Shown: piece after piece, positions 1 through 64,000 of the stretch | Layout: every line of letters begins with the position of its first letter | How positions within the stretch are numbered: the first letter of the stretch is position 1 | Assembly: GCF_007828955.1 (NCBI RefSeq) | Contig: NZ_VIVR01000001.1 | Location: 806,001-870,000 of the forward strand | Direction of reading: 5' to 3' | Length of the DNA: 64,000 bases | Source of the DNA: Kitasatospora atroaurantiaca | Lineage (GTDB): Bacteria > Actinomycetota > Actinomycetes > Streptomycetales > Streptomycetaceae | Translations under genes and position numbers: made by a program | Notes under the pieces: model-generated | Databases searched by the model: none | The model's input: the letters and a program-made list of their open reading frames with translations, nothing else | Told to the model about the DNA's origin: nothing

Positions 1-1061
1 AAGGCGAACTGGTCGACGCCCTGGCCGGTGTACCGGCCGATGCTCTCGAACCACTCCAGGCTGGCCTGGGCGGCCCGCTGGGTGGACTCGACGACCGGCT
101 TGCGCTCGGCCTCGTAGGCGGCCAACGCCTCGGCGACCGTGGGGTGTTCGTGCAGGCTCGCGGCGAGCGCGAGGGCGTCCTCCATGGCGAGCTTGGTGCC
201 CGACCCGATCGAGAAGTGCGCGGTGTGGGCCGCGTCGCCGAGCAGCACGACGTTCTCGTGCCGCCATGAGGCGTTGCGCACGGTGGTGAAGCGGATCCAC
301 TTCGACGCGTTCGGGATCAGCCGGTGGCCCCCGAGGTGGTCGGCGAGGATCTCCTCGCACCGGCGGACGCTCGCCTCGTCGCTCTCGCCCCGGGCGAACT
401 CCCGGTCGGCGAGGGCCTCGAAGCCGGCCCGGCGCCAGGCCTCCTCCTCGATCTCCACGATGAAGGTGCTGCGCCTGTCGTCGAAGGGGTAGGCGTGGAC
501 CTGCAGGGCACCGAAGTCCCGCTGCTCGACGATGAAGGTGAACGCCTCGAAGACCCGGTCGCTGGCCAGCCACATGTAGCGGCAGGTCCGCTCGTCCAGA
601 TCGGTGCCGAAGCTGTCGGGATAGGTCTCGCGGGTGAGGGAGCGTACGCCGTCCGCCGCGACCACCAGGTCGTAGGCGGCGGACAGTTCGGCCGCCGGCG
701 GTGCCTCGGTGCTGTAGCGCACTTCGACACCGAGGGCCGCGCAGCGCTCCTGCAGGATCGCGCGCAGCCTGTTGCGGTCCAGGGCGGCGAACCCGTGGCC
801 GCCGGAGGTGCGGGTCTGGCCGCCGTAGCAGACGTCGATGTCGCTCCACCGGGCGAACTGGGCCGACATCGCGGCGAACACCTCGGGGTCGGCCTGGGCG
901 ATCCCGTCCAGCGTCTCGTCGGAGAAGACGACTCCGAAGCCGAACGCGTCCGCCTGGGCGTTGCGCTCCCACACCGTGATGTCCCACGCCGGGGAGAGCT
1001 GCTTGGCCAGAGCGGCGAAGTAGAGGCCGCCGGGCCCTCCCCCGATGACTGCTACGCGCAT
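1..1061 (-). CDS. FAD-dependent monooxygenase, salicylyl-CoA/2-aminobenzoyl-CoA hydroxylase type (partial, 3' end outside window)
   Basis: The start ATG at 1061 gives MRVAVIGGGPGGLYFAALAK, a Rossmann FAD-binding motif (GxGxxG). The DAFGFGVVFSDETLDG segment is typical of the oxygenase part of SdgC-like salicylyl-CoA 5-hydroxylases and 2-aminobenzoyl-CoA monooxygenases. The second FAD motif, GDAAHTAHFSIGSGTKLAMED, follows near residue 290. About 353 residues are visible and the frame is open to the window edge, so it is unknown whether a C-terminal reductase/oxidoreductase domain follows. It is the last visible gene of a leftward set with the thioesterase and CoA ligase, which suggests ring hydroxylation of an aromatic acyl-CoA. 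The family is well supported; the exact substrate (salicylyl-CoA or anthraniloyl-CoA) is inference. Confidence 0.85.
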   Translation of the reverse strand, partial: MRVAVIGGGPGGLYFAALAKQLSPAWDITVWERNAQADAFGFGVVFSDETLDGIAQADPEVFAAMSAQFARWSDIDVCYGGQTRTSGGHGFAALDRNRLRAILQERCAALGVEVRYSTEAPPAAELSAAYDLVVAADGVRSLTRETYPDSFGTDLDERTCRYMWLASDRVFEAFTFIVEQRDFGALQVHAYPFDDRRSTFIVEIEEEAWRRAGFEALADREFARGESDEASVRRCEEILADHLGGHRLIPNASKWIRFTTVRNASWRHENVVLLGDAAHTAHFSIGSGTKLAMEDALALAASLHEHPTVAEALAAYEAERKPVVESTQRAAQASLEWFESIGRYTGQGVDQFA

Positions 1062-1207
1062 GAAGGTCCTCCAGTGGTTCCGTGAAACTCAATGTATTGC
1101 GTAAATCTGGCGACCGTCAACCAGTCGCTATATCTTCTGCTCCAGGCAGCGGCCTCGGGCCCGCACGGGGGCTTGTCCGGGCCCGTGGACAGCCGCCGCG
1201 AGCGCAC

Positions 1208-1693
1208 TCAGCCGGTGTAGGACTCCGGGCGCTGCGGGCCGGACTCGGTGAGTCTCCTGCGCGTCTCCTCCGGCCAGGGGGCCGCGCCCTTGGCGGTCGC
1301 GGCGGAGTGGACGACCGACGTCCGCCCGGTGGCGGCCGGGCCGTTGGGGCCGTGCACGTCGAAGGTGTAGTGCAGCGAGGACGTGCCGACCTTGTGGACC
1401 CGGAACTCGACGCGGACGAGGTCCCCGAACCACAGCCGCTCCAGGTAGTCCGCCTCGAAGTGGACCCGGGGGATGCTGCCGAACAGGGCCCCGAGCCCGA
1501 GACGGCTCAGCAGGACCGCCTCCGCCGCCTCGGCCCAGCGCAGCACGGAGGAGAAGTGGTAGTGGCCGGCGGCATCGGTGTCCGACCACTCGACCTTGCG
1601 CTCGATCACCACGCTGGGCAGCGCCGGGGTGGCGGGGTGGTCCCCTGCCGTGGGCTCGGCGGGCTCGGCTTCCCGGGGCGCGGGGTGTTCCAT
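1208..1693 (-). CDS. Acyl-CoA thioesterase, 4-hydroxybenzoyl-CoA thioesterase (hotdog) family
   Basis: A 161-residue single-domain hotdog protein. The WSDTDAAGHYHFSSVLRWAE segment is the hallmark N-terminal motif of 4HBT-type enzymes, with the catalytic Asp inside it. The motifs VHFEADYLERLWFGD and LHYTFDV fit the hotdog strands. I prefer the ATG at 1693 because GAGAGG lies about 8 bases upstream; an in-frame ATG at 1708 is also possible. It lies 67 bp downstream of the CoA ligase and about 146 bp upstream of the hydroxylase on the same strand. It would hydrolyse an aromatic acyl-CoA produced or misprimed by this pathway. Confidence 0.85.
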   Translation of the reverse strand: MEHPAPREAEPAEPTAGDHPATPALPSVVIERKVEWSDTDAAGHYHFSSVLRWAEAAEAVLLSRLGLGALFGSIPRVHFEADYLERLWFGDLVRVEFRVHKVGTSSLHYTFDVHGPNGPAATGRTSVVHSAATAKGAAPWPEETRRRLTESGPQRPESYTG

Positions 1694-1760
1694 GACGGTG
1701 CCTCTCATCGGTTGGATCTGCCGCCAGCGGACGCGGATCGGGGCGGCGGGGGGATGCGGG

Positions 1761-3383
1761 TCAGCGGCCGCTGTGCGCCCAGCGCCGGAGTTCGGCGCGG
1801 TGCAGCTTGCCGCTGGAGTTGCGGGGCAGACCTTCGACGAACTCGACCGCGCGCGGGTACTTGTAGGGGGCGATGGTCTGCTTGACGAAGTCCTGCAGTG
1901 CCTTCACGGTCTGCGCGTCGGCGGCCACGCCCTCGCGCAGGACGACGTAGGCCTTGACGATCGTGCCGCGGCCGTCGTCGGGAGCGCCGACGACGGCGCA
2001 GTCGACGACGTCGGGGTGGGCGATGAGGGCCTGCTCGACCTCGGGTCCGGCGATGTTGTAGCCGGAGGAGACGATCATGTCGTCGCTGCGGGCCTGGTAC
2101 CAGAAGTAGCCGTCGGCATCGCGTATGTAGGTGTCGCCGGTGACGTTCCAGCCGCCGCGCACGTACACGCTCTGGCGTTCGTCGTCCAGGTACCGGCAGC
2201 CGGTCGGGCCCTTGACCGCGAGCAGTCCGGGCTGCCCGTCGGGCACCGGGGCGCCGTCCTTGTCCACGACGGTCGCCCGGAAGCCGGGCACGGGTCTGCC
2301 GGTGGCGCCCGGTCTGATGTCGCCGTCGGCGGCGGAGATGAACACGTGCAGCATCTCGGTGGCGCCGATGCCGTCGATCAGGCGGAGTCCGGTCGCCTGG
2401 TGGAAGGCCTCCCAGACCACCGCCGGCAGCGGTTCGCCCGCCGAGACGCAGCGGCGCAGTCCGCGTAGCCGCTCGACCAGGCCTGCCGCGAGGATCGCCC
2501 GGTAGGCGGTCGGCGCGGTGAACAGCACGCTCACCTTGTGCTCGGCCACCAGCGCTGAGAGCTGGTCGGGGGTGGCCTGCTCCACCAGGAGCGTGGCCGC
2601 GCCGACGCGCAGCGGGAAGACCACCAGGCCGCCGAGGCCGAAGGTGAACGCCAGCGGCGGCGTACCGGCGAACAGGTCGTCGGGCTCGGGCCGCACGATG
2701 TGCCGGGAGAAGGTGTCGGCGTTGGCCAGCACGTCCCGGTGGAAGTGCAGCGTCGCCTTGGGGCGGCCGGTGGTGCCGGAGGTGAAGGCGATCAGCGCCA
2801 CGTCGTCGGCCGCGGTGTCGACCGCGGTGAAGACGCCGTCCTTGGCGGCGCAGCGCACGGCAAGGTCGTCCGCTCCCCCGCCGCCGTAGGGGACGGCCAC
2901 GAGACCCGGCGTGTCGGCCGCCTCGACCGCGTCGAGGAAGCGGTGGTCGCACAGGGCCACGACCGGCTTGCTGATCTCGTGCAGGGAGGTGATCTCGGAA
3001 GCCCGCAGGAGCGGCATCGTGGTCACGACGACGCCGCCGGCCTTCAGTACGCCGAGCCAACAGGCCACCAGCCAGGGGTTGTTGGGTCCGCGCAGCAGGA
3101 CGCGGTTGCCCGGCAGCAGGCCCAGGTCCTCGGTGAGCACCTGGGCGACCTGGTTGGACCAGCTCCGGAGGTCGCCGTAGGTCCACTCCTGGGTGGGGGT
3201 GAGCAGGCAGCGGCGGTCCGGGCCCCACTGCTCGACGGCGTCGTCGACCAGGACACGCGCGCAGTTCAGGCGGTCCGGGTAGCGGAGTTCGGGCAGGTCG
3301 AAGAGGAGTTCCGGCCACTGCTCGGCCGGTGGCAGACGGTCGCGACAGAACGTGTCGACATGGGCGGAAGGGGACAGCTCCAT
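1761..3383 (-). CDS. Aromatic acid (2-aminobenzoate/benzoate-type) CoA ligase, AMP-binding family
   Basis: A 540-residue ANL-superfamily ligase. The P-loop-like motif IAFTSGTTGRPKATLHFH, the A5-type motif DGIGATEMLHVF, the A8 region TGDTYIRDADGYFWYQARSDD and the C-terminal lysine motif PRNSSGKLHRAELR are all present. Length and motifs match benzoate/anthranilate-CoA ligases. The frame stays open upstream to 3755, but ATG 3383 (preceded by GAGAGGTG) fits the family N-terminus and avoids overlap with the divergent hydrolase. It is the first gene of the leftward operon with thioesterase and flavin hydroxylase and probably activates the aromatic acid as CoA thioester. Substrate identity is inferred from the neighbouring CoA-dependent hydroxylase. 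Confidence 0.87.
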   Translation of the reverse strand: MELSPSAHVDTFCRDRLPPAEQWPELLFDLPELRYPDRLNCARVLVDDAVEQWGPDRRCLLTPTQEWTYGDLRSWSNQVAQVLTEDLGLLPGNRVLLRGPNNPWLVACWLGVLKAGGVVVTTMPLLRASEITSLHEISKPVVALCDHRFLDAVEAADTPGLVAVPYGGGGADDLAVRCAAKDGVFTAVDTAADDVALIAFTSGTTGRPKATLHFHRDVLANADTFSRHIVRPEPDDLFAGTPPLAFTFGLGGLVVFPLRVGAATLLVEQATPDQLSALVAEHKVSVLFTAPTAYRAILAAGLVERLRGLRRCVSAGEPLPAVVWEAFHQATGLRLIDGIGATEMLHVFISAADGDIRPGATGRPVPGFRATVVDKDGAPVPDGQPGLLAVKGPTGCRYLDDERQSVYVRGGWNVTGDTYIRDADGYFWYQARSDDMIVSSGYNIAGPEVEQALIAHPDVVDCAVVGAPDDGRGTIVKAYVVLREGVAADAQTVKALQDFVKQTIAPYKYPRAVEFVEGLPRNSSGKLHRAELRRWAHSGR

Positions 3384-3418
3384 GGGCGGCACCTCTCGGG
3401 TCAGCAGGGAGTGAGGTA

Positions 3419-3434
3419 AGTATGTCGCCATACT
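3419..3434. promoter_or_regulatory. Candidate operator upstream of the CoA ligase operon
   Basis: AGTATGTCGCCATACT is a perfect inverted repeat (6-bp arms, 4-bp centre) 35 bp upstream of the ligase start, inside a locally AT-richer stretch (3411-3475). This is a typical size for a TetR- or GntR-type operator. No regulator gene is adjacent in the window. Confidence 0.45.
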
Positions 3435-3589
3435 GACGACAGTCAAGACTTCTACATATTTCGACGTGGTAAATCGTCCCGCCACCCCCGTCGCTGCGGA
3501 TGCAGCGCGAACTGACCGGCCCACAAGGGCCTTTGAGGCCACTCCGCCTCGATCCACCGAAGCTCGTCCCGGTGCCTGGATCTCGTCGC

Positions 3590-3603
3590 TTACACGTGTT
3601 ACC
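3590..3603 (-). promoter_or_regulatory. ACACGTGT-type palindromic motif, site A
   Basis: TTACACGTGTTACC lies 42 bp upstream of the TTG start of the alpha/beta hydrolase. Its reverse complement shares 14 of 14 bases (GGTAACACGTGTAA) with the site at 20106-20120, and related sites occur at 19889 and 22297. It is probably the binding site of an unidentified regulator. Confidence 0.45.
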
Positions 3604-3645
3604 GTGCCAGCACCCCTCCGCCCATCTCGTACCCGAGGAGCCACC

Positions 3646-4593
3646 TTGACCGAGCCGCTGCAGGACCAGGACACGGGCTGGCCGCCGCCGCCATTCCTCC
3701 CGCCACCGCCGCCGCACAGCGCGGACGACGGCGTGCTCAGGTATGACGGGGTCACCTACGCCCGGACCTTCGGCTACCGGCCGCGCCTGCTCGACGTGCA
3801 CGTCCCCGCCGGCACCGCGCCGGTGCCGGCCGTCGTGTGGATCCACGGCGGCGGCTGGATGGACGGCGACCGGCGCTACCCGCCGCCGACCGTGCCCGTC
3901 GACCTGCTTTTCGGCTCGATCCTCGACGCCGGCATGGCCGTGGTGACCATCGACTACCGGCACAGCCTGGAGGCGCCCTTCCCGGCACAGCTGCACGACG
4001 TCAAGGCAGCGATCCGCTACGTACGGCACTTCGCCGCGCAGCTGGGGATCGACGGCGAGCGCATCGGCGTGTTCGGCGAGTCCGCGGGAGGCCACCTGAC
4101 CGCCATGGCCGCACTCACCGACGCCGGCGCCGCCGACGGCCGGCTGGAGGGCGCCGAAGGCGTCCCGGCCGGGAGCACCGCCGTCCTGTGCGCCGTCGAC
4201 TGGTACGGGGTGTCCGACATCGGCGCGGCCGCGTCCGCCTTTCCCGCTCTCGCGGGATCCGCGGGGCTGGAGGTGCCGGCCGTGGGCGATCCGTACACCG
4301 CGCTGCTCGGCGCCTCACCCGCCGACCGGCCCGATCTCGCCGCCGCGGCCAGCCCGGTCAACCACGTGCCGTCGGTCGTCCCGCCGTTCCTGCTCGTCCA
4401 CGGCACCGAGGACAACCTCGTGCCCTACAGCCAGAGCGAGCGGCTGGCCGAGCACCTGACCGCGCAGGGCGCGTCCGTGGAGCTGGTACCCGTCCATGGC
4501 GCGGACCACATCTTCCTCGGCTCCGAGGAGATCCCCGCCATCGTCGAGCAGAGCGTGGAGTTCCTCGCCCGCCACCTGAGCGCCGCGCGCTGA
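3646..4593 (+). CDS. Alpha/beta hydrolase (BD-FAE/HSL-like esterase)
   Basis: A 315-residue serine hydrolase. The oxyanion-hole motif HGGGW is at residues 67-71, the nucleophile elbow GESAGG has its Ser near 146, the Asp is in HGTEDNLVP and the His in HGADHIF, so the triad is complete. Most likely a carboxylesterase or acetyl-esterase acting in the cytoplasm, since no signal peptide is visible. The start is a TTG at 3646 with CGAGGAG five bases upstream; the open frame extends to 3466 but the extension looks non-coding. The N-terminus has a proline run (PPPPFLPPPPP). It is divergent from the aromatic-CoA operon and may share its control region. The physiological substrate is not predictable. 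Confidence 0.85.
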   Translation: MTEPLQDQDTGWPPPPFLPPPPPHSADDGVLRYDGVTYARTFGYRPRLLDVHVPAGTAPVPAVVWIHGGGWMDGDRRYPPPTVPVDLLFGSILDAGMAVVTIDYRHSLEAPFPAQLHDVKAAIRYVRHFAAQLGIDGERIGVFGESAGGHLTAMAALTDAGAADGRLEGAEGVPAGSTAVLCAVDWYGVSDIGAAASAFPALAGSAGLEVPAVGDPYTALLGASPADRPDLAAAASPVNHVPSVVPPFLLVHGTEDNLVPYSQSERLAEHLTAQGASVELVPVHGADHIFLGSEEIPAIVEQSVEFLARHLSAAR

Positions 4594-4608
4594 CCTCGCG
4601 GACGGCCC

Positions 4609-4647
4609 GCCGGCGTCGGCCAGGGCACTGTCCTGGCCGACGCCGGC
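4609..4647 (+). terminator. Strong hairpin terminator after the alpha/beta hydrolase
   Basis: GCCGGCGTCGGCCAGG (4609-4624) pairs perfectly with 4632-4647 over 16 bp, with a 7-base loop. It lies 16 bp past the stop codon and has no clear T-tract, which is usual in streptomycetes. It separates the hydrolase from the P450 gene. Confidence 0.8.
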
Positions 4648-4681
4648 CCGTTGTGCACCATCTGACCGGGAGCCCGACACC

Positions 4682-6052
4682 GTGTCCTACGTTCCGCCTC
4701 CCCGGCCGACGACCGATACCGGGCAGATGCCACCCGCCCGGCTGTACGGGGCCGACTTCGCCCGGGACCCGCACGGCCTCTACGCCCGGCTGCGCTCCCG
4801 CTGGGGTCCGATCGCGCCCGTCGAAGTCGGGCCCGGTGTGCCCGCGTGGCTGGTCCTCGGCTACCAGGAAGCACTGGCCGTCGCCCGCAACGTGGAGCTC
4901 TTCTCGAGCGACGCCCGCCACTGGCATGCCACCGCCGGCGGCCGGCTGCCCCAGGACTCGCCGTTGCTGCCCATGGTCGGCCCGCGCCCCGCCCTGACCC
5001 GTCAGGACGGGCCGGCGCACCTGCGGCTGCGGCAGACCGTCCTCGACGTACTCCAGCGGATCGACCGGCAGCGACTGCGGCGCGTCACCGCCACCGCGGC
5101 CGACGCCCTCATCGACGCCTGGCTCCAGCACGGGCAGGCGGACCTGGTCGGCCGGTTCGCCCGTCCCGTGGCCTCCCTGGCGTTCACCCGGCTGCTCGGC
5201 ATCCGCGACAGCGACGGCGAGACGCTGCACACCCTCGTCAGCAAGGTCGTCGACTCCGCCTCCGAAGCCCGGGCGGCCGACCACGATCTCCAGGCATCGC
5301 TCCTGCGGCTGATCGACGCACGGCGCACCAACCCGGCCGAGGACATCCCGTCCTGGCTCCTGCAGACCGCTGCCGGTCTGAGCGAGGCAGAACTGGTCCA
5401 CCAACTGACCGTCCTGGTGCTGACCGGCCTGGAGAGCACCACCGGCCTCATCGGCAACACCCTGGTGCACCTGCTGTCCCGGCCCCGTCTCCTGGCCGCA
5501 GTCGCTGCGGGCCGCTCGACCGTCTCGGACGCCCTGGAGCTGGCCCTGTGGGCCGATCCGCCCGTGCACAACGTGGCTGCCCGCTGGGCGACTTCAGACC
5601 TGACGTTCGCCGGCCGTCGGATCCAGCGCGGAGACGTGCTCGTGCTCGCCCTGGCCGCCGCCAATGCGGATCCGGCCGCCCACCACGGCACGAACTCCCC
5701 CACCCCGACCGTCAATCGGGCCCACCTCGCCTGGGGAGCCGGCCCCCATGCCTGCCCGGCCAGGGACCCCGCCCGCCTGATCGCCGAGAGCGCCGTGGAG
5801 CGGTTGCTGCTGCGCGTACCGGCGATGCGCCTGGCCGTCGAGCCGACCGCACTCCTCTGGCGCCCGTCCCCCTGGGCCCGCGCCCTCACCGCACTTCCCG
5901 TCCACTTCCCCCCTACGGCACCACCGCCCCGGCCGGTGCCCGAACCGGAGCCGGAAACCGCACCACTGAAGCCTGCCGAGAACGAGGACCCCGACGAGAC
6001 CGGCCGGAAGCCCCGCACCACCAACTGGGCCTGGTGGAGCCTGGATCTGTGA
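4682..6052 (+). CDS. Cytochrome P450, CYP157-like (conservon-type), lacking the ExxR arginine
   Basis: A 456-residue bacterial P450. The I-helix motif is TGLESTTG (248-255) and the heme loop is WGAGPHACPA with Cys358. The K-helix motif normally written ExxR reads E286-L-A-L-W, with Leu in place of Arg. This matches the known CYP157 peculiarity (CYP157C1 of S. coelicolor has EQSLW). The N-terminal RLYGADFARDPHGLYARLRS and the C-terminal RPSPWARALTALPVHFPP also match P450s encoded at the end of conservon (cvn) operons. A Pro/Glu-rich tail (about 408-440) ends in WAWWSLDL. No cvnA-D genes are next to it; it follows a terminator, so it is an orphan. The start is GTG 4682. Substrate unknown. Confidence 0.9.
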   Translation: MSYVPPPRPTTDTGQMPPARLYGADFARDPHGLYARLRSRWGPIAPVEVGPGVPAWLVLGYQEALAVARNVELFSSDARHWHATAGGRLPQDSPLLPMVGPRPALTRQDGPAHLRLRQTVLDVLQRIDRQRLRRVTATAADALIDAWLQHGQADLVGRFARPVASLAFTRLLGIRDSDGETLHTLVSKVVDSASEARAADHDLQASLLRLIDARRTNPAEDIPSWLLQTAAGLSEAELVHQLTVLVLTGLESTTGLIGNTLVHLLSRPRLLAAVAAGRSTVSDALELALWADPPVHNVAARWATSDLTFAGRRIQRGDVLVLALAAANADPAAHHGTNSPTPTVNRAHLAWGAGPHACPARDPARLIAESAVERLLLRVPAMRLAVEPTALLWRPSPWARALTALPVHFPPTAPPPRPVPEPEPETAPLKPAENEDPDETGRKPRTTNWAWWSLDL

Positions 6053-6092
6053 GTAGGGCGGCTCGCGTGGACCGGCCGGCCCACGACTCATC

Positions 6093-6998
6093 TCACCGAA
6101 TCGTGCGGCGAGCGGCGGCCAGTACCGAGAGGGCGTTGGCCGCCACGATCCCGGCGATGGCGGCCCACTCCACCCATCCCAGCGCCTGGCCGAGGACGAC
6201 GAGACCGACCAGGGCGGCCAGGACCGGATTCACGCTCATGAACAGGCCGAAGAACCTGGCCGGGACCCGGCGCAGCGCCAGCAGGTCCGCGAGGAACGGG
6301 ACGGCCGAGGACAGGACGCCTGCCGTGGCCGCGTGCATCAGGGCACCGGCGGACGGTGTGCGGTGGACGAAGAGGACGAGTCCGATCGGGACGTACAGCA
6401 GGCCGGAGACGACCGCGGCGGCGGCCGGCCCCTGCGCCCCCGGCACACGTGCGCCGACCGTACGGTTGAGCAGGATGTACGAGGCCCAGCACACCGCGGC
6501 CAGCAGGCCCAACCCGATCCCGAGGTAGTCCGTGGACGGTTGCGGGCGTGCCAGGACCACGGCGGCGGCCCCGGCGAGCAGCGCGCAGCCCAGGTCCACC
6601 GCGCGGCGGGACGCCGCCAGCGCCACGGACAGCGGGCCGAGGAATTCCAGGGTGACGGCCAGGCCCAGCCCGATCCGGTCGATCGCGGTGTACAGCGACA
6701 GGTTCATCGTGGCGAACACCACCGCCAGGGCCAGCACCGGCCGCCACTGAGCCCAGGTGAAGGACCGCAGCCTCGGCCGGCCGACCGCCGCCAGGGCCAC
6801 CGCGGCCACCCACTGACGGACCGCCACCACACCCACCGGCCCGATCAGCGGGAACGCCAGAGCCCCGACAGCCGCGCCGACCTGGTTCGACAGGCCGCTG
6901 CCGAACATCATCGCCATCCCCGCCGGCCGTCCGGAGGAAGAGCCCGCGTCATGCGGGGCGTCGCCGTCGAGCCGCGATACCTGTGCCTGCGTCGTCAT
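6093..6998 (-). CDS. EamA/RhtA-type drug-metabolite exporter
   Basis: A 301-residue membrane protein with about ten hydrophobic segments in two repeats. The segments FATMNLSLYTAIDRIGLGLA and LEFLGPLSVAL in the first half, and SSAVPFLADLLALRRVPARFF with MSVNPVLAALVG in the second, are typical EamA/RhtA motifs. It probably exports amino acids or other small metabolites. The start ATG 6998 sits 69 bp from the divergent LysR gene, a common regulator-exporter arrangement. An upstream extension of the frame overlaps the LysR gene and is rejected. Confidence 0.88.
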   Translation of the reverse strand: MTTQAQVSRLDGDAPHDAGSSSGRPAGMAMMFGSGLSNQVGAAVGALAFPLIGPVGVVAVRQWVAAVALAAVGRPRLRSFTWAQWRPVLALAVVFATMNLSLYTAIDRIGLGLAVTLEFLGPLSVALAASRRAVDLGCALLAGAAAVVLARPQPSTDYLGIGLGLLAAVCWASYILLNRTVGARVPGAQGPAAAAVVSGLLYVPIGLVLFVHRTPSAGALMHAATAGVLSSAVPFLADLLALRRVPARFFGLFMSVNPVLAALVGLVVLGQALGWVEWAAIAGIVAANALSVLAAARRTIR

Positions 6999-7067
6999 GC
7001 CGGAGAGGATCCGCCCGCCGGACCCATACGCAAAATGCATGTGCGCCGTTATCCATACGCTGGAGTC
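6999..7067. promoter_or_regulatory. Divergent exporter/LysR control region
   Basis: This 69-bp gap holds CATACGC twice as a direct repeat (7024 and 7054) and an ATGCAT core (7035-7040) flanked by CGCA and TGCG. Such symmetry is expected for a LysR-type autoregulatory and activator site. Both promoters must lie here. Confidence 0.5.
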
Positions 7068-7925
7068 ATGGATATGGAGCTGCGACACCTGCGCTGCCTG
7101 GTCGCGATCGTCGACACCGGCAGCTTCACCGACGCCGCCACCGAACTCGGCCTCTCCCAGGCCGCCGTCTCCCGCACCCTGCTCGCCCTGGAGAAGATCC
7201 TGGGCGTCCGGCTGCTGCACCGCACCAGCCGCACCGTCACCCCCACCACCGCCGGCGTCCAGGTCCTCGCCCGCGCCCGCCACCTGCTCGCCGATGCCGA
7301 CACCCTGATCCGCGAAGCCGCCACCGGCCACACCCAGCTGACGATCGGCCACGCCTGGTCGGCCATGGGCCGCCACACCGCCGAGTTCCAACGCCGCTGG
7401 GCCGAGCGCTACCCCGACATCGAAGTCCACCTCATCCGCGCCAACACCCCCACCGGCGGCCTCGCCGAAGGACGGTGCGACCTCGCCGTCGTCCGCGCCA
7501 CCCCCGACACCCGCCGCTACGCCCACGCCCTCGTCGGCCACGAGCGCCGGTACTGCGCCATGGCCGGCGACGACCCCTGGGCCCGCCGCCGGACGGTCAC
7601 CCTGGACGAGATCCGGGAACGCACCCTGGTCGTGGACCGCCGCACCGGCACCACCACCGTCGATCTGTGGCCCGAGGACGCCCGCCCCTCACTGGAACAC
7701 ACCCGCGACATCGACGACTGGCTCGCCGCGATCGCCACCGGCCGCTGCGTCGGCGTCACCCCGGAGGGCACGGTGGCCCAGTACCGCCGCGACGGCATCG
7801 CCTACCGGCGGGTCCGCGACGCGCCACCCGTCCCCGTCCACGTCATCTGGCGCCCGCACGACCCGCACCCCGCCACCCACGCCGCGGTCGCGCTCCTCAG
7901 CGACCTGTACCGCGACCACCGGTAG
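7068..7925 (+). CDS. LysR-family transcriptional regulator
   Basis: A 285-residue LTTR. The winged HTH is at residues 3-62 (ELRHLRCLVAIVDTGSFTDA, then LSQAAVSRTLLALEKILGVR and LLHRTSRTVTPT). It is followed by a substrate-binding-like domain that includes LTIGHAWSAMGRHTAEFQRR. The start is ATG 7068, with a second in-frame ATG at 7074. It is divergent from the EamA exporter gene and likely controls it. The ligand is unknown. Confidence 0.9.
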   Translation: MDMELRHLRCLVAIVDTGSFTDAATELGLSQAAVSRTLLALEKILGVRLLHRTSRTVTPTTAGVQVLARARHLLADADTLIREAATGHTQLTIGHAWSAMGRHTAEFQRRWAERYPDIEVHLIRANTPTGGLAEGRCDLAVVRATPDTRRYAHALVGHERRYCAMAGDDPWARRRTVTLDEIRERTLVVDRRTGTTTVDLWPEDARPSLEHTRDIDDWLAAIATGRCVGVTPEGTVAQYRRDGIAYRRVRDAPPVPVHVIWRPHDPHPATHAAVALLSDLYRDHR

Positions 7926-8016
7926 CAACGCAGCCCCCGAGGGCACTGGCGCGCGCCGGTTCAACCCTGCCGGACGGGCGGGTCAGCGGGTACAGGCGTG
8001 CGTGAATGCGGACGCA

Positions 8017-8556
8017 TCACCGGCCGGCCGACTCGCCGAGGACCTCGTTGTAGTACTCGAGCCGGCCCCTGATCTCCCGCTCCACGTCGCCGTCCGTGCT
8101 CGCAGGCAGACCCCGGAGGTGTTCCAACAGGTTGTCCCGCTGCGGGTGATCCGAGCCGCTGACGTGGCCGACAGTGCGAGCCACACCAGCCGCGAGCAGC
8201 AAGCGGTGCGGCAGACCGCACCAGGTGTCGAAGCTCCGGCACACGGCCGCCCACAGGAGCCAGACGTCATCGACCTGCCGTTCCTGGGCCACCAGCAGGG
8301 CGGCGATTTCGATGCTGTGGCAGAACCCCCAGCAATGCCCGTGCCACCGAGTCTCCTGGACCAGCAGGTACCGCGCGAAGTCCCCCTGGCGCGCTTCGGG
8401 GTCCTGGACGAGAGCTTCGAGAACCTGCTGCCGATCTTCCCACCGGGCGTCCGCAGGAAGACCGTCCTCATCACTCTGCCCGTCGAACTCCAGCAGCTCC
8501 CAGCGCTCCGGATCCTCGTACCACCAGGCGAGCTCCGGGATCGCAGACCGGCTCAT
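8017..8556 (-). CDS. Trp-rich conserved-looking protein of unknown function
   Basis: A 179-residue soluble acidic protein that I do not recognise. It begins MSRSAIPELAWWYEDPERWE and is notably rich in Trp and His in the middle (ETRWHGHCWGFCHSIEIAAL, then DDVWLLWAAVCRSFDTWCGL), suggesting a helical core. No transmembrane segment or known catalytic motif is seen. It is transcribed divergently from the HTH-NTPase-repeat gene with 156 bp between them, which may indicate shared control. Codon use is ordinary for the host. Confidence 0.7.
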   Translation of the reverse strand: MSRSAIPELAWWYEDPERWELLEFDGQSDEDGLPADARWEDRQQVLEALVQDPEARQGDFARYLLVQETRWHGHCWGFCHSIEIAALLVAQERQVDDVWLLWAAVCRSFDTWCGLPHRLLLAAGVARTVGHVSGSDHPQRDNLLEHLRGLPASTDGDVEREIRGRLEYYNEVLGESAGR

Positions 8557-8712
8557 CGGCGATGCTCCTCGGCGAAGGAGGCGACAGTCGGAGGAAGTGA
8601 ACTCTCGCCGTCAGGTTGCCGCCGGTCGGGGACGGAGCTGGAACACATGGTCGCAGTCTCTCTCCTCGGCTCAGAAATCCCCAGTGGATTCCGACATCTG
8701 TGATCGTCACGA

Positions 8713-10989
8713 ATGCGTGCCGGCCCGCTGCGCGGTACCGCGCCGCATGGTGCGCCAGTGCAGCATGGGGACGAGGACGGTTTCTTTGACAGCCTGCGCC
8801 GACTCGGCAAACTGAAGAAGGAACGGCTCGGGGGGCAGCCGTCCGATCGTGCCCTCGCCGAGAAGGCGAAGGTGCGGCCGACAACGGTCGGCGACTGGTT
8901 ACGAGGCAACCGCTTCCCCCAGGAGTTCGATCCGATCAGGGCCGTACTGCGCGAAGTTCAGGCTGAGGCCTACCGCCGCGGCCTGCTCGATGAAGAGACC
9001 AAGGCTCTGCTGGACGAGGGTCGCCTGCATGAGGTGTACCGGGCCGAGGCCGCCCGGCGTACGCGGCCCGTCCGCGATGGAGTCCAGCGCGCCCAGGCCC
9101 ATAGGGTGCTGACTCATGACGAGCGCCTGGCAACGTTGGCGGCGCTGCCCGATAAGCCGCGACCGCTCGGGCAGTGGTCCCCGCGCCGACTCGGTGTCCA
9201 CCCCGCCGTGCCCGGGCGGGCGGCAACCACTCCCCAACAGGGGTTCGTACTCCCCGCTTACGTACCCCGGCCGCATGACGCAGAGCTGCGCGCACACCTT
9301 GTCGACGTCGCCGCCGCCGGCGATACATCGCTGGTAGTCGTGCTCGGCGCATCCTGCTCAGGCAAGACGCGCACCGCCTACGAGGCCGTACGGGCGGCCC
9401 TGTCCGATTGGGAGCTGATCTTCCCCACCGGGCCGGACAGCCTGCTGGCGGCGCTGACCGCCGGCGCCGTCGGCCCGCGGACCGTGCTGTGGCTGAACGA
9501 GGCCCAGAATTTCTTGTACGGGCCTGCTGGGGAAACCTCCGCGGCCGCACTCCTTCGCAGGCTGGACCACCCCGGCCCGGCAGTCATCGTGGCTACGCTG
9601 TGGCCGCGTTACCACCAAGAGCTCACCGCCTACGGCACGGTGGGCCCGCACCCGCACGCGAGAAGCCTGCTCGCGCAGGCGCACCGCACCGACATCCCGG
9701 CGGCCTTCACCGACGACGACCTGGACATTCTGCGCGACCTGGCCCGCAGCGATGCCTCGCTGGCTCTCGCCCAGCGCACCGGAGCGCCGGCTGTCACCCA
9801 GATTCTGGCCGCCGGACCGGACCTGGTCCACCACTACCAACATCCGACCGACCCTCACGGACCCTACGGCCAGGCCGTCATCAGCGCTGCCATCGACGCT
9901 CGTCGGCTCGGCGTCACCGACCCGATCCCTCTCGCCATGCTCGAAGAGGCGGCCGTCGGCTACCTCACCGATGCGCAACGCGCTGCCGCTGATCCCGGCA
10001 GCTGGTTCACCCACGCCCTGGCCTACGCCCGTACCAAGGTCAAGGACGTCGTTGCAGCCCTGGAGGGCATCCCACACCCCGTCGGTATGGGCACCATCCC
10101 CGGTGTGGTCCGACTCGCCGACTATCTCGAAGAACACGGTCAAGCGGCCCGACGCATGCTCTGCCCACCTGCCGCCTTCTGGACCGCCGCCGCCAACCAC
10201 ATACGCAACGCGTCCGACCTCAGAGCCCTCGCGGACGCCGCCCACGCACGATGGCGCCTTTGGCACGCGGCCCTGCTGTACCAGAAGGCATGCGACGCCG
10301 GCGACAACGACGCTCTCAACAGCCTGGCCGAGATACGGGAGCGGGCCGGAGAGCACAGAGCAGCAGAACGGCTGTACCGGCAAGCCTTTGACGCCGGCGA
10401 TACAAGCGCGCTCACCAAGCTGGCCGCGATGCGGGAACAGGCCGGAGACCATCAGGGAGCCGAACAGCTCTACCAGCAGGCTGCTCACGCAGGCGACGCG
10501 AGCGCCCGGAGACGGCTGGGCGAGATACGGGGGATGGCCCGCGATCGTGAGGAAACGGAACGGCTCGTCCGGCAAACTGTTGATTCAGGGAGTACAAGCG
10601 CGCTCACCAGGTTGGCCGTGATGCGGGGACAAGCCGGTGACTATCGGGCAGCGGAACGGCTGTACCGGCAGGCCGCCGCCTCCGGCAGCCGGATCGCTCT
10701 GACCGGCCTGGCAAGCCTGCGGAAGCGGGTGGGAGATCTTCGGGAAGCGGAACAGCTGTATCGACAGGCTGCCAGTACCGGCATCGTCCGCGCTCTCAGG
10801 GAACTGGCCCTGATGCGGGAGACGGCCGGGGACTATCAGGAAGCCGAACGGCTCGCCCGCCAAGCTGCCGACGCCGGCGACACTTTCGCCCTGACGTCGC
10901 TGGCCGAGACCCACGCCTTCGAGCCCAGATGGCAGCAGGTACTGCGATACGGCTTGGAACCGGACACCAGCCCGCCCAAAGCGCAGTAG
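8713..10989 (+). CDS. HTH - P-loop NTPase (STAND-like) - 33-residue helical repeat protein
   Basis: A 758-residue multidomain protein. An XRE-like HTH lies near residues 40-70 (DRALAEKAKVRPTTVGDWLR). A P-loop, VVVLGASCSGKT, lies near 208-219, with a Walker-B-like RTVLWLNEAQNFL near 256 and a sensor-like VIVATLWPRY near 291. The C-terminal third (about 515-735) has six repeats of about 33 residues with the pattern AGDxxALxxLAxMRExAGDxxxAExLYRQAA, resembling Sel1/TPR solenoids. The layout (DNA-binding head, NTPase switch, repeat sensor) is that of STAND regulators and of many conflict-type NTPases. The start is ATG 8713; an in-frame GTG at 8758 is also possible. Function and ligand are unknown. 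Confidence 0.8.
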   Translation: MRAGPLRGTAPHGAPVQHGDEDGFFDSLRRLGKLKKERLGGQPSDRALAEKAKVRPTTVGDWLRGNRFPQEFDPIRAVLREVQAEAYRRGLLDEETKALLDEGRLHEVYRAEAARRTRPVRDGVQRAQAHRVLTHDERLATLAALPDKPRPLGQWSPRRLGVHPAVPGRAATTPQQGFVLPAYVPRPHDAELRAHLVDVAAAGDTSLVVVLGASCSGKTRTAYEAVRAALSDWELIFPTGPDSLLAALTAGAVGPRTVLWLNEAQNFLYGPAGETSAAALLRRLDHPGPAVIVATLWPRYHQELTAYGTVGPHPHARSLLAQAHRTDIPAAFTDDDLDILRDLARSDASLALAQRTGAPAVTQILAAGPDLVHHYQHPTDPHGPYGQAVISAAIDARRLGVTDPIPLAMLEEAAVGYLTDAQRAAADPGSWFTHALAYARTKVKDVVAALEGIPHPVGMGTIPGVVRLADYLEEHGQAARRMLCPPAAFWTAAANHIRNASDLRALADAAHARWRLWHAALLYQKACDAGDNDALNSLAEIRERAGEHRAAERLYRQAFDAGDTSALTKLAAMREQAGDHQGAEQLYQQAAHAGDASARRRLGEIRGMARDREETERLVRQTVDSGSTSALTRLAVMRGQAGDYRAAERLYRQAAASGSRIALTGLASLRKRVGDLREAEQLYRQAASTGIVRALRELALMRETAGDYQEAERLARQAADAGDTFALTSLAETHAFEPRWQQVLRYGLEPDTSPPKAQ

Positions 10990-10997
10990 CGACCCGC

Positions 10998-12599
10998 CTA
11001 GAGCCCTGAGCGCAGCTCCCAGATCTCTCGGGAGGCGGCGAGCGGGTCCTTCACCTCCGACGGCTCGACGTCCCAGATCCTCGCCACCGGACTGTCGGCG
11101 GTGAAGCGTGGCCAGCCCGGGTCGCCCGACTTCGCGAAGGAGATCCAGGAGGTGCGCAGGCGCTTGGACAGCGTGAAGAAGTCGTCGGGGGCGGAGCGGC
11201 CGAGCGTGAAGGAGGCCAGCGGGCTGTCCGGGTTTCCGAAGGTCACCGGGAGGTCCAGCGTGTGGACCGACCCCAGCACGCCGCCCCATGCGGGGCTCTC
11301 CCAGGCGAACTCGTACAGGTGCGTGCGGCCGCCCGCCTCGGCGTGGGCCCGGGCCAGCCAGGTCGTGGGCATGCGGAACAGCGCGTCGGAGTACATCACG
11401 GTGTACAGCTGCGGATCGGTGAGCCCGGGATAGGCCGTGCGGTAGCGGTCGGCGGCCGAGGCGGGCAGGCGCAGGTGGCCGGCGACGGCGGCGAGGTCGA
11501 GCTCGGCGCGGGCGGTTCGGCCCTTGGGGCGCTTGCGCCGGGGCTGGGCCGCGGGGGCGGGCCGCTCCTTGCTGCGGAGCTGCTGTCGGGCCATGCGCAG
11601 GGCCATCGGCAGAGTACCGACCAGGTCGGCGAGCCCCATTTTGATCATGCCGCGTTCCATCGCGAACATGGTGAACTCGTCGCGGGTGTAGCCGCAGATC
11701 AGGTCGATGTCGCGCGCGGCACCGGAGCGGACGGCCAGCCACGGCTGGTCCACCACGGTGACACCGTCGATGACGGGTGAGAACGCGGTGATCGCCTCGG
11801 GTGTGGTCCAGGCGGCGGGGTCGGCCTCCATCGCCTCCAGCGGCGCGTCCTGGACGGCCAGGAGCCGCTCGGGCGCCACGGTGCCCACATCGGCGGCAGG
11901 CACACCGGCGGCCTTCGCGATCAGGGCGGAGATGCGCCGGGCCTCCCCCTCGGGCAGGAAACGCCCGGCCATGCTCTGGACGATGGCGCGGCGGAACAGG
12001 CCCCTGGCGGCCGGCGCCGACAGCAGCGCCGCCACGGACGCACCACCGCCGGACTCCCCGAAGATCGTCACATTGTCCGCGTCCCCGCCGAATTGGGCGA
12101 TGTTCGCCCGGACCCAGCGCAGCGCCTCCGCCTGATCGAGGAAGCCGCGGTTCGCGGGGGCGCCCGGCACGTACCCGAAGCCCTCGAAGCCGACGCGGTA
12201 GTTGAACGTCACCATGACCACGCCGCCGCGGGCCAGGACGGCACCGTCGTAGGCGGGGTCGGCGGAGTAGCCGCTCTTCCAGCCGCCGCCGTAGATCCAC
12301 ACCATCACCGGCAGGCCGTCGCCGGCTTCGCCGGGTGTCCAGACGTTGACGGTCAGACAGTCCAGGCCGTCCTCGGGACGCCAGGGCACCGACATCCCCG
12401 GCACCAGGGGCAGTTGGGGCGGTGCGGCGCCGAACGCACGGGCGGGCCGCACCCCCTCCCAGGGCTCAGGCGGGGTCGGGGCCTGGAATCGCAGCGGACC
12501 CTGGGGCGGTGCCGCGTACGGGATGCCCTTGAAGATCCTCAGCCCGTCGGTCTCTGTCCCCTCGACCGACCCGGCGGTGGTCATGACGACCGGTTCCAT
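10998..12599 (-). CDS. Type-B carboxylesterase (intracellular)
   Basis: A 533-residue carboxylesterase/para-nitrobenzyl-esterase family enzyme. The N-terminal GIPYAAPPQGPLRFQAP signature, the oxyanion-hole YGGGW (103-107) and the nucleophile elbow FGESGGG (Ser183) are present. The charge-relay Glu is probably in CGYTRDEFTMF and the His in LGSVHTLDLP. No signal peptide is visible, unlike the paralogue upstream. A basic insertion near residues 343-368 (RKRPKGR) is unusual. It lies downstream of the secreted esterase on the same strand but behind a hairpin. Tail-to-tail with the HTH-NTPase gene, only 8 bp apart. Confidence 0.9.
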   Translation of the reverse strand: MEPVVMTTAGSVEGTETDGLRIFKGIPYAAPPQGPLRFQAPTPPEPWEGVRPARAFGAAPPQLPLVPGMSVPWRPEDGLDCLTVNVWTPGEAGDGLPVMVWIYGGGWKSGYSADPAYDGAVLARGGVVMVTFNYRVGFEGFGYVPGAPANRGFLDQAEALRWVRANIAQFGGDADNVTIFGESGGGASVAALLSAPAARGLFRRAIVQSMAGRFLPEGEARRISALIAKAAGVPAADVGTVAPERLLAVQDAPLEAMEADPAAWTTPEAITAFSPVIDGVTVVDQPWLAVRSGAARDIDLICGYTRDEFTMFAMERGMIKMGLADLVGTLPMALRMARQQLRSKERPAPAAQPRRKRPKGRTARAELDLAAVAGHLRLPASAADRYRTAYPGLTDPQLYTVMYSDALFRMPTTWLARAHAEAGGRTHLYEFAWESPAWGGVLGSVHTLDLPVTFGNPDSPLASFTLGRSAPDDFFTLSKRLRTSWISFAKSGDPGWPRFTADSPVARIWDVEPSEVKDPLAASREIWELRSGL

Positions 12600-12625
12600 G
12601 CGGGGTGCCTCCTGTTCGGTGGTTC

Positions 12626-12649
12626 GGGGCGGGGCTCGCGCCCCGCCCC
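12626..12649 (-). terminator. Hairpin between the two carboxylesterase genes
   Basis: GGGGCGGGGC (12626-12635) pairs perfectly with 12640-12649 across a 4-base loop. It lies 36 bp past the stop of the secreted esterase. It may end or attenuate the long leftward operon. Confidence 0.6.
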
Positions 12650-12685
12650 ATCACTATCGGACTGTTTCGCCGACGACCTTCGCGC

Positions 12686-14287
12686 CTACGGGCGGTTGCC
12701 GGCCAGTGAGGCCCACAAGCCGCACTGGTGGTCGGTGGCGAATGTGGTGGTGGTACGGGTCGCACCATCGGGGCGCAGGCTCTGGACGCGGTAGCTGTCG
12801 CCGCCGCCGGCGGTCGGCCAGGCGCCCTGGCCGGCGGTGTTCGGGCTCCCCGTTCGGGCGAACGACGCCCAGGAGCGCTTCATCTGGTCCGCCAGTGCTG
12901 CCTGAGGGGCGGTCAGCGGACGGTCGCCCATGGTGAAGTCGAACAGGTAGGCGAGTTCGGCGCTGTGGGCGTTGGACTCGTCCAGCCCCGGGACCTGGGC
13001 GCCGAGGAGGGTCGGCGAGTCGGGGTCGTCGAACTCGTAGACGTAGGTCGGGACTTGGGTGCGCAGCAGCTCCGCGGTCCAGTAGGTGTGGCAGGCGAAG
13101 GTGGCGTCGGTGAGCAGCGCCGAGTAGGCGAGGTAGGGCGAGGCGTAGTCCGCCGGCGGGTAGTGGGCCAGGATCTGGGGTGCGGCGGGCCCGTAGGTGG
13201 CGTTGATCTGGGCGGTGTACTGCTCGCCGGTGAGGTGGGGCTGGGTGAGGGCGACGAAGAAGCGGGCCTCGGCGGCGGTGGAGCCGATCAGGATCGGGAC
13301 CTTGTGCCAGGCTCCGGTGGCAAGTGCCTCGGCCGGCTGCCGGGGCAGGACGGGTGTACCGGTGGCCGGCCCGGGGGTCGGGTGGTTCTGGGCTGCGGTG
13401 AGCAGGGCGGCGGGCGGTGCGGCGCGCAGGCAGGTGAGGGTGTCGGGGCCCTGGGGGCAGCCCGCGGCTGCGGCGTAGGCCTGGCCGTCGGCCTGGGCGG
13501 TCGGCTGGTCGGGGGCGGCGAGCAGGCTGCAGGGGCCGCTCTGGAGGATGGCGCGGCCGAACAGGCCGGCCGTCTTCGGGGAGGTGAGCAGCGCGCACAC
13601 CGAGCCGGCGCCGGCGGACTGACCGGCGATGGTGATGTTGCCGGGGTCGCCGCCGAAGGCCGCGGCGTTCTGGCGGGTCCAGCCGAGTGCGGCGATCTGG
13701 TCCTGCAGGCCCCAGGTACCCGATCCGGTGGTGCCTTCCTGGCCGAACTGGGGCAGGGTGAGGTAACCGAGTTGCCCGAGGCGGTAGTTGATGCTGACGA
13801 CGATGGTGTTGGTGAGCCTGGCCATGGTCTGGCCGCCGAACTGGGTGCCGGTGCCCTGGGAGTAGGCGCCGCCGTGCATCCAGAAGATCACGGGCAGGCG
13901 GGCGCCGGGGGTTGCGGTGGCCGGGCGGTAGACGTCGAGGTACAGGCAGTCCTCGCTGACGTTCTGCGGGTCGCTGAGGCCGAACGGCGAGAACTGCAGG
14001 CAGGCGGGCGCCTGTTGGGTGGCCTGGCGGATGCCGTCCCAGCGGGCGGGCGGCTGGGGCGGGCGGAAGCGGCGCTCTCCCGTGGGCGGCGCTGCGTACG
14101 GGATGCCGAGGAACGCCTGGGCCCCGTCCAGGCGTTGGCCCGCCAGCGGGCCGGAGCTGGTGACGGCGAGCGGCTGGGCAGCCGAGCGCGGCGCGCCGAG
14201 GGCGGGGACGGCCGACAGGAGCAGGGCCGCAAGCGCGAGCAGCAGGACGAGGGCGGGGTGCGGTCGGGCGAGCGAGTGGGGTCGCAT
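12686..14287 (-). CDS. Secreted type-B carboxylesterase
   Basis: A 533-residue secreted paralogue of the next gene. A signal peptide is clear (MRPHSLARPHPALVLLLALA, then hydrophobic residues to VPALGA, cleavage near 32). The family signature GIPYAAPPTGERRFRPP, oxyanion-hole MHGGAY and nucleophile elbow AGQSAGAG (Ser224) are present. The relay residues are likely Glu in STAAEARF and His in SNAHSAELAYLF. Cys pairs such as C97/C114 suggest disulfides. The start is ATG 14287. It follows the oligopeptide-binding lipoprotein by 77 bp on the same strand, so it may be co-transcribed with the transporter. Confidence 0.9.
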   Translation of the reverse strand: MRPHSLARPHPALVLLLALAALLLSAVPALGAPRSAAQPLAVTSSGPLAGQRLDGAQAFLGIPYAAPPTGERRFRPPQPPARWDGIRQATQQAPACLQFSPFGLSDPQNVSEDCLYLDVYRPATATPGARLPVIFWMHGGAYSQGTGTQFGGQTMARLTNTIVVSINYRLGQLGYLTLPQFGQEGTTGSGTWGLQDQIAALGWTRQNAAAFGGDPGNITIAGQSAGAGSVCALLTSPKTAGLFGRAILQSGPCSLLAAPDQPTAQADGQAYAAAAGCPQGPDTLTCLRAAPPAALLTAAQNHPTPGPATGTPVLPRQPAEALATGAWHKVPILIGSTAAEARFFVALTQPHLTGEQYTAQINATYGPAAPQILAHYPPADYASPYLAYSALLTDATFACHTYWTAELLRTQVPTYVYEFDDPDSPTLLGAQVPGLDESNAHSAELAYLFDFTMGDRPLTAPQAALADQMKRSWASFARTGSPNTAGQGAWPTAGGGDSYRVQSLRPDGATRTTTTFATDHQCGLWASLAGNRP

Positions 14288-14364
14288 GGATTGTCCTCCA
14301 GGACGAGTGGTGGGGCACTCAACGCCGGATGGTGCACGTTCCGATCGGGAGAGCACAGGGCCGG

Positions 14365-15918
14365 TTACGCCTTGGGCGCGGTGGTCCAGGCGAGGTCGGG
14401 CAGGTAGCCGATCGCGGCGGCGAAGCCGGTCACCTTCTTGGCGTTGTAGGCGTAGATGCCGTCCATGCGCAGCACCGCGACGAACCAGGCCTGGTCGACG
14501 GCGTACCGCATGACGTCCTGGTAGAGGGCGGGGGCCCGGTCGGCGGGGGCGGCCGCGGCGGCTGCCAGGCGGCGGGTGAGCTCGGGGTCCTGAGAGGCGA
14601 AGGGGTTGAACGCGGTGGGGTGCGGCAGCATCCAGTCCAGGGACGCGAGGTAGCCGGTGGCGCCGCCGTAGCCGAAGCCGAGGGCCGAGTACTTCTTGGA
14701 GGTGGCGTTGCTGAGCCACTGGCCGATGCTGGTGTCGGTGGTGAGGTCGACGCTGACGCCGATCTGCTTCCACTGCTGGACGACGGCCTGGGTGACCAGG
14801 TCGATGCCGGCCATGCCCTGGGTCTCCATCTTCAGGGAGAAGCCGTTGGGGTATCCGGCGTCGGCGAGGAGCTGCTTGGCCTTGGCGACGTCGTAGGGGT
14901 AGTGGTTGTCGTAGTCGGCGGCGTAGCTGTCCAGGCCGGGCAGGGTGATCTGGTCGGTGGGCTGGCCGTAGTCCTGGACGACGGCCTTGGCGATGGCCTG
15001 GCGGTCGACCGCGTAGTTCAGGGCCTGGCGGACCCGTACGTCCTTCAACGGCGGAGCGAGGATGCCCTCGCGGTCGGCGAGGTTGACGCCCATGAAGAAG
15101 ATGGGCGACTTGGTGATGGTGAGCCCGCCGGACTTCGCGGTGTCGACCTGGCCGGCGTTGAGGCTGATGATGTCGGCCTGGCCGGTCTTGACGGCCTGCA
15201 GGGCGGAGTTCGGGTTGGGGACGACCTTGATGACCACCTTCTTCCAGTGGATCTTGGACTTGTCCCAGTAGTTCGGGTTCGGGGTGTAGGTGTAGTGGTC
15301 GCCGGAGGCGGTGTTGGCGGTGTCCAGGACGTACGGGCCGGCGCCGAAGGACTGGGTGCCCAGCTTCGCGGGATCTGCCAGGCCCTTGGGGCTGATCACG
15401 GAGCCGATCATCAGGAGCTGGGTGAGCAGGTGGGGCACGTTGGGGTGCGGGGAGGAGCAGTGGATCCGCACGGTGAGGGGGCCGGTGGCGGTGACGGAGT
15501 CGATCGCGGAGACCCAGGAGACGTTCAGGCCGTTCTTGCGGGAGTACTCGAGTGAGGCGGCCACGGCTTCGGCGGTCACCGGGGTGCCGTCGGCGAACTT
15601 GACGCCGTCCCGGAGGGTGAAGTCGAAGGTCTGGTTGCCGTCTCCGACGTAGCCCCACTTGGTGGCGAGGCCCGCATCGACCTTGCCGCCCTCCCGCATG
15701 CGCAGGACGGTGTCGTACGTGAGGTTGACGAACCAGTTGTCGGAGCCGACGTTGGCCTTGGCCGGGTCCATGCTCGCCGGCGGGCTGGCGGAGACGACGG
15801 TGAGGGTGTCGCCCTGCTCCTGGGAGGTACCGGTGGCGGAGCTGCCGCAGGCGGTGACGGAGGCGGCGGTGAGGAGGGCGATCGCCGCCAGGGCGGGCGC
15901 GGTTCGGTGTCTGAGCAC
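14365..15918 (-). CDS. dppA: Peptide/nickel ABC transporter substrate-binding lipoprotein
   Basis: A 517-residue family-5 solute-binding protein. It starts at GTG 15918, preceded by AAAGGAA, and has a signal peptide with lipobox VTAC (Cys near 24), so it is a membrane-anchored lipoprotein. Family motifs are visible: [48 protein letters not shown] and [14 protein letters not shown]. It probably binds an oligopeptide or similar cationic or amide-containing solute. It is the fourth gene of the leftward dppB-CD-F-A order, 29 bp after the ATPase gene. The symbol reflects family, not proven substrate. Confidence 0.88.
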
Positions 15919-15947
15919 GGGGGGTTCCTTTCGGATGTGACGGAGAG

Positions 15948-16937
15948 TCAGGCCGCCAGCTCGGCGGAGCGGTGGCAGGCGGTCAGGTGCTCGGCGGCCC
16001 CGGCATCGGGGCCTCCGGCGCGCGGGAGGAGGACCGGGCGGGCGGCATGGCAGATGGCGACGGCATGGGCGCAGCGATGGGCGAAGGCGCAGCCGGTGGG
16101 GGCCGGGGGCTTGGGTGCGTCGGCCTCGCGGGGCGTCCGGCGGCCGCGCTGGGCGGCGGGGTCCGGTTCCGGGACAGCGGCGATGAGCATCCGGGTGTAC
16201 GGGTGCGCGGGCTCGGCGTACACCTGTGCGGCGGGCCCGGATTCCATGATCTGGCCGCGGTAGAGGACCACGATGCGCTGCGAGAGATGGCGGACGACGG
16301 GCAGGTCGTGGGCGATGAACAGGTAGCTGAGCGACAACTCCCGCTGGAGGTCCGCCAGCAGGTTCATCACCTGGGCCTGGATGGACAGGTCCAGGGCGCT
16401 GACGGGCTCGTCGCAGATGACCAGGCGCGGGGAGAGCATGAGGGCCCGGGCGATGGCGATGCGCTGGCGCTGACCGCCGGAGAACTGGCCCGGGTAGCGG
16501 TTCGCGGTGTCGGCCGGCATGCCGACGCGCTCGAGCATGGCGGCGATCCGGGCGGCGGTCTGCCGACGGTCGAGTTTCTCGTGGACCAGCAGGGGTTCGG
16601 CGAGGGTCTGGCCGATGGTGCGGGCCGGGTTGAGGGAGGAGTACGGGTCCTGGAACACCACCTGGAGCGAGGAGCTGAGGGTGCGTCGCGTCCTGGCGCC
16701 CGCGCGGGTGATGTCGGCGCCGTCGAAGAGCACCTGGCCGGAGTGCACCGGGCTGAGGCCCAGCACGACGCGGCCGATGGTGGACTTGCCGGATCCGGAT
16801 TCGCCGACCAGGCCGACGGTCTCGCCCTGGCCGATGGTCAGGGAGACGCCGTCGACGGCTCTGAAGGGCGGGGTGCGGCGGCCTTGGCGGAATTCGACGC
16901 TCAGGTCGCAGAGTTCGAGGATGTGCGGGGTGGTCAT
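15948..16937 (-). CDS. dppF: Oligopeptide ABC transporter ATP-binding protein (DppF/OppF type)
   Basis: A 329-residue ABC ATPase. It has Walker [10 protein letters not shown], signature [15 protein letters not shown], Walker [13 protein letters not shown] and switch His in FIAHDL. The C-terminal oligopeptide-transporter domain has the Cys cluster [14 protein letters not shown], probably an Fe-S or metal site seen in Opp/Dpp ATPases. The start ATG 16937 overlaps the stop of the fused dppC-dppD gene by 4 bp, showing translational coupling. Confidence 0.92.
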
Positions 16938-18817
16938 CGGCGCTCGGCCTCCAGCAGAAGCTGCTCGGTGTGGACACAGCGGGTGATCCGGGCGGGGGTC
17001 GGCTCGGTGAGGGGTACCGGGGCTGCGGTGCACCGCTCGTCGGCCCGGGGGCAGCGGGCGGCGAACCGGCAGCCGGCAGGCCAGTGGCCGGGCGGCGGCA
17101 CGCTGCCGGGGATGGTCGGCAGTGCCTGGCCGGAGGCGGCGCGGTGCGGGTTGGCGGCCAGCAGCCCGGCCGTGTACGGGTGGAGCGGAAGGGTGAACAG
17201 GCGCTCGACGTCGGCGTGTTCGACGACCTGGCCGGCGTACATCACCACCGCCCGGTGGCACAGGTCCGCCACCACGCCCCAGTCGTGGGTGACGATCACG
17301 ACGGCCATGCCGGTCCGGTCCTGCAGGGTGCGCAGCAGGGCGAGGATCTCGGCCTGGACGGTGACGTCGAGGGCGGTGGTGGGCTCGTCCGCGATGAGGA
17401 GTTTCGGCTCGCCGGCCAGGGCCAGGGCGATGGCCACGCGCTGCGCCATGCCGCCGGACAGCTGGTGCGGGTAACGCCTGGCCACCCCGGCAGGGTCGGG
17501 AATGTTGACCATGGCGAGGAGTTCCAGGACACGGTCGCGGGCGGCTCGGCGGGTGCCGCGCCGGTGGGTGCGGACCGCCTCGGCCAACTGCCGGCCCACG
17601 GTGAAGGTCGGGTCGAGGGCGACCATCGGCTCCTGGGAGACGTAGGCGATGCCGGCGCCGCGTACCCGGGCGAGTGCGGCGGGCATGTCCACCAGGTCGG
17701 TGCCGTCGAAGACGACGCGGCCGCCGGTGATCCGTCCGCTGCCCGGGATGAGACCGAGGATGCCCAGCGAGGTGACGGACTTTCCGCAGCCGGATTCGCC
17801 GACCACGCCGAGGGTCTCGCCGGCGTGCACGTCGAAGCTCACGTCCTGCACGACGGGGACGCCGCCGATGGAGATCGACAGGTTCCGCACGGACAGCAGC
17901 GCCTCGTCGTCGGGGGCGTCGGCCTGCCGCTGCGGCGCGGGCGGGCGGTGTGACGAGGGTGCGGTCTTGGGGATCGACCAGTTCTCGACGGCGGTGTCGC
18001 GGATCGCGTCGCCGAGCAGGCCGAGGGCGATCACCGTGATCACGAGCGGCACACCGGCCGGTACGAGCATCCACGGGTCGCGGTCGATGGCCTGCGAGGC
18101 GTCGGCGACCAGGCCGCCCCACGACGGGTTCGGAGGCTGGGCGCCCAGCCCGAGGAAGCCCAGCCCGGCCTGGATGGTCACGACGATCGCGGCGAACAGC
18201 GCGGCCTGGACGATGACCGTGCTCGCCAGGCGGGGCAGGACGTGGCGGCGCAGGATCTGACTGCGGGACAGACCCGCGACCTTGGCCGCCGCGACGTACA
18301 GCTCCTCGCGGATGCCGAGGGTCTGCGCGCGCAGGATCCTGACCAGTCCGGGGCTGCCGAGGATGCCGAAGGTGACCATCGCGGCGTGCAGGTTGCCGGG
18401 GAACACCGACAGGACGACCAGGACGATGATGATGCCGGGCAGGGCGAACATCAGGTCGGCGGTCCGGGTGATCAGCCAGTCCAGCCATCCACCGAGGTAG
18501 CCCGACGCCAGACCGAGGCCGATGCCGATGACGAGGAACACAGCCAGGGCCTCGGCGACCGCGAGCAGGGTCGAGCGGCCGCCGAACAGCAGCCGGCTCA
18601 GCAGGTCCCGGCCGAGAGTGTCGGTGCCCAGCGGATGCGCGCCGGACGGACCGGCCAGAACGCGGTTGAGGTCCTGGTCCAGCGGGCCGTACGAGGCGAG
18701 CAGCGCCGCACCGGTGGTGGCCAGGGTGAGCAGCGCCAGCCAGCCGACGGCGATGACGGCGGCCGGCCGCCGGGCCAGGCGGCGCAGCGCGCTGAGGCGG
18801 GTGGTCAGGTCGGTCAT
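16934..18817 (-). CDS. dppCD: Fused permease - ATPase of peptide ABC transporter (DppC-DppD)
   Basis: A single 627-residue frame. Residues 1-280 are a DppC permease with a TM core and the EAA loop ([20 protein letters not shown]). Residues 310-627 are a complete ABC ATPase with Walker A GESGCGKS, signature [15 protein letters not shown], Walker [13 protein letters not shown] and switch His VTHDWG. A Cys cluster ([14 protein letters not shown]) lies near the C-terminus. The linker (about 280-310) is Pro/Ala-rich. No stop or frameshift separates the two parts, so the fusion is real; similar fusions occur in other actinobacteria. It overlaps dppB and dppF by 4 bp each. Confidence 0.92.
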
Positions 18818-19761
18818 GACGCACGCACCCGGGGGTCGAGGCGGCCGTAGGCGAGGTCGACCAGGAGGTTGACGACGACGACCAGCACGGTGATGTAGAG
18901 GACGGCGCCCTGGATGACCGGGATGTCGTGCTGCACGGTGGCCTGCTGGGTGAGGCTGCCCAGGCCCGGCATGGCGAAGACGGTCTCGACGAGCACCGCG
19001 GCGGCCAGCAGGTTGACCAGGACCACGCCCAGCACGGTGACCACCGGCAGGGCGGCGTTGCGCATCACGTGCCGGTACAGGACGGAGCGCCGCCGGAAGC
19101 CGTTGGCCTCCATCACGCGGATGAAGTCCTTGCCCAGGGTGTCCAGGACGGAGTCGCGGGTCTGCTTGGCGATGATCGCCACCGCACTGAGCGACAGGGA
19201 CAGCACCGGCAGGACCAGCGAACGGGCCCACTCGGCGGGGTCGTCGAGCAAGGGCACATAGCCGGTCACCGGGAACCAGGGCAGCTTGACGGCGAACAGG
19301 GCGATGAGGACCAGTGCGAACCAGAACGCCGGCACTGCCAGCCCCAGGAGGGACAGCCCGTCCACGCTCTTGACCAGCAGCCCGCCGCGGCGCGCGCTCG
19401 CCAGCCCGAGGCCCACGCCCAGCACCCCTGACACCGCGGTGCCCGCGACGATCAGGGACAGGGAGACGGGCAGGCGGCTGTTGAGCACGGCGGTGACCGG
19501 CTCTCCGCTGAACAGCGAGGAGCCCAGGTCACCGTGGAAGACCTTCTCCAGCCACTGCCAGTACTGCGTGGCAAGCGGCTTGTCCAGGCCGAGTTGGGCG
19601 CGGACGCTCGCGTACTGCTCGGCGGTGGCGTGCTGGCCCACGATCGTGCGGGCGGGGTCTCCGGGGACCAGCGAGACCAGGACGAATGTCAGACCTGAGA
19701 CAAGGAAGAGCAGGGGGGCCGATGACAGTAGTCGCCGGGCCACCAGCCGAAGGATGGCCAT
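18814..19761 (-). CDS. dppB: Peptide ABC transporter permease (DppB)
   Basis: A 315-residue inner-membrane permease. The N-terminal motif LVSGLTFVLVSLVPGDPA is diagnostic for DppB/OppB. The EAA loop is GKDFIRVMEANGFRRRSVLYRHVMRNA, followed by typical C-terminal TMs. The start ATG 19761 has GAGGTAAG just upstream; a longer frame to 19887 is open but not DppB-like. First gene of the operon, whose promoter should lie in 19762-20070. The stop overlaps the fused dppC-dppD start by 4 bp. Confidence 0.92.
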   Translation of the reverse strand: MAILRLVARRLLSSAPLLFLVSGLTFVLVSLVPGDPARTIVGQHATAEQYASVRAQLGLDKPLATQYWQWLEKVFHGDLGSSLFSGEPVTAVLNSRLPVSLSLIVAGTAVSGVLGVGLGLASARRGGLLVKSVDGLSLLGLAVPAFWFALVLIALFAVKLPWFPVTGYVPLLDDPAEWARSLVLPVLSLSLSAVAIIAKQTRDSVLDTLGKDFIRVMEANGFRRRSVLYRHVMRNAALPVVTVLGVVLVNLLAAAVLVETVFAMPGLGSLTQQATVQHDIPVIQGAVLYITVLVVVVNLLVDLAYGRLDPRVRAS

Positions 19762-20316
19762 GCTTACCTCATTTGATACGCAACTCTGGGAAACGGCGGG
19801 TGAGGCGTGGGGCGCCACCAGGCGCGGTGTGAGAGGCCGGCAGAGTGCCGGCAGGGTTTTCGGACCCTCGGGTGGCGGCGTCCACATGGGTTACACGTGA
19901 CATCGCCGAGGCCATGGGCAGGCAGAGGGAAGGGAACCGCGGGCTGTCGCCCTCGCGGTGCCCGCAGAGTATCGCGTTGATTTGACTACCGCTAGAAGAA
20001 ATGCACAAGCGATCCTCGAGGTCGCGCCGACGGGGTCTCACGGGCCACCTCGGGCCCCGCGATCGAGCGGATGATCGACAGGCCCGGCTCGGCCATCTAC
20101 GCTGAGGTAACACGTGTAACATCGAAAGCGTTCGACCCCGGGTCTCCGGCCCCGAAAGAGCCGACCTTCCAGGGCCTGTCGCCGCCCTTGCCGGCAGCCG
20201 CGCCCTTCTCGCCGCGGCCACCGATGGGCCCGCCCGTCATCCATCGCTTCCGCAGCCCCCGGACGGCACGGCGCCACCCGAGCGGGCTACGGACCCTCCT
20301 CCCCCGAGAGAGCCCC
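19762..20316. promoter_or_regulatory. 555-bp divergent control region, dppB operon / PAP2 phosphatase, with two ACACGTGT-type sites
   Basis: No gene is supportable here. Two copies of the recurring motif lie inside: GGTTACACGTGAC at 19889-19901 and GGTAACACGTGTAAC at 20106-20120, both closely followed by ATCG. They are 217 bp apart; the left one is nearer dppB and the right one is about 200 bp upstream of the PAP2 start. A shared regulator of both directions is plausible. Confidence 0.5.
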
Positions 20317-21027
20317 ATGCCCGACACGATTACCCCCACTCCGGACAGGACCGTCCCCACCCGGAGCCGGACACCGCGGCCCGCCGGTCCGCGCACGCTC
20401 GCCGTGGGCGCGGGCTGCGCGCTCGTGGCCGCCGCAATCAGCGCGACCGTGGCCGCCGATGTCGACCATCCCGTCTTCCAAGGCGTGGACGGCCGCTGGC
20501 TGCAGTGGATGGGCGGTCCCCACCGCGGCGTCGTACAGGTCCTGGCCACCGCGCTCGACTGGTTCGGCGGGCCGCTGGGGATCGTGGTCCCGCTCGCGCT
20601 GGTGATCGCCCTGATGATCCAGCGGCGCTGGTGGTCGACCCTGTACTTCCTCACCGCCTACCTCGGCGGCAGCATGGTCATCGTCCAGATGCTCAAGAAC
20701 GCCGTCGACCGCCCCCGCCCGCCGTTCCCCCTGGTCCGCGTGGACCACGGCTCCTTCCCCTCCGGCCACTCCTTCGGCGCGGCGCTGCTGACCGTCCTCG
20801 TCGGGGCACTGTTCGTTCCCACGGCACGGCGGCGCGCGTGGTGGCTGTTCAGCGCCTGCTTCACGGCGGCGATGATGTGGAGCCGCACCTGGCTGCACGC
20901 CCACTGGCTCAGCGACACGGCCGCCGGTGCCGCGGCCGGTGCCGCGACCGCGCTCCTGCTGTGGTGCGCGTTCGCTCCGCTGCTGACCAGGGAGGTACAG
21001 CAGCGCGAGCGCAGCCGACGCCGGTAG
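20317..21027 (+). CDS. PAP2-family membrane phosphatase
   Basis: A 236-residue integral membrane phosphatase with five to six TM segments. The three PAP2 motifs are complete: KNAVDRPRPP, FPSGHSFG and SRTWLHAHWLSD, the last with the nucleophilic His. It probably dephosphorylates a lipid phosphate (phosphatidate, undecaprenyl- or prenyl-pyrophosphate) at the outer membrane face. ATG 20317 was chosen because the upstream extension (from 20071) is low-complexity. It is tail-to-tail with a second PAP2 gene across a strong hairpin. Confidence 0.88.
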   Translation: MPDTITPTPDRTVPTRSRTPRPAGPRTLAVGAGCALVAAAISATVAADVDHPVFQGVDGRWLQWMGGPHRGVVQVLATALDWFGGPLGIVVPLALVIALMIQRRWWSTLYFLTAYLGGSMVIVQMLKNAVDRPRPPFPLVRVDHGSFPSGHSFGAALLTVLVGALFVPTARRRAWWLFSACFTAAMMWSRTWLHAHWLSDTAAGAAAGAATALLLWCAFAPLLTREVQQRERSRRR

Positions 21028-21055
21028 CGGCCCCGGTGCAGGCCCACCGATGCGA

Positions 21056-21098
21056 CCTGGCCGGGAGGCGAGCCGCTGGGGCTCGCCTCCCGGCCAGG
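21056..21098. terminator. Bidirectional 18-bp hairpin terminator between the two PAP2 genes
   Basis: CCTGGCCGGGAGGCGAGC (21056-21073) pairs perfectly with 21081-21098 across a 7-base loop. It is 28 bp past one stop and 19 bp from the other, so it can serve both convergent genes. Confidence 0.88.
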
Positions 21099-21117
21099 CG
21101 GCTGGTGAGAGCGGGTG

Positions 21118-21831
21118 CTATCGCCAGTCGGCCGAGACCCTTTCGGCCTCGCGCCGCAGCAGCGGGGAGAACGCCTTCCACAGCAGCAGCGCAGCTCCGA
21201 CCCCGGCGAGGGCACCGGCCACCGCATCGCTGGGCCAGTTCGAGTGGACCCACACACTGGTCCACATCACGACCACCGTGAAGCACACCCCGAACAGCCA
21301 CCACCGCCGGCGCGCGGCCTCGCCGGAGATCACCGCACTGAGCACGACGGTGAGCGCGGCCGCGCTGTAGGCGTGCGCCGACGGGAACGACCCCCCGTTC
21401 ACCAGGATCCACGGGTCCGCCGGCCGGGGCCGCTCGACGGCGCTCTTGAGGGGGACGATCACGAGCACGTTCGCCGCGGCGCAGGTCAGGAAGACGTAGA
21501 GCGCGGACCACCACCGGCGGTGGACGAGCAGGTAGCCGACCAGCAGGAGGGGGCCGATGAGCCCCGAGGGACCTCCGATTCCGGCCTGGACGACCGTGGC
21601 CGCAACGGTGAAGAGACTGTCGTGAGGGCCGGTCATCGCACTGGTCAGCGCCGCGTCCAGGCCGCGCAGGACCGGAGTGTGCGGATCGTCCGCCAACAGG
21701 CCCGCGATCACCAGCGACGCGGCCAGCGCCGCCGCGCCGGTCAGGACCGCGAAGCGCGGTGCGGGGGACGGGATCGGATCGGGAGTGGCTTGCGCCCTCG
21801 GTCTTTCCTCCGGGGGAAGGACATCGAACAT
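21118..21831 (-). CDS. PAP2-family membrane phosphatase, paralogue with PSAH variant
   Basis: A 237-residue paralogue of the convergent gene. It has KSAVERPRP, SFPSAHAYS in place of the usual PSGH, and SVWVHSNWPSD with the nucleophilic His. The Gly-to-Ala change keeps the His of motif 2 and is tolerated in some PAP2 proteins. Multiple TM segments place it in the membrane. The start is ATG 21831. The upstream region (21832-22347) separates it from surE. Confidence 0.85.
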   Translation of the reverse strand: MFDVLPPEERPRAQATPDPIPSPAPRFAVLTGAAALAASLVIAGLLADDPHTPVLRGLDAALTSAMTGPHDSLFTVAATVVQAGIGGPSGLIGPLLLVGYLLVHRRWWSALYVFLTCAAANVLVIVPLKSAVERPRPADPWILVNGGSFPSAHAYSAAALTVVLSAVISGEAARRRWWLFGVCFTVVVMWTSVWVHSNWPSDAVAGALAGVGAALLLWKAFSPLLRREAERVSADWR

Positions 21832-22347
21832 GTGGCACCTTTCGGATCAGCCGCCGCAGGCATCAGCGCGCGCCGGCCGAAGAGGGGGTGGGGTCCCGGC
21901 GAGGGGGACGGACCGACAGCGGACGTCACCGGAGCGCCGGGCGGCCGACCTGTTCGGGCTGCGCGGACGATGCGAAGGTCGCTCGGCCGTTCGCCGGTCA
22001 CGGCGTTCCCGTCGACGCCGGTGGGCTGCCGGGTTGCGCGTGATCTCGGGGGTGATGGCGAACTTCGGCCCGAGCCTGTCCACTGAAGGGGCCAGAGCAT
22101 AGCGCTATTTCAGCCATCGTCACCAGAGCGCGAGACCTGAGCGGCACGTCGCCGCCCCAACCCAGCGCGCGCATGCCCATCGCCCCTACGTCACCAACTG
22201 GGCTGCCGCACAGGGGAGTCGACAAGCCGAATCACTTCGATGCATGCCGAGATCTAGCGCGACACCACGGAGGGGTGTAGAAAGACTCCTGCGTGCTGAC
22301 ACGTGTAATCACGAGGCCGCCCCCTTCCCCCACCCGAGAGGTTTCCC
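21832..22347. promoter_or_regulatory. 516-bp divergent region PAP2 / surE with one ACACGTGT-type site
   Basis: No convincing gene is present. TGACACGTGTAA lies at 22297-22308, 40 bp upstream of surE, and belongs to the recurring motif family. The remainder is GC-rich without clear repeats. Confidence 0.45.
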
Positions 22348-23247
22348 ATGCGACGCTCCCGCGCTCTGCCGATGGCAGCCGCGCTGCTCTGCACCCCCGC
22401 TCTCTCCGGGGCACTGCCGGCCGCAGCGGCCGACAAGCCCGCCGCTGCGGCGCCGCTGCGCATCCTGCTCAGCAACGACGACGGCTACAACGCCCCGGGG
22501 ATCAGGGCCGTCTACGACCGGCTCACCGCGGCCGGGTACGACGTGACGATCGTCGCGCCGCTGCGCAACAACAGCGGCGCCGGGACGAAAATCAACTCCG
22601 CGCCCACCGTGACCGTCCAGCACCCCGAGGAGCACGTGTGGGCCGTGGACGGCACGCCCGGTGACTCGGTCCTGTTCGGCCTCTACCAGGTCTTCAAGGA
22701 CAAGGCGCCGGATCTGGTGATCTCCGGCACCAACTTCGGCCCGAACTACGCTGTGCTGGCCAACCACTCCGGCACTGTGGGGGCCGCCGTCGCCGCGCTG
22801 GAGAACGGCGTCCCGGCGATCGCCGTCAGCACCGACGCCGGCAGCAACCCGCAGGCCACGCTCAACGCCATGCTCCCGACGGCCGACTTCACCGCCAAGC
22901 TCGTCGGCCGGCTCAAGGAGAGGAGCAAGTCGGGCCGGCTGCTGCCCGAGGGTGTGGGCCTGAACATCAACCACCCGGTCATCGGTGCCGACGGCACCGG
23001 CACGGCGAAGGGCGTCGCCCTGACCACCCAGGACAGCCAGCGCCTCCTCACCCCCAGCTACACCCCGGCCGGCGGCAACACCTGGAACGTGAGCGTGGCC
23101 TTCAAGCTGGAGACGCCCTCCCGCGGTTCGGACCTGGAAGCCCTGCAGGACGGCAGGATCGCCATTTCCCCGATGACGGCGGACTGGAACGCCGGCCCGG
23201 CCGACGCTGCGCAGGCCGCCGCCGTGCTGGCCGGGCTGCGCCCGTAA
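22348..23247 (+). CDS. surE: Secreted SurE-family 5'/3'-nucleotidase
   Basis: A 299-residue protein with an N-terminal signal peptide (cleavage near AAAA-DKP, residues 25-30) followed by a full SurE domain. Motifs are RILLSNDDGYNAPG with the metal-binding Asp pair, APLRNNSGAGT, VDGTPGDSV and ISGTNFGPNYA. SurE enzymes hydrolyse nucleoside monophosphates and other phosphate esters with a divalent metal. Export implies phosphate or nucleotide scavenging outside the cell, in keeping with the adjacent PAP2 phosphatases. The start is ATG 22348. Confidence 0.9.
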   Translation: MRRSRALPMAAALLCTPALSGALPAAAADKPAAAAPLRILLSNDDGYNAPGIRAVYDRLTAAGYDVTIVAPLRNNSGAGTKINSAPTVTVQHPEEHVWAVDGTPGDSVLFGLYQVFKDKAPDLVISGTNFGPNYAVLANHSGTVGAAVAALENGVPAIAVSTDAGSNPQATLNAMLPTADFTAKLVGRLKERSKSGRLLPEGVGLNINHPVIGADGTGTAKGVALTTQDSQRLLTPSYTPAGGNTWNVSVAFKLETPSRGSDLEALQDGRIAISPMTADWNAGPADAAQAAAVLAGLRP

Positions 23248-23268
23248 CCGCCGTACCCAGCCGCCGAG

Positions 23269-23301
23269 GGGCGGGGCGCCGGTCCGACCGGCGCCCCGCC
23301 C
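23269..23301. terminator. Bidirectional hairpin terminator surE / SpoIIE-type gene
   Basis: GGGCGGGGCGCCGGT (23269-23283) pairs perfectly with 23287-23301 across a 3-base loop. It is 21 bp past each of the two convergent stop codons. Confidence 0.85.
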
Positions 23302-23322
23302 AGCACTCGCGGGCCGCGGCAC

Positions 23323-25383
23323 TCAGGCCGGAGCGGCCGGGATGGCCTGCTCCGACCAGATCGTCTTGCCCCCACCGGTGAAGCGGCTGCCCCAGCGATC
23401 GGTGAGCTGGGCGACCAGGAACAGGCCGCGACCGCCCTCATCGGTCTCCCGGGCGCGGCGCAGCCGGGGTTGGGTGCTGCTCGGGTCCGACACTTCACAG
23501 ACCAGGACGCGGTCATGGATCAGCCGGAGCAGGACGGGGGCTCCCGCGTAGCGGATGGCGTTGGTGACCAGTTCGCTGACGACGAGTTCGGTGACGAAGG
23601 CGAGCTCCTCGAGGTCCCAGCCGGCCAGTTGTGTCACGACCAGTTCTCTCGCCCTTGCGACCAGGGAGAGATCGGCTTCGAATTCCCACTCGGCCACCTG
23701 CTCGCGACGCAGCCGCTGGGTGCGCGCGAGCAGCAGGGCCGCGTCGTCCGTCGGGGTCGGCGGCAGCATGCGGTCGAAGACTGCCTGGCCGGCCTCGCCC
23801 AGGGAGACGTCGGCTCGCTCGATCTCGGCGAGGGCACTCCGCAGCCGGCCCATGCCCTCCTCGATGTCGCCGGTACGGCTCTCGACGAGGCCGTCCGTGA
23901 AGAACGCCAGCGTCGAGCCGGGCGGTACCTCGAACTCCGTCATCTCGAACGGCATGCCGCCAACTCCCAGAGGCGGGCCGGGCGTGACGTCGACAAAGGC
24001 CGGCTCCTGACCCGGCGTGAGCATCGCAAGGGGAGGGTGGCCCGCGGTGGCCGCCGCGCAGCGGCCTGCCACCGGGTCGTACACCGCGTACAGGCAGGTC
24101 GCGCCGAGGACGGCGAGTTCGGAGGTGGAGGACTGGCTGTCGTGCTCCGCCGAGAATCCCAGCACGAGGTCGTCGAGGTGGGTGAGCAGTTCGTCCGGTT
24201 CCAGGTCGAGGTCGGCGAGCGCCTGAATGGCGGTGCGCAGCCGGGCCATGGCGGCGGTGGCGTCGAGGCCGTGGCCGACCACGTCTCCGACGACGAACGC
24301 CACCCGCAGGGAGGGCAGCGGGATGACGTCGAACCAGTCCCCGCCGACGCCGATGCCGCCGCCCGCGGGCTGGTAGACGCCGGCGGTCTCGGCCCCGGGG
24401 AGTCGGGACACCGATCGTGGCAGCAGGCTGCGCTGCAGCGCGACCGCCGAGCGGTGCTCCTTGGTGTAGCGGCGGGCGTTGTCCACACTCAAGGCGGCTC
24501 GGGAGGTGATCTCCTCGAGCAGCTCAGCGTCAGCGCCGCCGAACGGGTCGAGGGGTTGGCCGCGCCACAGGGTCAGGCACCCGAGCACCAGGCCCCGGGC
24601 GTAGAGGGGGACGGCCATCGAGGAATGGGCTCCCTCGGGGATGAAGGAGCGCAGCACCGCGGGGTCGACGGTGAGTGCGTCCCGCAGGACGCCGATGTCG
24701 GAGACGATCACGGGGCGGCCCATCATCAGGGGCTGCATCAGCGTGTTGTCGGGTACGGGCGGGACGGCCTCGCCCACCGGGAGGAGGTCCTCCGCGCGGA
24801 CATCCGTGCCCTGGGCGGCAGCCACCCGGCGCAGCCGGACATCGCCGCCTCTGAAGAGCTGGGGCGGTTCGTCTCCCATCAGGACCGCCTCGGCGAGGTC
24901 CACCGTTGCCAGGTCGGCGAAGTCCGGGACGAGCAGGTTCGCAAGGGTCTGGGCCGTGTCCACGAGATCCAGCGACTCGCCGATTCTGGCCGCCGCGTCG
25001 TGGGACAGTTCCAGCCGCCTCCGGGTTTCGGCGTCTGCAAGGGTGGCATCGGCGGGTGAACCGCTCTGCGTCAGGAGTACGAGCCAATGCGCCGCCCCGG
25101 GCAGCCCTTCGGTGGTGCCCGCCGCCATCGGGGTCGCGGTGGCAACGACCGTCCGGACCGTGCCCGATGCATCGGCCAGGCGGATCTCACGGGGCTGATC
25201 CCTGTGCTGCTCCGAGAGCAGCGCACGAATCGGTTCGCACGGTGCTCCGGGCCTGCTTCCGATGAGCTCGGCGGCGGCCGGCGTGAGAAGGAGGACGCGC
25301 GCTTCGGCGTCCACGACGACCGCCGCGCGGTCGTGCACGGCCGCTGAGTCTCGTTCGAGGACTTGGCTGCGGCTCATGGGCAT
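23323..25383 (-). CDS. SpoIIE/PP2C-type phosphatase with PAS-like, GAF and HATPase domains
   Basis: A 686-residue signalling protein typical of streptomycetes. A short PAS-like sensor is at about 18-110, a GAF domain at about 150-320, a PP2C/SpoIIE phosphatase at about 330-545 (GVGGDWFDVIPL, VVGDVVGHGLDA, FFTDGLVE, TDDAALLLAR) and an anti-sigma-type HATPase at about 560-680 (ELVVSELVTNAIRYA, EGGRGLFLVAQL). It probably dephosphorylates an anti-sigma-factor antagonist and may bind or phosphorylate it through the kinase-like module, linking a stress cue to an alternative sigma factor. Start ATG 25383, or ATG 25377, which has better RBS spacing. Confidence 0.92.
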   Translation of the reverse strand: MPMSRSQVLERDSAAVHDRAAVVVDAEARVLLLTPAAAELIGSRPGAPCEPIRALLSEQHRDQPREIRLADASGTVRTVVATATPMAAGTTEGLPGAAHWLVLLTQSGSPADATLADAETRRRLELSHDAAARIGESLDLVDTAQTLANLLVPDFADLATVDLAEAVLMGDEPPQLFRGGDVRLRRVAAAQGTDVRAEDLLPVGEAVPPVPDNTLMQPLMMGRPVIVSDIGVLRDALTVDPAVLRSFIPEGAHSSMAVPLYARGLVLGCLTLWRGQPLDPFGGADAELLEEITSRAALSVDNARRYTKEHRSAVALQRSLLPRSVSRLPGAETAGVYQPAGGGIGVGGDWFDVIPLPSLRVAFVVGDVVGHGLDATAAMARLRTAIQALADLDLEPDELLTHLDDLVLGFSAEHDSQSSTSELAVLGATCLYAVYDPVAGRCAAATAGHPPLAMLTPGQEPAFVDVTPGPPLGVGGMPFEMTEFEVPPGSTLAFFTDGLVESRTGDIEEGMGRLRSALAEIERADVSLGEAGQAVFDRMLPPTPTDDAALLLARTQRLRREQVAEWEFEADLSLVARARELVVTQLAGWDLEELAFVTELVVSELVTNAIRYAGAPVLLRLIHDRVLVCEVSDPSSTQPRLRRARETDEGGRGLFLVAQLTDRWGSRFTGGGKTIWSEQAIPAAPA

Positions 25384-25491
25384 GACGCCTCACGTGTGTC
25401 GTCCCCTCATTGTCGCCCGCTGTCGGGGAGGAGGCGACCGGCCCCTCACGCCCTGGAGACACCTGCCACCGTCGATGGACACCGGCCGGCG

Positions 25492-26295
25492 CTACACCGC
25501 TCTGCGGTAGAACCACACGCCCAGTGGAGCGAATACCGCGACGATCCCGGCGTCCCAGGCGAGCGCCTGCCAGACCGCGCTGGTGGCCGGTCCGCCGAGC
25601 ACCAGGACGCGGACCGCCTCGGCGGTCTTGGAGACCGGCTGGTGGTTGGCGAAGGCCTGCAGCCAGCCGGGCATGGTGCTCACCGGGACGAACGCCGAGG
25701 AGGCGAACACCAGCGGCGCGAGTACGGGGAAGGCTGCGGCCTGTGCGGTCTCCGGGTCGCCGACCGCCATGCCCACCACCGCGAAGATCCACGACATCGC
25801 GAAGCCGAACGCCAGCACCAACAGGACGCCGCCGAGGAAGGCGGGAACACCCGCGTGAATCCGGAATCCGAGGGCGAAGCCGACGGCGGTCATCAGTGCC
25901 ACCACGAACACGTTCCGTGCCAGGTCGGCCGTCGTCCGGCCGGACAGCACGGCGGACCTCGCCATCGGCAGGGAGCGGAACCGCTCCATCAGACCGGTCT
26001 GCATGTCGGTCGCCAGACCGATGGCCGTGTTCATCGAGCCGAAGACGGCGGTCTGCACGAAGATGCCCGGAATCAGGAAGTCGACGTAGTCGACCCCGGG
26101 TGGCAGCGCGGGGCCGACCACCCCGCCGAAGACGTAGCGGAACATCAGCACGAAGACCAACGGCTGGATGGTGGAGAAGATGAGCAGGCGCGGCACCCGG
26201 CGCAGCGCGATCAGGTTGCGCCAGGCCACCGCGAGGCCGTCCCGGACCGGTGCGGCGATCCGTGCGCCGAGCTGCCCGGCGTCGATCACGGTCAT
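25492..26295 (-). CDS. ABC-2 type permease, DrrB-like
   Basis: A 267-residue permease with six TM segments. The motifs YVDFLIPGIFVQTAVFGSMN and GLMERFRSLPMARSAVLSGR are characteristic of DrrB-type daunorubicin-resistance exporters and their actinobacterial relatives. It forms a pair with the ATPase gene upstream; the start (26295) overlaps the ATPase stop by 4 bp. It likely exports a hydrophobic drug or lipid, substrate unknown. Confidence 0.9.
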   Translation of the reverse strand: MTVIDAGQLGARIAAPVRDGLAVAWRNLIALRRVPRLLIFSTIQPLVFVLMFRYVFGGVVGPALPPGVDYVDFLIPGIFVQTAVFGSMNTAIGLATDMQTGLMERFRSLPMARSAVLSGRTTADLARNVFVVALMTAVGFALGFRIHAGVPAFLGGVLLVLAFGFAMSWIFAVVGMAVGDPETAQAAAFPVLAPLVFASSAFVPVSTMPGWLQAFANHQPVSKTAEAVRVLVLGGPATSAVWQALAWDAGIVAVFAPLGVWFYRRAV

Positions 26296-27284
26296 GGTGT
26301 GCCTCCGGGGAGGGCGGGGTCGTCGGCGAGCCGGGTCGCTGGTCCGGTCCGCGTACGGTGCCCGGTCAGGGCCAGGAAGACGTCGTCGAGGCTCGACTCG
26401 CGGACGGTGACCGTGCGCGGGACGAGTTGGCTCCGGTCCAGTGAGTGCAGGACCTCGAGCAGCAGCCGTGACCCGTCCCGGGAGGCCAGCCTGAGCAGCG
26501 CGCCCTCCCGTTCGGGCGGCTCACCGAGGCGCCCGGCGATGACGTTGGCCGCCCGCACCGCTCGGGCCTCATCACCCATCCCCAGCTCGATCACGGTGTT
26601 CCCGAGCCGCGATTTGAGGACGGCCGGCGTGTCGTCGGCGATGATCCGGCCCTCGTTCACGACCACGACCCGGGTGGCGAGCCGGTCCGCCTCTTCCAGG
26701 TACTGGGTGGTGAGCAGGACTGTCGTGCCGTCGCGCACCAGCTCGCGGATCAGCTCCCACAGGGCCGTGCGGCTCTGCGGGTCCAGGCCCGTGGTCGGCT
26801 CGTCGAGGAAGAGCACCGGCGGCTCCGGTACGAGGGCCGCGGCGACGTCGAGTCGTCGGCGCATGCCGCCCGAGTAGGTCCGCACGGGTCGGTCGCCCGC
26901 GGTGGCGAGGTCGAAGCGGTCCAGGAGCTCGGCTGCGCGGGGGCGGAGCCGGGCGGCGGGCAGCTGGGTGAGGCGCCCGATCAGCCGCAGGTTCTCCCGG
27001 CCGGTGAGGTTCGGGTCCACGGCCGCGTACTGGCCGGCCAGGCCGATCTGCCGACGGACCGTGGCCGCCTCCCGGACCACGTCGTGCCCGAGGACGGCGG
27101 CGTGACCGCCGCTCGGGCGCAGGATGGTGGTCAGAATGCGGATCGCCGTGGTCTTCCCCGCACCGTTGGGCCCGAGGAGACCGAAGACGCTCCCGGGCGG
27201 GACCTCGAAGTCCACGGCGTCCAGGGCGGTCACCGACCCGAACCGCTTGCTGAGACCGACGACGCTGATGGCTGCCTGTCCCAT
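26292..27284 (-). CDS. ABC exporter ATP-binding protein, DrrA-like
   Basis: A 330-residue ABC ATPase. It has Walker A GPNGAGKTT, signature TYSGGMRRRLDVAAAL, Walker B PVLFLDEPTTGLD and the H-loop position in LLTTQYLEEADRLA, where Gln replaces His as in DrrA. The C-terminal DrrA domain (SRDGSRLLLEVLHSLDRS, then SLDDVFLALTGH) is complete. ATG 27284 was chosen; the frame continues upstream to 27545 without family similarity. It is coupled to the permease gene by a 4-bp overlap. Confidence 0.92.
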   Translation of the reverse strand: MGQAAISVVGLSKRFGSVTALDAVDFEVPPGSVFGLLGPNGAGKTTAIRILTTILRPSGGHAAVLGHDVVREAATVRRQIGLAGQYAAVDPNLTGRENLRLIGRLTQLPAARLRPRAAELLDRFDLATAGDRPVRTYSGGMRRRLDVAAALVPEPPVLFLDEPTTGLDPQSRTALWELIRELVRDGTTVLLTTQYLEEADRLATRVVVVNEGRIIADDTPAVLKSRLGNTVIELGMGDEARAVRAANVIAGRLGEPPEREGALLRLASRDGSRLLLEVLHSLDRSQLVPRTVTVRESSLDDVFLALTGHRTRTGPATRLADDPALPGGTP

Positions 27285-27513
27285 GGGCCATGTCCCCACT
27301 CGAGCTGTCGGTTGCCGCCGGGCCGGCCGGGCCGGACCTCCTTCCATTGTGAGCTTCCACCACCCGCACGGCACCGGTCCGGCGCCCGGCCGCAGACCGG
27401 GCGGGCCGCCGTTGAAGTCGGACCGGATGTCCGCTCGACTTCCAGCCCGCGTGCCACAGGAGTTCGCCCGTTGGCCGCTGTCGATGGGCGAGCCGGTGTT
27501 GGCCCCACCGGAG

Positions 27514-27615
27514 GAGCTGCGGTGGGACGCGCGGCTTGAGGGCACGGCTGTCCGGGCGCTCGCCCGAAGGTACGGGATCCATCGCCGGACGGTGCGGGAG
27601 GCGCTGCAGCGCCCT
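27514..27615 (+). pseudogene. HTH remnant resembling an IS21-type transposase (IstA)
   Basis: A short open stretch encodes LRWDARLEG followed by ALARRYGIHRRTVREALQRP, matching the N-terminal HTH of IstA-like transposases. No start codon, DDE domain or inverted repeats are seen nearby, so this is at most a small relic. It lies between the ABC exporter and the mobile region. Confidence 0.4.
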
Positions 27616-27680
27616 GACGGGTCGGGGGCGCTTCTTCGTCATGGCCCATGGGGACAGAACGAGGACGCGTTCGCGGCCCC

Positions 27681-28109
27681 TCAGTCGATACAGAACTCGT
27701 TGCCCTCGATGTCCTGCATCGGGATGCACGAATCATTGCCGTCATACAGCGTTCGCACGTGTACCGCACCGAGCGGGACCAGTCGTGCGCATTCGGCCTC
27801 AAGTACGGCGAGGCGCTCTTTACCTACGAGTCCGGTGCCGACCCGCACGTCAAGATGCAACCGGTTCTTGGCGGCCTTCCCTTCGGGGACGCGCTGGAAG
27901 TACAGTCGCGGGCCCACACCTGAGGGATCACTGCAGGCGAACCATGAATCCCGCTGCTCAGGTGGCTGCGAGCGCTTGAAATCGTCCCAAGTGGCAAACC
28001 CCTCCGGTGGCGGGGGTACGACATACCCCAACACCTCGCACCAGAAACGAGCGAGGCGCTCAGGTTCTGCGCAGTCGAAGGTGACCTGGAACTGCTTGAT
28101 CGATGCCAT
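27681..28109 (-). CDS. VOC (glyoxalase-like) family protein
   Basis: A 142-residue single VOC domain. The N-terminal IKQFQVTFDCAEPERLARFW is the classic first beta-alpha of glyoxalase/dioxygenase-fold proteins, followed by CEVLGYVVPPPP. The C-terminus has MQDIEGNEFCID, where Glu of EGNEFC is a usual metal ligand. The ATG at 28109 fits the fold; an upstream extension to 28157 is unlikely. The specific reaction cannot be told. It borders the mobile island. Confidence 0.82.
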   Translation of the reverse strand: MASIKQFQVTFDCAEPERLARFWCEVLGYVVPPPPEGFATWDDFKRSQPPEQRDSWFACSDPSGVGPRLYFQRVPEGKAAKNRLHLDVRVGTGLVGKERLAVLEAECARLVPLGAVHVRTLYDGNDSCIPMQDIEGNEFCID

Positions 28110-28310
28110 CAGTGCTCCATAACGCGTGCTGTTCACCGAAACGCCGGATGTCATCACCGTGTGGAGAGCAGACGCGCCATCAGAGATGCATCGATGTCCA
28201 CCCCGTCGTCGTGCAACTTGGTGATCTCGGTCAAGGCTGGCGAGCCTGACACATGATCACCCGAGGCTCAACCAATTTTCCACTGCTGACCGGGATCGTG
28301 CCTCACATAC

Positions 28311-28329
28311 CTGACTGGGCGTCTCGTCC
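28311..28329 (+). repeat. Left inverted repeat of the interrupted IS5-type element
   Basis: CTGACTGGGCGTCTCGTCC matches the inverted copy at 33777-33795 in 18 of 19 positions. The 217 bp between it and the transposase start carry no gene I can support. Confidence 0.8.
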
Positions 28330-28546
28330 TTGAAGGTGCTGGTTGCTGACGGTTCTCCGGCTACAGTCCCGGCTCGTCCGACGCGACCACGGTGGCGGCA
28401 GTGGCGGAAGTGCTGCCTGTCCATGAAATGCCGCCGAAACTGTGCGCTTCCTCCTGTCTCATCCCAAGAAGCCAGGCTGGACGGCACTTGCCCTTCGACC
28501 GCCGCGGTCTCTGGGCAGGCCGCAAAATCAGCGGTACGCAGACATC

Positions 28547-28959
28547 ATGACGGATCGTCGACCGTATCCGAGTGACCTGTCCGACGCTCGCTGGGCCTTG
28601 GTGGAGCCCACCCTGACCGCCTGGCGCCAGGCCCGCACCCAACGCGCCCTGGCCTTCGGCCGCCCACCGAGCACGACCTGCGTGACCTGCTCGACGCGAT
28701 CCTGTACGTCGACCGCACCGGCATTCCCTGGCGCTATCTCCCGCACGACTACCCACCCTGGGAAACCACCTACGCCTACTTCGCCCGCTGGCAGAAGGAC
28801 GGAGTGTTCGCCCAGCTCAACGGTCTGCTCCGACGACTCGTCCGAACCGCCGAAGGGCGCGAGGCCGAGCCCACGGCCTGCATCATCGACTCCCAGAGCG
28901 TCAAGACCTCCACCAACGTCCCCGCCGACACCCAGGGCGTCGACGTCGGCAAGAGGATC
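28547..28959 (+). pseudogene. IS5-family transposase, 5' part (frameshifted, truncated by insertion)
   Basis: The start MTDRRPYPSDLSDARWALVE is typical of streptomycete IS5-type transposases. The frame shifts by one base near 28665, after which the other frame reads DLLDAILYVDRTGIPWRYLP and later ACIIDSQSVKTSTN, including the first DDE Asp region. The text stops in GKRI at 28959, where the Tn554-like element begins. The remaining codons reappear at 33552. Confidence 0.88.
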
Positions 28960-28966
28960 GCGGGCA

Positions 28967-28980
28967 GTTATCTTGAGCCA
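28967..28980 (+). repeat. Left end repeat of the Tn554-like element
   Basis: GTTATCTTGAGCCA; its exact reverse complement is at 33541-33554. The two sequences diverge immediately inside. Confidence 0.82.
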
Positions 28981-29085
28981 GCACTTCCGTGTCCTTCATG
29001 TGTGTGAAGTTCGCTGAAGGTCCCCCAACTCGCGTGGTGGATGCGGTTATCTGCCGCCGTCCATCACGGAGGAGTTGGAGGCACG

Positions 29086-30204
29086 ATGCGCGTTCACAGG
29101 GTGCTGATGCCCGGATCCACGACGGAGTCGTGGACGCTGCTGGGGGAGGACCTGCGGCCGGTCGGTCCGGTGGAGTCGTTCCTCGCGTACCTGTCTGCGG
29201 TTGAGCGGTCGCCGAACACCGTCAAGGCGTACGCCCACGATCTGAAGGACTGGTGGACCTACCTCGACGGCCGTGGCCTGGACTGGAAGTCGGTGGATCT
29301 GGAGGCGATGGCCGGGTTTGTCGCCTGGCTGCGGCTGCCGCCAGCGGCCCGGAACGGGGCGGTGGCGGTGCTGCCGACGGTCGAGCACCACTGCACGGCG
29401 TCCAGCGTGAACCGCAAGCTCGCCGCGGTCAGCACGTTCTACGAGTTTCACGCCCGAGGCGGCATTGAGGTCGCCGGGCTGCTGGTGACGATGCGCCCGG
29501 CCGGACCGCACCGGTCCGCGGCCACGTCCTACAAGCCGTTCCTGCAGCACATCGCCTCTGGGAAGCCCGAGCGGACCCGGACCATCAAGCTCAAGACTGG
29601 CCGGACGCATCCGCGTGTCCTGACCGCCGCCCAGGTCCAGAAGATCCTGGACGCCTGCGGACACCTGCGGGACCGGCTGCTGTTCGCCCTCCTGCTGGAC
29701 ACCGGGGTCCGCATCGGCGAGGCCCTTGGCCTGCGGCACGACGACATCGCCATCGCGGAACGGCAGGTGACCGTGGTGCCGCGGCAGAACGACAACCGGG
29801 CCCGGGCGAAGGCGGGCCGCTCCCGCACGATCCCGGCGAGCGCGGAGCTGATGCGGCTGTACTCGGACTACCTGCACCGCGAGTACGGCGCCCTGGACTC
29901 CGACTACGTCTTCGTGAACCTCTTCGCTGAACCGCACGGCCGTCCCTGGGGCTATCCGGCGGTTTATGACCTGGTCCAACGGCTTCGGAAGACCACGGGG
30001 ATCGCCTTCGAACCCCACCAATACCGCCACACCTACGCCACCTGGCTCCTTCGTCGGGGCGCCGGGATGGAGACGGTGAAGGAGTGCCTCGGGCACGCAT
30101 CGATCACCACGACGATCGACACATACGGTCACCTCACCGTCGAGGACGCCCGCCAGACGCTGGAGGCCGCAGGCTGGTTCACCGGCCGGGAGGTCCGGCT
30201 GTGA
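29086..30204 (+). CDS. tnpA: Tyrosine recombinase, TnpA-like
   Basis: A 372-residue phage-integrase-fold recombinase. The N-terminal SAM-like core-binding domain spans about 20-180. The catalytic domain has Arg in DTGVRIGEALGLR, His-x-x-Arg in HQYRHTYATWLL, His in LGHASITTTIDTYGH, and the Tyr nucleophile in the same block. Length agrees with TnpA of Tn554 (361). The start ATG 29086 has GGAG upstream. The stop overlaps the GTG start of tnpB (GTGA), so translation is coupled. Confidence 0.9.
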   Translation: MRVHRVLMPGSTTESWTLLGEDLRPVGPVESFLAYLSAVERSPNTVKAYAHDLKDWWTYLDGRGLDWKSVDLEAMAGFVAWLRLPPAARNGAVAVLPTVEHHCTASSVNRKLAAVSTFYEFHARGGIEVAGLLVTMRPAGPHRSAATSYKPFLQHIASGKPERTRTIKLKTGRTHPRVLTAAQVQKILDACGHLRDRLLFALLLDTGVRIGEALGLRHDDIAIAERQVTVVPRQNDNRARAKAGRSRTIPASAELMRLYSDYLHREYGALDSDYVFVNLFAEPHGRPWGYPAVYDLVQRLRKTTGIAFEPHQYRHTYATWLLRRGAGMETVKECLGHASITTTIDTYGHLTVEDARQTLEAAGWFTGREVRL

Positions 30205-32433
30205 CCTTCCCCGCCGAGAAGGCTCCGGGACGAACGAGGCTGCTTGAGCGGCTGATGGCCGTCGTCCGGCCCGAGTTCCGTACCGAGATCTACATCCCCG
30301 CCCCGGACGACCCCGTGTTCGCCGCCGACGAGTGCGCGGTCGCGAACTGCGACCGGACAGCGGCGTCGACCCGCCGCAGACTCTGCAACGCGCATGCCAT
30401 CCGGTTCCGCAAGCGCGGCTGCCCGCCGATGGCGGACTTCCTGGCCGATCCCGGCCCGCCGGTGAGGGGCCGCCGATCCCTGGCCGCCTGCGTCGTCGCC
30501 GGCTGCCGATACGGACGCGGCGCCAAGAACGGCCTGTGCGCCAAGCACCGCGACCGGTGGACTCGGGCCGGCAAGCCCGACCTGGCCAGCTGGGATGCCC
30601 CTGACCTGGCCCCGGGCGACAGCGCGACCTCCGAGTGCCGTCTGCCGTTCTGCGACCTCTGGGTCGCCAATCCCACGAAACTCTTCTGCGCAGGCCACGA
30701 CGACCGGTGGCACCGTCACGACCGCCCCGACCCCGACCGCTTCATCGCCGACTGCGAACTGGTCGGAACCGCCAGTATCGATCTGCGAGACCTGGCACCG
30801 CAGTTGAGGCTGGAGATCCAGTACGCCTTGCAGTGTCGGCACGACGTCCGCTCCCGGACCGCCGCCCCTCGCCTGGTCATGCCGGCCGTCCGGCGCGTCA
30901 CGGCACTCGGGATCACATCGCTGCTGGACCTGTCGGAACAGCAGTGGCGCCGACGAGTCGGTCCTGTTCCTACTCGATGCCCGTGATGCGCTTGAGGCCC
31001 TGCGGGACGGGATCGGCTGGGAGATCGAGTATTCCAGGGATGTGTGGCGGCTGGACAAGCTGCCCGGCATCACTACTCCGGCCGGGCGTCCCTGCCCGCG
31101 CGCCCGGCTGCGGTTCGACCGCATCAGCCAGCCCTGGCTGCGTGAGCTCGGTAAACGGTGGACGAGGCTGCGGCTGACGTCCGGGCTGAGCATCGGCGCC
31201 GCCCGGGCCGGGGTCGACGCTCTCATCTGCTTCGGCGGCTTCCTCACGTTCGTCGGCGTCGACGCGCTCGCGCACGTGGACCGGCCGCTGCTGGAGCGCT
31301 ACCTCGCGCACGTGATGTCACAGCCCGGCGGGCACGGCATGAAGAAGACGCGGATCGGCTCGCTCAACCTGTTCTTCCAGAACATCCGGCAGCACGGCTG
31401 GGAGCACACGCTGCCCGGCACCGCAACCTTCTACGTCGGTGACGTCCCGCCGGTCCCCGAGCAGGTCGACCGCCGCCTCGCCGAGTACGTCATGACCCAG
31501 GTCGAATCGCCCGGCAACCTGGACCGTTGGCCCGACGCTGCCGGTCGGCTGATTACGCTCATCCTCACCCGTTGCGGACTGCGGATCTCCAGCGCTCTGG
31601 CCCTCGACTTCGACTGCCTCCCCCACGACGGCCAGGGCGCCCCCTACCTGCGCTACTTCAACACCAAGATGAGGCGCGAGGCGGCGGTGCCCATCGATGA
31701 GGAACTCGAAGCAGCCGTCCGCGACCAGCAACGCCGGGTGCTGGACCGCTGGCCGGACGGGACGCCCTGCCTGTTCCCCCGCCAACGCGCCAACGTCTCA
31801 GGGAATCTCCCGCTGGCGGACGGCACTTACCGGCGGATGCTCGGCCGCTGGCTGGCGACCTGCGAGGTCCGCGACGAACACGGCCGGCCAGCACACCTGA
31901 CGCCCCACCAGTGGCGGCACACATTCGCCTGCCGACTCATCAACCGGGACGTCCCGCAAGAGGTCGTCCGAGTCCTCCTGGACCACGACTCGCACAAGAT
32001 GACCTCGCACTACGCCAAGATCACTGACCAGACCGTGCGGCGACACTGGGAGCAGGCAACCAGGGTCAACATCAAGGGCGAACGCGTGGTCCTCGATCCC
32101 GACGGGCCGCTCGGCCAGGCCCAGTGGGCCAAGACCCGCTACGGCATCGCCACCCAGACCCTGCCCAACGGCTACTGCGGACTGCCCGTTCAGAAGACCT
32201 GCCCGCACGCCAACGCCTGCCTGACCTGCCCGGTCTTCCTCACGGGACCCGAGTTCCTGCCCGAGCTTCGCGAACAGCGCACCCGCACATTGACGCTGAT
32301 CAACAACGCGAAGAGCTGTGGCCACACTCGCGTTGCCGAGATGAACCAGCAGGTCACCGACAACCTCGACCGCATGATCAGCGAGCTGGAAGACGGCCAG
32401 GACGAACACGAGGAGTCCGCCGATGCCAGCTGA
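30201..32433 (+). pseudogene. tnpB: Tyrosine recombinase, TnpB-like, with one frameshift
   Basis: Starting at GTG 30201, the first part (to about 30955) has three zinc-finger-like modules of pattern CxxxxC...LCxxH (for example CVVAGC...LCAKH). A one-base shift near 30945-30957 moves the frame; the second part then reads SVLFLLDARDALEALRDGIG and continues without stops to 32433. It contains Arg in LTRCGLRISSALALDFD, His/Arg in LTPHQWRHTFACRLI, and DHDSHKMTSHYAKI with the Tyr. A Cys cluster, CGLPVQKTCPHANACLTC, is near the end. Total is about 744 codons. Apart from the single shift it looks intact, so a sequencing error or recoding cannot be excluded. Confidence 0.85.
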
Positions 32434-32863
32434 CAACGCCCACCTGATCGTCGCCGCGGCCCGACGGCGGGCCGCGGCAACCCGCCGACGCGCGACCTCG
32501 GCCCTGCGGCAGATGGACGCCACCGGCACCGTGATCACCTTCGAGGCAGTCGCCCGCGAAGCGGGCGTCTCCCGGTCCTGGCTCTACAACCAGCCGGACC
32601 TACGAGCCGAGATCGAACGTCTGCGAGCCCGGCATCGCCCCGTCCCCGCTGCCCGCCCGGTTCCCGACCGGCAGCGGGCTTCCGAAGCATCCCTGCTGCG
32701 GCGTTTGGAGGCCGCCACCGAGCGCAACCGGCAGCTGGAGGCGGAGAACCGCGAGCTCAGGCAGGCCCTGGCCCTGGCGTTGGGCGAACGCCGCACGGCC
32801 GACATCTGCGGCATCCGCGCCACGGCGACGTCACCAGCTGCAAGGGCGATCGGCCCGTGCTGA
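32423..32863 (+). CDS. tnpC: TnpC-like accessory protein (DUF6262-type)
   Basis: A 146-residue basic protein. The middle VITFEAVAREAGVSRSWLYN is an HTH-like motif, followed by a predicted coiled coil (LLRRLEAATERNRQLEAENR). Size and position, overlapping the tnpB end by 11 bp, match TnpC of Tn554 and the DUF6262 proteins that accompany paired integrases in actinobacteria. It probably orients or stimulates TnpA/TnpB recombination. Confidence 0.8.
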   Translation: MPADNAHLIVAAARRRAAATRRRATSALRQMDATGTVITFEAVAREAGVSRSWLYNQPDLRAEIERLRARHRPVPAARPVPDRQRASEASLLRRLEAATERNRQLEAENRELRQALALALGERRTADICGIRATATSPAARAIGPC

Positions 32864-32980
32864 GGAGCTGACGCACCGGCATCGCGACCGCATCTGTTCC
32901 CGCAGCCAACCCGGGAGGTCGGCGAGGATAACGCGGTCGACGAAGGGACGCTGTTACGGCACTATCCGGGGCAAGGTCCG

Positions 32981-33418
32981 ATGATGAGGAGCACGGTGAT
33001 AAGCCAGGGCGTGAAGATCACAACACGATGCGAAGCCTGCGGCGGTGTGCTGATACTCGACACCGGCCAGTCCATCGAACGCGGGCGCCTGTGGTGGGGA
33101 ACCGAGGGGGCCTGCCAATCCTGCCCCGTCGCCTGGTGCGAGCAGGACTTCGGCGACGCGACTCCGGAGGCGATCCGTCAGGCCCTCCTCGCGGAACACG
33201 GACCCGCCCGGCTCCGGCTGACAGCGCCCGAGGCGAGTGCAGTGCCCGTCCTTCGCGCTCTTCGAGAGGTGCACGGCCTGTCACTGGCACAAGCACGGGC
33301 CCTGGCAGACGAGTTGAAGACGACCAGCCTCGTGGGCACGTTCGTCGAGATGGAACTCGTAGCCGCCCGGCTCCGACACCATTCCGTCGGAGTGACAGTC
33401 GAGACATCATCCGGCTGA
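32981..33418 (+). CDS. Cargo protein: zinc ribbon plus ribosomal L7/L12 C-terminal-like domain
   Basis: A 145-residue protein inside the Tn554-like element. The N-terminal half has two Cys pairs (CEACGG and CQSCPVAWC), suggesting a zinc ribbon. The C-terminal half (about 85-140), PVLRALREVHGLSLAQARAL then VEMELVAARLRHHSVGVTVE, follows the L7/L12 C-terminal pattern VIKxVREITGLGLKEAKxLV...AEEIKAKLEEAGATVEI. Function unknown; an interaction with translation GTPases would be speculative. ATG 32981 or 32984 is the start; the RBS is weak. Confidence 0.65.
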   Translation: MMRSTVISQGVKITTRCEACGGVLILDTGQSIERGRLWWGTEGACQSCPVAWCEQDFGDATPEAIRQALLAEHGPARLRLTAPEASAVPVLRALREVHGLSLAQARALADELKTTSLVGTFVEMELVAARLRHHSVGVTVETSSG

Positions 33419-33540
33419 CCGTCCGGAGCGAGCGACACGCCGGGCTACACAATCTCCGCAGCCGGAAAGGTCTCGAATCCTCCGCGTCGAGGACACCGTC
33501 CACATCGCATCGCCGCTGGTCAGTCTCATCCTCATCTCGA

Positions 33541-33554
33541 TGGCTCAAGATAAC
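33541..33554 (-). repeat. Right end repeat of the Tn554-like element
   Basis: TGGCTCAAGATAAC, the exact reverse complement of the left end at 28967-28980. Its last three bases double as the AAC codon (Asn) of the interrupted transposase. Confidence 0.82.
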
Positions 33555-33763
33555 GGCCGGAAGCGGAGCATCATCACCGACACCCTCGGCCTGCTTCTGG
33601 CAGTGCTGGTCACCGCCGCGAGCGTGCAGGACGGCACCGCCGTCTGGCCCGCGACTACGAAGCCCTGCCCGCCCGCTCCGAAGCCATGATCCATCTCGCG
33701 ATGATCAACCTCATGACCCGCCGACTCACCGGCGAAGCCACCCCCACCTGGCACGGAACCTGA
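33552..33763 (+). pseudogene. IS5-family transposase, 3' part (internal deletion)
   Basis: The text resumes with NGRKRSIITDTLGLLLAVLV and TAASVQDGTAVW, then jumps near 33645 into another frame reading RDYEALPARSEAMIHLAMIN and LMTRRLTGEATPTWHGT to a stop at 33761-33763. The deleted segment would carry the second Asp and the Glu of the DDE triad. This is the continuation of the transposase broken at 28959. Confidence 0.88.
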
Positions 33764-33776
33764 CCCTCAAAACCGG

Positions 33777-33795
33777 GGACGAAACGCCCAGTCAG
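33777..33795 (-). repeat. Right inverted repeat of the interrupted IS5-type element
   Basis: GGACGAAACGCCCAGTCAG, reverse complement of the left repeat with one mismatch. It lies 14 bp past the transposase stop. Confidence 0.8.
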
Positions 33796-33974
33796 AGTGG
33801 GCGAGATCACATGATTGGGCGGGCTCTACATCAGCCGGCGGCCGATCCGGCGGTGCCGCGCCCGCTTCGCTGCGCCTGGCCGGACTGCGGCGTGATTGCC
33901 CTCGCGTTGGATGTGCTCGGCTTCCAGCCGCGCGGGAGCCCCGGCGGGGGCTCCTCCGGACCCCGCCCCCGCCG

Positions 33975-34065
33975 GATCGTCGACCAGGTGCCAATCGATG
34001 TGCTGCTCCGGCCCCTTGATGAACCCGTTGAGGGATACCGACATCATCAGGATGAGCTTTCTCAT
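33975..34065 (-). pseudogene. N-terminal fragment of a dihydrofolate-reductase-family (RibD-like) gene
   Basis: From ATG 34065 the frame reads MRKLILMMSVSLNGFI then KGPEQHIDWHLVDD, the standard start of small RibD-C/DHFR-family proteins. After about 30 residues the similarity ends, and the rest (to about 33829) is unrelated Ala/Gly-rich text. It is a relic beside the dead IS; the rest of the gene is not in the window. Confidence 0.6.
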
Positions 34066-34158
34066 CTCGAACCTCGCCGCAGTCGTCCCTGCCGCGAGCA
34101 CAGCTCCCGAGCGGCCCGGAGCCCCGGACCGGCGTGTTCGGCTCCTTCCGGGTGGTGG

Positions 34159-35784
34159 TCAGGCCAACTCCAGGAGCACCGGCCGGGTGGTGATGGTGAT
34201 GACCTCGCCGGTCCGGGGCTCCGAGGTGCTGCCGTCGAGGTACCTGACGTGTCGAACCTCTGGCCGAACCGCGGTGCGGACGGTGCCGACGGATGTCCAC
34301 TGGATCAGGAACGCCCGGCCGTCCTCACCGGTGAAGGCACACTGCCAGATGCCTTCCGGCAGCCCGGCCGCCGAGCCTTGCCCGCACGACCGGATCAGCG
34401 CCCCGTGCAGCCAGCGTTGCAGCTCCTCGACTGCCATGGCGGCCGGGGTCGGTGACCCGCCGTCGGGTTGCAGCACGATCGGGATCTTCGAGCCGCCCCA
34501 GTTGTAGAAGTACATCCGCCGGATCTGCGCGACAAGGCCGACGAGGTAGAAGCGCACCGCGGAGTCGGTGGCCATCTGCGGGTCCAGCGGTTGCGCGAGC
34601 GGGATGTCGTACGTCGTACCGGTGCTCCACAGCGCTGGATGGGCACCGGCGCGGTGGAACGCCTGGTCGATGCGCTCGGTGAGCTCGAGCATGGTCTCCG
34701 GTGTGTCGGATGCCTGGCGCTGGTGCAGCTTCACGCCGGCGGCGTCGCAGTGATCGTAGGCGCCCAGGCGGGCGAACTGCTCCAGGGCGGACTGCGCCTC
34801 GGGCTTCCAGAGCTGTCCCATGGAGGGGCAGACGACGACCGCCGCCGGATCCTGTGCCTTCACCATCGCGGACGCCCGGCGGGTCATCTCGGCGAGCGTC
34901 TCCATCGAGCCGCTGAAGTAGCGGGCGTCGTTGCCCATCACCCACAGCTCGTACGCCTCGATGCGGCCCTGGTAGCGCTGCGCAACCGCGGTGACGAAGG
35001 CGTCCCAGTCGGCCAGGTCGTCGGGCGGAGAGGTTCGTGAACCGTCGTCGTACGCCGCCCGCGGCCCGCCGGGGCTGGCCCAGCCGGGGGTACCCCCCAT
35101 CGTGAACGTCACCGGCAGACCGTGCTGGCTCGCGCCGGCCACCAATCGATCCAGGATCGACCAGTCGAACTCGCCGCGCCGGGGCTGGATGTTCGCCCAC
35201 CTGGTCCGGCTGTCCCAAAGCCGCACGGCGCCGACCTGGAAGGTGGGCATGGCACCACTGGAGCTGTTCATGGTCACACCGAAGAACTTCGGCGGGACGG
35301 GAGTCGGGGCCTGCGTCCAGGGGTGACCAATGGAGACCGGCCGCTGCGCGGCGGCGCCGGACGGGGGCGTCGGTTCGCCTGGCAGCACGGCCAGTAGCGC
35401 GAGCATGGCCCACGCGACCACCCAGGCCGCTGTTCTGGTCCGCGGCCCCGGGAGCGCCGGTATGTGCCGCCGCTCCGGTGCGGCCGGCGCCGCCCGCGGC
35501 TCGACAGCCGACAGAGTCGTTGACTCGACCCGATCGCCGGGCTCGCCGGCCCGGGACCACAGACGGTACAGCCGGTCGATCTCGGCCCGGTCCGCGCCGC
35601 AGGCCCGGGCGATGGTCTCGGCGGTGCCGAAATCACGGGGAAGGCCGCTCCCGGAGCAGTACCGGTGCACGCTGGAGCGGCTCAGATTCGTCTTACGGGA
35701 AAGCCACTCGTAACTTACGCCCTGACGTTTCTTCAACCAGTCCAGGAAATCGGCGAATTCCTGTAGGGCCCCCGAGCGAGACAT
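34159..35784 (-). CDS. HTH - transmembrane - GH39-like extracytoplasmic protein
   Basis: A 541-residue protein. An XRE-type HTH (about 12-60: VSYEWLSRKTNLSRSSVHRY) is followed by a disordered linker and one TM segment (about 116-135: TAAWVVAWAMLALLAVLPG). An outside (beta/alpha)8 glycosidase-like domain (about 165-460) and a C-terminal beta domain complete it. In clan-A enzymes of this type the acid/base motif is WNEP(N); here it is YELWVMGND, with no Glu. The nucleophile region reads ALWSTGTTYD, also without Glu. Thus the barrel looks non-catalytic and may act as a sugar sensor coupled to the cytoplasmic HTH. GH39-like assignment is by motif only. Confidence 0.72.
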   Translation of the reverse strand: MSRSGALQEFADFLDWLKKRQGVSYEWLSRKTNLSRSSVHRYCSGSGLPRDFGTAETIARACGADRAEIDRLYRLWSRAGEPGDRVESTTLSAVEPRAAPAAPERRHIPALPGPRTRTAAWVVAWAMLALLAVLPGEPTPPSGAAAQRPVSIGHPWTQAPTPVPPKFFGVTMNSSSGAMPTFQVGAVRLWDSRTRWANIQPRRGEFDWSILDRLVAGASQHGLPVTFTMGGTPGWASPGGPRAAYDDGSRTSPPDDLADWDAFVTAVAQRYQGRIEAYELWVMGNDARYFSGSMETLAEMTRRASAMVKAQDPAAVVVCPSMGQLWKPEAQSALEQFARLGAYDHCDAAGVKLHQRQASDTPETMLELTERIDQAFHRAGAHPALWSTGTTYDIPLAQPLDPQMATDSAVRFYLVGLVAQIRRMYFYNWGGSKIPIVLQPDGGSPTPAAMAVEELQRWLHGALIRSCGQGSAAGLPEGIWQCAFTGEDGRAFLIQWTSVGTVRTAVRPEVRHVRYLDGSTSEPRTGEVITITTRPVLLELA

Positions 35785-36018
35785 GCCTCACCACTCCACT
35801 GTCCGAAATCGGCCGGGCCAGTGTCCCACGGCGGCCTAGGACACCCACCGTCCCCGTCCCAGGAGCCCACATCAGTGCAGGTCAGAGTAGAGGTCGCATC
35901 CCATCGTCCCGTTGGGCCGAAAGCCTGTTGACCACGAGCGAGCGGATCCACCAGGATCCGTCCGGCCCGGGCACGACGCTCGCCGGGCACCCCACCTCCG
36001 TGCCGTCAGGGAGAAATC

Positions 36019-37875
36019 ATGCGCATACTGAAACGCGGGCTCACATTCCTGCTCGCCCTGTGCCTGTCCATTGCCGGGATCGCCACAGTGGGCAGTACCC
36101 CGGCCGCTGCAGACGACTGCGCCTTCGACTGGGGGCTAATCGGCTGTGGTGTGGTTTGGAACAAAGCACCGTTGGCCGTGCAAATCGCCAACGACTGGTG
36201 CTTTGACCGATCCGACCCACACACGAAAAACGGATTCCAGGGCGACGCTCCGCGCTGCGGATCCACGGTCGATCTGCCTCCCGACCACAACTCGAAGGAG
36301 TACTTCAACGACACGGACGCCTTCCGGGCCTTCCGCGGGTGCATCACGACGGTCCAGATAGGCCTCTTCGGTACGCCGACCACGTACAACCGATGGACCG
36401 ATACAAGCCTGTGGATCAAGGTCTACGGTGAGGACCCGACTCTGATCGTCACCGACATCGTGTGCGGCGGCCCCGGCCCCCGCACCCCCGCGGGGGGCGG
36501 GCACCACCCGCCGATCGACCCGGACAACCCGGATTCGGACACCGGCGGCGGCAACAACGGCGGTTCGGCCGGCTACGACTACTACACCGTCACCACCAAC
36601 GGCGTCACCGTGGGCGCAGCCAACCCGGACTGCGCCAACTACCCGAGTGGCACCACCTGCGCGCCGGGAATCGACACCATCAACACTGGCGACCGCTTCA
36701 CCCCGCACTGCCAGAAGTCGGGCCAGAGCATCGGCCAGAACCCGTACTGGGTGTACGGCACCACCAGCCACAAGCAGACCGGCTGGATCCCGTCCTGGTG
36801 GATCAACTACCCCGACAACGTGCTGCCCGGCGTCCCGTTCTGCCAAGGCGCCGACGGCGTGTACCCGAATGCACCACGTCCCGAACGCAAGCCGGCCGTC
36901 ATCGTCGGAAACGACGGCAATCTCCAGGCCTTCGCCCGCGGTGCGGCCAACACGCTGCGGTACCAGTGGATGGACCGCACCAACGGCGTGTGGCACGACT
37001 ACGGCGCGTTGAACGTCAACGTCGCTGGCGACCCGGCCGCCGTGGTCGGCAGTGACGGCAACACTGTCGTCCTCACCCGCGGGACCGACAACACGCTGCG
37101 TCTGAACTGGATGAACAAGGACAACGGCATCTGGAGCGGCAGCCTCACCATCGCCACCGGCATCGCCGGCGACCCTGCCGTGATGAAGGACAACCAGGGC
37201 AACCTCCAGGCATTCGCCCGCGGCACCGACGGCACGCTGCGGTACCTGTGGCAGAACCGCACCAACGGGCAGTGGAGCGCCACCATGACGCTCAACACGG
37301 CCATGGCCGGCGACCCCGCTGCAGTGCTGGGCAGTGACGGCAACAGCGTCGTCCTCACCCGCGGGACCGACAACACGCTGCGTCTGAACTGGATGAACAA
37401 GGACAACGGCATCTGGAGCGGCAGCCTCACCATCGCCACCGGCATCGCCGGCGACCCTGCCGTGATGAAGGACAACCAGGGCAACCTCCAGGCATTCGCC
37501 CGCGGCACCGACCGGACGCTGCGGTACCTCTGGCAGAACCGCAGCAACGGGCAGTGGAGCGCCACCATGGCGCTCAACACGGCCATGGCCGGAGCCCCGG
37601 CGGCAGTCGTCGGCGCGGACGGCAACTCCGTAGTCCTCACCCGCGGCACCGACGGCACCCTGCGCCTGAACTGGATGAACAAGGACAACGGGGTCTGGAG
37701 CAGCAGCCTCAACGTCACCGGCGACCTGTCCGGTGACCCCGCGCTGGTCCGCGGCAGCGACGGGAACCTCGTGACGCTCCTGCGCGGCGCGGACGCCACG
37801 CTGCGCATGCACTGGATGAACAAGGACAACGGCCAGTGGAGCGGCAGCCTCGCACTGGCCAACGATATGGCCTGA
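36019..37875 (+). CDS. Secreted lectin-like protein with a seven-bladed PLL-type propeller
   Basis: A 618-residue exported protein. The signal peptide ends near TPAAA-DD (residue 31). A Cys-containing N-domain (32-150), a Gly/Pro/Asp linker (about 150-188) and an SH3-like Cys-containing region (about 189-285) precede a C-terminal array of exactly seven 47-residue repeats (290-618). Each repeat carries GSDGNxxxLTRGTDxTLRxNWMN and a WSG or WSA close. This is the pattern of the PLL/PHL/AFL-type propeller lectins that bind fucose or other sugars. Blades 2-3 and 4-5 are almost identical at DNA level, so the array grew by duplication. Probable role: cell-surface or glycan recognition. Confidence 0.85.
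   Translation: MRILKRGLTFLLALCLSIAGIATVGSTPAAADDCAFDWGLIGCGVVWNKAPLAVQIANDWCFDRSDPHTKNGFQGDAPRCGSTVDLPPDHNSKEYFNDTDAFRAFRGCITTVQIGLFGTPTTYNRWTDTSLWIKVYGEDPTLIVTDIVCGGPGPRTPAGGGHHPPIDPDNPDSDTGGGNNGGSAGYDYYTVTTNGVTVGAANPDCANYPSGTTCAPGIDTINTGDRFTPHCQKSGQSIGQNPYWVYGTTSHKQTGWIPSWWINYPDNVLPGVPFCQGADGVYPNAPRPERKPAVIVGNDGNLQAFARGAANTLRYQWMDRTNGVWHDYGALNVNVAGDPAAVVGSDGNTVVLTRGTDNTLRLNWMNKDNGIWSGSLTIATGIAGDPAVMKDNQGNLQAFARGTDGTLRYLWQNRTNGQWSATMTLNTAMAGDPAAVLGSDGNSVVLTRGTDNTLRLNWMNKDNGIWSGSLTIATGIAGDPAVMKDNQGNLQAFARGTDRTLRYLWQNRSNGQWSATMALNTAMAGAPAAVVGADGNSVVLTRGTDGTLRLNWMNKDNGVWSSSLNVTGDLSGDPALVRGSDGNLVTLLRGADATLRMHWMNKDNGQWSGSLALANDMA
37066..37230 (+). repeat. 165-bp perfect direct repeat within the lectin gene (copy 1)
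   Basis: This stretch is identical to 37348-37512, an offset of 282 bp or exactly two blades (94 codons). It shows a recent in-frame duplication of a two-blade unit. Confidence 0.9.
37348..37512 (+). repeat. 165-bp perfect direct repeat within the lectin gene (copy 2)
   Basis: Identical to 37066-37230; the surrounding bases of the two-blade unit differ by only scattered substitutions. Confidence 0.9.
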
Positions 37876-37880
37876 CCGGC

Positions 37881-37904
37881 CGAGGGGCCTGCCCAGGCCC
37901 CTCG
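37881..37904 (+). terminator. Hairpin terminator of the lectin gene
   Basis: CGAGGGGCCT (37881-37890) pairs with 37895-37904 across a 4-base loop, 5 bp after the stop. The end of an IS5-type element starts at its right edge. Confidence 0.75.
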
Positions 37905-37925
37905 GGCCTGTTTCGAAAGTGCTGG

Positions 37926-38563
37926 TCACAGCCACTCGTTGATGGCTGCGACCAGCACGGTCGCTTCGTAGCGGACGGCGAGTTTGTCGTACCGGGTCGC
38001 GACCGCGCGGTGGCGCTTGAGGCGGCTAATCCCGCACTCCACCGCGTGGCGCTCCTTGTAGTCATACTTGTCGAACTTCGGTGGCCGACCGCCGTGGGAG
38101 CCCCGCTTCTTGCGGTTCGCGATCTGGTCCTTCTTCTCCGGGATCGTGCAACCGATGCAGCGTCTGCGCAGGTAGACGCGGTTCGCGCGGGAGCCGTACG
38201 CCTTGTCGGCGCGGACCTTGTCAGGCCGGGTGCGCGGACGCCCCGGGCCGAGCCTGGGCACACGGATGCGGCCCAGGACAACCTGGAACTGCGGGGAGTC
38301 ACCACGCTGTCCGGCCGTGATCACGAACGACATCAGCTTCTGGGCCTGCTCGACCGCCAGGTGGATCTTGGTAGTCAGTCCGCCACGGGAGCGTCCTGGT
38401 CCGTGGTCGTCGGGCTCGGTGAAGACGCCGCCGGGTGGCTCGACCTGCAGGTCCCCCTTTTGCGCGCACCGGCTGCGTGCTGGTGGGCGCGGGTGATCGT
38501 GGAGTCCACGGAGATGTCCCAGGTGATCAGGCCCTTCGCATCGGCTCGGGCCTGGAGCTGTTC
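37926..38563 (-). pseudogene. IS5-family transposase, C-terminal part (copy 1)
   Basis: The orfA-frame tail ([20 protein letters not shown], then [15 protein letters not shown]) and the orfB frame ([14 protein letters not shown] through [13 protein letters not shown] to [20 protein letters not shown] and AAINEWL) are both present. An AAAAGGGGG run at the frame switch suggests programmed -1 frameshifting as in IS427-group elements. The catalytic Asp of the first motif (ISVDST) and the C-terminal Glu (HAVECG) are kept. The N-terminal 80 residues are missing. Confidence 0.87.
38199..38563 (-). repeat. 365-bp inverted duplicate shared with copy 2
   Basis: This block matches 42168-42532 in reverse complement with about two substitutions over 365 bp. 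Its limits are the fusion with the SnoaL-like gene on one side and the loss of homology to the second lectin gene on the other. Confidence 0.9.
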
Positions 38564-38767
38564 GGCGGTCAGGCCGAGGGGTTGGGAGTCGTAGTACTCG
38601 GCGATGCCCTCCCGTCCGACTGTGTACGGGGGCAGCCCCTGGAAGATCGCGTCCTCGGTGAACTCGGCTGCGGCCAGCCCGGGTTCGTGCTTGTCGACGG
38701 CGGCCTTCCACCGGTCGAGGACGCTGCGGAGGACGGCTTGGTCGTCGGTCGTGTCGCTGGACATCAA
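38564..38767 (-). pseudogene. SnoaL-like/SgcJ-type protein, N-terminal half fused to IS
   Basis: ATG 38767 starts [20 protein letters not shown], followed by [18 protein letters not shown] and EGIAEYYDS, which is a SnoaL/NTF2-fold DUF4440-type N-terminus. After about 68 residues the frame runs directly into transposase sequence ([10 protein letters not shown]) and ends at 38375. The host gene is thus truncated and makes a chimeric product at best. It is 35 bp downstream-facing of the SDR gene on the same strand. Confidence 0.75.
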
Positions 38768-38802
38768 ACTGCTCCTGACGGTGCGCTGTCGGGTGGCCGG
38801 GT

Positions 38803-39516
38803 TCAGTGGCCAGCGCTCATGCCGCCGTCGACGTGGAGGATCGCGCCGGTCACGAACGGCGCGTTCTCCAGGTAGACGACCGCGTCGACGATGTCGCTGA
38901 CCTCGCCGAGCCGGCCGGTGGGCTGCAGGCCGGCCAGGAAGTCCTCGGGCTCCCCGGCGTGCATCGGGGTGCGGGTGGTGCCGGGGGAGACGGCGTTCAC
39001 CCGGATGCCGCGGGTGGCGTACTCGATGGCGAGGGACTTGGTCGCGGACTGCAGACCGCCCTTGGTGAGTGAGAGGAGCACGGAAGGGACCCTGGTGTCG
39101 GCGTTGTCGACCAGGCTGGTGGTGAGGTTGACGATGTGGCCGCCGCCCTGACCGAGCATCTGGCCGACGGCCAGTTGGGTGATCCGGAAGAACCCGTACA
39201 GGTTCACGCCGGTCATGGCCGCGTAGTCCTCGGCCGTGTAGTCGGTGAAGGGCTTGGGGATGAAGATGCCCGCGTTGTTGACGAGGGTGTCGATCCGGCC
39301 GAACCGTTCGATGCCGGCGGAGATGACGCGCTCGGCGGTGGCCGGGTCGGCGATGTCGCCGGGTACGGTCAGGATGCCGGCGTCTTCGGTCGGGGCGATC
39401 GACCGCGAGGTGGCGACGACGGCGTAGTCGAGCTTGGCGTAGGCCGCGACGAGGCCGGCGCCGATGCCCTGCGAGGCGCCAGTGATGACGGCGACCTTCC
39501 GTCCCTGAATGCTCAT
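38803..39516 (-). CDS. SDR-family protein lacking the catalytic Tyr
   Basis: A 237-residue Rossmann short-chain dehydrogenase/reductase. Cofactor motif TGASQGIG (12-19), LVNNAG (78-83), Ser134, the Lys of LTKGGL (Lys152) and the C-terminal [11 protein letters not shown] are present. In the YxxxK motif the Tyr position (148) is Leu: [10 protein letters not shown]. It may therefore be inactive, work by another proton donor, or be a regulator like NmrA-type relatives. The start ATG 39516 gives the usual N-terminus. It lies just upstream of the truncated SnoaL-like gene, and the pair may once have been an operon. Confidence 0.85.
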
Positions 39517-40375
39517 TTCAAACCTTCCGGAGTGTAGCCGAGCACTCGGCTCGGCAGCGGGTGGGATCTCTCGACCTCTGCTCTGGCCGCCGGTCGATGA
39601 ATCGAAGGTAGGCAGACGGGTGCCGGGCGGGCAACCGCTCACCGGCCATCTGCCGGAACCGGCTTCCTCCCAGGTGAAAGGCAGGGCCTCCCACGCAAGG
39701 TCGACGCCCTAGGGTCTGCTTCGAAAGTGGATCAAGGTCATGCGATGATCACGTTCCATGGCTCGGGGAGATCTGACGGATGCGCAGTTTGCGCCGTGAG
39801 GCGCTGTTGGTTCGAGCGGAGGTGGGAGACCTTCGCCGCTGACCTTGTCGCAGCAAGGCGGTGGAGCTGAGGGCAGCCTGATCCGGGTGATGCCGGGGAG
39901 GGCGGGAGCGGCCCTGACAACGTCGGGACGTGCCAGTACTGCCAGATGGTGCGGGTCCGGTAAGCGTGGTGGAGAGGAGTACGAGAGGAACCGGCGTCGT
40001 TACGTCCTAACTTCGTCACCGACTCCAATCTGGTGGATATGGGTCGGGCGCGGTGCGCACGGTCGCCTTCGGGGGCCGGAACTCCTGGGGCGTCTTATTG
40101 CTTGCGCCCGGGAGGCCATGAGGAAGGTCTGCGGCGTACTCATGGCGATGCCGCTGGGATACAGCCGGGCTCCTACTCCACCGAGCGAATCACAGTGAAC
40201 ACGGGAACCGCCTGTCCACGGTTCCCGGTCGGCGGGCCTCCAACTCGCGGGCCGGGATAGGCACATCGACTGCTGAACGGGATGGGTGGGGCGGAGCCGC
40301 CGTAGTACTCCGAGCCGGGGAAAGCCCGGCGCATGGGGAAGGGCGGCAGCGGTTTTGAGAAGGGAGGAGGCTGCA

Positions 40376-41848
40376 ATGCCGAAAGAAGCACCGGTGAACA
40401 CCGGTGCCCTGCTGGAACAAGCCCCGTTGGGGCCTCGTCAGCGGGTATCGGAGATGCAGGCCAAGCTTCACCGTTGGGCGGCGGCCGATCCCGGCCGCCG
40501 GTTCGACGACTTGTTCAACCTCGTGCACGACCCGGCGACGCTGATCGTGGCGTTCGATCGGGTGGCCGGCAACCGGGGGGCTCGAACCGCCGGCGTTGAT
40601 GACCTGACGGTCGCCGACGTGGAGGAGCGGATCGGAGTTCCCGGGTTTCTGGACGACCTGCGTGCTCAGCTCAAGGCGGGCACGTTTCGGGCTCTTCCGG
40701 TGCGGGAGAAGATGATTCCCAAGCCGGGCGGGTCGGGGAAGGTCCGGCGACTGGGGATTCCCGTCGTTGCCGACCGGGTCGTCCAGGCCGCGCTGAAGCT
40801 GGTGCTGGAGCCGATCTTCGAGGCCGACTTCAAGCCGGTCTCCTACGGGTTCCGGCCCAACCGGCGGGCCCAGGATGCGATTGCCGAGATCCACTTCTTC
40901 GGAACCCGCGGATACCGCTGGGTTCTGGACGCGGACATCCAGGCGTGCTTCGACGAGATCGAACACGCCCCGTTGATGGACCGCATCCGGATGCGGATCA
41001 AGGACAAGCGGGTCCTGGCCCTGGTGAAGGCGTTCTTGAAGGCCGGGGTCCTCACGGAACTCGGAGAGCTTCAGGACACCCACACCGGGACACCGCAGGG
41101 AGGCGTCATTTCGCCCCTCCTGGCCAACATCGCCTTGTCGGTGCTCGATGAGCACCTTCACCGGGCATGGGAGCCGGAGGGTGTGATGTCGACCCAGCGA
41201 CAGCGGGAGAGGCGGCGGCGTATCAAGGGCCTGCCGAACTGGCGAGTCGTCCGCTACGCGGACGACTTCGTGGTTCTGGTCCACGGGACCGAGCAGGACA
41301 CCGAGATCCTGCGCGAGGAGATCGCTCACGTCCTGCGGCCGATGGGCCTTCGGCTTTCGCCAGCGAAGACCCGCGTCGTCCACATGAGCGAGGGTTTCGA
41401 CTTCCTGGGGTTCCACATCCAGTGGCGCCGCAAGCGAGGAACGAGCAAGTGGTACGTCTACACCTTCGTCGCTCAACGGCCCCAGCGGTCGGTGAAGGCG
41501 AAGATCCGTGCCCTGACCCGCAAGACGTCGCAACAGGACCTGGGTTACGTGCTGACCAGTCTGAACATGGTCATGCGCGGATGGGCCAACTACTTCCGGC
41601 ACGCCGTCGCGAAGAACACCTTCAGCATGCTGGACAACTTCACCTGGTGGAGGCTGATCCGGATGCTGCGCGAGCGGCACCACTGGACGTGGTCGGATGT
41701 CCGCCGCCGGTTCGTCACCCCCTCCGGGCGGTGGCTTCCGATAGCGGCGGGCGAGGTCGAACTGCAGAAGATCAGCGCGATCCCGGTCACCCGGTATCGC
41801 TACCGCAGCAAGTCGATCCCCAGTCCCTGGCCCCTGCAAGAAGCTTGA
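40376..41848 (+). CDS. ltrA: Group II intron reverse transcriptase/maturase
   Basis: A 490-residue RT/maturase. RT motifs are clear: KPGGSGKVRRLGIPVVADRV, YGFRPNRRAQDAIAEIH, LDADIQACFDEIEH, TPQGGVISPLLANI and the catalytic VRYADDFVVL. The X/maturase domain follows (MVMRGWANYFRHAVAKNTFS). The protein ends without an HNH endonuclease domain, as in class C and some other bacterial introns. The start ATG 40376 is preceded by AGGGAGGAGG. It splices the intron and drives retromobility. Confidence 0.93.
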   Translation: MPKEAPVNTGALLEQAPLGPRQRVSEMQAKLHRWAAADPGRRFDDLFNLVHDPATLIVAFDRVAGNRGARTAGVDDLTVADVEERIGVPGFLDDLRAQLKAGTFRALPVREKMIPKPGGSGKVRRLGIPVVADRVVQAALKLVLEPIFEADFKPVSYGFRPNRRAQDAIAEIHFFGTRGYRWVLDADIQACFDEIEHAPLMDRIRMRIKDKRVLALVKAFLKAGVLTELGELQDTHTGTPQGGVISPLLANIALSVLDEHLHRAWEPEGVMSTQRQRERRRRIKGLPNWRVVRYADDFVVLVHGTEQDTEILREEIAHVLRPMGLRLSPAKTRVVHMSEGFDFLGFHIQWRRKRGTSKWYVYTFVAQRPQRSVKAKIRALTRKTSQQDLGYVLTSLNMVMRGWANYFRHAVAKNTFSMLDNFTWWRLIRMLRERHHWTWSDVRRRFVTPSGRWLPIAAGEVELQKISAIPVTRYRYRSKSIPSPWPLQEA

Positions 41849-41864
41849 CGGCAAAGGCCGTGGA

Positions 41865-41898
41865 GAGCCCGTTGCGTTGAGAGGCGCACGGCGGGTTC
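41865..41898 (+). ncRNA. Group II intron domain V
   Basis: 34 bases starting GAGCCCGTTGCG and ending GGCGGGTTC form the standard domain V helix with a TTGAGAG-type loop and bulge. Its place 17 bases after the maturase stop and before a domain VI stem is canonical. Confidence 0.85.
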
Positions 41899-42167
41899 GG
41901 CGAGAGGTCCGGGGAAACTGGCCGGGAGCAATCCCGACACCGCGCCCCGGGCCTACTCAGCGGGCGGTGCTGGAACCGCTGCTGCCGCAGGGCATCAAGG
42001 CCGGTCGGCCGCCGATGCACACGAAGCGGCAGCTGATAAACGGGATACGGTTTCGCACCCGCACGGGCGTACCGAGGCGGGATCTGCCCGAGCGGTACGG
42101 GCCGGGGGAGACGGTGTACGGGCTGTTCCGCCGCTGGCAGCGCGACGGCGCGTGGCACCGGATCCTC

Positions 42168-42532
42168 GAACAGCTCCAGGCCCGAGCCGATGCGAAGGGC
42201 CTGATCACCTGGGACATCTCCGTGGACTCCACGATCACCCGCGCCCACCAGCACGCAGCCGGTGCGCGCAAAAGGGGGACCTGCAGGTCGAGCCACCCGG
42301 CGGCGTCTTCACCGAGCCCGACAACCACGGACCAGGACGCTCCCGTGGCGGACTGACTACCAAGATCCACCTGGCGGTCGAGCAGGCCCAGAAGCTGATG
42401 TCGCTCGTGATCACGGCCGGACAGCGTGGTGACTCCCCGCAGTTCCAGGTTGTCCTGGGCCGCATCCGTGTGCCCAGGCTCGGCCCGGGGCGTCCGCGCA
42501 CCCGGCCTGACAAGGTCCGCGCCGACAAGGCG
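42168..42532 (+). repeat. 365-bp inverted duplicate shared with copy 1
   Basis: Reverse complement of 38199-38563 with about two substitutions. Upstream of it is unique IS 5' sequence; downstream is lectin-gene sequence. Confidence 0.9.
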
Positions 42533-43190
42533 CCCGAGCCTCGGATCACACTCGCAGACCCTGCTTTCGTCCAATACGAGCGACGACGACGGCGGATATC
42601 TGGCATACGGCTACATCGAAAACACGGTCGTCGAGGCTCAGAAGTTCACCGTATGCAACGCGAACCACTACTTCTACGACGAGTTCCGGCCGAACCTGTA
42701 CATGCACCGCAACATTCTGCACGTGTACGACTGCAGGGACGGCCTCACGTGCAGGTTCGACCACGTCGTGTACAGCCCCTGGTACGAGGGCACCGCCTAC
42801 CCCGCTGGTCCGGTCAGTTACCCGAGCATTCCCGACCCTGATTCCACAGAGCCTCTCCCGGATGGCAACGGTGGCTGGACCGCACCGCTGCCGGTCCACG
42901 AACTGACCAAGCCACAGCTGACAGTCGGTGCTGACGGCAACTTGCAGGCCTTTGCCACCGGTGCGGACGGCATCCTGAAGTACCTGTGGATGGACAAGAG
43001 CACCGGCCGGTGGAGCAGCCCCGGCACGCTCAACATCAACACCGCCGGCAATCCGGCCGCCGTGGTCGGCAGCGACGGTAATACCGTCGTGCTCAGCCGG
43101 GGCACCAACGGCGACCTGCGGCTGAACTGGATGAACAGCTCCTCCGGGAACTGGAGTCCAAGCCTCACCATCGCCACCAACCTCGCATGA
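42533..43190 (+). pseudogene. Second PLL-type lectin gene, 5'-truncated, two blades only
   Basis: After the IS junction, a frame (readable from about 42540) encodes a Cys-containing domain (FTVCNANHYFYDEFRP, HVYDCRDGLTCRFDHVVYSP) and two 47-residue blades (KPQLTVGADGNLQAFATG and NPAAVVGSDGNTVVLSRG) to a natural stop at 43190. It is the same family as the gene at 36019-37875 but has lost its start and signal peptide. The frame stays open through the IS, so a chimeric product is possible but unlikely to be secreted. Confidence 0.8.
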
Positions 43191-43196
43191 TCCGTT

Positions 43197-43229
43197 CCCG
43201 GCGGCGACCCGGTCATGGTCGCCGCCGGG
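43197..43229 (+). terminator. Hairpin terminator of the second lectin gene
   Basis: CCCGGCGGCGACC (43197-43209) pairs perfectly with 43217-43229 across a 7-base loop, 7 bp past the stop. Confidence 0.8.
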
Positions 43230-43343
43230 TGGTGCGGCACTCCCACTGGAGATTCACGGCAAGGCACCGATCCCGCCTCAGCCACCGGCGCATAGCCGTC
43301 CGCCGAATACGTTTCAGAACCTCCGGGTGGCTAACCTGGCCGG

Positions 43344-43934
43344 ATGGCGATCCATGGCTTCGGGACCACCGAGTTCCAACTCGTGCTGCTGCGGCGGATG
43401 GCCGACTTCCGCCCGCAGCTGGTCGAGCAGGCGGTGCACCAACTCGGCGCGTCCCGGGCGGAGATGCGGGAGGCGAACAAGCGCTGGCAGGCGATGATCC
43501 GCTCCTCCCGCTTCCCGCACGGGGCACGCCGCTACGCCGCGGTGCTCGGCCCGCCCCAGCTGACGCTCCCCCGCCGGATCGGCGACCTCAGCTGTACGGC
43601 GCAGCAGTGGGCGCTGCCGCTCTGGCCCGAGCTGCGCTTCGAGATTCTGCTCGGCCCCCAGGACAGCGGCGGCCCGGTCTGGAACGAGTGGCTGGTCCGC
43701 GCCGCCGGAACACCACTGCCCACCCTGCACACGCTCGTCGACCTGACGCCGTGGAGCTGCGTCGTCTCCGACGTCGCCGTGGCGTTCGCGCCCGCCGTCC
43801 CGCGCGAGGGCAGCGCGCCGATGCGGTGGCAGCTCGACTTCACCGCCCCCGACGCCGCCGGTCTGGCGCGCCACTGCACCGCCGACTTCACCTGGGGTCT
43901 CCTGCAGGAGGTCCGTATCGGCGAGCCCGACTGA
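43344..43934 (+). CDS. Actinobacterial protein of unknown function
   Basis: A 196-residue soluble protein I do not recognise. The N-terminal third is helical and charged (LVEQAVHQLGASRAEMREAN), the rest is mixed with many Trp/Pro (CTAQQWALPLWPELRFEILL). No signal peptide, TM or catalytic motif stands out. The start ATG 43344 is the natural one. It is convergent with the MFS gene across a hairpin. Confidence 0.7.
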   Translation: MAIHGFGTTEFQLVLLRRMADFRPQLVEQAVHQLGASRAEMREANKRWQAMIRSSRFPHGARRYAAVLGPPQLTLPRRIGDLSCTAQQWALPLWPELRFEILLGPQDSGGPVWNEWLVRAAGTPLPTLHTLVDLTPWSCVVSDVAVAFAPAVPREGSAPMRWQLDFTAPDAAGLARHCTADFTWGLLQEVRIGEPD

Positions 43935-43964
43935 GGGCCCGTCGGCAGAGCCGGCGGGCCCTCA
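43932..43964. terminator. Bidirectional hairpin terminator
   Basis: TGAGGGCCCG (43932-43941) pairs with CGGGCCCTCA (43955-43964) and the stem continues inward with a T-G wobble. It overlaps the stop codon of the unknown gene and precedes the MFS stop by 13 bp. Confidence 0.8.
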
Positions 43965-43977
43965 CATTCCTGCGCCT

Positions 43978-45423
43978 TCAGAGCCTCTGGGCGACCTCCG
44001 CTCCCGCCTGTACGTGCTGCGCCTCGGCGCGGATGGGCTTGCGTACGGGGATGGTGAGCGCGATCGCCGCAGCGACCAGGGCGACGCCGCAGCCGATGAG
44101 CAGGCCGGTGCGGAAGCCGTTCTCGGACGGCAATGTGTACCCGCCCATCCGGACGGTCATGTGGGCGAGAACGACGCCGACCACCGCGGCCGACACGGTG
44201 GTACCGATGGAGCGCATCAGGGTGTTGAAGCTGTTGGCCGAGCCGGTCTCCGACTGGGGCACCGCGCCCATGATCAGGGCGGGCATGGCGCCGTAGGCAA
44301 GCCCGACTCCCACGTTGCAGAGGCAGGTAACGACCAGTAGGCCCCAGGTCGAGCCCATCAGTGCCATCGAGGACCCGTAGCCGATGGCGCTGACGAGGCT
44401 GCCGAGAGCGAGCGTGGTCTTGGGGCCGCGGGCGGCCGACAGCTTCGCTCCGAGCGGCGAGATCAGCATCATCATCAGGCCCGAGGGCGCCATCCACAGG
44501 CCTGCGGCCTGCATCGACTGGCCGAGGCCGTAACCGGTCGCGGTGGGGAGCTGCAGCAGCTGCGGCACGATCAGCGCCTGGGCGTACATCGAGAAGCCCA
44601 CCACGATCGAGGCCAGGTTGGTGAACAGCACCTGCCCGCGGGCGGTGACCCGCAGGTCGACCAGCGGCGAGCCGGACCGAAGCTCCCACCAGCCCCACGC
44701 GAGCAGGATGACCAGCGCAGCGGCGAGCATCCCGAGGGTGGTGGCGCTCCCCCAGCCCCAGTCGGCGCCCTTGGAGACGCCCAGCAGCAGGAAGACCAGT
44801 CCACCACCGAGGCCGAGCGCACCGACGACGTCGAAACCGCCCTCGGCACCGGCGGGTGTGGCGGGGATCACCAGCCGGATCAGCACGGCGACCAGCGCGC
44901 TCAGCGCGGCCGAGGCCCAGAACAGCACGTGCCAGTCCGCGTGCTGGGCGACCGCTGCCGAGATCGGCAGGCCGAGCGCGCCGCCGATGCCGAGCGAGGA
45001 GCTGATGAGCGCGATGGAGGACCCGAGCTTCTCGGGCGGCAGCACGTCGCGCAGGGCGCTGATGCCCAGCGGCACCATGCCCGCGCCGACGCCCTGCAGG
45101 CCTCGACCGACGATCATCGGCGCCAGGGAGCCGGCCATCGCGCAGACCACCGAGCCCGCGATGAGCGGCACCGAGCAGACCAGCAGCATGCGTCGCTTGC
45201 CGTACAGGTCACCCAGACGGCCGATCACCGGGGTGGTCACCGCGGCCGCCAGCAGGGTGATGGTCACCACCCAGGAGGCGTTGGAGGCCGTGGTGTGCAG
45301 GAGGACCGGCAGTCTGCCGATGATCGGCACGATCAGGGTCTGCATGAGCGAGGCGACGATGCCGGCGATCGCCAGCACGCCGACGATGGCGCCGGGGCGG
45401 GCGGTTGGCCTGGAGCCGTCCAT
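43978..45423 (-). CDS. MFS drug exporter (DHA2/EmrB-QacA type)
   Basis: A 481-residue 14-TM-type major facilitator. Motifs are VVTITLLAAAVTTPVIGRLG, then GDLYGKRRMLLVCSVPLIAG (motif A) and GRGLQGVGAGMVPLGISALR (motif B/C region). These mark multidrug efflux of the EmrB/QacA branch. ATG 45423. Divergent from the MarR-type regulator across a motif-rich 149-bp region, so regulation by that repressor is likely. Confidence 0.92.
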   Translation of the reverse strand: MDGSRPTARPGAIVGVLAIAGIVASLMQTLIVPIIGRLPVLLHTTASNASWVVTITLLAAAVTTPVIGRLGDLYGKRRMLLVCSVPLIAGSVVCAMAGSLAPMIVGRGLQGVGAGMVPLGISALRDVLPPEKLGSSIALISSSLGIGGALGLPISAAVAQHADWHVLFWASAALSALVAVLIRLVIPATPAGAEGGFDVVGALGLGGGLVFLLLGVSKGADWGWGSATTLGMLAAALVILLAWGWWELRSGSPLVDLRVTARGQVLFTNLASIVVGFSMYAQALIVPQLLQLPTATGYGLGQSMQAAGLWMAPSGLMMMLISPLGAKLSAARGPKTTLALGSLVSAIGYGSSMALMGSTWGLLVVTCLCNVGVGLAYGAMPALIMGAVPQSETGSANSFNTLMRSIGTTVSAAVVGVVLAHMTVRMGGYTLPSENGFRTGLLIGCGVALVAAAIALTIPVRKPIRAEAQHVQAGAEVAQRL

Positions 45424-45459
45424 CTGGATCTCCCTTGACTCGACAGCGAAGAGCGGCGT

Positions 45460-45546
45460 GCCCTATGCATGCCATGTGTACAGTACATATTCTGTTCTCC
45501 ATGCACAATCCGTGCATGATGCATACGCATGGCGACATGCATACTG
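45460..45546. promoter_or_regulatory. MFS/MarR divergent operator region
   Basis: An AT-rich stretch unusual for this genome. It holds CATGCAC-AATCC-GTGCATG (perfect inverted repeat, 45500-45518), TGTACAGTACA (45477-45487) and several ATGCAT/GCATAC repeats on both sides. Both promoters and the MarR operators should be here. Confidence 0.65.
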
Positions 45547-45572
45547 ACGGGCAGGCGCGAAGATCAGAGGGG

Positions 45573-46061
45573 ATGGCCATGGACAGGCCCACGGACTTGA
45601 TCGAGTACGAGACCATGCTGCTGGGTCGGCACGTACACATGAGCCCCCGCGCCAAGCGCGGCAGCGGCAGCGGCAGCGGCAGCGGCAGCGGCAACCTGGA
45701 GCGCAGCGCCTACATCCTGCTCAGCCGCCTCCGGATGGAAGGGCCCATGTCCATCGGGCAGCTGAGCGATGCGTTCGGCCTCGACGCCTCCACCCTCAAC
45801 CGGCAGACCGCGGCGATGATGCGTGCGGGCCTGGTGGAGCGCATCCCCGACGAGAAGGGCGGGATCGCCCGCAAGTTCCGCATCACAGAGGAAGGTGCGC
45901 GGAGCCTCGAGGCGGAGCGCGCCGAGATCGTCAGCGGCCTGGACAACATCCTGAAGGAGTGGACGCCCGAGGAGGTGGCCGTCTTCGCCGCCTGCCTCAA
46001 GCGGTTCAACACCGACATCGAACGCGTCAACGGACGGCCCTGGCCCCGGCCCCGGCCCTGA
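45573..46061 (+). CDS. MarR-family regulator with an expanded Gly-Ser insertion
   Basis: A 162-residue winged-HTH protein. The recognition region is MSIGQLSDAFGLDASTLNRQ, followed by AGLVERIPDEKGGIARKFRI for the wing. The start ATG 45573 (MAMDRPTD) is chosen; 45579 is also possible. Between the first helix and LERSAYILLSRL lies RGSGSGSGSGSGN, encoded by a pure hexanucleotide repeat, an unusual low-complexity linker in a MarR protein. It probably represses the MFS exporter and itself. Confidence 0.9.
   Translation: MAMDRPTDLIEYETMLLGRHVHMSPRAKRGSGSGSGSGSGNLERSAYILLSRLRMEGPMSIGQLSDAFGLDASTLNRQTAAMMRAGLVERIPDEKGGIARKFRITEEGARSLEAERAEIVSGLDNILKEWTPEEVAVFAACLKRFNTDIERVNGRPWPRPRP
45660..45695 (+). 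repeat. Hexanucleotide tandem repeat GGCAGC in the MarR gene
   Basis: Five exact GGCAGC units (45660-45689) and a degenerate sixth (GGCAAC). Each unit adds Gly-Ser in frame, so slippage would change linker length without frameshift. Confidence 0.88.
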
Positions 46062-46211
46062 CCCCGCCTCCTCGGCGCGCTGTCGTGTGACACCTGCACA
46101 CGTACTGCCCGTGTGGCCGGTGTACTGCGTTCTCAGTAGTCGGTTTGTCGGCAGGGGAACGACGACCGGAGGGGTGCCGCCGGGAGAGCCTGACGGGGTA
46201 ATCCAAGACAG

Positions 46212-48437
46212 ATGTGGAGACCCGTCGTGGCTGCTTTCCTCTATCGACTGGGCCGGTTGGCCTTCCGGCGGCGCTGGTCCGTCGTCCTGGTGTGGGTGGT
46301 GGTGCTGTGCGGCGTCGGTGCGGGCGCGGCCTTGGCGCCGGCCGCCCCCGACAGCGGGTTCTCGATGCCGGGTACCGAGTCCCAGAAGGCCTTCGACCTG
46401 CTGAAGGACCGGTTCCCCGACACGGGCAGCGCGACCGGTGGCAGTGGCGCGGTCGCCCGGGTCGTGTTCGTCGCTCCGGACGGGCAGAAGGTCACCGCGT
46501 CCCAGAACCAGGCGGCGATCGAGAAGGCCGTCGCCGAGGTGGCCGGCGGGGAGCAGGTCGCCGGCGCGGCGAGCCCGTTCCAGGCGCACACGGTGAGCCA
46601 GGACGCCACCACCGCGTACACGACCGTCGCCTACAACGTGGCGGCCAAGGACCTCACCGACGCCAGCAAGCAGACTCTGAGGCAGGCCGTCCAGCACGCA
46701 CACGACGCGGGCCTGACGGTCGAGGTCGGCGGCACCGCGCTCGCCACCCAGCCCTCCGCGGGCGGGGCAAGCGAGGGGATCGGTATCGCCGTCGCCGCGG
46801 TGGTCCTGCTGGTCACCTTCGGCTCGCTGGCCGCGGCCGGGCTGCCGCTGCTGACCGCGATGATCAGCGTCGGCGTCGGCACCGCCTCGATCTTCGCCCT
46901 GGGCAGCGCCTTCGGCCTGTCCGCCTCCACCAGCACCCTGGCCACGATGCTCGGGCTGGCGGTCGGCATCGACTACGCCGTGTTCATCGTCTCCCGCTAC
47001 CGCGAGGAACGCGCCAAGGGCCATGCGCCGCAGGAGGCCGCCTCCCGGGCCGTCGGCACCGCCGGCTCGTCGGTGGTGTTCGCGGGCCTCACCGTCGTCA
47101 TCGGCCTCGCCGGGCTCTCCGTCGTCGGCATCCCCATGCTCACCAAGATGGGCCTGGCCGCCGCCGGAACCGTCGTCATCGCCGTGCTGGTCGCCCTCAC
47201 CCTCGTCCCCGCCCTCCTCGCCCTCTGGCCCCGAGCCGTCCTCCCCCGCCGGGGACTGCGGCCCGTGGAGGACGACAGGCCGAACGGGGGCACCCGCTGG
47301 GCGCGGTTCGTGCTGCGCCGCCCGCTGCCGGTGCTGATCCTCTCCGTGGTGGGCCTGGGCGTGATCGCCGTCCCGGTGACGCAGCTGCACCTGGGCACCG
47401 CCGGCGACGAGTCCAAGCCCGTCTCCACCACCGAACGCCGCGCCTACGACGACCTCGCCCAGGGCTTCGGCCCCGGCTTCAACGGCCCGCTGACCATCGT
47501 CGTCGACGCCAGGGGAGCCCAGGAGCCCAAGGCCGCCGTGGCGACGGCCGCCCAGCAGATCGGCGCCACCGAGGGTGTCGTCTCCGTCTCGACCCCCCGG
47601 TTCAACCCCGCCGGTGACACCGCCGTGCTCTCCGCCGTCCCGGCCACCGGCCCGGCCGACACCAAGACGGCCGACCTGGTCCACACCTTGCGCGCCGAGC
47701 GCCCCGCGATCGCCGCCGCCACCGGCGCCACCTTTCAGGTCACCGGCTCCACGGCAGTGAACATCGACAGCGCCCAGAAGGTCCAGGACGCGCTCATCCC
47801 CTATCTGGCGATCGTCGTCGGCCTCGCCTTCGTGCTCCTGCTGGTCGTCTTCCGCTCCGTCCTCGTCCCCCTCAAGGCGGCCCTCGGCTTCCTGCTCTCG
47901 GTGCTCGCCGCCCTCGGCGCGGTCGTCGCCGTCTTCCAGTGGGGCGGGCTCGCGAGCCTCCTCGGCGTCCGGACCACCGGCCCGATCATGAGCCTGATGC
48001 CGATCTTCATGGTGGGCATCGTGTTCGGCCTCGCCATGGACTACGAGGTCTTCCTCGTCGCCCGCATCCGCGAGGCCTACGTGAACGGGAAGCGGCCCGC
48101 CGAGGCGATCGTCTCGGGCATGAGCACCAGCACCCGGGTCGTGGTCGCCGCCGCACTGATCATGATGGCCGTCTTCTCCGGCTTCATCGGCTCCGGCGAA
48201 TCCATGATCAAGATGATCGGCTTCGGCATGGCCATCGCCGTCCTGTTCGACGCCTTCGTGGTCCGGATGGCCATCGTCCCCGCCGCTCTCGCCCTGCTCG
48301 GCCGGCACGCCTGGTGGCTGCCCCGCCGACTCGACAAGGCCCTGCCACGCCTCGACATCGAAGGCGAAGCCCTCCACCACCAGCCCGCCGGCACCATCCA
48401 CCACACCGCCGAGCCGACCCTCACGCCCACCCACTAG
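46212..48437 (+). CDS. MMPL-family (RND) membrane transporter
   Basis: A 741-residue RND-type protein with two repeats, each one TM, an external domain and a five-TM bundle. The typical motifs MLGLAVGIDYAVFIVSRYRE and VGIVFGLAMDYEVFLVARIR are present, with the proton-relay Asp in each. Expected substrates are lipids, glycolipids or drugs, as for mycobacterial MmpL. The start is ATG 46212. It has its own terminator and stands alone between the MarR gene and the two-component system. Confidence 0.92.
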   Translation: MWRPVVAAFLYRLGRLAFRRRWSVVLVWVVVLCGVGAGAALAPAAPDSGFSMPGTESQKAFDLLKDRFPDTGSATGGSGAVARVVFVAPDGQKVTASQNQAAIEKAVAEVAGGEQVAGAASPFQAHTVSQDATTAYTTVAYNVAAKDLTDASKQTLRQAVQHAHDAGLTVEVGGTALATQPSAGGASEGIGIAVAAVVLLVTFGSLAAAGLPLLTAMISVGVGTASIFALGSAFGLSASTSTLATMLGLAVGIDYAVFIVSRYREERAKGHAPQEAASRAVGTAGSSVVFAGLTVVIGLAGLSVVGIPMLTKMGLAAAGTVVIAVLVALTLVPALLALWPRAVLPRRGLRPVEDDRPNGGTRWARFVLRRPLPVLILSVVGLGVIAVPVTQLHLGTAGDESKPVSTTERRAYDDLAQGFGPGFNGPLTIVVDARGAQEPKAAVATAAQQIGATEGVVSVSTPRFNPAGDTAVLSAVPATGPADTKTADLVHTLRAERPAIAAATGATFQVTGSTAVNIDSAQKVQDALIPYLAIVVGLAFVLLLVVFRSVLVPLKAALGFLLSVLAALGAVVAVFQWGGLASLLGVRTTGPIMSLMPIFMVGIVFGLAMDYEVFLVARIREAYVNGKRPAEAIVSGMSTSTRVVVAAALIMMAVFSGFIGSGESMIKMIGFGMAIAVLFDAFVVRMAIVPAALALLGRHAWWLPRRLDKALPRLDIEGEALHHQPAGTIHHTAEPTLTPTH

Positions 48438-48447
48438 CCCCCGCACC

Positions 48448-48483
48448 CCAAGGGCCGCCCCGCACGACACGGGCGGCCCTTGG
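48448..48483 (+). terminator. Hairpin terminator after the MMPL gene
   Basis: CCAAGGGCCGCCC (48448-48460) pairs perfectly with 48471-48483 across a 10-base loop, 10 bp past the stop. Confidence 0.85.
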
Positions 48484-48543
48484 ACTGCCGTTCAGCTGCA
48501 CCGACGCGCACTATGGGCACACGACCTGACGGGAGCCCCTCCG

Positions 48544-49743
48544 ATGATGACCAACGGGCGGCGATACGTACGCGCCCACCCGCGCGCCGTCGACGCGGCG
48601 TTGGCCCTGCTGCTGTTCGCCAACTCCATCCCCGGCAGTATGCTCACCGATCCGAGCTCCCCCCGCCCGACCTGGTGGCCCGCCGTTCTGTGCGCGGGAG
48701 TCGCCTGTACGGCCCTGATGTGGCGCCGCAGCCACCCTCGCACCACCCTCGTGCTGACCACCGCCTGCGCCATGACCGTGGCAGCCCTGGGCTATCTGCC
48801 CACCGTTCTGCTCATCGCACCGGTCATGGCCGCGATCTACGCGGTGGCCGACCGCACCGACTGGAGGACCACGCGCGTCTACGTCCCCGTCACCGTCGCC
48901 CTGCTGGTGTCCACGGCACTGCTCGCCGGCCCTCGTGACCGTTCGGTGGACCTCGAGGCCATCGGCCCCGCCGTCTGGCTGCTGCTGCCCGCCGCCCTCG
49001 GCGTGGTCAGCCGGCTGCGGCGCGCCTACCTGGAGTCCGTGCAGGCCCGCGCCGAGCACGCCGAGCGAACCCGCGAGGAGGAGGCCCGGCACCGGGTCGT
49101 CGAGGAGCGCCTGCGCATCGCCCGCGAGCTGCACGACGTCGTCGCCCACCACCTCGCCCTGGCCAACGCCCAGGCCAACGCGGCCGCGCACCTGATGCGC
49201 ACCCAGCCCGAGCAGACGCAGAAGATCCTGGACGACCTGACCGGCACCACCTCCGCGGCGCTGCGCGAACTCAAGGCCACCGTCGGCCTCATGCGCCGGG
49301 CGGACGACCCTGACGCACCGCTGGAGCCGGCCCCCGGCCTCGCGCAACTGCCCGACCTGGCCGCCTCGTTCGACTCGGCCGGGCTCAAGGTCACCGTCGT
49401 CACCGAGGGAGAGCCGGAGCCCCTGTCCCCGGGGGTGGATCTGACGGCGTACCGCATCGTGCAGGAAGCCCTGACCAACGTCGCCAAGCACGCTGCCACG
49501 CAGGCGGCCCTCGTGCGGCTCGCGTACACGCGCGACCGGCTGAGCATCACCGTCACCAACGACGGGGACGGCGCCTCACCCTCCGCTTCGGCCGGTCCCG
49601 GCTACGGCCTCCTCGGCATGCGCGAGCGCGCCCTCTCCGTCGGCGGCCGCCTCCGCGCGGGGCGGCGCCCTGCGGGCGGCTTCGAGGTCTCCACCGAGCT
49701 GCCGCTCCACCCCCACACCCCGAAAGAGGACCGCCTCACATGA
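48544..49743 (+). CDS. NarL-type sensor histidine kinase
   Basis: A 399-residue membrane sensor kinase. Four to five N-terminal TM segments (about 18-165) are followed by a HisKA_3 domain with LRIARELHDVVAHHLALANA, where the His of ELHD is the phospho-acceptor. The HATPase has QEALTNVAKHA and PGYGLLGMRER. It phosphorylates the response regulator encoded next (stop/start overlap of 4 bp, ATGA). No large sensor domain, so the cue may be membrane-derived. No neighbouring target gene is obvious other than the MMPL transporter upstream. Confidence 0.93.
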   Translation: MMTNGRRYVRAHPRAVDAALALLLFANSIPGSMLTDPSSPRPTWWPAVLCAGVACTALMWRRSHPRTTLVLTTACAMTVAALGYLPTVLLIAPVMAAIYAVADRTDWRTTRVYVPVTVALLVSTALLAGPRDRSVDLEAIGPAVWLLLPAALGVVSRLRRAYLESVQARAEHAERTREEEARHRVVEERLRIARELHDVVAHHLALANAQANAAAHLMRTQPEQTQKILDDLTGTTSAALRELKATVGLMRRADDPDAPLEPAPGLAQLPDLAASFDSAGLKVTVVTEGEPEPLSPGVDLTAYRIVQEALTNVAKHAATQAALVRLAYTRDRLSITVTNDGDGASPSASAGPGYGLLGMRERALSVGGRLRAGRRPAGGFEVSTELPLHPHTPKEDRLT

Positions 49744-50417
49744 CCATCCGCGTCCTGCTCGCCGACGACCAGGCCCTGCTGCGCGCGACCTTCCGGATGC
49801 TGATCGACTCCTGCGACGACCTGGAGGTGGTCGGCGAGGCGGCCGACGGGAAGGAGGCGGTCGAACTCACCCGCGCCCACCGCCCCGACGTCGTCGTCAT
49901 GGACATCCGCATGCCCGGCACGGACGGGCTGTCCGCCACCGCCGCGATCTGCGACGACCCGGCCCTGTCCGCCACCCACGTCCTCATCCTCACCACGTTC
50001 GAGATCGACGAGTACGTCGCCCGGGCACTGCGCGCCGGAGCAAGCGGGTTCCTCGGCAAGGACGTCGGGGCCGACGAGCTCCTCACCGGCATCCGTACGG
50101 TCGCCTCCGGCGACGCGCTCCTCTCCCCCCAGGCCACCCGGGTGGTGATCACCCGCTTCCTCGCCACCCCCGAACCCGGCGACCGGCCCGCATCACTCGA
50201 CCGCCTCGACGACCTCACCGCCCGAGAACGGGAGGTGATGGCGCTGGCCGCCGAGGGGCACTCCAACACCGAGATCGCCGAGAGGCTCTTCCTCAGCCCC
50301 CTGACCGTTCGCACCCACATCCACCACGCCATGACCAAGCTCGACGCCCGCGACCGGGCTCAACTGGTCGTCATCGCCTACCAGTCCGGCCTCGTTCGGC
50401 CCACGCCGCCGCAGTGA
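49740..50417 (+). CDS. NarL/LuxR-type response regulator
   Basis: A 225-residue protein with an N-terminal receiver (MTIRVLLADDQALLRATFRM, phospho-Asp in VVVMDIRMPGTDG, Lys in FLGKDVG) and a C-terminal LuxR HTH (LTAREREVMALAAEGHSNTE then LTVRTHIHHAMTKLDARDRA). Translationally coupled to the kinase by a 4-bp overlap. Confidence 0.94.
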   Translation: MTIRVLLADDQALLRATFRMLIDSCDDLEVVGEAADGKEAVELTRAHRPDVVVMDIRMPGTDGLSATAAICDDPALSATHVLILTTFEIDEYVARALRAGASGFLGKDVGADELLTGIRTVASGDALLSPQATRVVITRFLATPEPGDRPASLDRLDDLTAREREVMALAAEGHSNTEIAERLFLSPLTVRTHIHHAMTKLDARDRAQLVVIAYQSGLVRPTPPQ

Positions 50418-50471
50418 CGCTCTGTCAGGTGGCTTGCGGAGACCGGGCGGAGGCGGCGCGGCCGCCGGACC

Positions 50472-50930
50472 TCACTCGTCGAGCGCTTCGGGGTCGAAGG
50501 TGGTGTGCATGGCCGCCTCCTCCGCCGATGCCGCGCCACCGGAGATCCCGACGTCCTCCGCGATCGTGTCGCTGAACGCACCGGCGGCCACGATCAGCCG
50601 ACCGCTCCGGGTCTCGCCGGCCTCCATGTCGATCAGTTCCGCGTCCGTGCCGTAGGTGTCGCCGATCCCGTCGCCCTCGGGCGCCGCGACCTCCGGCAGC
50701 TCCGCCGCCAGCCGCCGGTCGAAGCTCTCGCGATCATGCTGCTCGGCTGCGGTGACCCCGTGGCGTTCCACGGCGAGCGGCCGCTCCGGGGGCGCGTAGC
50801 CCTCGTCGAGCGCCGACTCGAGGCCTCGGTTCTCCAGGGTGTCCTCCGGCTCCAGAGGCCCGATGTCGTCCTGTACCTCGGAGCCGTCGGGCTGGTAAAC
50901 CTGGTCGCCCATCAACTCTTCGTCCGACAT
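50472..50930 (-). CDS. DUF5709 protein
   Basis: A 152-residue acidic soluble protein. MSDEELMGDQVYQPDGSEVQ and LDEGYAPPERPLAVERHG, with DRRLAAELPEV, match the DUF5709 pattern common in streptomycetes. Role unknown, perhaps stress-related in other strains. The start is ATG 50930 with GGAGAA upstream. Convergent with the response regulator. Confidence 0.82.
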   Translation of the reverse strand: MSDEELMGDQVYQPDGSEVQDDIGPLEPEDTLENRGLESALDEGYAPPERPLAVERHGVTAAEQHDRESFDRRLAAELPEVAAPEGDGIGDTYGTDAELIDMEAGETRSGRLIVAAGAFSDTIAEDVGISGGAASAEEAAMHTTFDPEALDE

Positions 50931-51395
50931 GAGGTTCTCCTTCGCTGGCCACGGCCCCTCCACCTGGCCGAGGTGTCCACCGCTCGCCGTGAAGGCAAGG
51001 GCCCGGCGGCGACCACCCCTGCAATGGGGGGTCACTCCCAGGGTCCCACGCGGTGATCCGCTCCGCAGGCGGTGCCTCTCCGTAACAGCGGTCACGGGCC
51101 GCTCCGCAGCAGCGGTCACCGGCCTCCGCGTGGCCGCGGCCACGGCCCTGCGGAGGCCGGCGGTGCACTGGCGACGAGGGGTTCGGCAGCGCTGCTCCTC
51201 ACGCTAGGAGCCCGTCCCGGGCCCGGGAAGCGTGGCGCGGCCTGGCGAAGCGGGGGTGGCGCGGGCGAGTCGGCGGGTACGTGCACCCGTCCGCGCACCT
51301 GATCGGACCCGGGCGGCGTGTTGGTGCCGGAGCGACTGCGAGCTGTGATCGGCTTGGAGCGGTGGTGCCGACCGCAGACCCGCAGGAGGAGAGCC
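50931..51395. other. 465-bp intergenic region with degenerate 24-bp repeats
   Basis: No gene is supportable. Around 51078-51150 an imperfect unit of about 24 bp (core CAGCGGTCACSGGCC) is repeated three times. The rest is GC-rich and holds promoters for DUF5709 and the FMN reductase. Confidence 0.4.
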
Positions 51396-52064
51396 ATGAC
51401 CGCGATGACCACGGATGCCCACCCCGGGCCGCTGCGCGTGCTGGTCTTCGGCGCGTCCCTGCGGACCGACTCGGTCAACGCCAGGCTCGCCTCACTGGTG
51501 GCCCGGCTCTTCGCCGAGGCCGACGCCGAGACCGACCTCGCCGGCATGGGCGACTTCGAGATGCCCCTCTACAACGGCGATGTCGAGCTCGACCAGGGAC
51601 TTCCGCAGGGCGCCCTCGAGCTGCGCGACCGGATCGAGCGGTGCGACGGCTTCGTGATCTCCTCCCCGGAGTACAACGCGTCCGTGCCGGGGGTTCTGAA
51701 GAACGCGATCGACTGGGTCTCCCGCGTCCGCCCGCAACCCTTCAAGGACAAGAACGCCATGCTGGTCTCCGCGTCGCCCTCCCTGGTCGGCGGCAACCGC
51801 GGGCTCTGGGCTCTGCGGGTGCCCCTGGAGCATCTCGGTACCCGGGTCTACCCCGACATGTTCAGCCTGGCCAACGCCTACCAGGGCTTCACCGACGGCG
51901 GCCACCTCTCCGACGCCGTCCTCCAGCAGCGCCTGTCCGAGACCGTCACGTCCTTCCTCCGCCTGGTGGAGGCCGACGTACGCTACGTCGTCCTGCAGCG
52001 CCGCTGGTACGAGTTCCTCGCCGACTGCACCGATGCGCCGATCACCCAGAGGGCGCAGGACTGA
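51396..52064 (+). CDS. NADPH-dependent FMN reductase family protein
   Basis: A 222-residue flavodoxin-like reductase. LRVLVFGASLRTDSVNARLA (phosphate loop for FMN) and DGFVISSPEYNASVPGVLKN are diagnostic. It likely reduces FMN or quinone/azo substrates with NAD(P)H. The start ATG 51396 follows a strong AGGAGGAG. Convergent with the binding-protein gene. A C-terminal extension (about 180-222) is longer than in minimal family members. Confidence 0.9.
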   Translation: MTAMTTDAHPGPLRVLVFGASLRTDSVNARLASLVARLFAEADAETDLAGMGDFEMPLYNGDVELDQGLPQGALELRDRIERCDGFVISSPEYNASVPGVLKNAIDWVSRVRPQPFKDKNAMLVSASPSLVGGNRGLWALRVPLEHLGTRVYPDMFSLANAYQGFTDGGHLSDAVLQQRLSETVTSFLRLVEADVRYVVLQRRWYEFLADCTDAPITQRAQD

Positions 52065-52092
52065 CACCCGTACGGGCGATGTGCCGGGTGTC
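52063..52092. terminator. Hairpin between convergent FMN reductase and sugar-binding genes
   Basis: GACACCCG (52063-52070) pairs with CGGGTGTC (52085-52092) across a 14-base loop. It fills the whole gap between the two stop codons. Confidence 0.55.
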
Positions 52093-53346
52093 CTACCGAC
52101 CGGTCTGCTGCGCGGCCTGCTGCAGCGCATCGAGTGCCTTCCTCGGGTCCGTGACGGCGCTGCCGATCCGGGTCTTGATCTGTGCGGAGACGGCGGGCCA
52201 GCTCGGGTCGCTGAGCGGATAGAAGGTGGCGGTGGGCAGGATCTGCAGGAACGGCTGCAGGGCCTTCTCCTCGGGGTCGCTCTGCAGGGCGGCCAGAGCC
52301 GACTGGGTCACCGGCATCAGGTCGTACTCCTTGTCGAACTTCACCGTGTTGTCCGTGCGGTAGGCGAAGTCGAGGAAGGCCTTGATCTGGTCCCGGTGGC
52401 CGCCCTTCTTGAAGGCCATCACCCAGTCGGCGACGCCGAGCGTGGTCCTGGTGGTGCCGTCCCTGCTGGGCATGGCGGTCCAGGTGACGTCCATGGTCCT
52501 GAGGTCGGCCAGCTGCCCGGGGAAGCCGTTGAGCATGCCGACCTTGCCGGAGGCGAAGTCCTTGGTGAGGTCGGTGCGGTTGACGGCGGCGGGGCTCTTC
52601 TCGGTGAGTCCGGCGTCGACCCAGCTCTTGAGCCGGGTGAAGGTGTCGACGTTGGCCTTGGAGTTGATGGTGTAGTGGCCGTCGAGGCTCTGGTAGCCGC
52701 CGTGGTTCTCCAGCATCCAGATGAAGGCCTCGGCCTGGGCCTCCTCCTTGCCGAGCGGGACGCCGAGCGGGATCTCCACGCCCGCGTTCTTGAGCGCGGT
52801 GGCGGCGGCGGTGAGGTCGTCCCAGGTCTTCGGGGGCTTGGCCGGGTCGAGACCGGCCTTCTTGAAGAGGGCGTTGTTGATCAGGAACATCCGGGCGCTG
52901 GAGACGAACGGGACGCCGTACTGCGTGCCGTCCTGCTCGCCGGCTCTGGCCATCGCGGGGATGAAGTCGAGCGCGGTGGGGCCGGACAGCACGTCCTGGG
53001 CCGGGTAGAGCAGGCCGTTCCTGGCGAAGTCGGCGTAGCCGCCGGTCTGCAGGATGTCCGGCTGGTCGCCGTTCTGCACCATGGTCCTGACCTGGGCGTC
53101 GAGGTCGTTCCAATCGATCACCTGCAGGTCGACCTTGACCTTGGGGTGCTGCTGCTCGAACGCCGAGATCACGCCCTGCCAGTACGCCCGGGTCGGGTTC
53201 TGGCCGTTCGACCCGTAGTCCGCCGCGACGAACCTGATGGTGGTGACACCGCCGGCCGAGGAGCCGCCGGCGCCGGCGCCGCACGCCGAGAGTGCGAGCG
53301 CGCCGGCCACACAGACGGCCGGGAGGACGAGGAAGCGCGGGTTCAT
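52093..53346 (-). CDS. ABC sugar-binding lipoprotein (family 1), orphan
   Basis: A 417-residue extracellular solute-binding protein. The signal peptide ends in lipobox LSAC (Cys near 22). The family-1 features are visible: a start like VTTIRFVAADYGSNGQNPTR, VKVDLQVIDWNDLDAQVRTM, QPDILQTGGYADFARNGLLY and PKTWDDLTAAATALKNAG. No permease or ATPase genes are near, so it must use components encoded elsewhere. It is divergent from the alpha-galactosidase with 303 bp between, which suggests uptake of alpha-galactosides. Start ATG 53346. Confidence 0.9.
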   Translation of the reverse strand: MNPRFLVLPAVCVAGALALSACGAGAGGSSAGGVTTIRFVAADYGSNGQNPTRAYWQGVISAFEQQHPKVKVDLQVIDWNDLDAQVRTMVQNGDQPDILQTGGYADFARNGLLYPAQDVLSGPTALDFIPAMARAGEQDGTQYGVPFVSSARMFLINNALFKKAGLDPAKPPKTWDDLTAAATALKNAGVEIPLGVPLGKEEAQAEAFIWMLENHGGYQSLDGHYTINSKANVDTFTRLKSWVDAGLTEKSPAAVNRTDLTKDFASGKVGMLNGFPGQLADLRTMDVTWTAMPSRDGTTRTTLGVADWVMAFKKGGHRDQIKAFLDFAYRTDNTVKFDKEYDLMPVTQSALAALQSDPEEKALQPFLQILPTATFYPLSDPSWPAVSAQIKTRIGSAVTDPRKALDALQQAAQQTGR

Positions 53347-53649
53347 CGCGGGGTACCGCCTTTGCACGGGAGGCGAGTGAAGAGGGCGCAGATCTGCGCA
53401 AAGATGATTGATTCTCTGCGTTCTGCTCAAGTTTGAACGCTTCGGTGGTGAGAGTGTGCCCCCATCAGGAGTTCGCAGGCCAGTCCGCGTTACCGAAGTG
53501 TTGCCATCGGCGGGCCTGGCGCAGGGCATGGCTGCACATGTCTTGACGCGACCCCGGCGAAGACCCGAAGCTGTGCCGCGAGTGATTGAAGTTGCTTGAT
53601 CGATGGTCGATTAGCGCAGAATCAATCAGAGGCGGAAGGAAGCCCCACC
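53347..53649. promoter_or_regulatory. Divergent sugar-binding protein / alpha-galactosidase control region
   Basis: Contains the perfect 14-bp palindrome GCGCAGATCTGCGC (53386-53399). TGATTGATTCTCTGCG (53405-53420) and its near-inverted copy CGCAGAATCAATCAGAGG (53616-53633) flank the middle. The DeoR gene's own upstream DNA has a related GCGCAGCGATCTACGC near 56535-56552, so DeoR may control both. Confidence 0.5.
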
Positions 53650-55638
53650 GTGACCAAGCGCATCCTGTACCGGACTACGCCGCTCCTCCTGAGCACCGTC
53701 CTGCTCGCCGCCGGCTCCGCCCTCAGCGCGGCCCCGGCCGTCGCGAACGACGGCGAGAGCCAGTCGGCCGCCAACTACTCGTCCGCGGCGACCCCGAGCG
53801 GGCCGATCGCCCAGCTCCCGCCGATGGGCTTCAACAACTGGTCGCGCTCGACCTGTGCACCGCAGGCGCCGCTCGACGGCTCCAACCGGCTCGCCTACTC
53901 GTTCCAGCAGTACATGCAGGACAACGCCAAGGGCCTGTACGACACCGGCCTGATCGCGGCGGGGTACAAGACCATCACCGTCGACGACTGCTGGATGTAC
54001 CGCAACAGCTCCGGCTACCTGCACGGCGCGCTCAACTGGGGCGGCGCCACGGATGTCCGCGACACCACCCGGCAGCCGGGCTTCGACCACGAGCTGACCG
54101 CCTACGGCGACTACCTGCACAGCCTCGGCGCCAAGTTCGGCATCTACGAGACCTCCGGCACCCACACCTGCAGCACCGCGACGCCGACCGCGCCGAACCT
54201 GCCCAACGGCAGCGAGTACTACGAGCAGAACGACGCGAACTCCTTCGTCTACTGGGGCGTTGACGCTCTCAAGTACGACAACTGCGGCCAGCAGGAGCCG
54301 ATGCAGACGCTGGACGCCCGCATGGCGAACGACCTGAGGACGGCCGTCACCAACGCCGCGAACTCCGGCAACGCGACGCCGAACGTCATGTTCAACATCT
54401 CCGCTCCGGCCGCCTACGCGAACGGGTCGACCAAGTTCGCGGTCATGAACTGGGTCCGCTCCCTCGGCCAGTTGTGGCGGGTCGGCCCCGACATCTGGAA
54501 CTACGGCGACGGCAAGAACCCGTGGAACGTACCGCTGGCGGGCTACAACTTCGGCGCGTACCAGAGCTTCGACAACACCCTGGAGCTCTCCCGGTACCAG
54601 GGCCCGGGCAACTGGAACGACGCCGACATGCTGCTGATCGGTGACAACGGCATGACCACCGCCGAGGAGCGCAGCCAGATGTCGCTGTTCTCCGCGCTGG
54701 CCGCGCCGCTGGTGATCTCCACCGACGCCCGCAAGTTCGAGCCCTCGTACATCGCCTCGCACCCCGCCGAGGCCGCTCACCTCAACGCCTCGATCGGGAT
54801 CCTGGGCAACTCCGAGGTCATCGCGGTGGACCAGGACCCGCTCGGAGCAGGTGGCTACCGGGTGGCGGGCGGAGCGGCCAACGCCGACGGCACCCCGGCC
54901 GCCACCAGCGGCTTCGACGTCGTCGTCAAGCCGCTCGCTGACGGCAGCCGGGCGGTCGTGGTGCTCAACAAGGGTGGTACGTCAGCCGGTTACACCCTCA
55001 ACCTGTCGAGCATCGGCTTCAACACCTCCGGCTGCGGCTATACCGTGCGCGACCTGTGGGCGCACGCCACCAGCAGCTCGACCGGCAGCGTCCCGCTCAC
55101 CATCGGTTCGCACGACAGCGCGATGCTCAAGGTCACCCCGCAGAACGGCTGTGGCGGTTTCACCCCGCGCGGCCAGATCACCGTCTCCCGTGACAACTGG
55201 GGCAAGGCCTCGCTCTGCCTGGACAACTACCAGTCCGGCACCGGCACCAACAACCCCGTCGACGTCTACCCCTGCTCCGGAACGTCCAACCAGCAGTGGC
55301 AGATGAACGGTGACGGTTCGGTCCAGCTGCTGCAGGCCGGTACGTCGAACCTCTGCCTCACCGCGCAGAGCGGACAGACGGCCGGGGTGATCAACGGCCA
55401 GCAGGGCCAGTGGGCCGGCGTCGCACCGTGCGGCTCGGCACCCGGCTACCAGACCTGGACCTACAACCGGGACGGCAACCTGAAGCTGGCCGGTACCGCC
55501 AAGTGCCTTGACGTCTACAGCGGGAAGACCACGACCAACGGCACACCCGTCGACCTGTACACCTGCGGCACCTCGCCGAACGCGATCCAGACCAACCAGG
55601 CCTGGGCAGCACCGTTCAGCACACCTCCGGGCGCCTGA
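53650..55638 (+). CDS. Secreted GH27 alpha-galactosidase with ricin-type (CBM13) lectin domain
   Basis: A 662-residue exported enzyme. The signal peptide (VTKRILYRTTPLLLSTVLLA...) ends near VAN-D (33). The GH27 TIM barrel (about 53-380) has LPPMGFNNW, TVDDCW and the nucleophile Asp210 in WGVDALKYDNCG. The acid/base Asp lies in GNWNDADML (324/326). A beta-sandwich and a C-terminal ricin-B/CBM13 domain (about 525-655) with QW-type repeats (SNQQWQMNGDGS, GYQTWTYNRDGN) follow. GTG 53650 with GGAAGG upstream is chosen over the open frame from 53596. It cleaves alpha-galactosides outside the cell. Confidence 0.93.
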   Translation: MTKRILYRTTPLLLSTVLLAAGSALSAAPAVANDGESQSAANYSSAATPSGPIAQLPPMGFNNWSRSTCAPQAPLDGSNRLAYSFQQYMQDNAKGLYDTGLIAAGYKTITVDDCWMYRNSSGYLHGALNWGGATDVRDTTRQPGFDHELTAYGDYLHSLGAKFGIYETSGTHTCSTATPTAPNLPNGSEYYEQNDANSFVYWGVDALKYDNCGQQEPMQTLDARMANDLRTAVTNAANSGNATPNVMFNISAPAAYANGSTKFAVMNWVRSLGQLWRVGPDIWNYGDGKNPWNVPLAGYNFGAYQSFDNTLELSRYQGPGNWNDADMLLIGDNGMTTAEERSQMSLFSALAAPLVISTDARKFEPSYIASHPAEAAHLNASIGILGNSEVIAVDQDPLGAGGYRVAGGAANADGTPAATSGFDVVVKPLADGSRAVVVLNKGGTSAGYTLNLSSIGFNTSGCGYTVRDLWAHATSSSTGSVPLTIGSHDSAMLKVTPQNGCGGFTPRGQITVSRDNWGKASLCLDNYQSGTGTNNPVDVYPCSGTSNQQWQMNGDGSVQLLQAGTSNLCLTAQSGQTAGVINGQQGQWAGVAPCGSAPGYQTWTYNRDGNLKLAGTAKCLDVYSGKTTTNGTPVDLYTCGTSPNAIQTNQAWAAPFSTPPGA

Positions 55639-55647
55639 CGGCCCGCC

Positions 55648-55696
55648 CGACGACCGTCCGCGGTGGGCCCGACGGCCTCACCGCGGACGGTCGTCG
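55648..55696. terminator. Bidirectional 18-bp hairpin terminator
   Basis: CGACGACCGTCCGCGGTG (55648-55665) pairs perfectly with 55679-55696 across a 13-base loop. It fills the gap between the convergent alpha-galactosidase and DeoR genes. Confidence 0.87.
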
Positions 55697-56485
55697 TCAC
55701 ACGCAGAGCACGTCGACGCCCTGGCCGGCCAGTTGCTCGACCAGCTCGTCCGGCGCGTCCTTGTCGGTGACCAGGACCCCGATCTCGGCGACCGCGCACA
55801 CCTGGGCAAAGGCGCGCTTGCCGAGCTTGGTGGAGTCGGCGACCACGATCACCTTGTCCGCCCTCTCGGCCATGGCGCGGTTGGCGCTGGCCTCACCCTC
55901 GTCATGGGTGGCGGCGCCGAACTTCGGGTCCACGGCGTTCACCCCGAGGATCGCGTAGTCCAGCGAGAGCCCCTGAAGCACCATAGTGGCCAACGGGCCT
56001 GTCAGCTCATAGGAGTTCGGGCGGGCGACTCCCCCGGTCACCACGGTCTTCACATAGGGCCGGACGGCCAGCTCATTGGCGATGTTGATGGCGTTGGTGA
56101 CGACCGTCAGGGCCGTCCCGGAGGCGTGGTCGGCGAGGTCGGCCCGGGTCGCCAGCTCGCGCGCCACCTCCGAGGTTGTCGTCCCCCCGTTCAGGCCGAC
56201 CACCGCCCCGGGCGGGACGAGCCCCGCCGCCGCCCGGGCGATCCGGTGCTTCTCGTCCGCCTGGCGCGCGGTCTTGTAACGCAGGGGCAGGTCGTACGCG
56301 ACTCCGCTCAGCACCGCACCGCCACGGGTCCGGGTCAGCAGCTGCTGCCGGGCGAGCTCCTCCATGTCGCGGCGGACCGTAGCCGTGGAGACACCCAGCA
56401 GCTCGGCGGCCTCACCGACCTCGATCCGACCCTGGTTGCCCAGGATCTCGAGCAGCCGCGTCCACCGCTCGTGCGTGCTCATCAC
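55697..56485 (-). CDS. DeoR-family sugar regulator
   Basis: A 262-residue DeoR/GlpR-type repressor. The N-terminal HTH is RIEVGEAAELLGVSTATVRR, followed by ARQQLLTRTRGGAV. The sugar-phosphate-sensing DeoRC domain has VGLNGGTTTSEVARELA and VVADSTKLGKRAF. It probably responds to a sugar phosphate and controls the adjacent alpha-galactosidase and binding-protein genes. Start ATG 56485 or 56482. Confidence 0.92.
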   Translation of the reverse strand: MMSTHERWTRLLEILGNQGRIEVGEAAELLGVSTATVRRDMEELARQQLLTRTRGGAVLSGVAYDLPLRYKTARQADEKHRIARAAAGLVPPGAVVGLNGGTTTSEVARELATRADLADHASGTALTVVTNAINIANELAVRPYVKTVVTGGVARPNSYELTGPLATMVLQGLSLDYAILGVNAVDPKFGAATHDEGEASANRAMAERADKVIVVADSTKLGKRAFAQVCAVAEIGVLVTDKDAPDELVEQLAGQGVDVLCV

Positions 56486-56638
56486 AACTCCTCAAATATC
56501 GCGCCGACACCGAGCGTATCGCGCGTAGACCGGGCGCAGCGATCTACGCACTGGTGCGCATTCGCGCTCGACAGCGCGGCGCACCCGCACCGATCGCAGC
56601 CCCGACACGGTGATCGAGAGCCGGCCGTCAAGGGCCGC

Positions 56639-57292
56639 TCAGTGCTGACGTTCTGACGCGGGCCCAGGTGACAGGTCGGCCTCCTTGCCGCCACCGGCGC
56701 GGTCCAGCGCGTCGAGCAGCACGTCACGCAGCCGCGCGATGTCCGAAGCCATGTCGATCGACGGGTCCAGCAGCCACTGCAGCTGCAGACCGTCGGTCGC
56801 GGCCAGCAGGACCCGGGCCGCCCAGTCGGCATCACAGGCCTGGCCGGCCGGGGAGGCGGGCTCGCCGGAAGGCCTCCCCGCGGCGACGGCACCGGCGATG
56901 CGCTGCCGCAGCACGCGGTACCGCTCGGCGAAGAAGTCGTGCGCCGGGTGCTCCGGCTCGGCGGCGGCCGCGGCCAGGTCGACGAAGAGCTTGACCAGAC
57001 CGGGCGTCTCGGCGTTCTTGGCCAGCATCTCGGGACGCCAGAACGCCGCCTCCTCGCCGTACGTCTCGGCGGCGGCGATGTCGCGGGCCTCGAGCACGGC
57101 GGTGAGCAGGGCCTCGCGGCTGCCGAAGTGGTGCAGCACCCCCGCGTCCGTCAGGCCGACGCGCTCGGCGATGTCCCTGACCGACACGCCTCGGCTGCCC
57201 GCCTCCGCGTAGGCCGCCAGCGCCGCTTCGAGGATCAGCTTCCGCTTGGCGGCGCTCTTGGCGTACGGGCCACGGGGGCTTCGAGTGCTCAC
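56639..57292 (-). CDS. TetR-family regulator
   Basis: A 217-residue TetR protein. The N-terminal HTH is AAYAEAGSRGVSVRDIAERV then GLTDAGVLHHFGSREALLTA. The C-terminal domain is typical of ligand-binding TetR proteins. It is divergent from the GH1 gene with a perfect inverted repeat in the gap. It may control that gene. Confidence 0.93.
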   Translation of the reverse strand: MSTRSPRGPYAKSAAKRKLILEAALAAYAEAGSRGVSVRDIAERVGLTDAGVLHHFGSREALLTAVLEARDIAAAETYGEEAAFWRPEMLAKNAETPGLVKLFVDLAAAAAEPEHPAHDFFAERYRVLRQRIAGAVAAGRPSGEPASPAGQACDADWAARVLLAATDGLQLQWLLDPSIDMASDIARLRDVLLDALDRAGGGKEADLSPGPASERQH

Positions 57293-57325
57293 CGAAGAAC
57301 TCTAGCCCCGCGAAGACCGCGACTC

Positions 57326-57350
57326 TAAAACCTCGCCTTACTAGGTTTTA
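57326..57350. promoter_or_regulatory. Probable TetR operator
   Basis: TAAAACCT and AGGTTTTA form a perfect 8-bp inverted repeat with a 9-base spacer, in a locally AT-rich patch between the TetR and GH1 genes, 33 bp from the TetR start. It likely covers the GH1 promoter. Confidence 0.75.
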
Positions 57351-57414
57351 AGATTTACCGTGGCAGGAGCGGGCGATGCCCGACCCTCCCCGCCCCACCC
57401 GAAAGGTTCCTGCG

Positions 57415-58617
57415 ATGATCCTCCGCACCCGGGGGCTGCTGCTCTCCGAGAGCTTCCTCTTCGGCGCCTCGACCTCCGCCCACCAGACCGAGGGCGGCAA
57501 CACCAACAGCGACTGGTGGCAGCTCGAACACGGCGACGGCCCGGTCAAGGAGCCGAGCGGCGACGCCGCCGACAGCTACCACCGCTGGCACGTCGACATG
57601 GACCTCCTGGCCGAGCTCGGCTTCACCGACTACCGCTTCAGCATCGAGTGGGCCCGGATCGAACCCGCCCCCGGCCGCTTCTCCCGGGCCGCGATCGCCC
57701 ACTACCGGCGGATGGTCGAGGGCGCGCTCGAACGCGGCCTGCGCCCCATGGTGACACTGCATCACTTCACCGTGCCCCGCTGGTTCGCCGAGCAGGGCGG
57801 GTGGACCGCCGACGCGGCGGTCGACCGCTTCGCCCGGTACGTCGCCGCGACGGCGCCCGTCATCGACAGCGGTGTCCGGCACGTCTGCACCATCAACGGA
57901 CCCAACCTGGTCGCCGCCCTCGGCGGCGCCACCGGGCCAGGCACCGGGATGCCGCCCCCGGCCGCGCTGCCGGTGCCCTGCCGGAAACTGACGGACGTCC
58001 TCATCCAGGCCCACCGGAGGGCCGTCGCCGTGATCAAGGACATCTCCCCGGAGATCCGGACCGGCTGGTCGGTTGCCAACCAGGTCCACCAGGCCCTGCC
58101 AGGCGCGGAGGACGTCACCGCCGCGTACCGGTACCCGCTCGAGGACGTCTTCCTGCAGGCGGCGCGCGACGACGACTGGGTCGGCGTCCAGGCCCACACC
58201 CGCACCCTGGTCGGCCCCGACGGGCCACTCCCCGCACCCCGGGAGGCCGAGCGCACGCTCAGCGGCTGGGAGTACTACCCGGCGGCGCTCGGGCACGCTC
58301 TGCGCCACACCGCCCGAGTGGTCGGCGACGTACCGCTGATCGTCACCGAGAACGGTGTCTCCACCGCCGACGACACCCGCAGGATCGACTACACCACCCA
58401 GGCGCTCCAGGACCTGGCGGCGGCCATCGCGGACGGCCTCGACATCCGTGGCTACTTCCACCGGAGCGCCCTGGACGCCTACGAATGGGGCTCGTACCGC
58501 CCCACCTTCGGCCTGATCGCCGTCGACCTGGAGACCTTCCTGCGGGCCCCCCGGCCGTCGGCTCGTTGGCTCGGCCGGATCGCCCGCAGCGGGGTGCTGC
58601 CCCTGGCCTGCCCGTAG
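57415..58617 (+). CDS. GH1-family glycosidase-like protein with NEP-to-NGP change
   Basis: A 400-residue GH1 (beta-glucosidase-type) barrel, a little shorter than the usual 440-480. The start ATG 57415 has GAAAGG eight bases upstream. LFGASTSAHQTEGGN, FSIEWARIEP, VTLHHFTVPRW, the nucleophile region IVTENGV (Glu312) and the C-terminal YEWGSYRPTFGLIAVD are recognisable. The acid/base motif, normally TxNEP, is TINGP (159-163), so the acid/base Glu is Gly. By analogy with plant myrosinases (Gln at that place) it may cleave substrates with good leaving groups, act as a transferase or be inactive. It is divergent from the TetR gene. Confidence 0.87.
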   Translation: MILRTRGLLLSESFLFGASTSAHQTEGGNTNSDWWQLEHGDGPVKEPSGDAADSYHRWHVDMDLLAELGFTDYRFSIEWARIEPAPGRFSRAAIAHYRRMVEGALERGLRPMVTLHHFTVPRWFAEQGGWTADAAVDRFARYVAATAPVIDSGVRHVCTINGPNLVAALGGATGPGTGMPPPAALPVPCRKLTDVLIQAHRRAVAVIKDISPEIRTGWSVANQVHQALPGAEDVTAAYRYPLEDVFLQAARDDDWVGVQAHTRTLVGPDGPLPAPREAERTLSGWEYYPAALGHALRHTARVVGDVPLIVTENGVSTADDTRRIDYTTQALQDLAAAIADGLDIRGYFHRSALDAYEWGSYRPTFGLIAVDLETFLRAPRPSARWLGRIARSGVLPLACP

Positions 58618-58651
58618 CCGGATGTCCTCCGTGCCCGGGCGGCGGGCTCCG

Positions 58652-59164
58652 TCAGTAGTAGCCCTTCTCGCCGTCGAGAATCTCCCGGACGGCATCCACG
58701 TGACCGGCGTGCCGGGCGGTCTCCTCGATCATGTGGAACAGGATCCACCGCAGGCTCGCCGCAGAGGCGGGGAAGTCCGGGTGCCGGCCCACGTCGTCCA
58801 GTGCGTGGGCCTTGATGATCTCGTCCGACACGGCGCACTGGCGGTCGTACTCCTCGAGGAGCTGTGCGAGCGGGATGCCGTCGACCATCATGTCGGCGTC
58901 CTCGGGGCCGCCCTCGAACCGAGGCCCCACGGCCGGCCGGCCGAGCAGGATGACCTCGAACCAGAGGTGCTCGACCCAGCGCAGGTGGGAGACCACACCC
59001 GCCATCGTCATCCGGGGCGAGGCCGGAAGGACGGATCGGTGGGCATCCGCGTCCGACAGGTCCTCGCATTTCCAGTGAATGACCGCGCGCTGCATGTCGA
59101 GCCAGCCGAGAAGCTGGGTCCGCTCGTCGGCGCCGTACGGAGGGCGAATGCGAGGAGGGGTCAT
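58652..59164 (-). CDS. DinB/DUF664-family protein
   Basis: A 170-residue four-helix-bundle protein. The metal-ligand pattern is VVSHLRWVEHLWFE and MIEETARHAGHVDAVRE, typical of DUF664/DinB proteins related to mycothiol-dependent enzymes. It may be a thiol-S-transferase, but no reaction is known. Convergent with the GH1 gene. ATG 59164. Confidence 0.88.
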   Translation of the reverse strand: MTPPRIRPPYGADERTQLLGWLDMQRAVIHWKCEDLSDADAHRSVLPASPRMTMAGVVSHLRWVEHLWFEVILLGRPAVGPRFEGGPEDADMMVDGIPLAQLLEEYDRQCAVSDEIIKAHALDDVGRHPDFPASAASLRWILFHMIEETARHAGHVDAVREILDGEKGYY

Positions 59165-59395
59165 GAGCGCTGACGGTACCTCAGCCGAGCCTCACGTCGC
59201 ACGGTGTTTTCGGCCGGTGACGGAGCGAGCGCGGTGAGGGAGGGCAGCCCCGGGCCGCCATCCGTGGGACTGCCGATCCGTGCCCGACGGAGCACACTGG
59301 AAGGACCCGTCGAGCGGACCGGTGATGAGGCTCACCGCAACCGCGGCATCTGCCATGGACGATCCCTGGTTGAGGGAGCCCGACCAGGAGACGTC

Positions 59396-59944
59396 ATGCC
59401 CACGACCTTTCCCAGGACCCTCGCCGCACTGCGTGGATGCCGACGCGCGCTGCTGCGCCGGTCGCGCGCCCACGAGGCACCACCCCGCCCCACCCGCGAG
59501 GAACAGCTGGAGGCCCTCCTCGAGGTCCTCGACGACGCGGTGGCGGCCCAGCCGCTCGCCGACCAGGTGGTCGCGGCATGCGGGGCGTACGGCCCGGTGC
59601 CCGGCTCGCTCGCCCAGGACGGCGGTTGGCAGCTCATCACCTTCAACCACCTGGCCTTCCGGCTCGGCGAGCTCAGCCTCGACGGCGAGCTCGCTCAGGT
59701 GCGCGAACGCGCCTCGCGGCTGCTGGCGTACGACCTGTGGATGATCCACGAGTCGCTCAGGCTCGCCTTCGCCTCGCAGCGGGACAACGAGCGCGTCGAG
59801 GCCGCCCGTCTGCGGGTGAACGGCCTGGGTGCCCCGGCCGACGCCCTGCGGAGACTGCGTGACGACGTCAGACACCAGGGCGGCAGTGCCACGCTCGCCC
59901 GGTCTCCCGAACGCCAGGAGAGCCGCGCGGCCGATCCGGAGTGA
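59396..59944 (+). CDS. Small helical protein of unknown function
   Basis: A 182-residue soluble protein I do not recognise. It is helix-rich (REEQLEALLEVLDDAVAAQP, LGELSLDGELAQVRERASRL) with a conserved-looking WQLITFNHLAFRLGE and DLWMIHESLRLAFASQ. The start ATG 59396 has CCAGGAG upstream. The preceding 230 bp hold no further gene. Confidence 0.65.
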   Translation: MPTTFPRTLAALRGCRRALLRRSRAHEAPPRPTREEQLEALLEVLDDAVAAQPLADQVVAACGAYGPVPGSLAQDGGWQLITFNHLAFRLGELSLDGELAQVRERASRLLAYDLWMIHESLRLAFASQRDNERVEAARLRVNGLGAPADALRRLRDDVRHQGGSATLARSPERQESRAADPE

Positions 59945-60105
59945 GGTGGCACCGGTGTCACCGCCCGCTACGGGCGGCTTCGACCTCGAGCTCCACCACC
60001 CGTGCCCGCAGCTCGAAGACCCGCCGCACCCCGGCCGGGGTCAGCCCCTCGCCCACCGGGAACCCCCGCACGGGGGTGTCCGGCCCGTACCCGTGGGCCG
60101 GTGGC

Positions 60106-60303
60106 TCACTCGAACACCTGTCGCATCTCGAGTACGCGCAGTCCGAGCGACTGGAACCGGACCAGCAGCCCGTACAGATGAGCCTCGTCGATGATCCTGC
60201 CGACGAACAGGGTCTGGTCCGGCAGGGCGGAACGGTCGAGCTCCGGGAAGGCCTCGGCAAGTGCCTCGGACACGACGCCGGTGACGCGGAATTCGTAGCG
60301 CAT
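60106..60303 (-). CDS. Small conserved-looking protein
   Basis: A 65-residue protein, MRYEFRVTGVVSEALAEAFP then GRIIDEAHLYGLLVRFQSLG and VLEMRQVFE, resembling small streptomycete proteins of unknown function. It looks like one alpha/beta domain. ATG 60303 is the natural start. It lies between the unknown gene at 59396 and the LAL regulator. Confidence 0.68.
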   Translation of the reverse strand: MRYEFRVTGVVSEALAEAFPELDRSALPDQTLFVGRIIDEAHLYGLLVRFQSLGLRVLEMRQVFE

Positions 60304-60412
60304 GACGGCGGTACCCCGGTTTCCCTTGGGGCGGAAGGCTGATACGTAGCAGCCTTCTCCTCCGCCCGGTCCCCGGCATCGCCCGCTTCGGGCGATCTGC
60401 GCCGGTGCGCCG

Positions 60413-63103
60413 TCACATCATGCCGAGGTCCCGCGCGCGGCGGACCGCCTCGCTGCGGCGGGTGACGGAGAGCTTGCGGTAGATGCTCTTCAGGTGTGTC
60501 TTGACCGTGTTGGCGGACAGATAGAGGTTCGCCGCTATCTCCTCCGTGGTGAGCATCTGCGCGGCCTCTCGCAGCACCTCGCTCTCCCGCTCACTGAGCG
60601 CCTCGACCAGCAGCGGCAGCTGCTCGTGCGCTCCCGTCCGCTTACCCGCCCCCGGAAGCCAGCTGTGCGCTCTCGCCAGCTGGGGCTCGCGACGGACCAC
60701 CTCTCGTAACCACGGACCGCTCTCGGTGAACACCCGCCGCAGCTCCTCCGGCCTGGCCAGGACGAGCGCCTCGCGCAGCAGGCGGCAGGCCTCGTCCGGG
60801 TCGCCGCTCCCGGCGACGGCCTCGGCCCGCAGCAGGCATGCCCGTACCCGCCACGCCTCCGAGGCCTCCGCGCCCGCCGAGGCCGGATCGTCGGCGGGCA
60901 GGCCGGCCAGCATGTCCAGCGCACGCTCCGGCTGACCTCCCGCCACCAGCGCCCGCGCCGTGGCCACGGTGTGCTCGGGCCGGTCGGAAGCCCCGAGGTC
61001 GAGCACGTCCAGGGCGGCCGCCGCGTCGCCGTGCGCCAGATGTACGGCCGACCCGGCGATCGCCAGCTCGTCCGCCGCCCAGTCGGGCAGACACCGCGCG
61101 GAGGTGGAGCCCGCCTTCCCCAGCAGGGCGAGCGCGCCCTCCCGGTCGCCTGCGGCGGTCGCCAGCCGCGCCCCGATCACGGCGGACTCCACCGCCGCGA
61201 CGGGCTGCGGGAAGGTGCCGGCGGCGGCCGTCGCCAGGGTGAGTTCGGCGCGGGCGGTCTCCAGGTCGTCGTGCTCGGTGGCCACGCCCGCCAGGACCAG
61301 ATGGCCGAGCCCGGAGCGGCGCTCCGGTGGCAGCGCGGACCGCTCGGCGGCGGTGAGTGACCATCGCGCGTGCTGCTCCGCCCTGCGGAGCCGGCCCTGC
61401 AACAGCTCGACCATCGCCAGCGACCCCAGGGCATCGGTGAGCGGACACTCCAGCCCCGGCTGCCCGCACGCCTCGACCGCGGCGAGCAGGCGGCGTTCCG
61501 CGTCATCGAGCCGGCCGGCTCCGAGCTCGGCCGCACCGAGGCCGGTCATCAGCATGGCCGGGATCTCCGGATGCTCGTCGAGGCGCCGTTGGGGTACGTC
61601 CGGCAGCAGGCGGTCGGCCTCCCCGGCCTCCCGGCCGGCTTCCTCCGGATCGCCGGCCAGCCCGGCGGCGAGCATGCCCACGAAAGCCCGGCAGAGCCGC
61701 AGGGCCGGGCCTGCCGGCTCGAGGTGCTCGTCGGCGAGGCGCAGATCGGCTGCGCAGCCGTCGAGGTCGTGGTCGGCGAGCCGGCCGGCTGCCCTGACCA
61801 GGGCGGGAGCCGGGCCGTCCAGATCCTCGGGCATGGCCGAGAACGTCCGGCGCAGCTGTTCCGTGTCCAGGCCGGTGAAGAGCCGGCCGATCGCCAGATC
61901 ATCGACCAGGTGCCCTGCCGCGAACCGCCAGTCACCCGCCTCCGCGGCCTGCGCCACGGCGTCGGTGAGCCGGCCCGCCTCGGCGAACCAGCGTGCGGCC
62001 CGAGCCCTCAGCTCGGGCTCCAGCCCGGGCCTGCGGTGCCGCAGATGCGCGTGCAACACCTCGGCGAACAGGGGATGCAGCCGGTACCAGTCCGAGCCGT
62101 CCAGCCGTTCCAGGAAGGCGTTGGCGTGGGCGAGGTCGGCCAGGGCCCAGTCGGCGTCCTGACGGCCCGTCAGCACGTCGGCCAGGTCGGGGTGGATGCG
62201 GTCGGCGATGGAGGCCCGCAGCAGCAGCTCCTGCAGGGGCAGGGGCTGGGCGTCGAGCACCTCCGTGATCAGGTAGTCGGCGATCGTGGTGCGGTCGGTG
62301 GCGAACTGCCGGGCGAAGGTCTCCGGGTCGGCGCTCTGCTGCATGGCCAGGGCGACCAGGCGCAGGCCCGCCGCCCAGCCGTCGGTCCGTGCGGCCAACA
62401 GCCCGATCCCCTCCTCCGAGACCTCCAGTCCGTGTTCCTTGAGCAGCAGCGCGCTCTCCTCGCCGGTGAACCTCAGGTCCGCGTTCCTGATCTCGGTGAT
62501 CGCACCGGAGGCCCGGTAGAGGTGCAGCGGCAGCATGGGCTCGGTCCGGCTGGTGAGCACGAGACGGAGACCACCGCAGGCGTGCCTCAGGACGAAGTCC
62601 AGTCCCTCGGCCGTCTCCTGGGAGGGGACGGCGTCCAGCCGGTCCAGCACCAGGACGACCGGTTCGGGTGACGCCGCCAGAGCCTCGGCCAGATGGACGA
62701 GCAGCGATCGGTCCACCCCCTCGGCCCGCGCGGGGCGGCCCACCCTGGCCGGCAGGCGTACGCCGCTGCGGTGGAGCCCCTCGATGACGTAGGCCCAGAA
62801 GGCGCCCGGAGCGTCGCCGGGCTCCAGGGTGAGCCAGACGACCGGGCCGGGAGCCCGGCTCTCGGAGAGCCAGTGGGTGACGAGGACCGTCTTTCCCGCT
62901 CCCGCCGGACCGTTGACCAGGGTGAGCAGGGTGAGCGGGTCCTGCAGTCCTGCCGTCAGGCGTTCCAGCAGGGCCGGACGGCGGATGAGGATCTTCGGCA
63001 GCGCCGGGACGGCGAGCCTGGCGGCCAGCATCGGGTCGTCGGCGGGCGAGGGGCCCCGGTACTGCGAGGAGTCGGACGAGTCCGTCACCGGAGGGTTCTG
63101 CAT
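60413..63103 (-). CDS. LAL-family (MalT-like) LuxR regulator
   Basis: An 896-residue large ATP-binding LuxR-type regulator. The P-loop is LVNGPAGAGKTVLVTHW near residues 59-75, followed by the STAND NTPase (LVLDRLDAVPSQETAEG for Walker B). A long helical repeat region (about 380-820) and the C-terminal LuxR HTH (LSERESEVLREAAQMLTTEE then LSANTVKTHLKSIYRKLSVT) complete it. ATG 63103 is preferred; a GTG at 63151 is in frame. No antibiotic cluster is adjacent. It probably activates transcription on binding a small ligand. Confidence 0.9.
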   Translation of the reverse strand: MQNPPVTDSSDSSQYRGPSPADDPMLAARLAVPALPKILIRRPALLERLTAGLQDPLTLLTLVNGPAGAGKTVLVTHWLSESRAPGPVVWLTLEPGDAPGAFWAYVIEGLHRSGVRLPARVGRPARAEGVDRSLLVHLAEALAASPEPVVLVLDRLDAVPSQETAEGLDFVLRHACGGLRLVLTSRTEPMLPLHLYRASGAITEIRNADLRFTGEESALLLKEHGLEVSEEGIGLLAARTDGWAAGLRLVALAMQQSADPETFARQFATDRTTIADYLITEVLDAQPLPLQELLLRASIADRIHPDLADVLTGRQDADWALADLAHANAFLERLDGSDWYRLHPLFAEVLHAHLRHRRPGLEPELRARAARWFAEAGRLTDAVAQAAEAGDWRFAAGHLVDDLAIGRLFTGLDTEQLRRTFSAMPEDLDGPAPALVRAAGRLADHDLDGCAADLRLADEHLEPAGPALRLCRAFVGMLAAGLAGDPEEAGREAGEADRLLPDVPQRRLDEHPEIPAMLMTGLGAAELGAGRLDDAERRLLAAVEACGQPGLECPLTDALGSLAMVELLQGRLRRAEQHARWSLTAAERSALPPERRSGLGHLVLAGVATEHDDLETARAELTLATAAAGTFPQPVAAVESAVIGARLATAAGDREGALALLGKAGSTSARCLPDWAADELAIAGSAVHLAHGDAAAALDVLDLGASDRPEHTVATARALVAGGQPERALDMLAGLPADDPASAGAEASEAWRVRACLLRAEAVAGSGDPDEACRLLREALVLARPEELRRVFTESGPWLREVVRREPQLARAHSWLPGAGKRTGAHEQLPLLVEALSERESEVLREAAQMLTTEEIAANLYLSANTVKTHLKSIYRKLSVTRRSEAVRRARDLGMM

Positions 63104-63310
63104 GAGGTCACCGGATTCACGGGAGGCTTCATGATCAGGCCACCCCTCCACTCAACCGCCGCAGCCCGGTGATCACCAGTTGCGGCCGTCCGCCCGACGA
63201 CGCGTCTCACCCGATACGGGTGGTGCACCGGGACGGGCGGCGCGGTCACCGTGGAATCACCATCACGTGCCCACGAGCCGACCGCAGGAGACAACCGAAG
63301 GAGGCCGACG

Positions 63311-63721
63311 GTGGAGATCGCACTGCAACATCTGGCATCGGACTATCCGCTGCTCAACGCGTTCTGGACGATGTGCTGGTTCTTCCTCTGGATCCTCTGG
63401 TTCATGCTGCTGTTCCGGATCATCGTCGACATCTTCCGCGACTCCGCGCTGAACGGCTGGGGCAAGGCCGGCTGGCTGGTCTTCGTCGTCATCCTGCCCT
63501 TCCTCGGGGTCTTCGTGTACCTGATCGCCCGGGGCTCGGGCATGGGCGAACGTGACCTGCGCCAGGCACAGAAGAGCGAGGAGGCGTTCCGCTCCTACGT
63601 ACGGGAGGCCGCCGGCCCGCCCAGCACCACGGATGAGCTGGCACGCCTCGCCGAACTGAAGGCGAGCGGCCACATCACCGACGAGGAGTACGAGCGCGCC
63701 AAGGCCAAGATTCTGGCCTGA
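63311..63721 (+). CDS. PLDc_N/SHOCT-domain membrane protein
   Basis: A 136-residue protein. Two TM segments (about 18-39 and 50-73, with GWGKAGWLVFVVILPFLGVF typical of PLDc_N) are followed by a soluble tail ending in a SHOCT motif (LARLAELKASGHITDEEYER). GTG 63311 is the start. Its role is unknown; SHOCT domains often mediate oligomerisation. Divergent from the LAL gene. Confidence 0.87.
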   Translation: MEIALQHLASDYPLLNAFWTMCWFFLWILWFMLLFRIIVDIFRDSALNGWGKAGWLVFVVILPFLGVFVYLIARGSGMGERDLRQAQKSEEAFRSYVREAAGPPSTTDELARLAELKASGHITDEEYERAKAKILA

Positions 63722-63732
63722 GAGGACAAGCT

Positions 63733-63772
63733 CCGGCCGGTCCCCGCCCTTCCTGGGGCGGGGACCGGCCGG
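63733..63772. terminator. Bidirectional 17-bp hairpin terminator
   Basis: CCGGCCGGTCCCCGCCC (63733-63749) pairs perfectly with 63756-63772 across a 6-base loop. It serves the SHOCT gene and the convergent whiB-like gene. Confidence 0.87.
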
Positions 63773-63791
63773 GGCGTGTGCCGCGGGGTCG

Positions 63792-64000
63792 TCAGCGGGC
63801 GCCGGCGGTGTGCCGGGCCGGGCGGTCGGGCCGGGTACGCCGGGAGGGGGCCCGGCGCCGGGTGCGCGGGGCGCCGGCGGGGCCGAGCAGGGCCTGCCGT
63901 TCGTCCTCGGTCAGGCCGCCCCACACGCCGTACCGCTCGCGCGCCGCAAGGGCGTACTGGAGGCACTGGGCGCGGACCGGGCACCCGGCGCAGATCCGCT
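63792..64000 (-). CDS. WhiB-family Fe-S regulator (partial, 5' end outside window)
   Basis: The C-terminal 68 residues of a WhiB-like protein. The Cys motif ICAGCPVRAQC holds the last Fe-S ligands, followed by the G(V/I)WGG motif (YGVWGGLTEDERQALL) and a basic tail (RTRRRAPSRRTRPDRPARH). WhiB-like proteins are Fe-S regulators that act with sigma factors. The N-terminus lies outside the window, so the subgroup cannot be assigned. Confidence 0.9.
   Translation of the reverse strand, partial: RICAGCPVRAQCLQYALAARERYGVWGGLTEDERQALLGPAGAPRTRRRAPSRRTRPDRPARHTAGAR

Follow-up and report, generated by a model that had tools for sequence, protein, structure and literature searches.

The analyzed window, a 64,000-nucleotide stretch of the Kitasatospora atroaurantiaca genome, contains a gene for a predicted membrane-bound regulator and, divergently oriented to it, a gene for a secreted partner protein. 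Their domains and the putative promoter elements between them are summarized in Table 1. The initial annotation had given the correct coordinates and strand for the regulator ORF, and its description of the product as an XRE-like helix-turn-helix (HTH) protein with one transmembrane (TM) segment agrees with the Pfam and hydropathy results. Just downstream of the regulator (29041-32863) lie genes for two tyrosine recombinases and, after them, one for a DUF6262 protein, an order that we take to be that of a Tn554-like transposition module. A small ORF at 32981-33418 shows a weak similarity, below the cut-off (E 0.008), to the C-terminal domain of ribosomal protein L7/L12.

Table 1. Features of the regulator-partner locus (positions within the window)
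Feature	Position	Strand	Basis
Regulator, 541 aa: HTH_31, one TM segment, pseudo-GH39 barrel, C-terminal beta-sandwich	34159..35784	-	intact ORF
HTH_31 domain, residues 9-72	35569..35760	-	Pfam E 1.1e-11, above Pfam's cut-off
Recognition helix in HTH_31, about residues 36-44			AlphaFold helix 36-44
TM segment, residues 117-142	35359..35436	-	hydropathy scan (one TM segment)
Pseudo-GH39 (beta/alpha)8 barrel, residues 168-435, predicted outside	34480..35283	-	AlphaFold, Foldseek, profile alignment
Met283, position of the acid/base Glu	34936..34938	-	profile alignment with PslG
Gly389, position of the nucleophile Glu	34618..34620	-	profile alignment with PslG
Direct-repeat element CATCCCATCGTCCCG, candidate operator	35897..35911	+	motif search, scans; CRTCCCANYGTCCCR otherwise absent from the genome
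Candidate -35 (TTGACC, 35928-35933) and -10 (CAGGAT, 35952-35957), 18-nt spacer, toward the partner	35928..35957	+	
Secreted partner, 618 aa, signal-peptide-like N-terminus, divergent from the regulator	36019..37875	+	ORF, Pfam
Conserved N-terminal domain of the partner, all-beta in the model	36109..36465	+	iterated profile, model
Lectin-like repeats of the partner, residues about 285-618	36871..37872	+	one DUF346 match, residues 398-435, E 3.6e-9

The regulator carries HTH_31, a hydrophobic segment and the barrel in a single chain, as in one-component regulators. In its AlphaFold model (mean pLDDT 86.8; input alignment of 47 family members) the HTH part consists of five helices and the membrane part of a helix (residues 120-133) within a stretch of low pLDDT. 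Eight beta/alpha units follow at high pLDDT, with strands at residues 168, 186, 225, 277, 316, 348, 384 and 423, and the chain ends in a beta-sandwich. A hydrophobic 17-mer between HTH and barrel is present in all 53 rows of the family alignment. We infer that the barrel lies outside the cell, a placement that fits the arginines ahead of the TM segment and the four invariant cysteines of the outer part (319, 346, 467 and 482). A Pfam scan up to E 1 revealed no anti-sigma domain at the N-terminus, which is occupied by HTH_31 instead.

From sequence alone, Pfam gave weak GH42 and GH10 hints for the barrel and nothing stronger. Its best solved relative is PslG of Pseudomonas aeruginosa, a GH39 endoglycosidase (Foldseek 9.4e-21), with other GH39 and clan GH-A enzymes ranking after it. 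Both proteins consist of a barrel and a C-terminal beta-sandwich, and they superpose over 364 aligned residues with Z 33.7 and rmsd 2.9; the regulator-family profile also matches PslG (E 9.5e-8). In PslG, Glu165 is the acid/base and Glu276 the nucleophile (PMC11912335); we converted chain indices to entry numbering by our own arithmetic. Since the profile alignment pairs W-N-E-P of PslG with W-V-M-G of the regulator, and W-S-T-E with W-S-T-G, these glutamates correspond to Met283 and Gly389. The fold is thus that of GH39, but neither of the catalytic glutamates expected after strands 4 and 7 is present, and by the residues that define a GH39 enzyme the regulator is not one and is predicted to be a pseudo-enzyme. 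Whereas PslG is an enzyme with both glutamates, the regulator barrel lacks them and is fused to a TM segment and an HTH domain. The initial annotation had proposed an outer glycosidase barrel with a replaced WNEP-type Glu (ELWVMGND) and no Glu at the nucleophile strand, and the alignment with PslG bears out each of these points.

To find relatives, one genome per species was scanned (84,980 species) with two short peptide patterns as seeds, so that the 60 public loci recovered are not an exhaustive set. The genera include Herbidospora, Nonomuraea, Amycolatopsis, Lentzea, Dactylosporangium, Actinokineospora and Streptomyces. HTH and barrel are encoded in one ORF at 55 of the 60 loci, and a lack of the HTH in homologues, the finding that the initial annotation had named as contrary to its reading, is therefore not what was observed. 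With the window and a same-genus genome added, there are 57 such sources, carrying 22 organism labels plus the window's genus. The other five loci comprise L109 and L119, in which the barrel occurs without a detected HTH, and L114, L115 and L118, which are broken or fragmentary. Within the window's genus a close match was found in only two of 70 genomes (the window's own, G000, and G065, 70% over the barrel), and the matches in 20 further genomes were all at E 2e-10 or weaker. Of the 60 public loci, 51 entered the 53-row alignment, together with the window and L032; partial BLAST spans led to the omission of L098, L109, L113, L114, L115, L118, L119, L120 and L121. The AlphaFold input omitted six further rows (L032, L081, L088, L096, L103 and L116).

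All 57 proteins that combine HTH and barrel in a single ORF lack both catalytic glutamates. The nearest relatives without an HTH, about 30% identical (28 rows from 24 loci, 0/28 with an HTH), retain both in every row. At the acid/base site the regulator family shows Val, Asp, Ala or Ser followed by Leu, Met, Phe, Tyr or Ser, and the relatives Asn-Glu (28/28); at the nucleophile site Gly occupies all 57 aligned rows and Glu all 28 rows of the relatives. Among the loci outside the 53-row alignment, both glutamates are missing from L098, L113, L120 and L121, which possess HTH and barrel, and also from L109 and L119, where no HTH was found. The two frames of L114 carry W-V-L-G and W-S-T-G, and the L118 fragment W-S-T-G at the nucleophile site. 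The barrel fragment of L115 has Asp (W-N-T-D) in place of Gly at that position, and in G256, with the same type of contig region, the regulator match contains a stop.

The residues around the lost catalytic site are the best conserved part of the barrel: columns that are at least 95% identical make up 45% of the catalytic face, 23% of the opposite face and 18% of the helices. In the comparison of 57 rows (55 distinct, L146 being a duplicate of L089 and L148 of L108), the strand-6 His of most enzymes is replaced by an invariant Lys352, and a new Cys pair, Cys319/Cys346, is likewise invariant. Because the catalytic face is both the best conserved and remodelled, its sequence speaks for a retooled pocket, conserved as a catalytically dead family, and not for plain decay. 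A lone decayed gene was also considered and ruled out, since the dead barrel is kept in 57 of 57 proteins. In the phylogenetic tree, built from the same rows, the dead barrels are recovered as a single clade that excludes the enzymes, with support 0.97 and a long stem (57 tips including the two repeats). The HTH-less dead barrel L149 (= L109) nests within it beside L105 and L106, so that its regulator half was probably lost secondarily. At this locus the frame of the partner gene abuts that of the barrel.

The partner was described in the initial annotation as a lectin-like neighbour. This holds for its C-terminal half, with one DUF346 match, and does not extend to the N-terminal half; what is conserved in the partner is a small, Cys-rich N-terminal domain of about 110 residues. 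Among these loci the lectin-like repeats are found in the window, in L058 (DUF346 E 7.3e-13, five stretches) and, by tblastn, in L064. In G065, too, a secreted protein is encoded divergently; its N-terminal domain is similar, and it has DUF346-type repeats of its own. A second stretch resembling the partner's repeats occurs in the window at 42867-43220 (tblastn, 59% over 105 residues).

The N-terminal domain was traced with an iterated profile in all six frames of the 60 public loci, the window, L058 and L059, up to 8 kb on each side. Besides the window and L058, 32 of the 60 public loci contain it (34 sources in total), always within 1.6 kb of the regulator and in 31 cases within 700 bp. It was missing by this profile at 28 of the 60 loci, five of which (L069, L084, L095, L105 and L121) have a second small secreted family adjoining the regulator. 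No Pfam name was obtained for either family in the ten neighbours scanned. Apart from the partner, no shared gene neighbourhood could be distinguished: clusters present in four or five loci come mostly from one genus (Dactylosporangium), and others are scattered. Elsewhere, the partner domain was found in one of 41 genus genomes sampled, namely the window's own (G065 is outside this sample), and in 21 of 394 genomes of the class (24 matches, with 12 candidates scored per genome). A single-protein query for the regulator (3 candidates scored per genome) gave matches at E<1e-60 in six of the 394: G000, G235, G343, G282, G171 and the G256 fragment with a stop. Only four genomes are common to both sets, too few for class-wide co-occurrence to be relied on, and in G235 the partner is not adjacent to the regulator. 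The partner-domain model is all-beta (pLDDT 86.4), and no solved fold matches it in Foldseek at E<=0.001. Its similarity to spherulin 3a (Z 5.0) and gamma-crystallin (Z 4.6), scores tied with those of unrelated rows, makes a betagamma-crystallin likeness a weak lead only.

A motif search in 47 of the 53 regulator-upstream regions revealed a direct repeat, CGTCCCAnCGTCCC, with a log-likelihood of 115.5, as against 60.7, 56.0 and 55.9 in three first-order resampled sets. A palindromic operator was rejected: such models scored 38.6 to 64.5, and their resampled counterparts 25.9 to 45.9, so the direct repeat is far clearer. When 1.11 Mb of loci were scanned at 15 bits, 34 of the 42 matches fell no more than 1.5 kb from an end of the regulator; of the remaining eight, three are inside the regulator gene. 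Many partner promoters carry the consensus CRTCCCAnYGTCCC. For 17 loci the partner promoter lies outside the training windows; ten of these (L062, L068, L072, L080, L083, L096, L100, L102, L104 and L108) score at least 15 bits upstream of the partner and on its strand, so that in the sequences compared the candidate element follows the partner gene when this lies elsewhere. At the same threshold it is present in only 18 of the 40 regions upstream of partner or second-family genes. A second matrix, trained on divergent loci only and without L114, L115 and L118, was the strongest of that training and settled on one repeat copy plus flank, not on a clean double repeat. It recognized 11 of the 17 test promoters and 17 of 576 other genes at 10 bits, and 7 of 17 and 3 of 576 at 12 bits; as the loci are related, the Fisher p-values are inflated.

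A fixed pattern of the repeat gave 48 sites near the regulator, distributed over 41 of 62 sources, and 33 distant (far) sites; no such simple pattern was found near the regulator in the other 21 sources. A TTG follows 16-18 nt after the repeat at 25 of the 48 near sites (14 labels) and at none of the 33 far sites. The far sites are a weak control, being largely antisense to regulator codons; a better one is provided by 13 other offsets from 10 to 25 at the near sites, which yielded four TTG in total. In the window the repeat is followed by 17 nt, the candidate -35 hexamer, an 18-nt spacer, the candidate -10 hexamer and the ATG at 36019, and in L080 and L100 a -10-like TAGAGT lies downstream of the TTG. 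With 17 nt between repeat and -35, the repeat is centred near -60, which is an activator position, as for class I activators. The exact pattern has one copy in the window's own 7.87-Mb genome, and sites with one mismatch number 24, about as many as the 27 of the reversed control. A second exact site in G065 was discarded, as it lies within the coding frame of an AraC-like gene and has no TTG at the spacing. At two Amycolatopsis loci (L082 and L088) the gene toward which the repeat reads is not that of the small domain but encodes a secreted protein whose sequence shows, in our reading, HxK-type motifs resembling those of phospholipase D; in L063, L086, L093 and L111 the repeat points to a gene whose product resembles a transcription regulator and not a secreted protein.

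Seventeen partner genes with no such regulator in the sequence retrieved around them have no 15-bit site upstream (best 11.4), which indicates that the element goes with the regulator and not with the partner family. Two of the genomes concerned (G235 and G171) carry a member of the regulator family elsewhere. A looser form of the repeat was noted in three of these regions, close to the partner and on its strand in L179 and L184 and on the other strand in L175, with no TTG 16-18 nt on. In the predicted recognition helix Ser37 and Arg41 are invariant, and residue 40 is His in 48 of 53 rows. In four Streptomyces loci (L066, L069, L091 and L116) the repeats are altered to GTTCCA/GTGCCA or GTTCCA/GTTCCA, and the TTG remains at its distance of 17 nt. 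Tyr40 is confined to these four loci; L108 combines Asn40 with the canonical repeat. Since the four loci form one clade, this covariation likely reflects a single event.

In the interpretation that we favour, at a probability of about 0.7, the protein is a transmembrane one-component activator: its cytoplasmic HTH domain would bind the repeat near -60 of the partner promoter, and the Glu-less GH39 barrel outside the cell would sense a ligand. This agrees with the one-component membrane sensor made from a dead glycosidase that had been suggested at the outset, given the conserved layout, the loss of the glutamates and the promoter element shared with the secreted neighbour. As both glutamates are lost and the remodelled cleft is conserved, the barrel may bind its putative ligand in the old cleft without cutting it. 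The ligand would most likely be a carbohydrate of the wall, capsule or exopolysaccharide, and the earlier idea that the protein and its neighbour may both read glycans is plausible. Binding may change the dimer state or the stability of the single-pass protein and thereby promoter activity, the membrane-held HTH engaging the direct repeat and recruiting polymerase to the partner promoter. The secreted partner would then act outside, perhaps on the same glycan. Tentatively, and with considerable doubt, the pair may be seen as a self-contained surface-surveillance circuit that is widespread among actinomycetes and in which the receptor monitors an outer glycan, or the partner bound to it. The small beta-domain product, in some cases equipped with lectin repeats, would act on this glycan or compete for it and so close a direct feedback loop. 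If true, the circuit would represent, in bacteria, the equivalent of a receptor made from a dead enzyme and coupled to an output of its own.

Other explanations are conceivable for both halves of the protein. A different protein (an alternative sigma factor or another activator) might recognize the repeat, and the membrane protein might only sense or anchor; the repeat-to-TTG spacing of 16-18 nt would also suit the -35/-10 pair of another sigma factor, and in L109 both barrel and partner are retained although no HTH was detected. We regard this as fairly unlikely, however, because a single exact site in the genome suits a dedicated local factor, the site is lacking at all 17 partner-only genes, repeat and residue 40 change together in four loci, and the TTG is followed by a -10-like hexamer of its own in the window and in L080 and L100. 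It is quite improbable that the regulator represses the partner gene until a ligand relieves repression: XRE-type HTH proteins are often repressors, but here the repeat is situated upstream of the -35 at nearly fixed spacing, the position of an activator, and not over the -35/-10 region.

Domain order alone, an HTH followed by a TM segment, does not prove DNA binding, and the HTH could be a protein-binding scaffold, as in RodZ, with the barrel as a wall anchor and no direct control of genes. Invariant Ser37 and Arg41, together with a promoter element tied to the gene pair, make such a role very unlikely. That the barrel retains some other catalytic activity through other residues is likewise very unlikely: both GH-A catalytic glutamates are replaced, and the nucleophile has become Gly in 57 of 57 full-length proteins, even though a strongly conserved catalytic face with an invariant Lys352 might be expected of an enzyme as well.

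Transmembrane one-component regulators are common, and few of their sensors are understood. The regulator described here is, by its predicted domains, a variant of this class and neither an RsgI protein nor a GH39 enzyme. RsgI6 of Clostridium thermocellum reportedly signals by proteolysis and SigI. It is described as an anti-sigma factor with an outer GH10 domain that is very weakly active yet binds its carbohydrates and serves as a sensor (PMC4711584); it is also a single-pass regulator with a C-terminal glycosidase-family domain outside, but it joins a cytoplasmic anti-sigma domain to GH10, whereas the regulator joins an HTH to GH39. The layout of HTH, TM segment and outer sensor is shared with ToxR, TcpP and CadC (PMC10269533), from which the regulator differs in its XRE-like HTH_31 and its pseudo-glycosidase sensor; the main text of that survey of transmembrane regulators has no mention of 'XRE' or 'glyco'. 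No description of the regulator family or of the partner was found in searches of the open-licence PMC literature, which does not prove that none exists. The Klotho pseudo-glycosidases of animals, hormone co-receptors of family GH1, are another case of a dead glycosidase barrel as part of a receptor; unlike the regulator barrel, they are not known to be fused to a DNA-binding domain.

The conversion of an enzyme into a putative sensor can be read here residue by residue against close intact relatives, and the single-target promoter element offers a ready reporter. It can thus be tested which glycan fits the retooled GH39 cleft and how a single-pass protein signals to a promoter. The window's own genome also contains a decayed second copy of the regulator (G000:C1:2924391-2925175; L011 and L059), which has lost the barrel core and retains, in two different frames, recognizable residues about 31-186 and 438-540; the 20-kb stretch around it yielded no partner domain. 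Actinomycete HTH-TM proteins (L014-L030 except L028) have a similar HTH and TM layout, but their outer domain, similar among themselves, is shorter and unrelated and contains no glycosidase barrel. The impression is of a common chassis fitted with another sensor, and proteins of this type are common in the window's genus and a related family.
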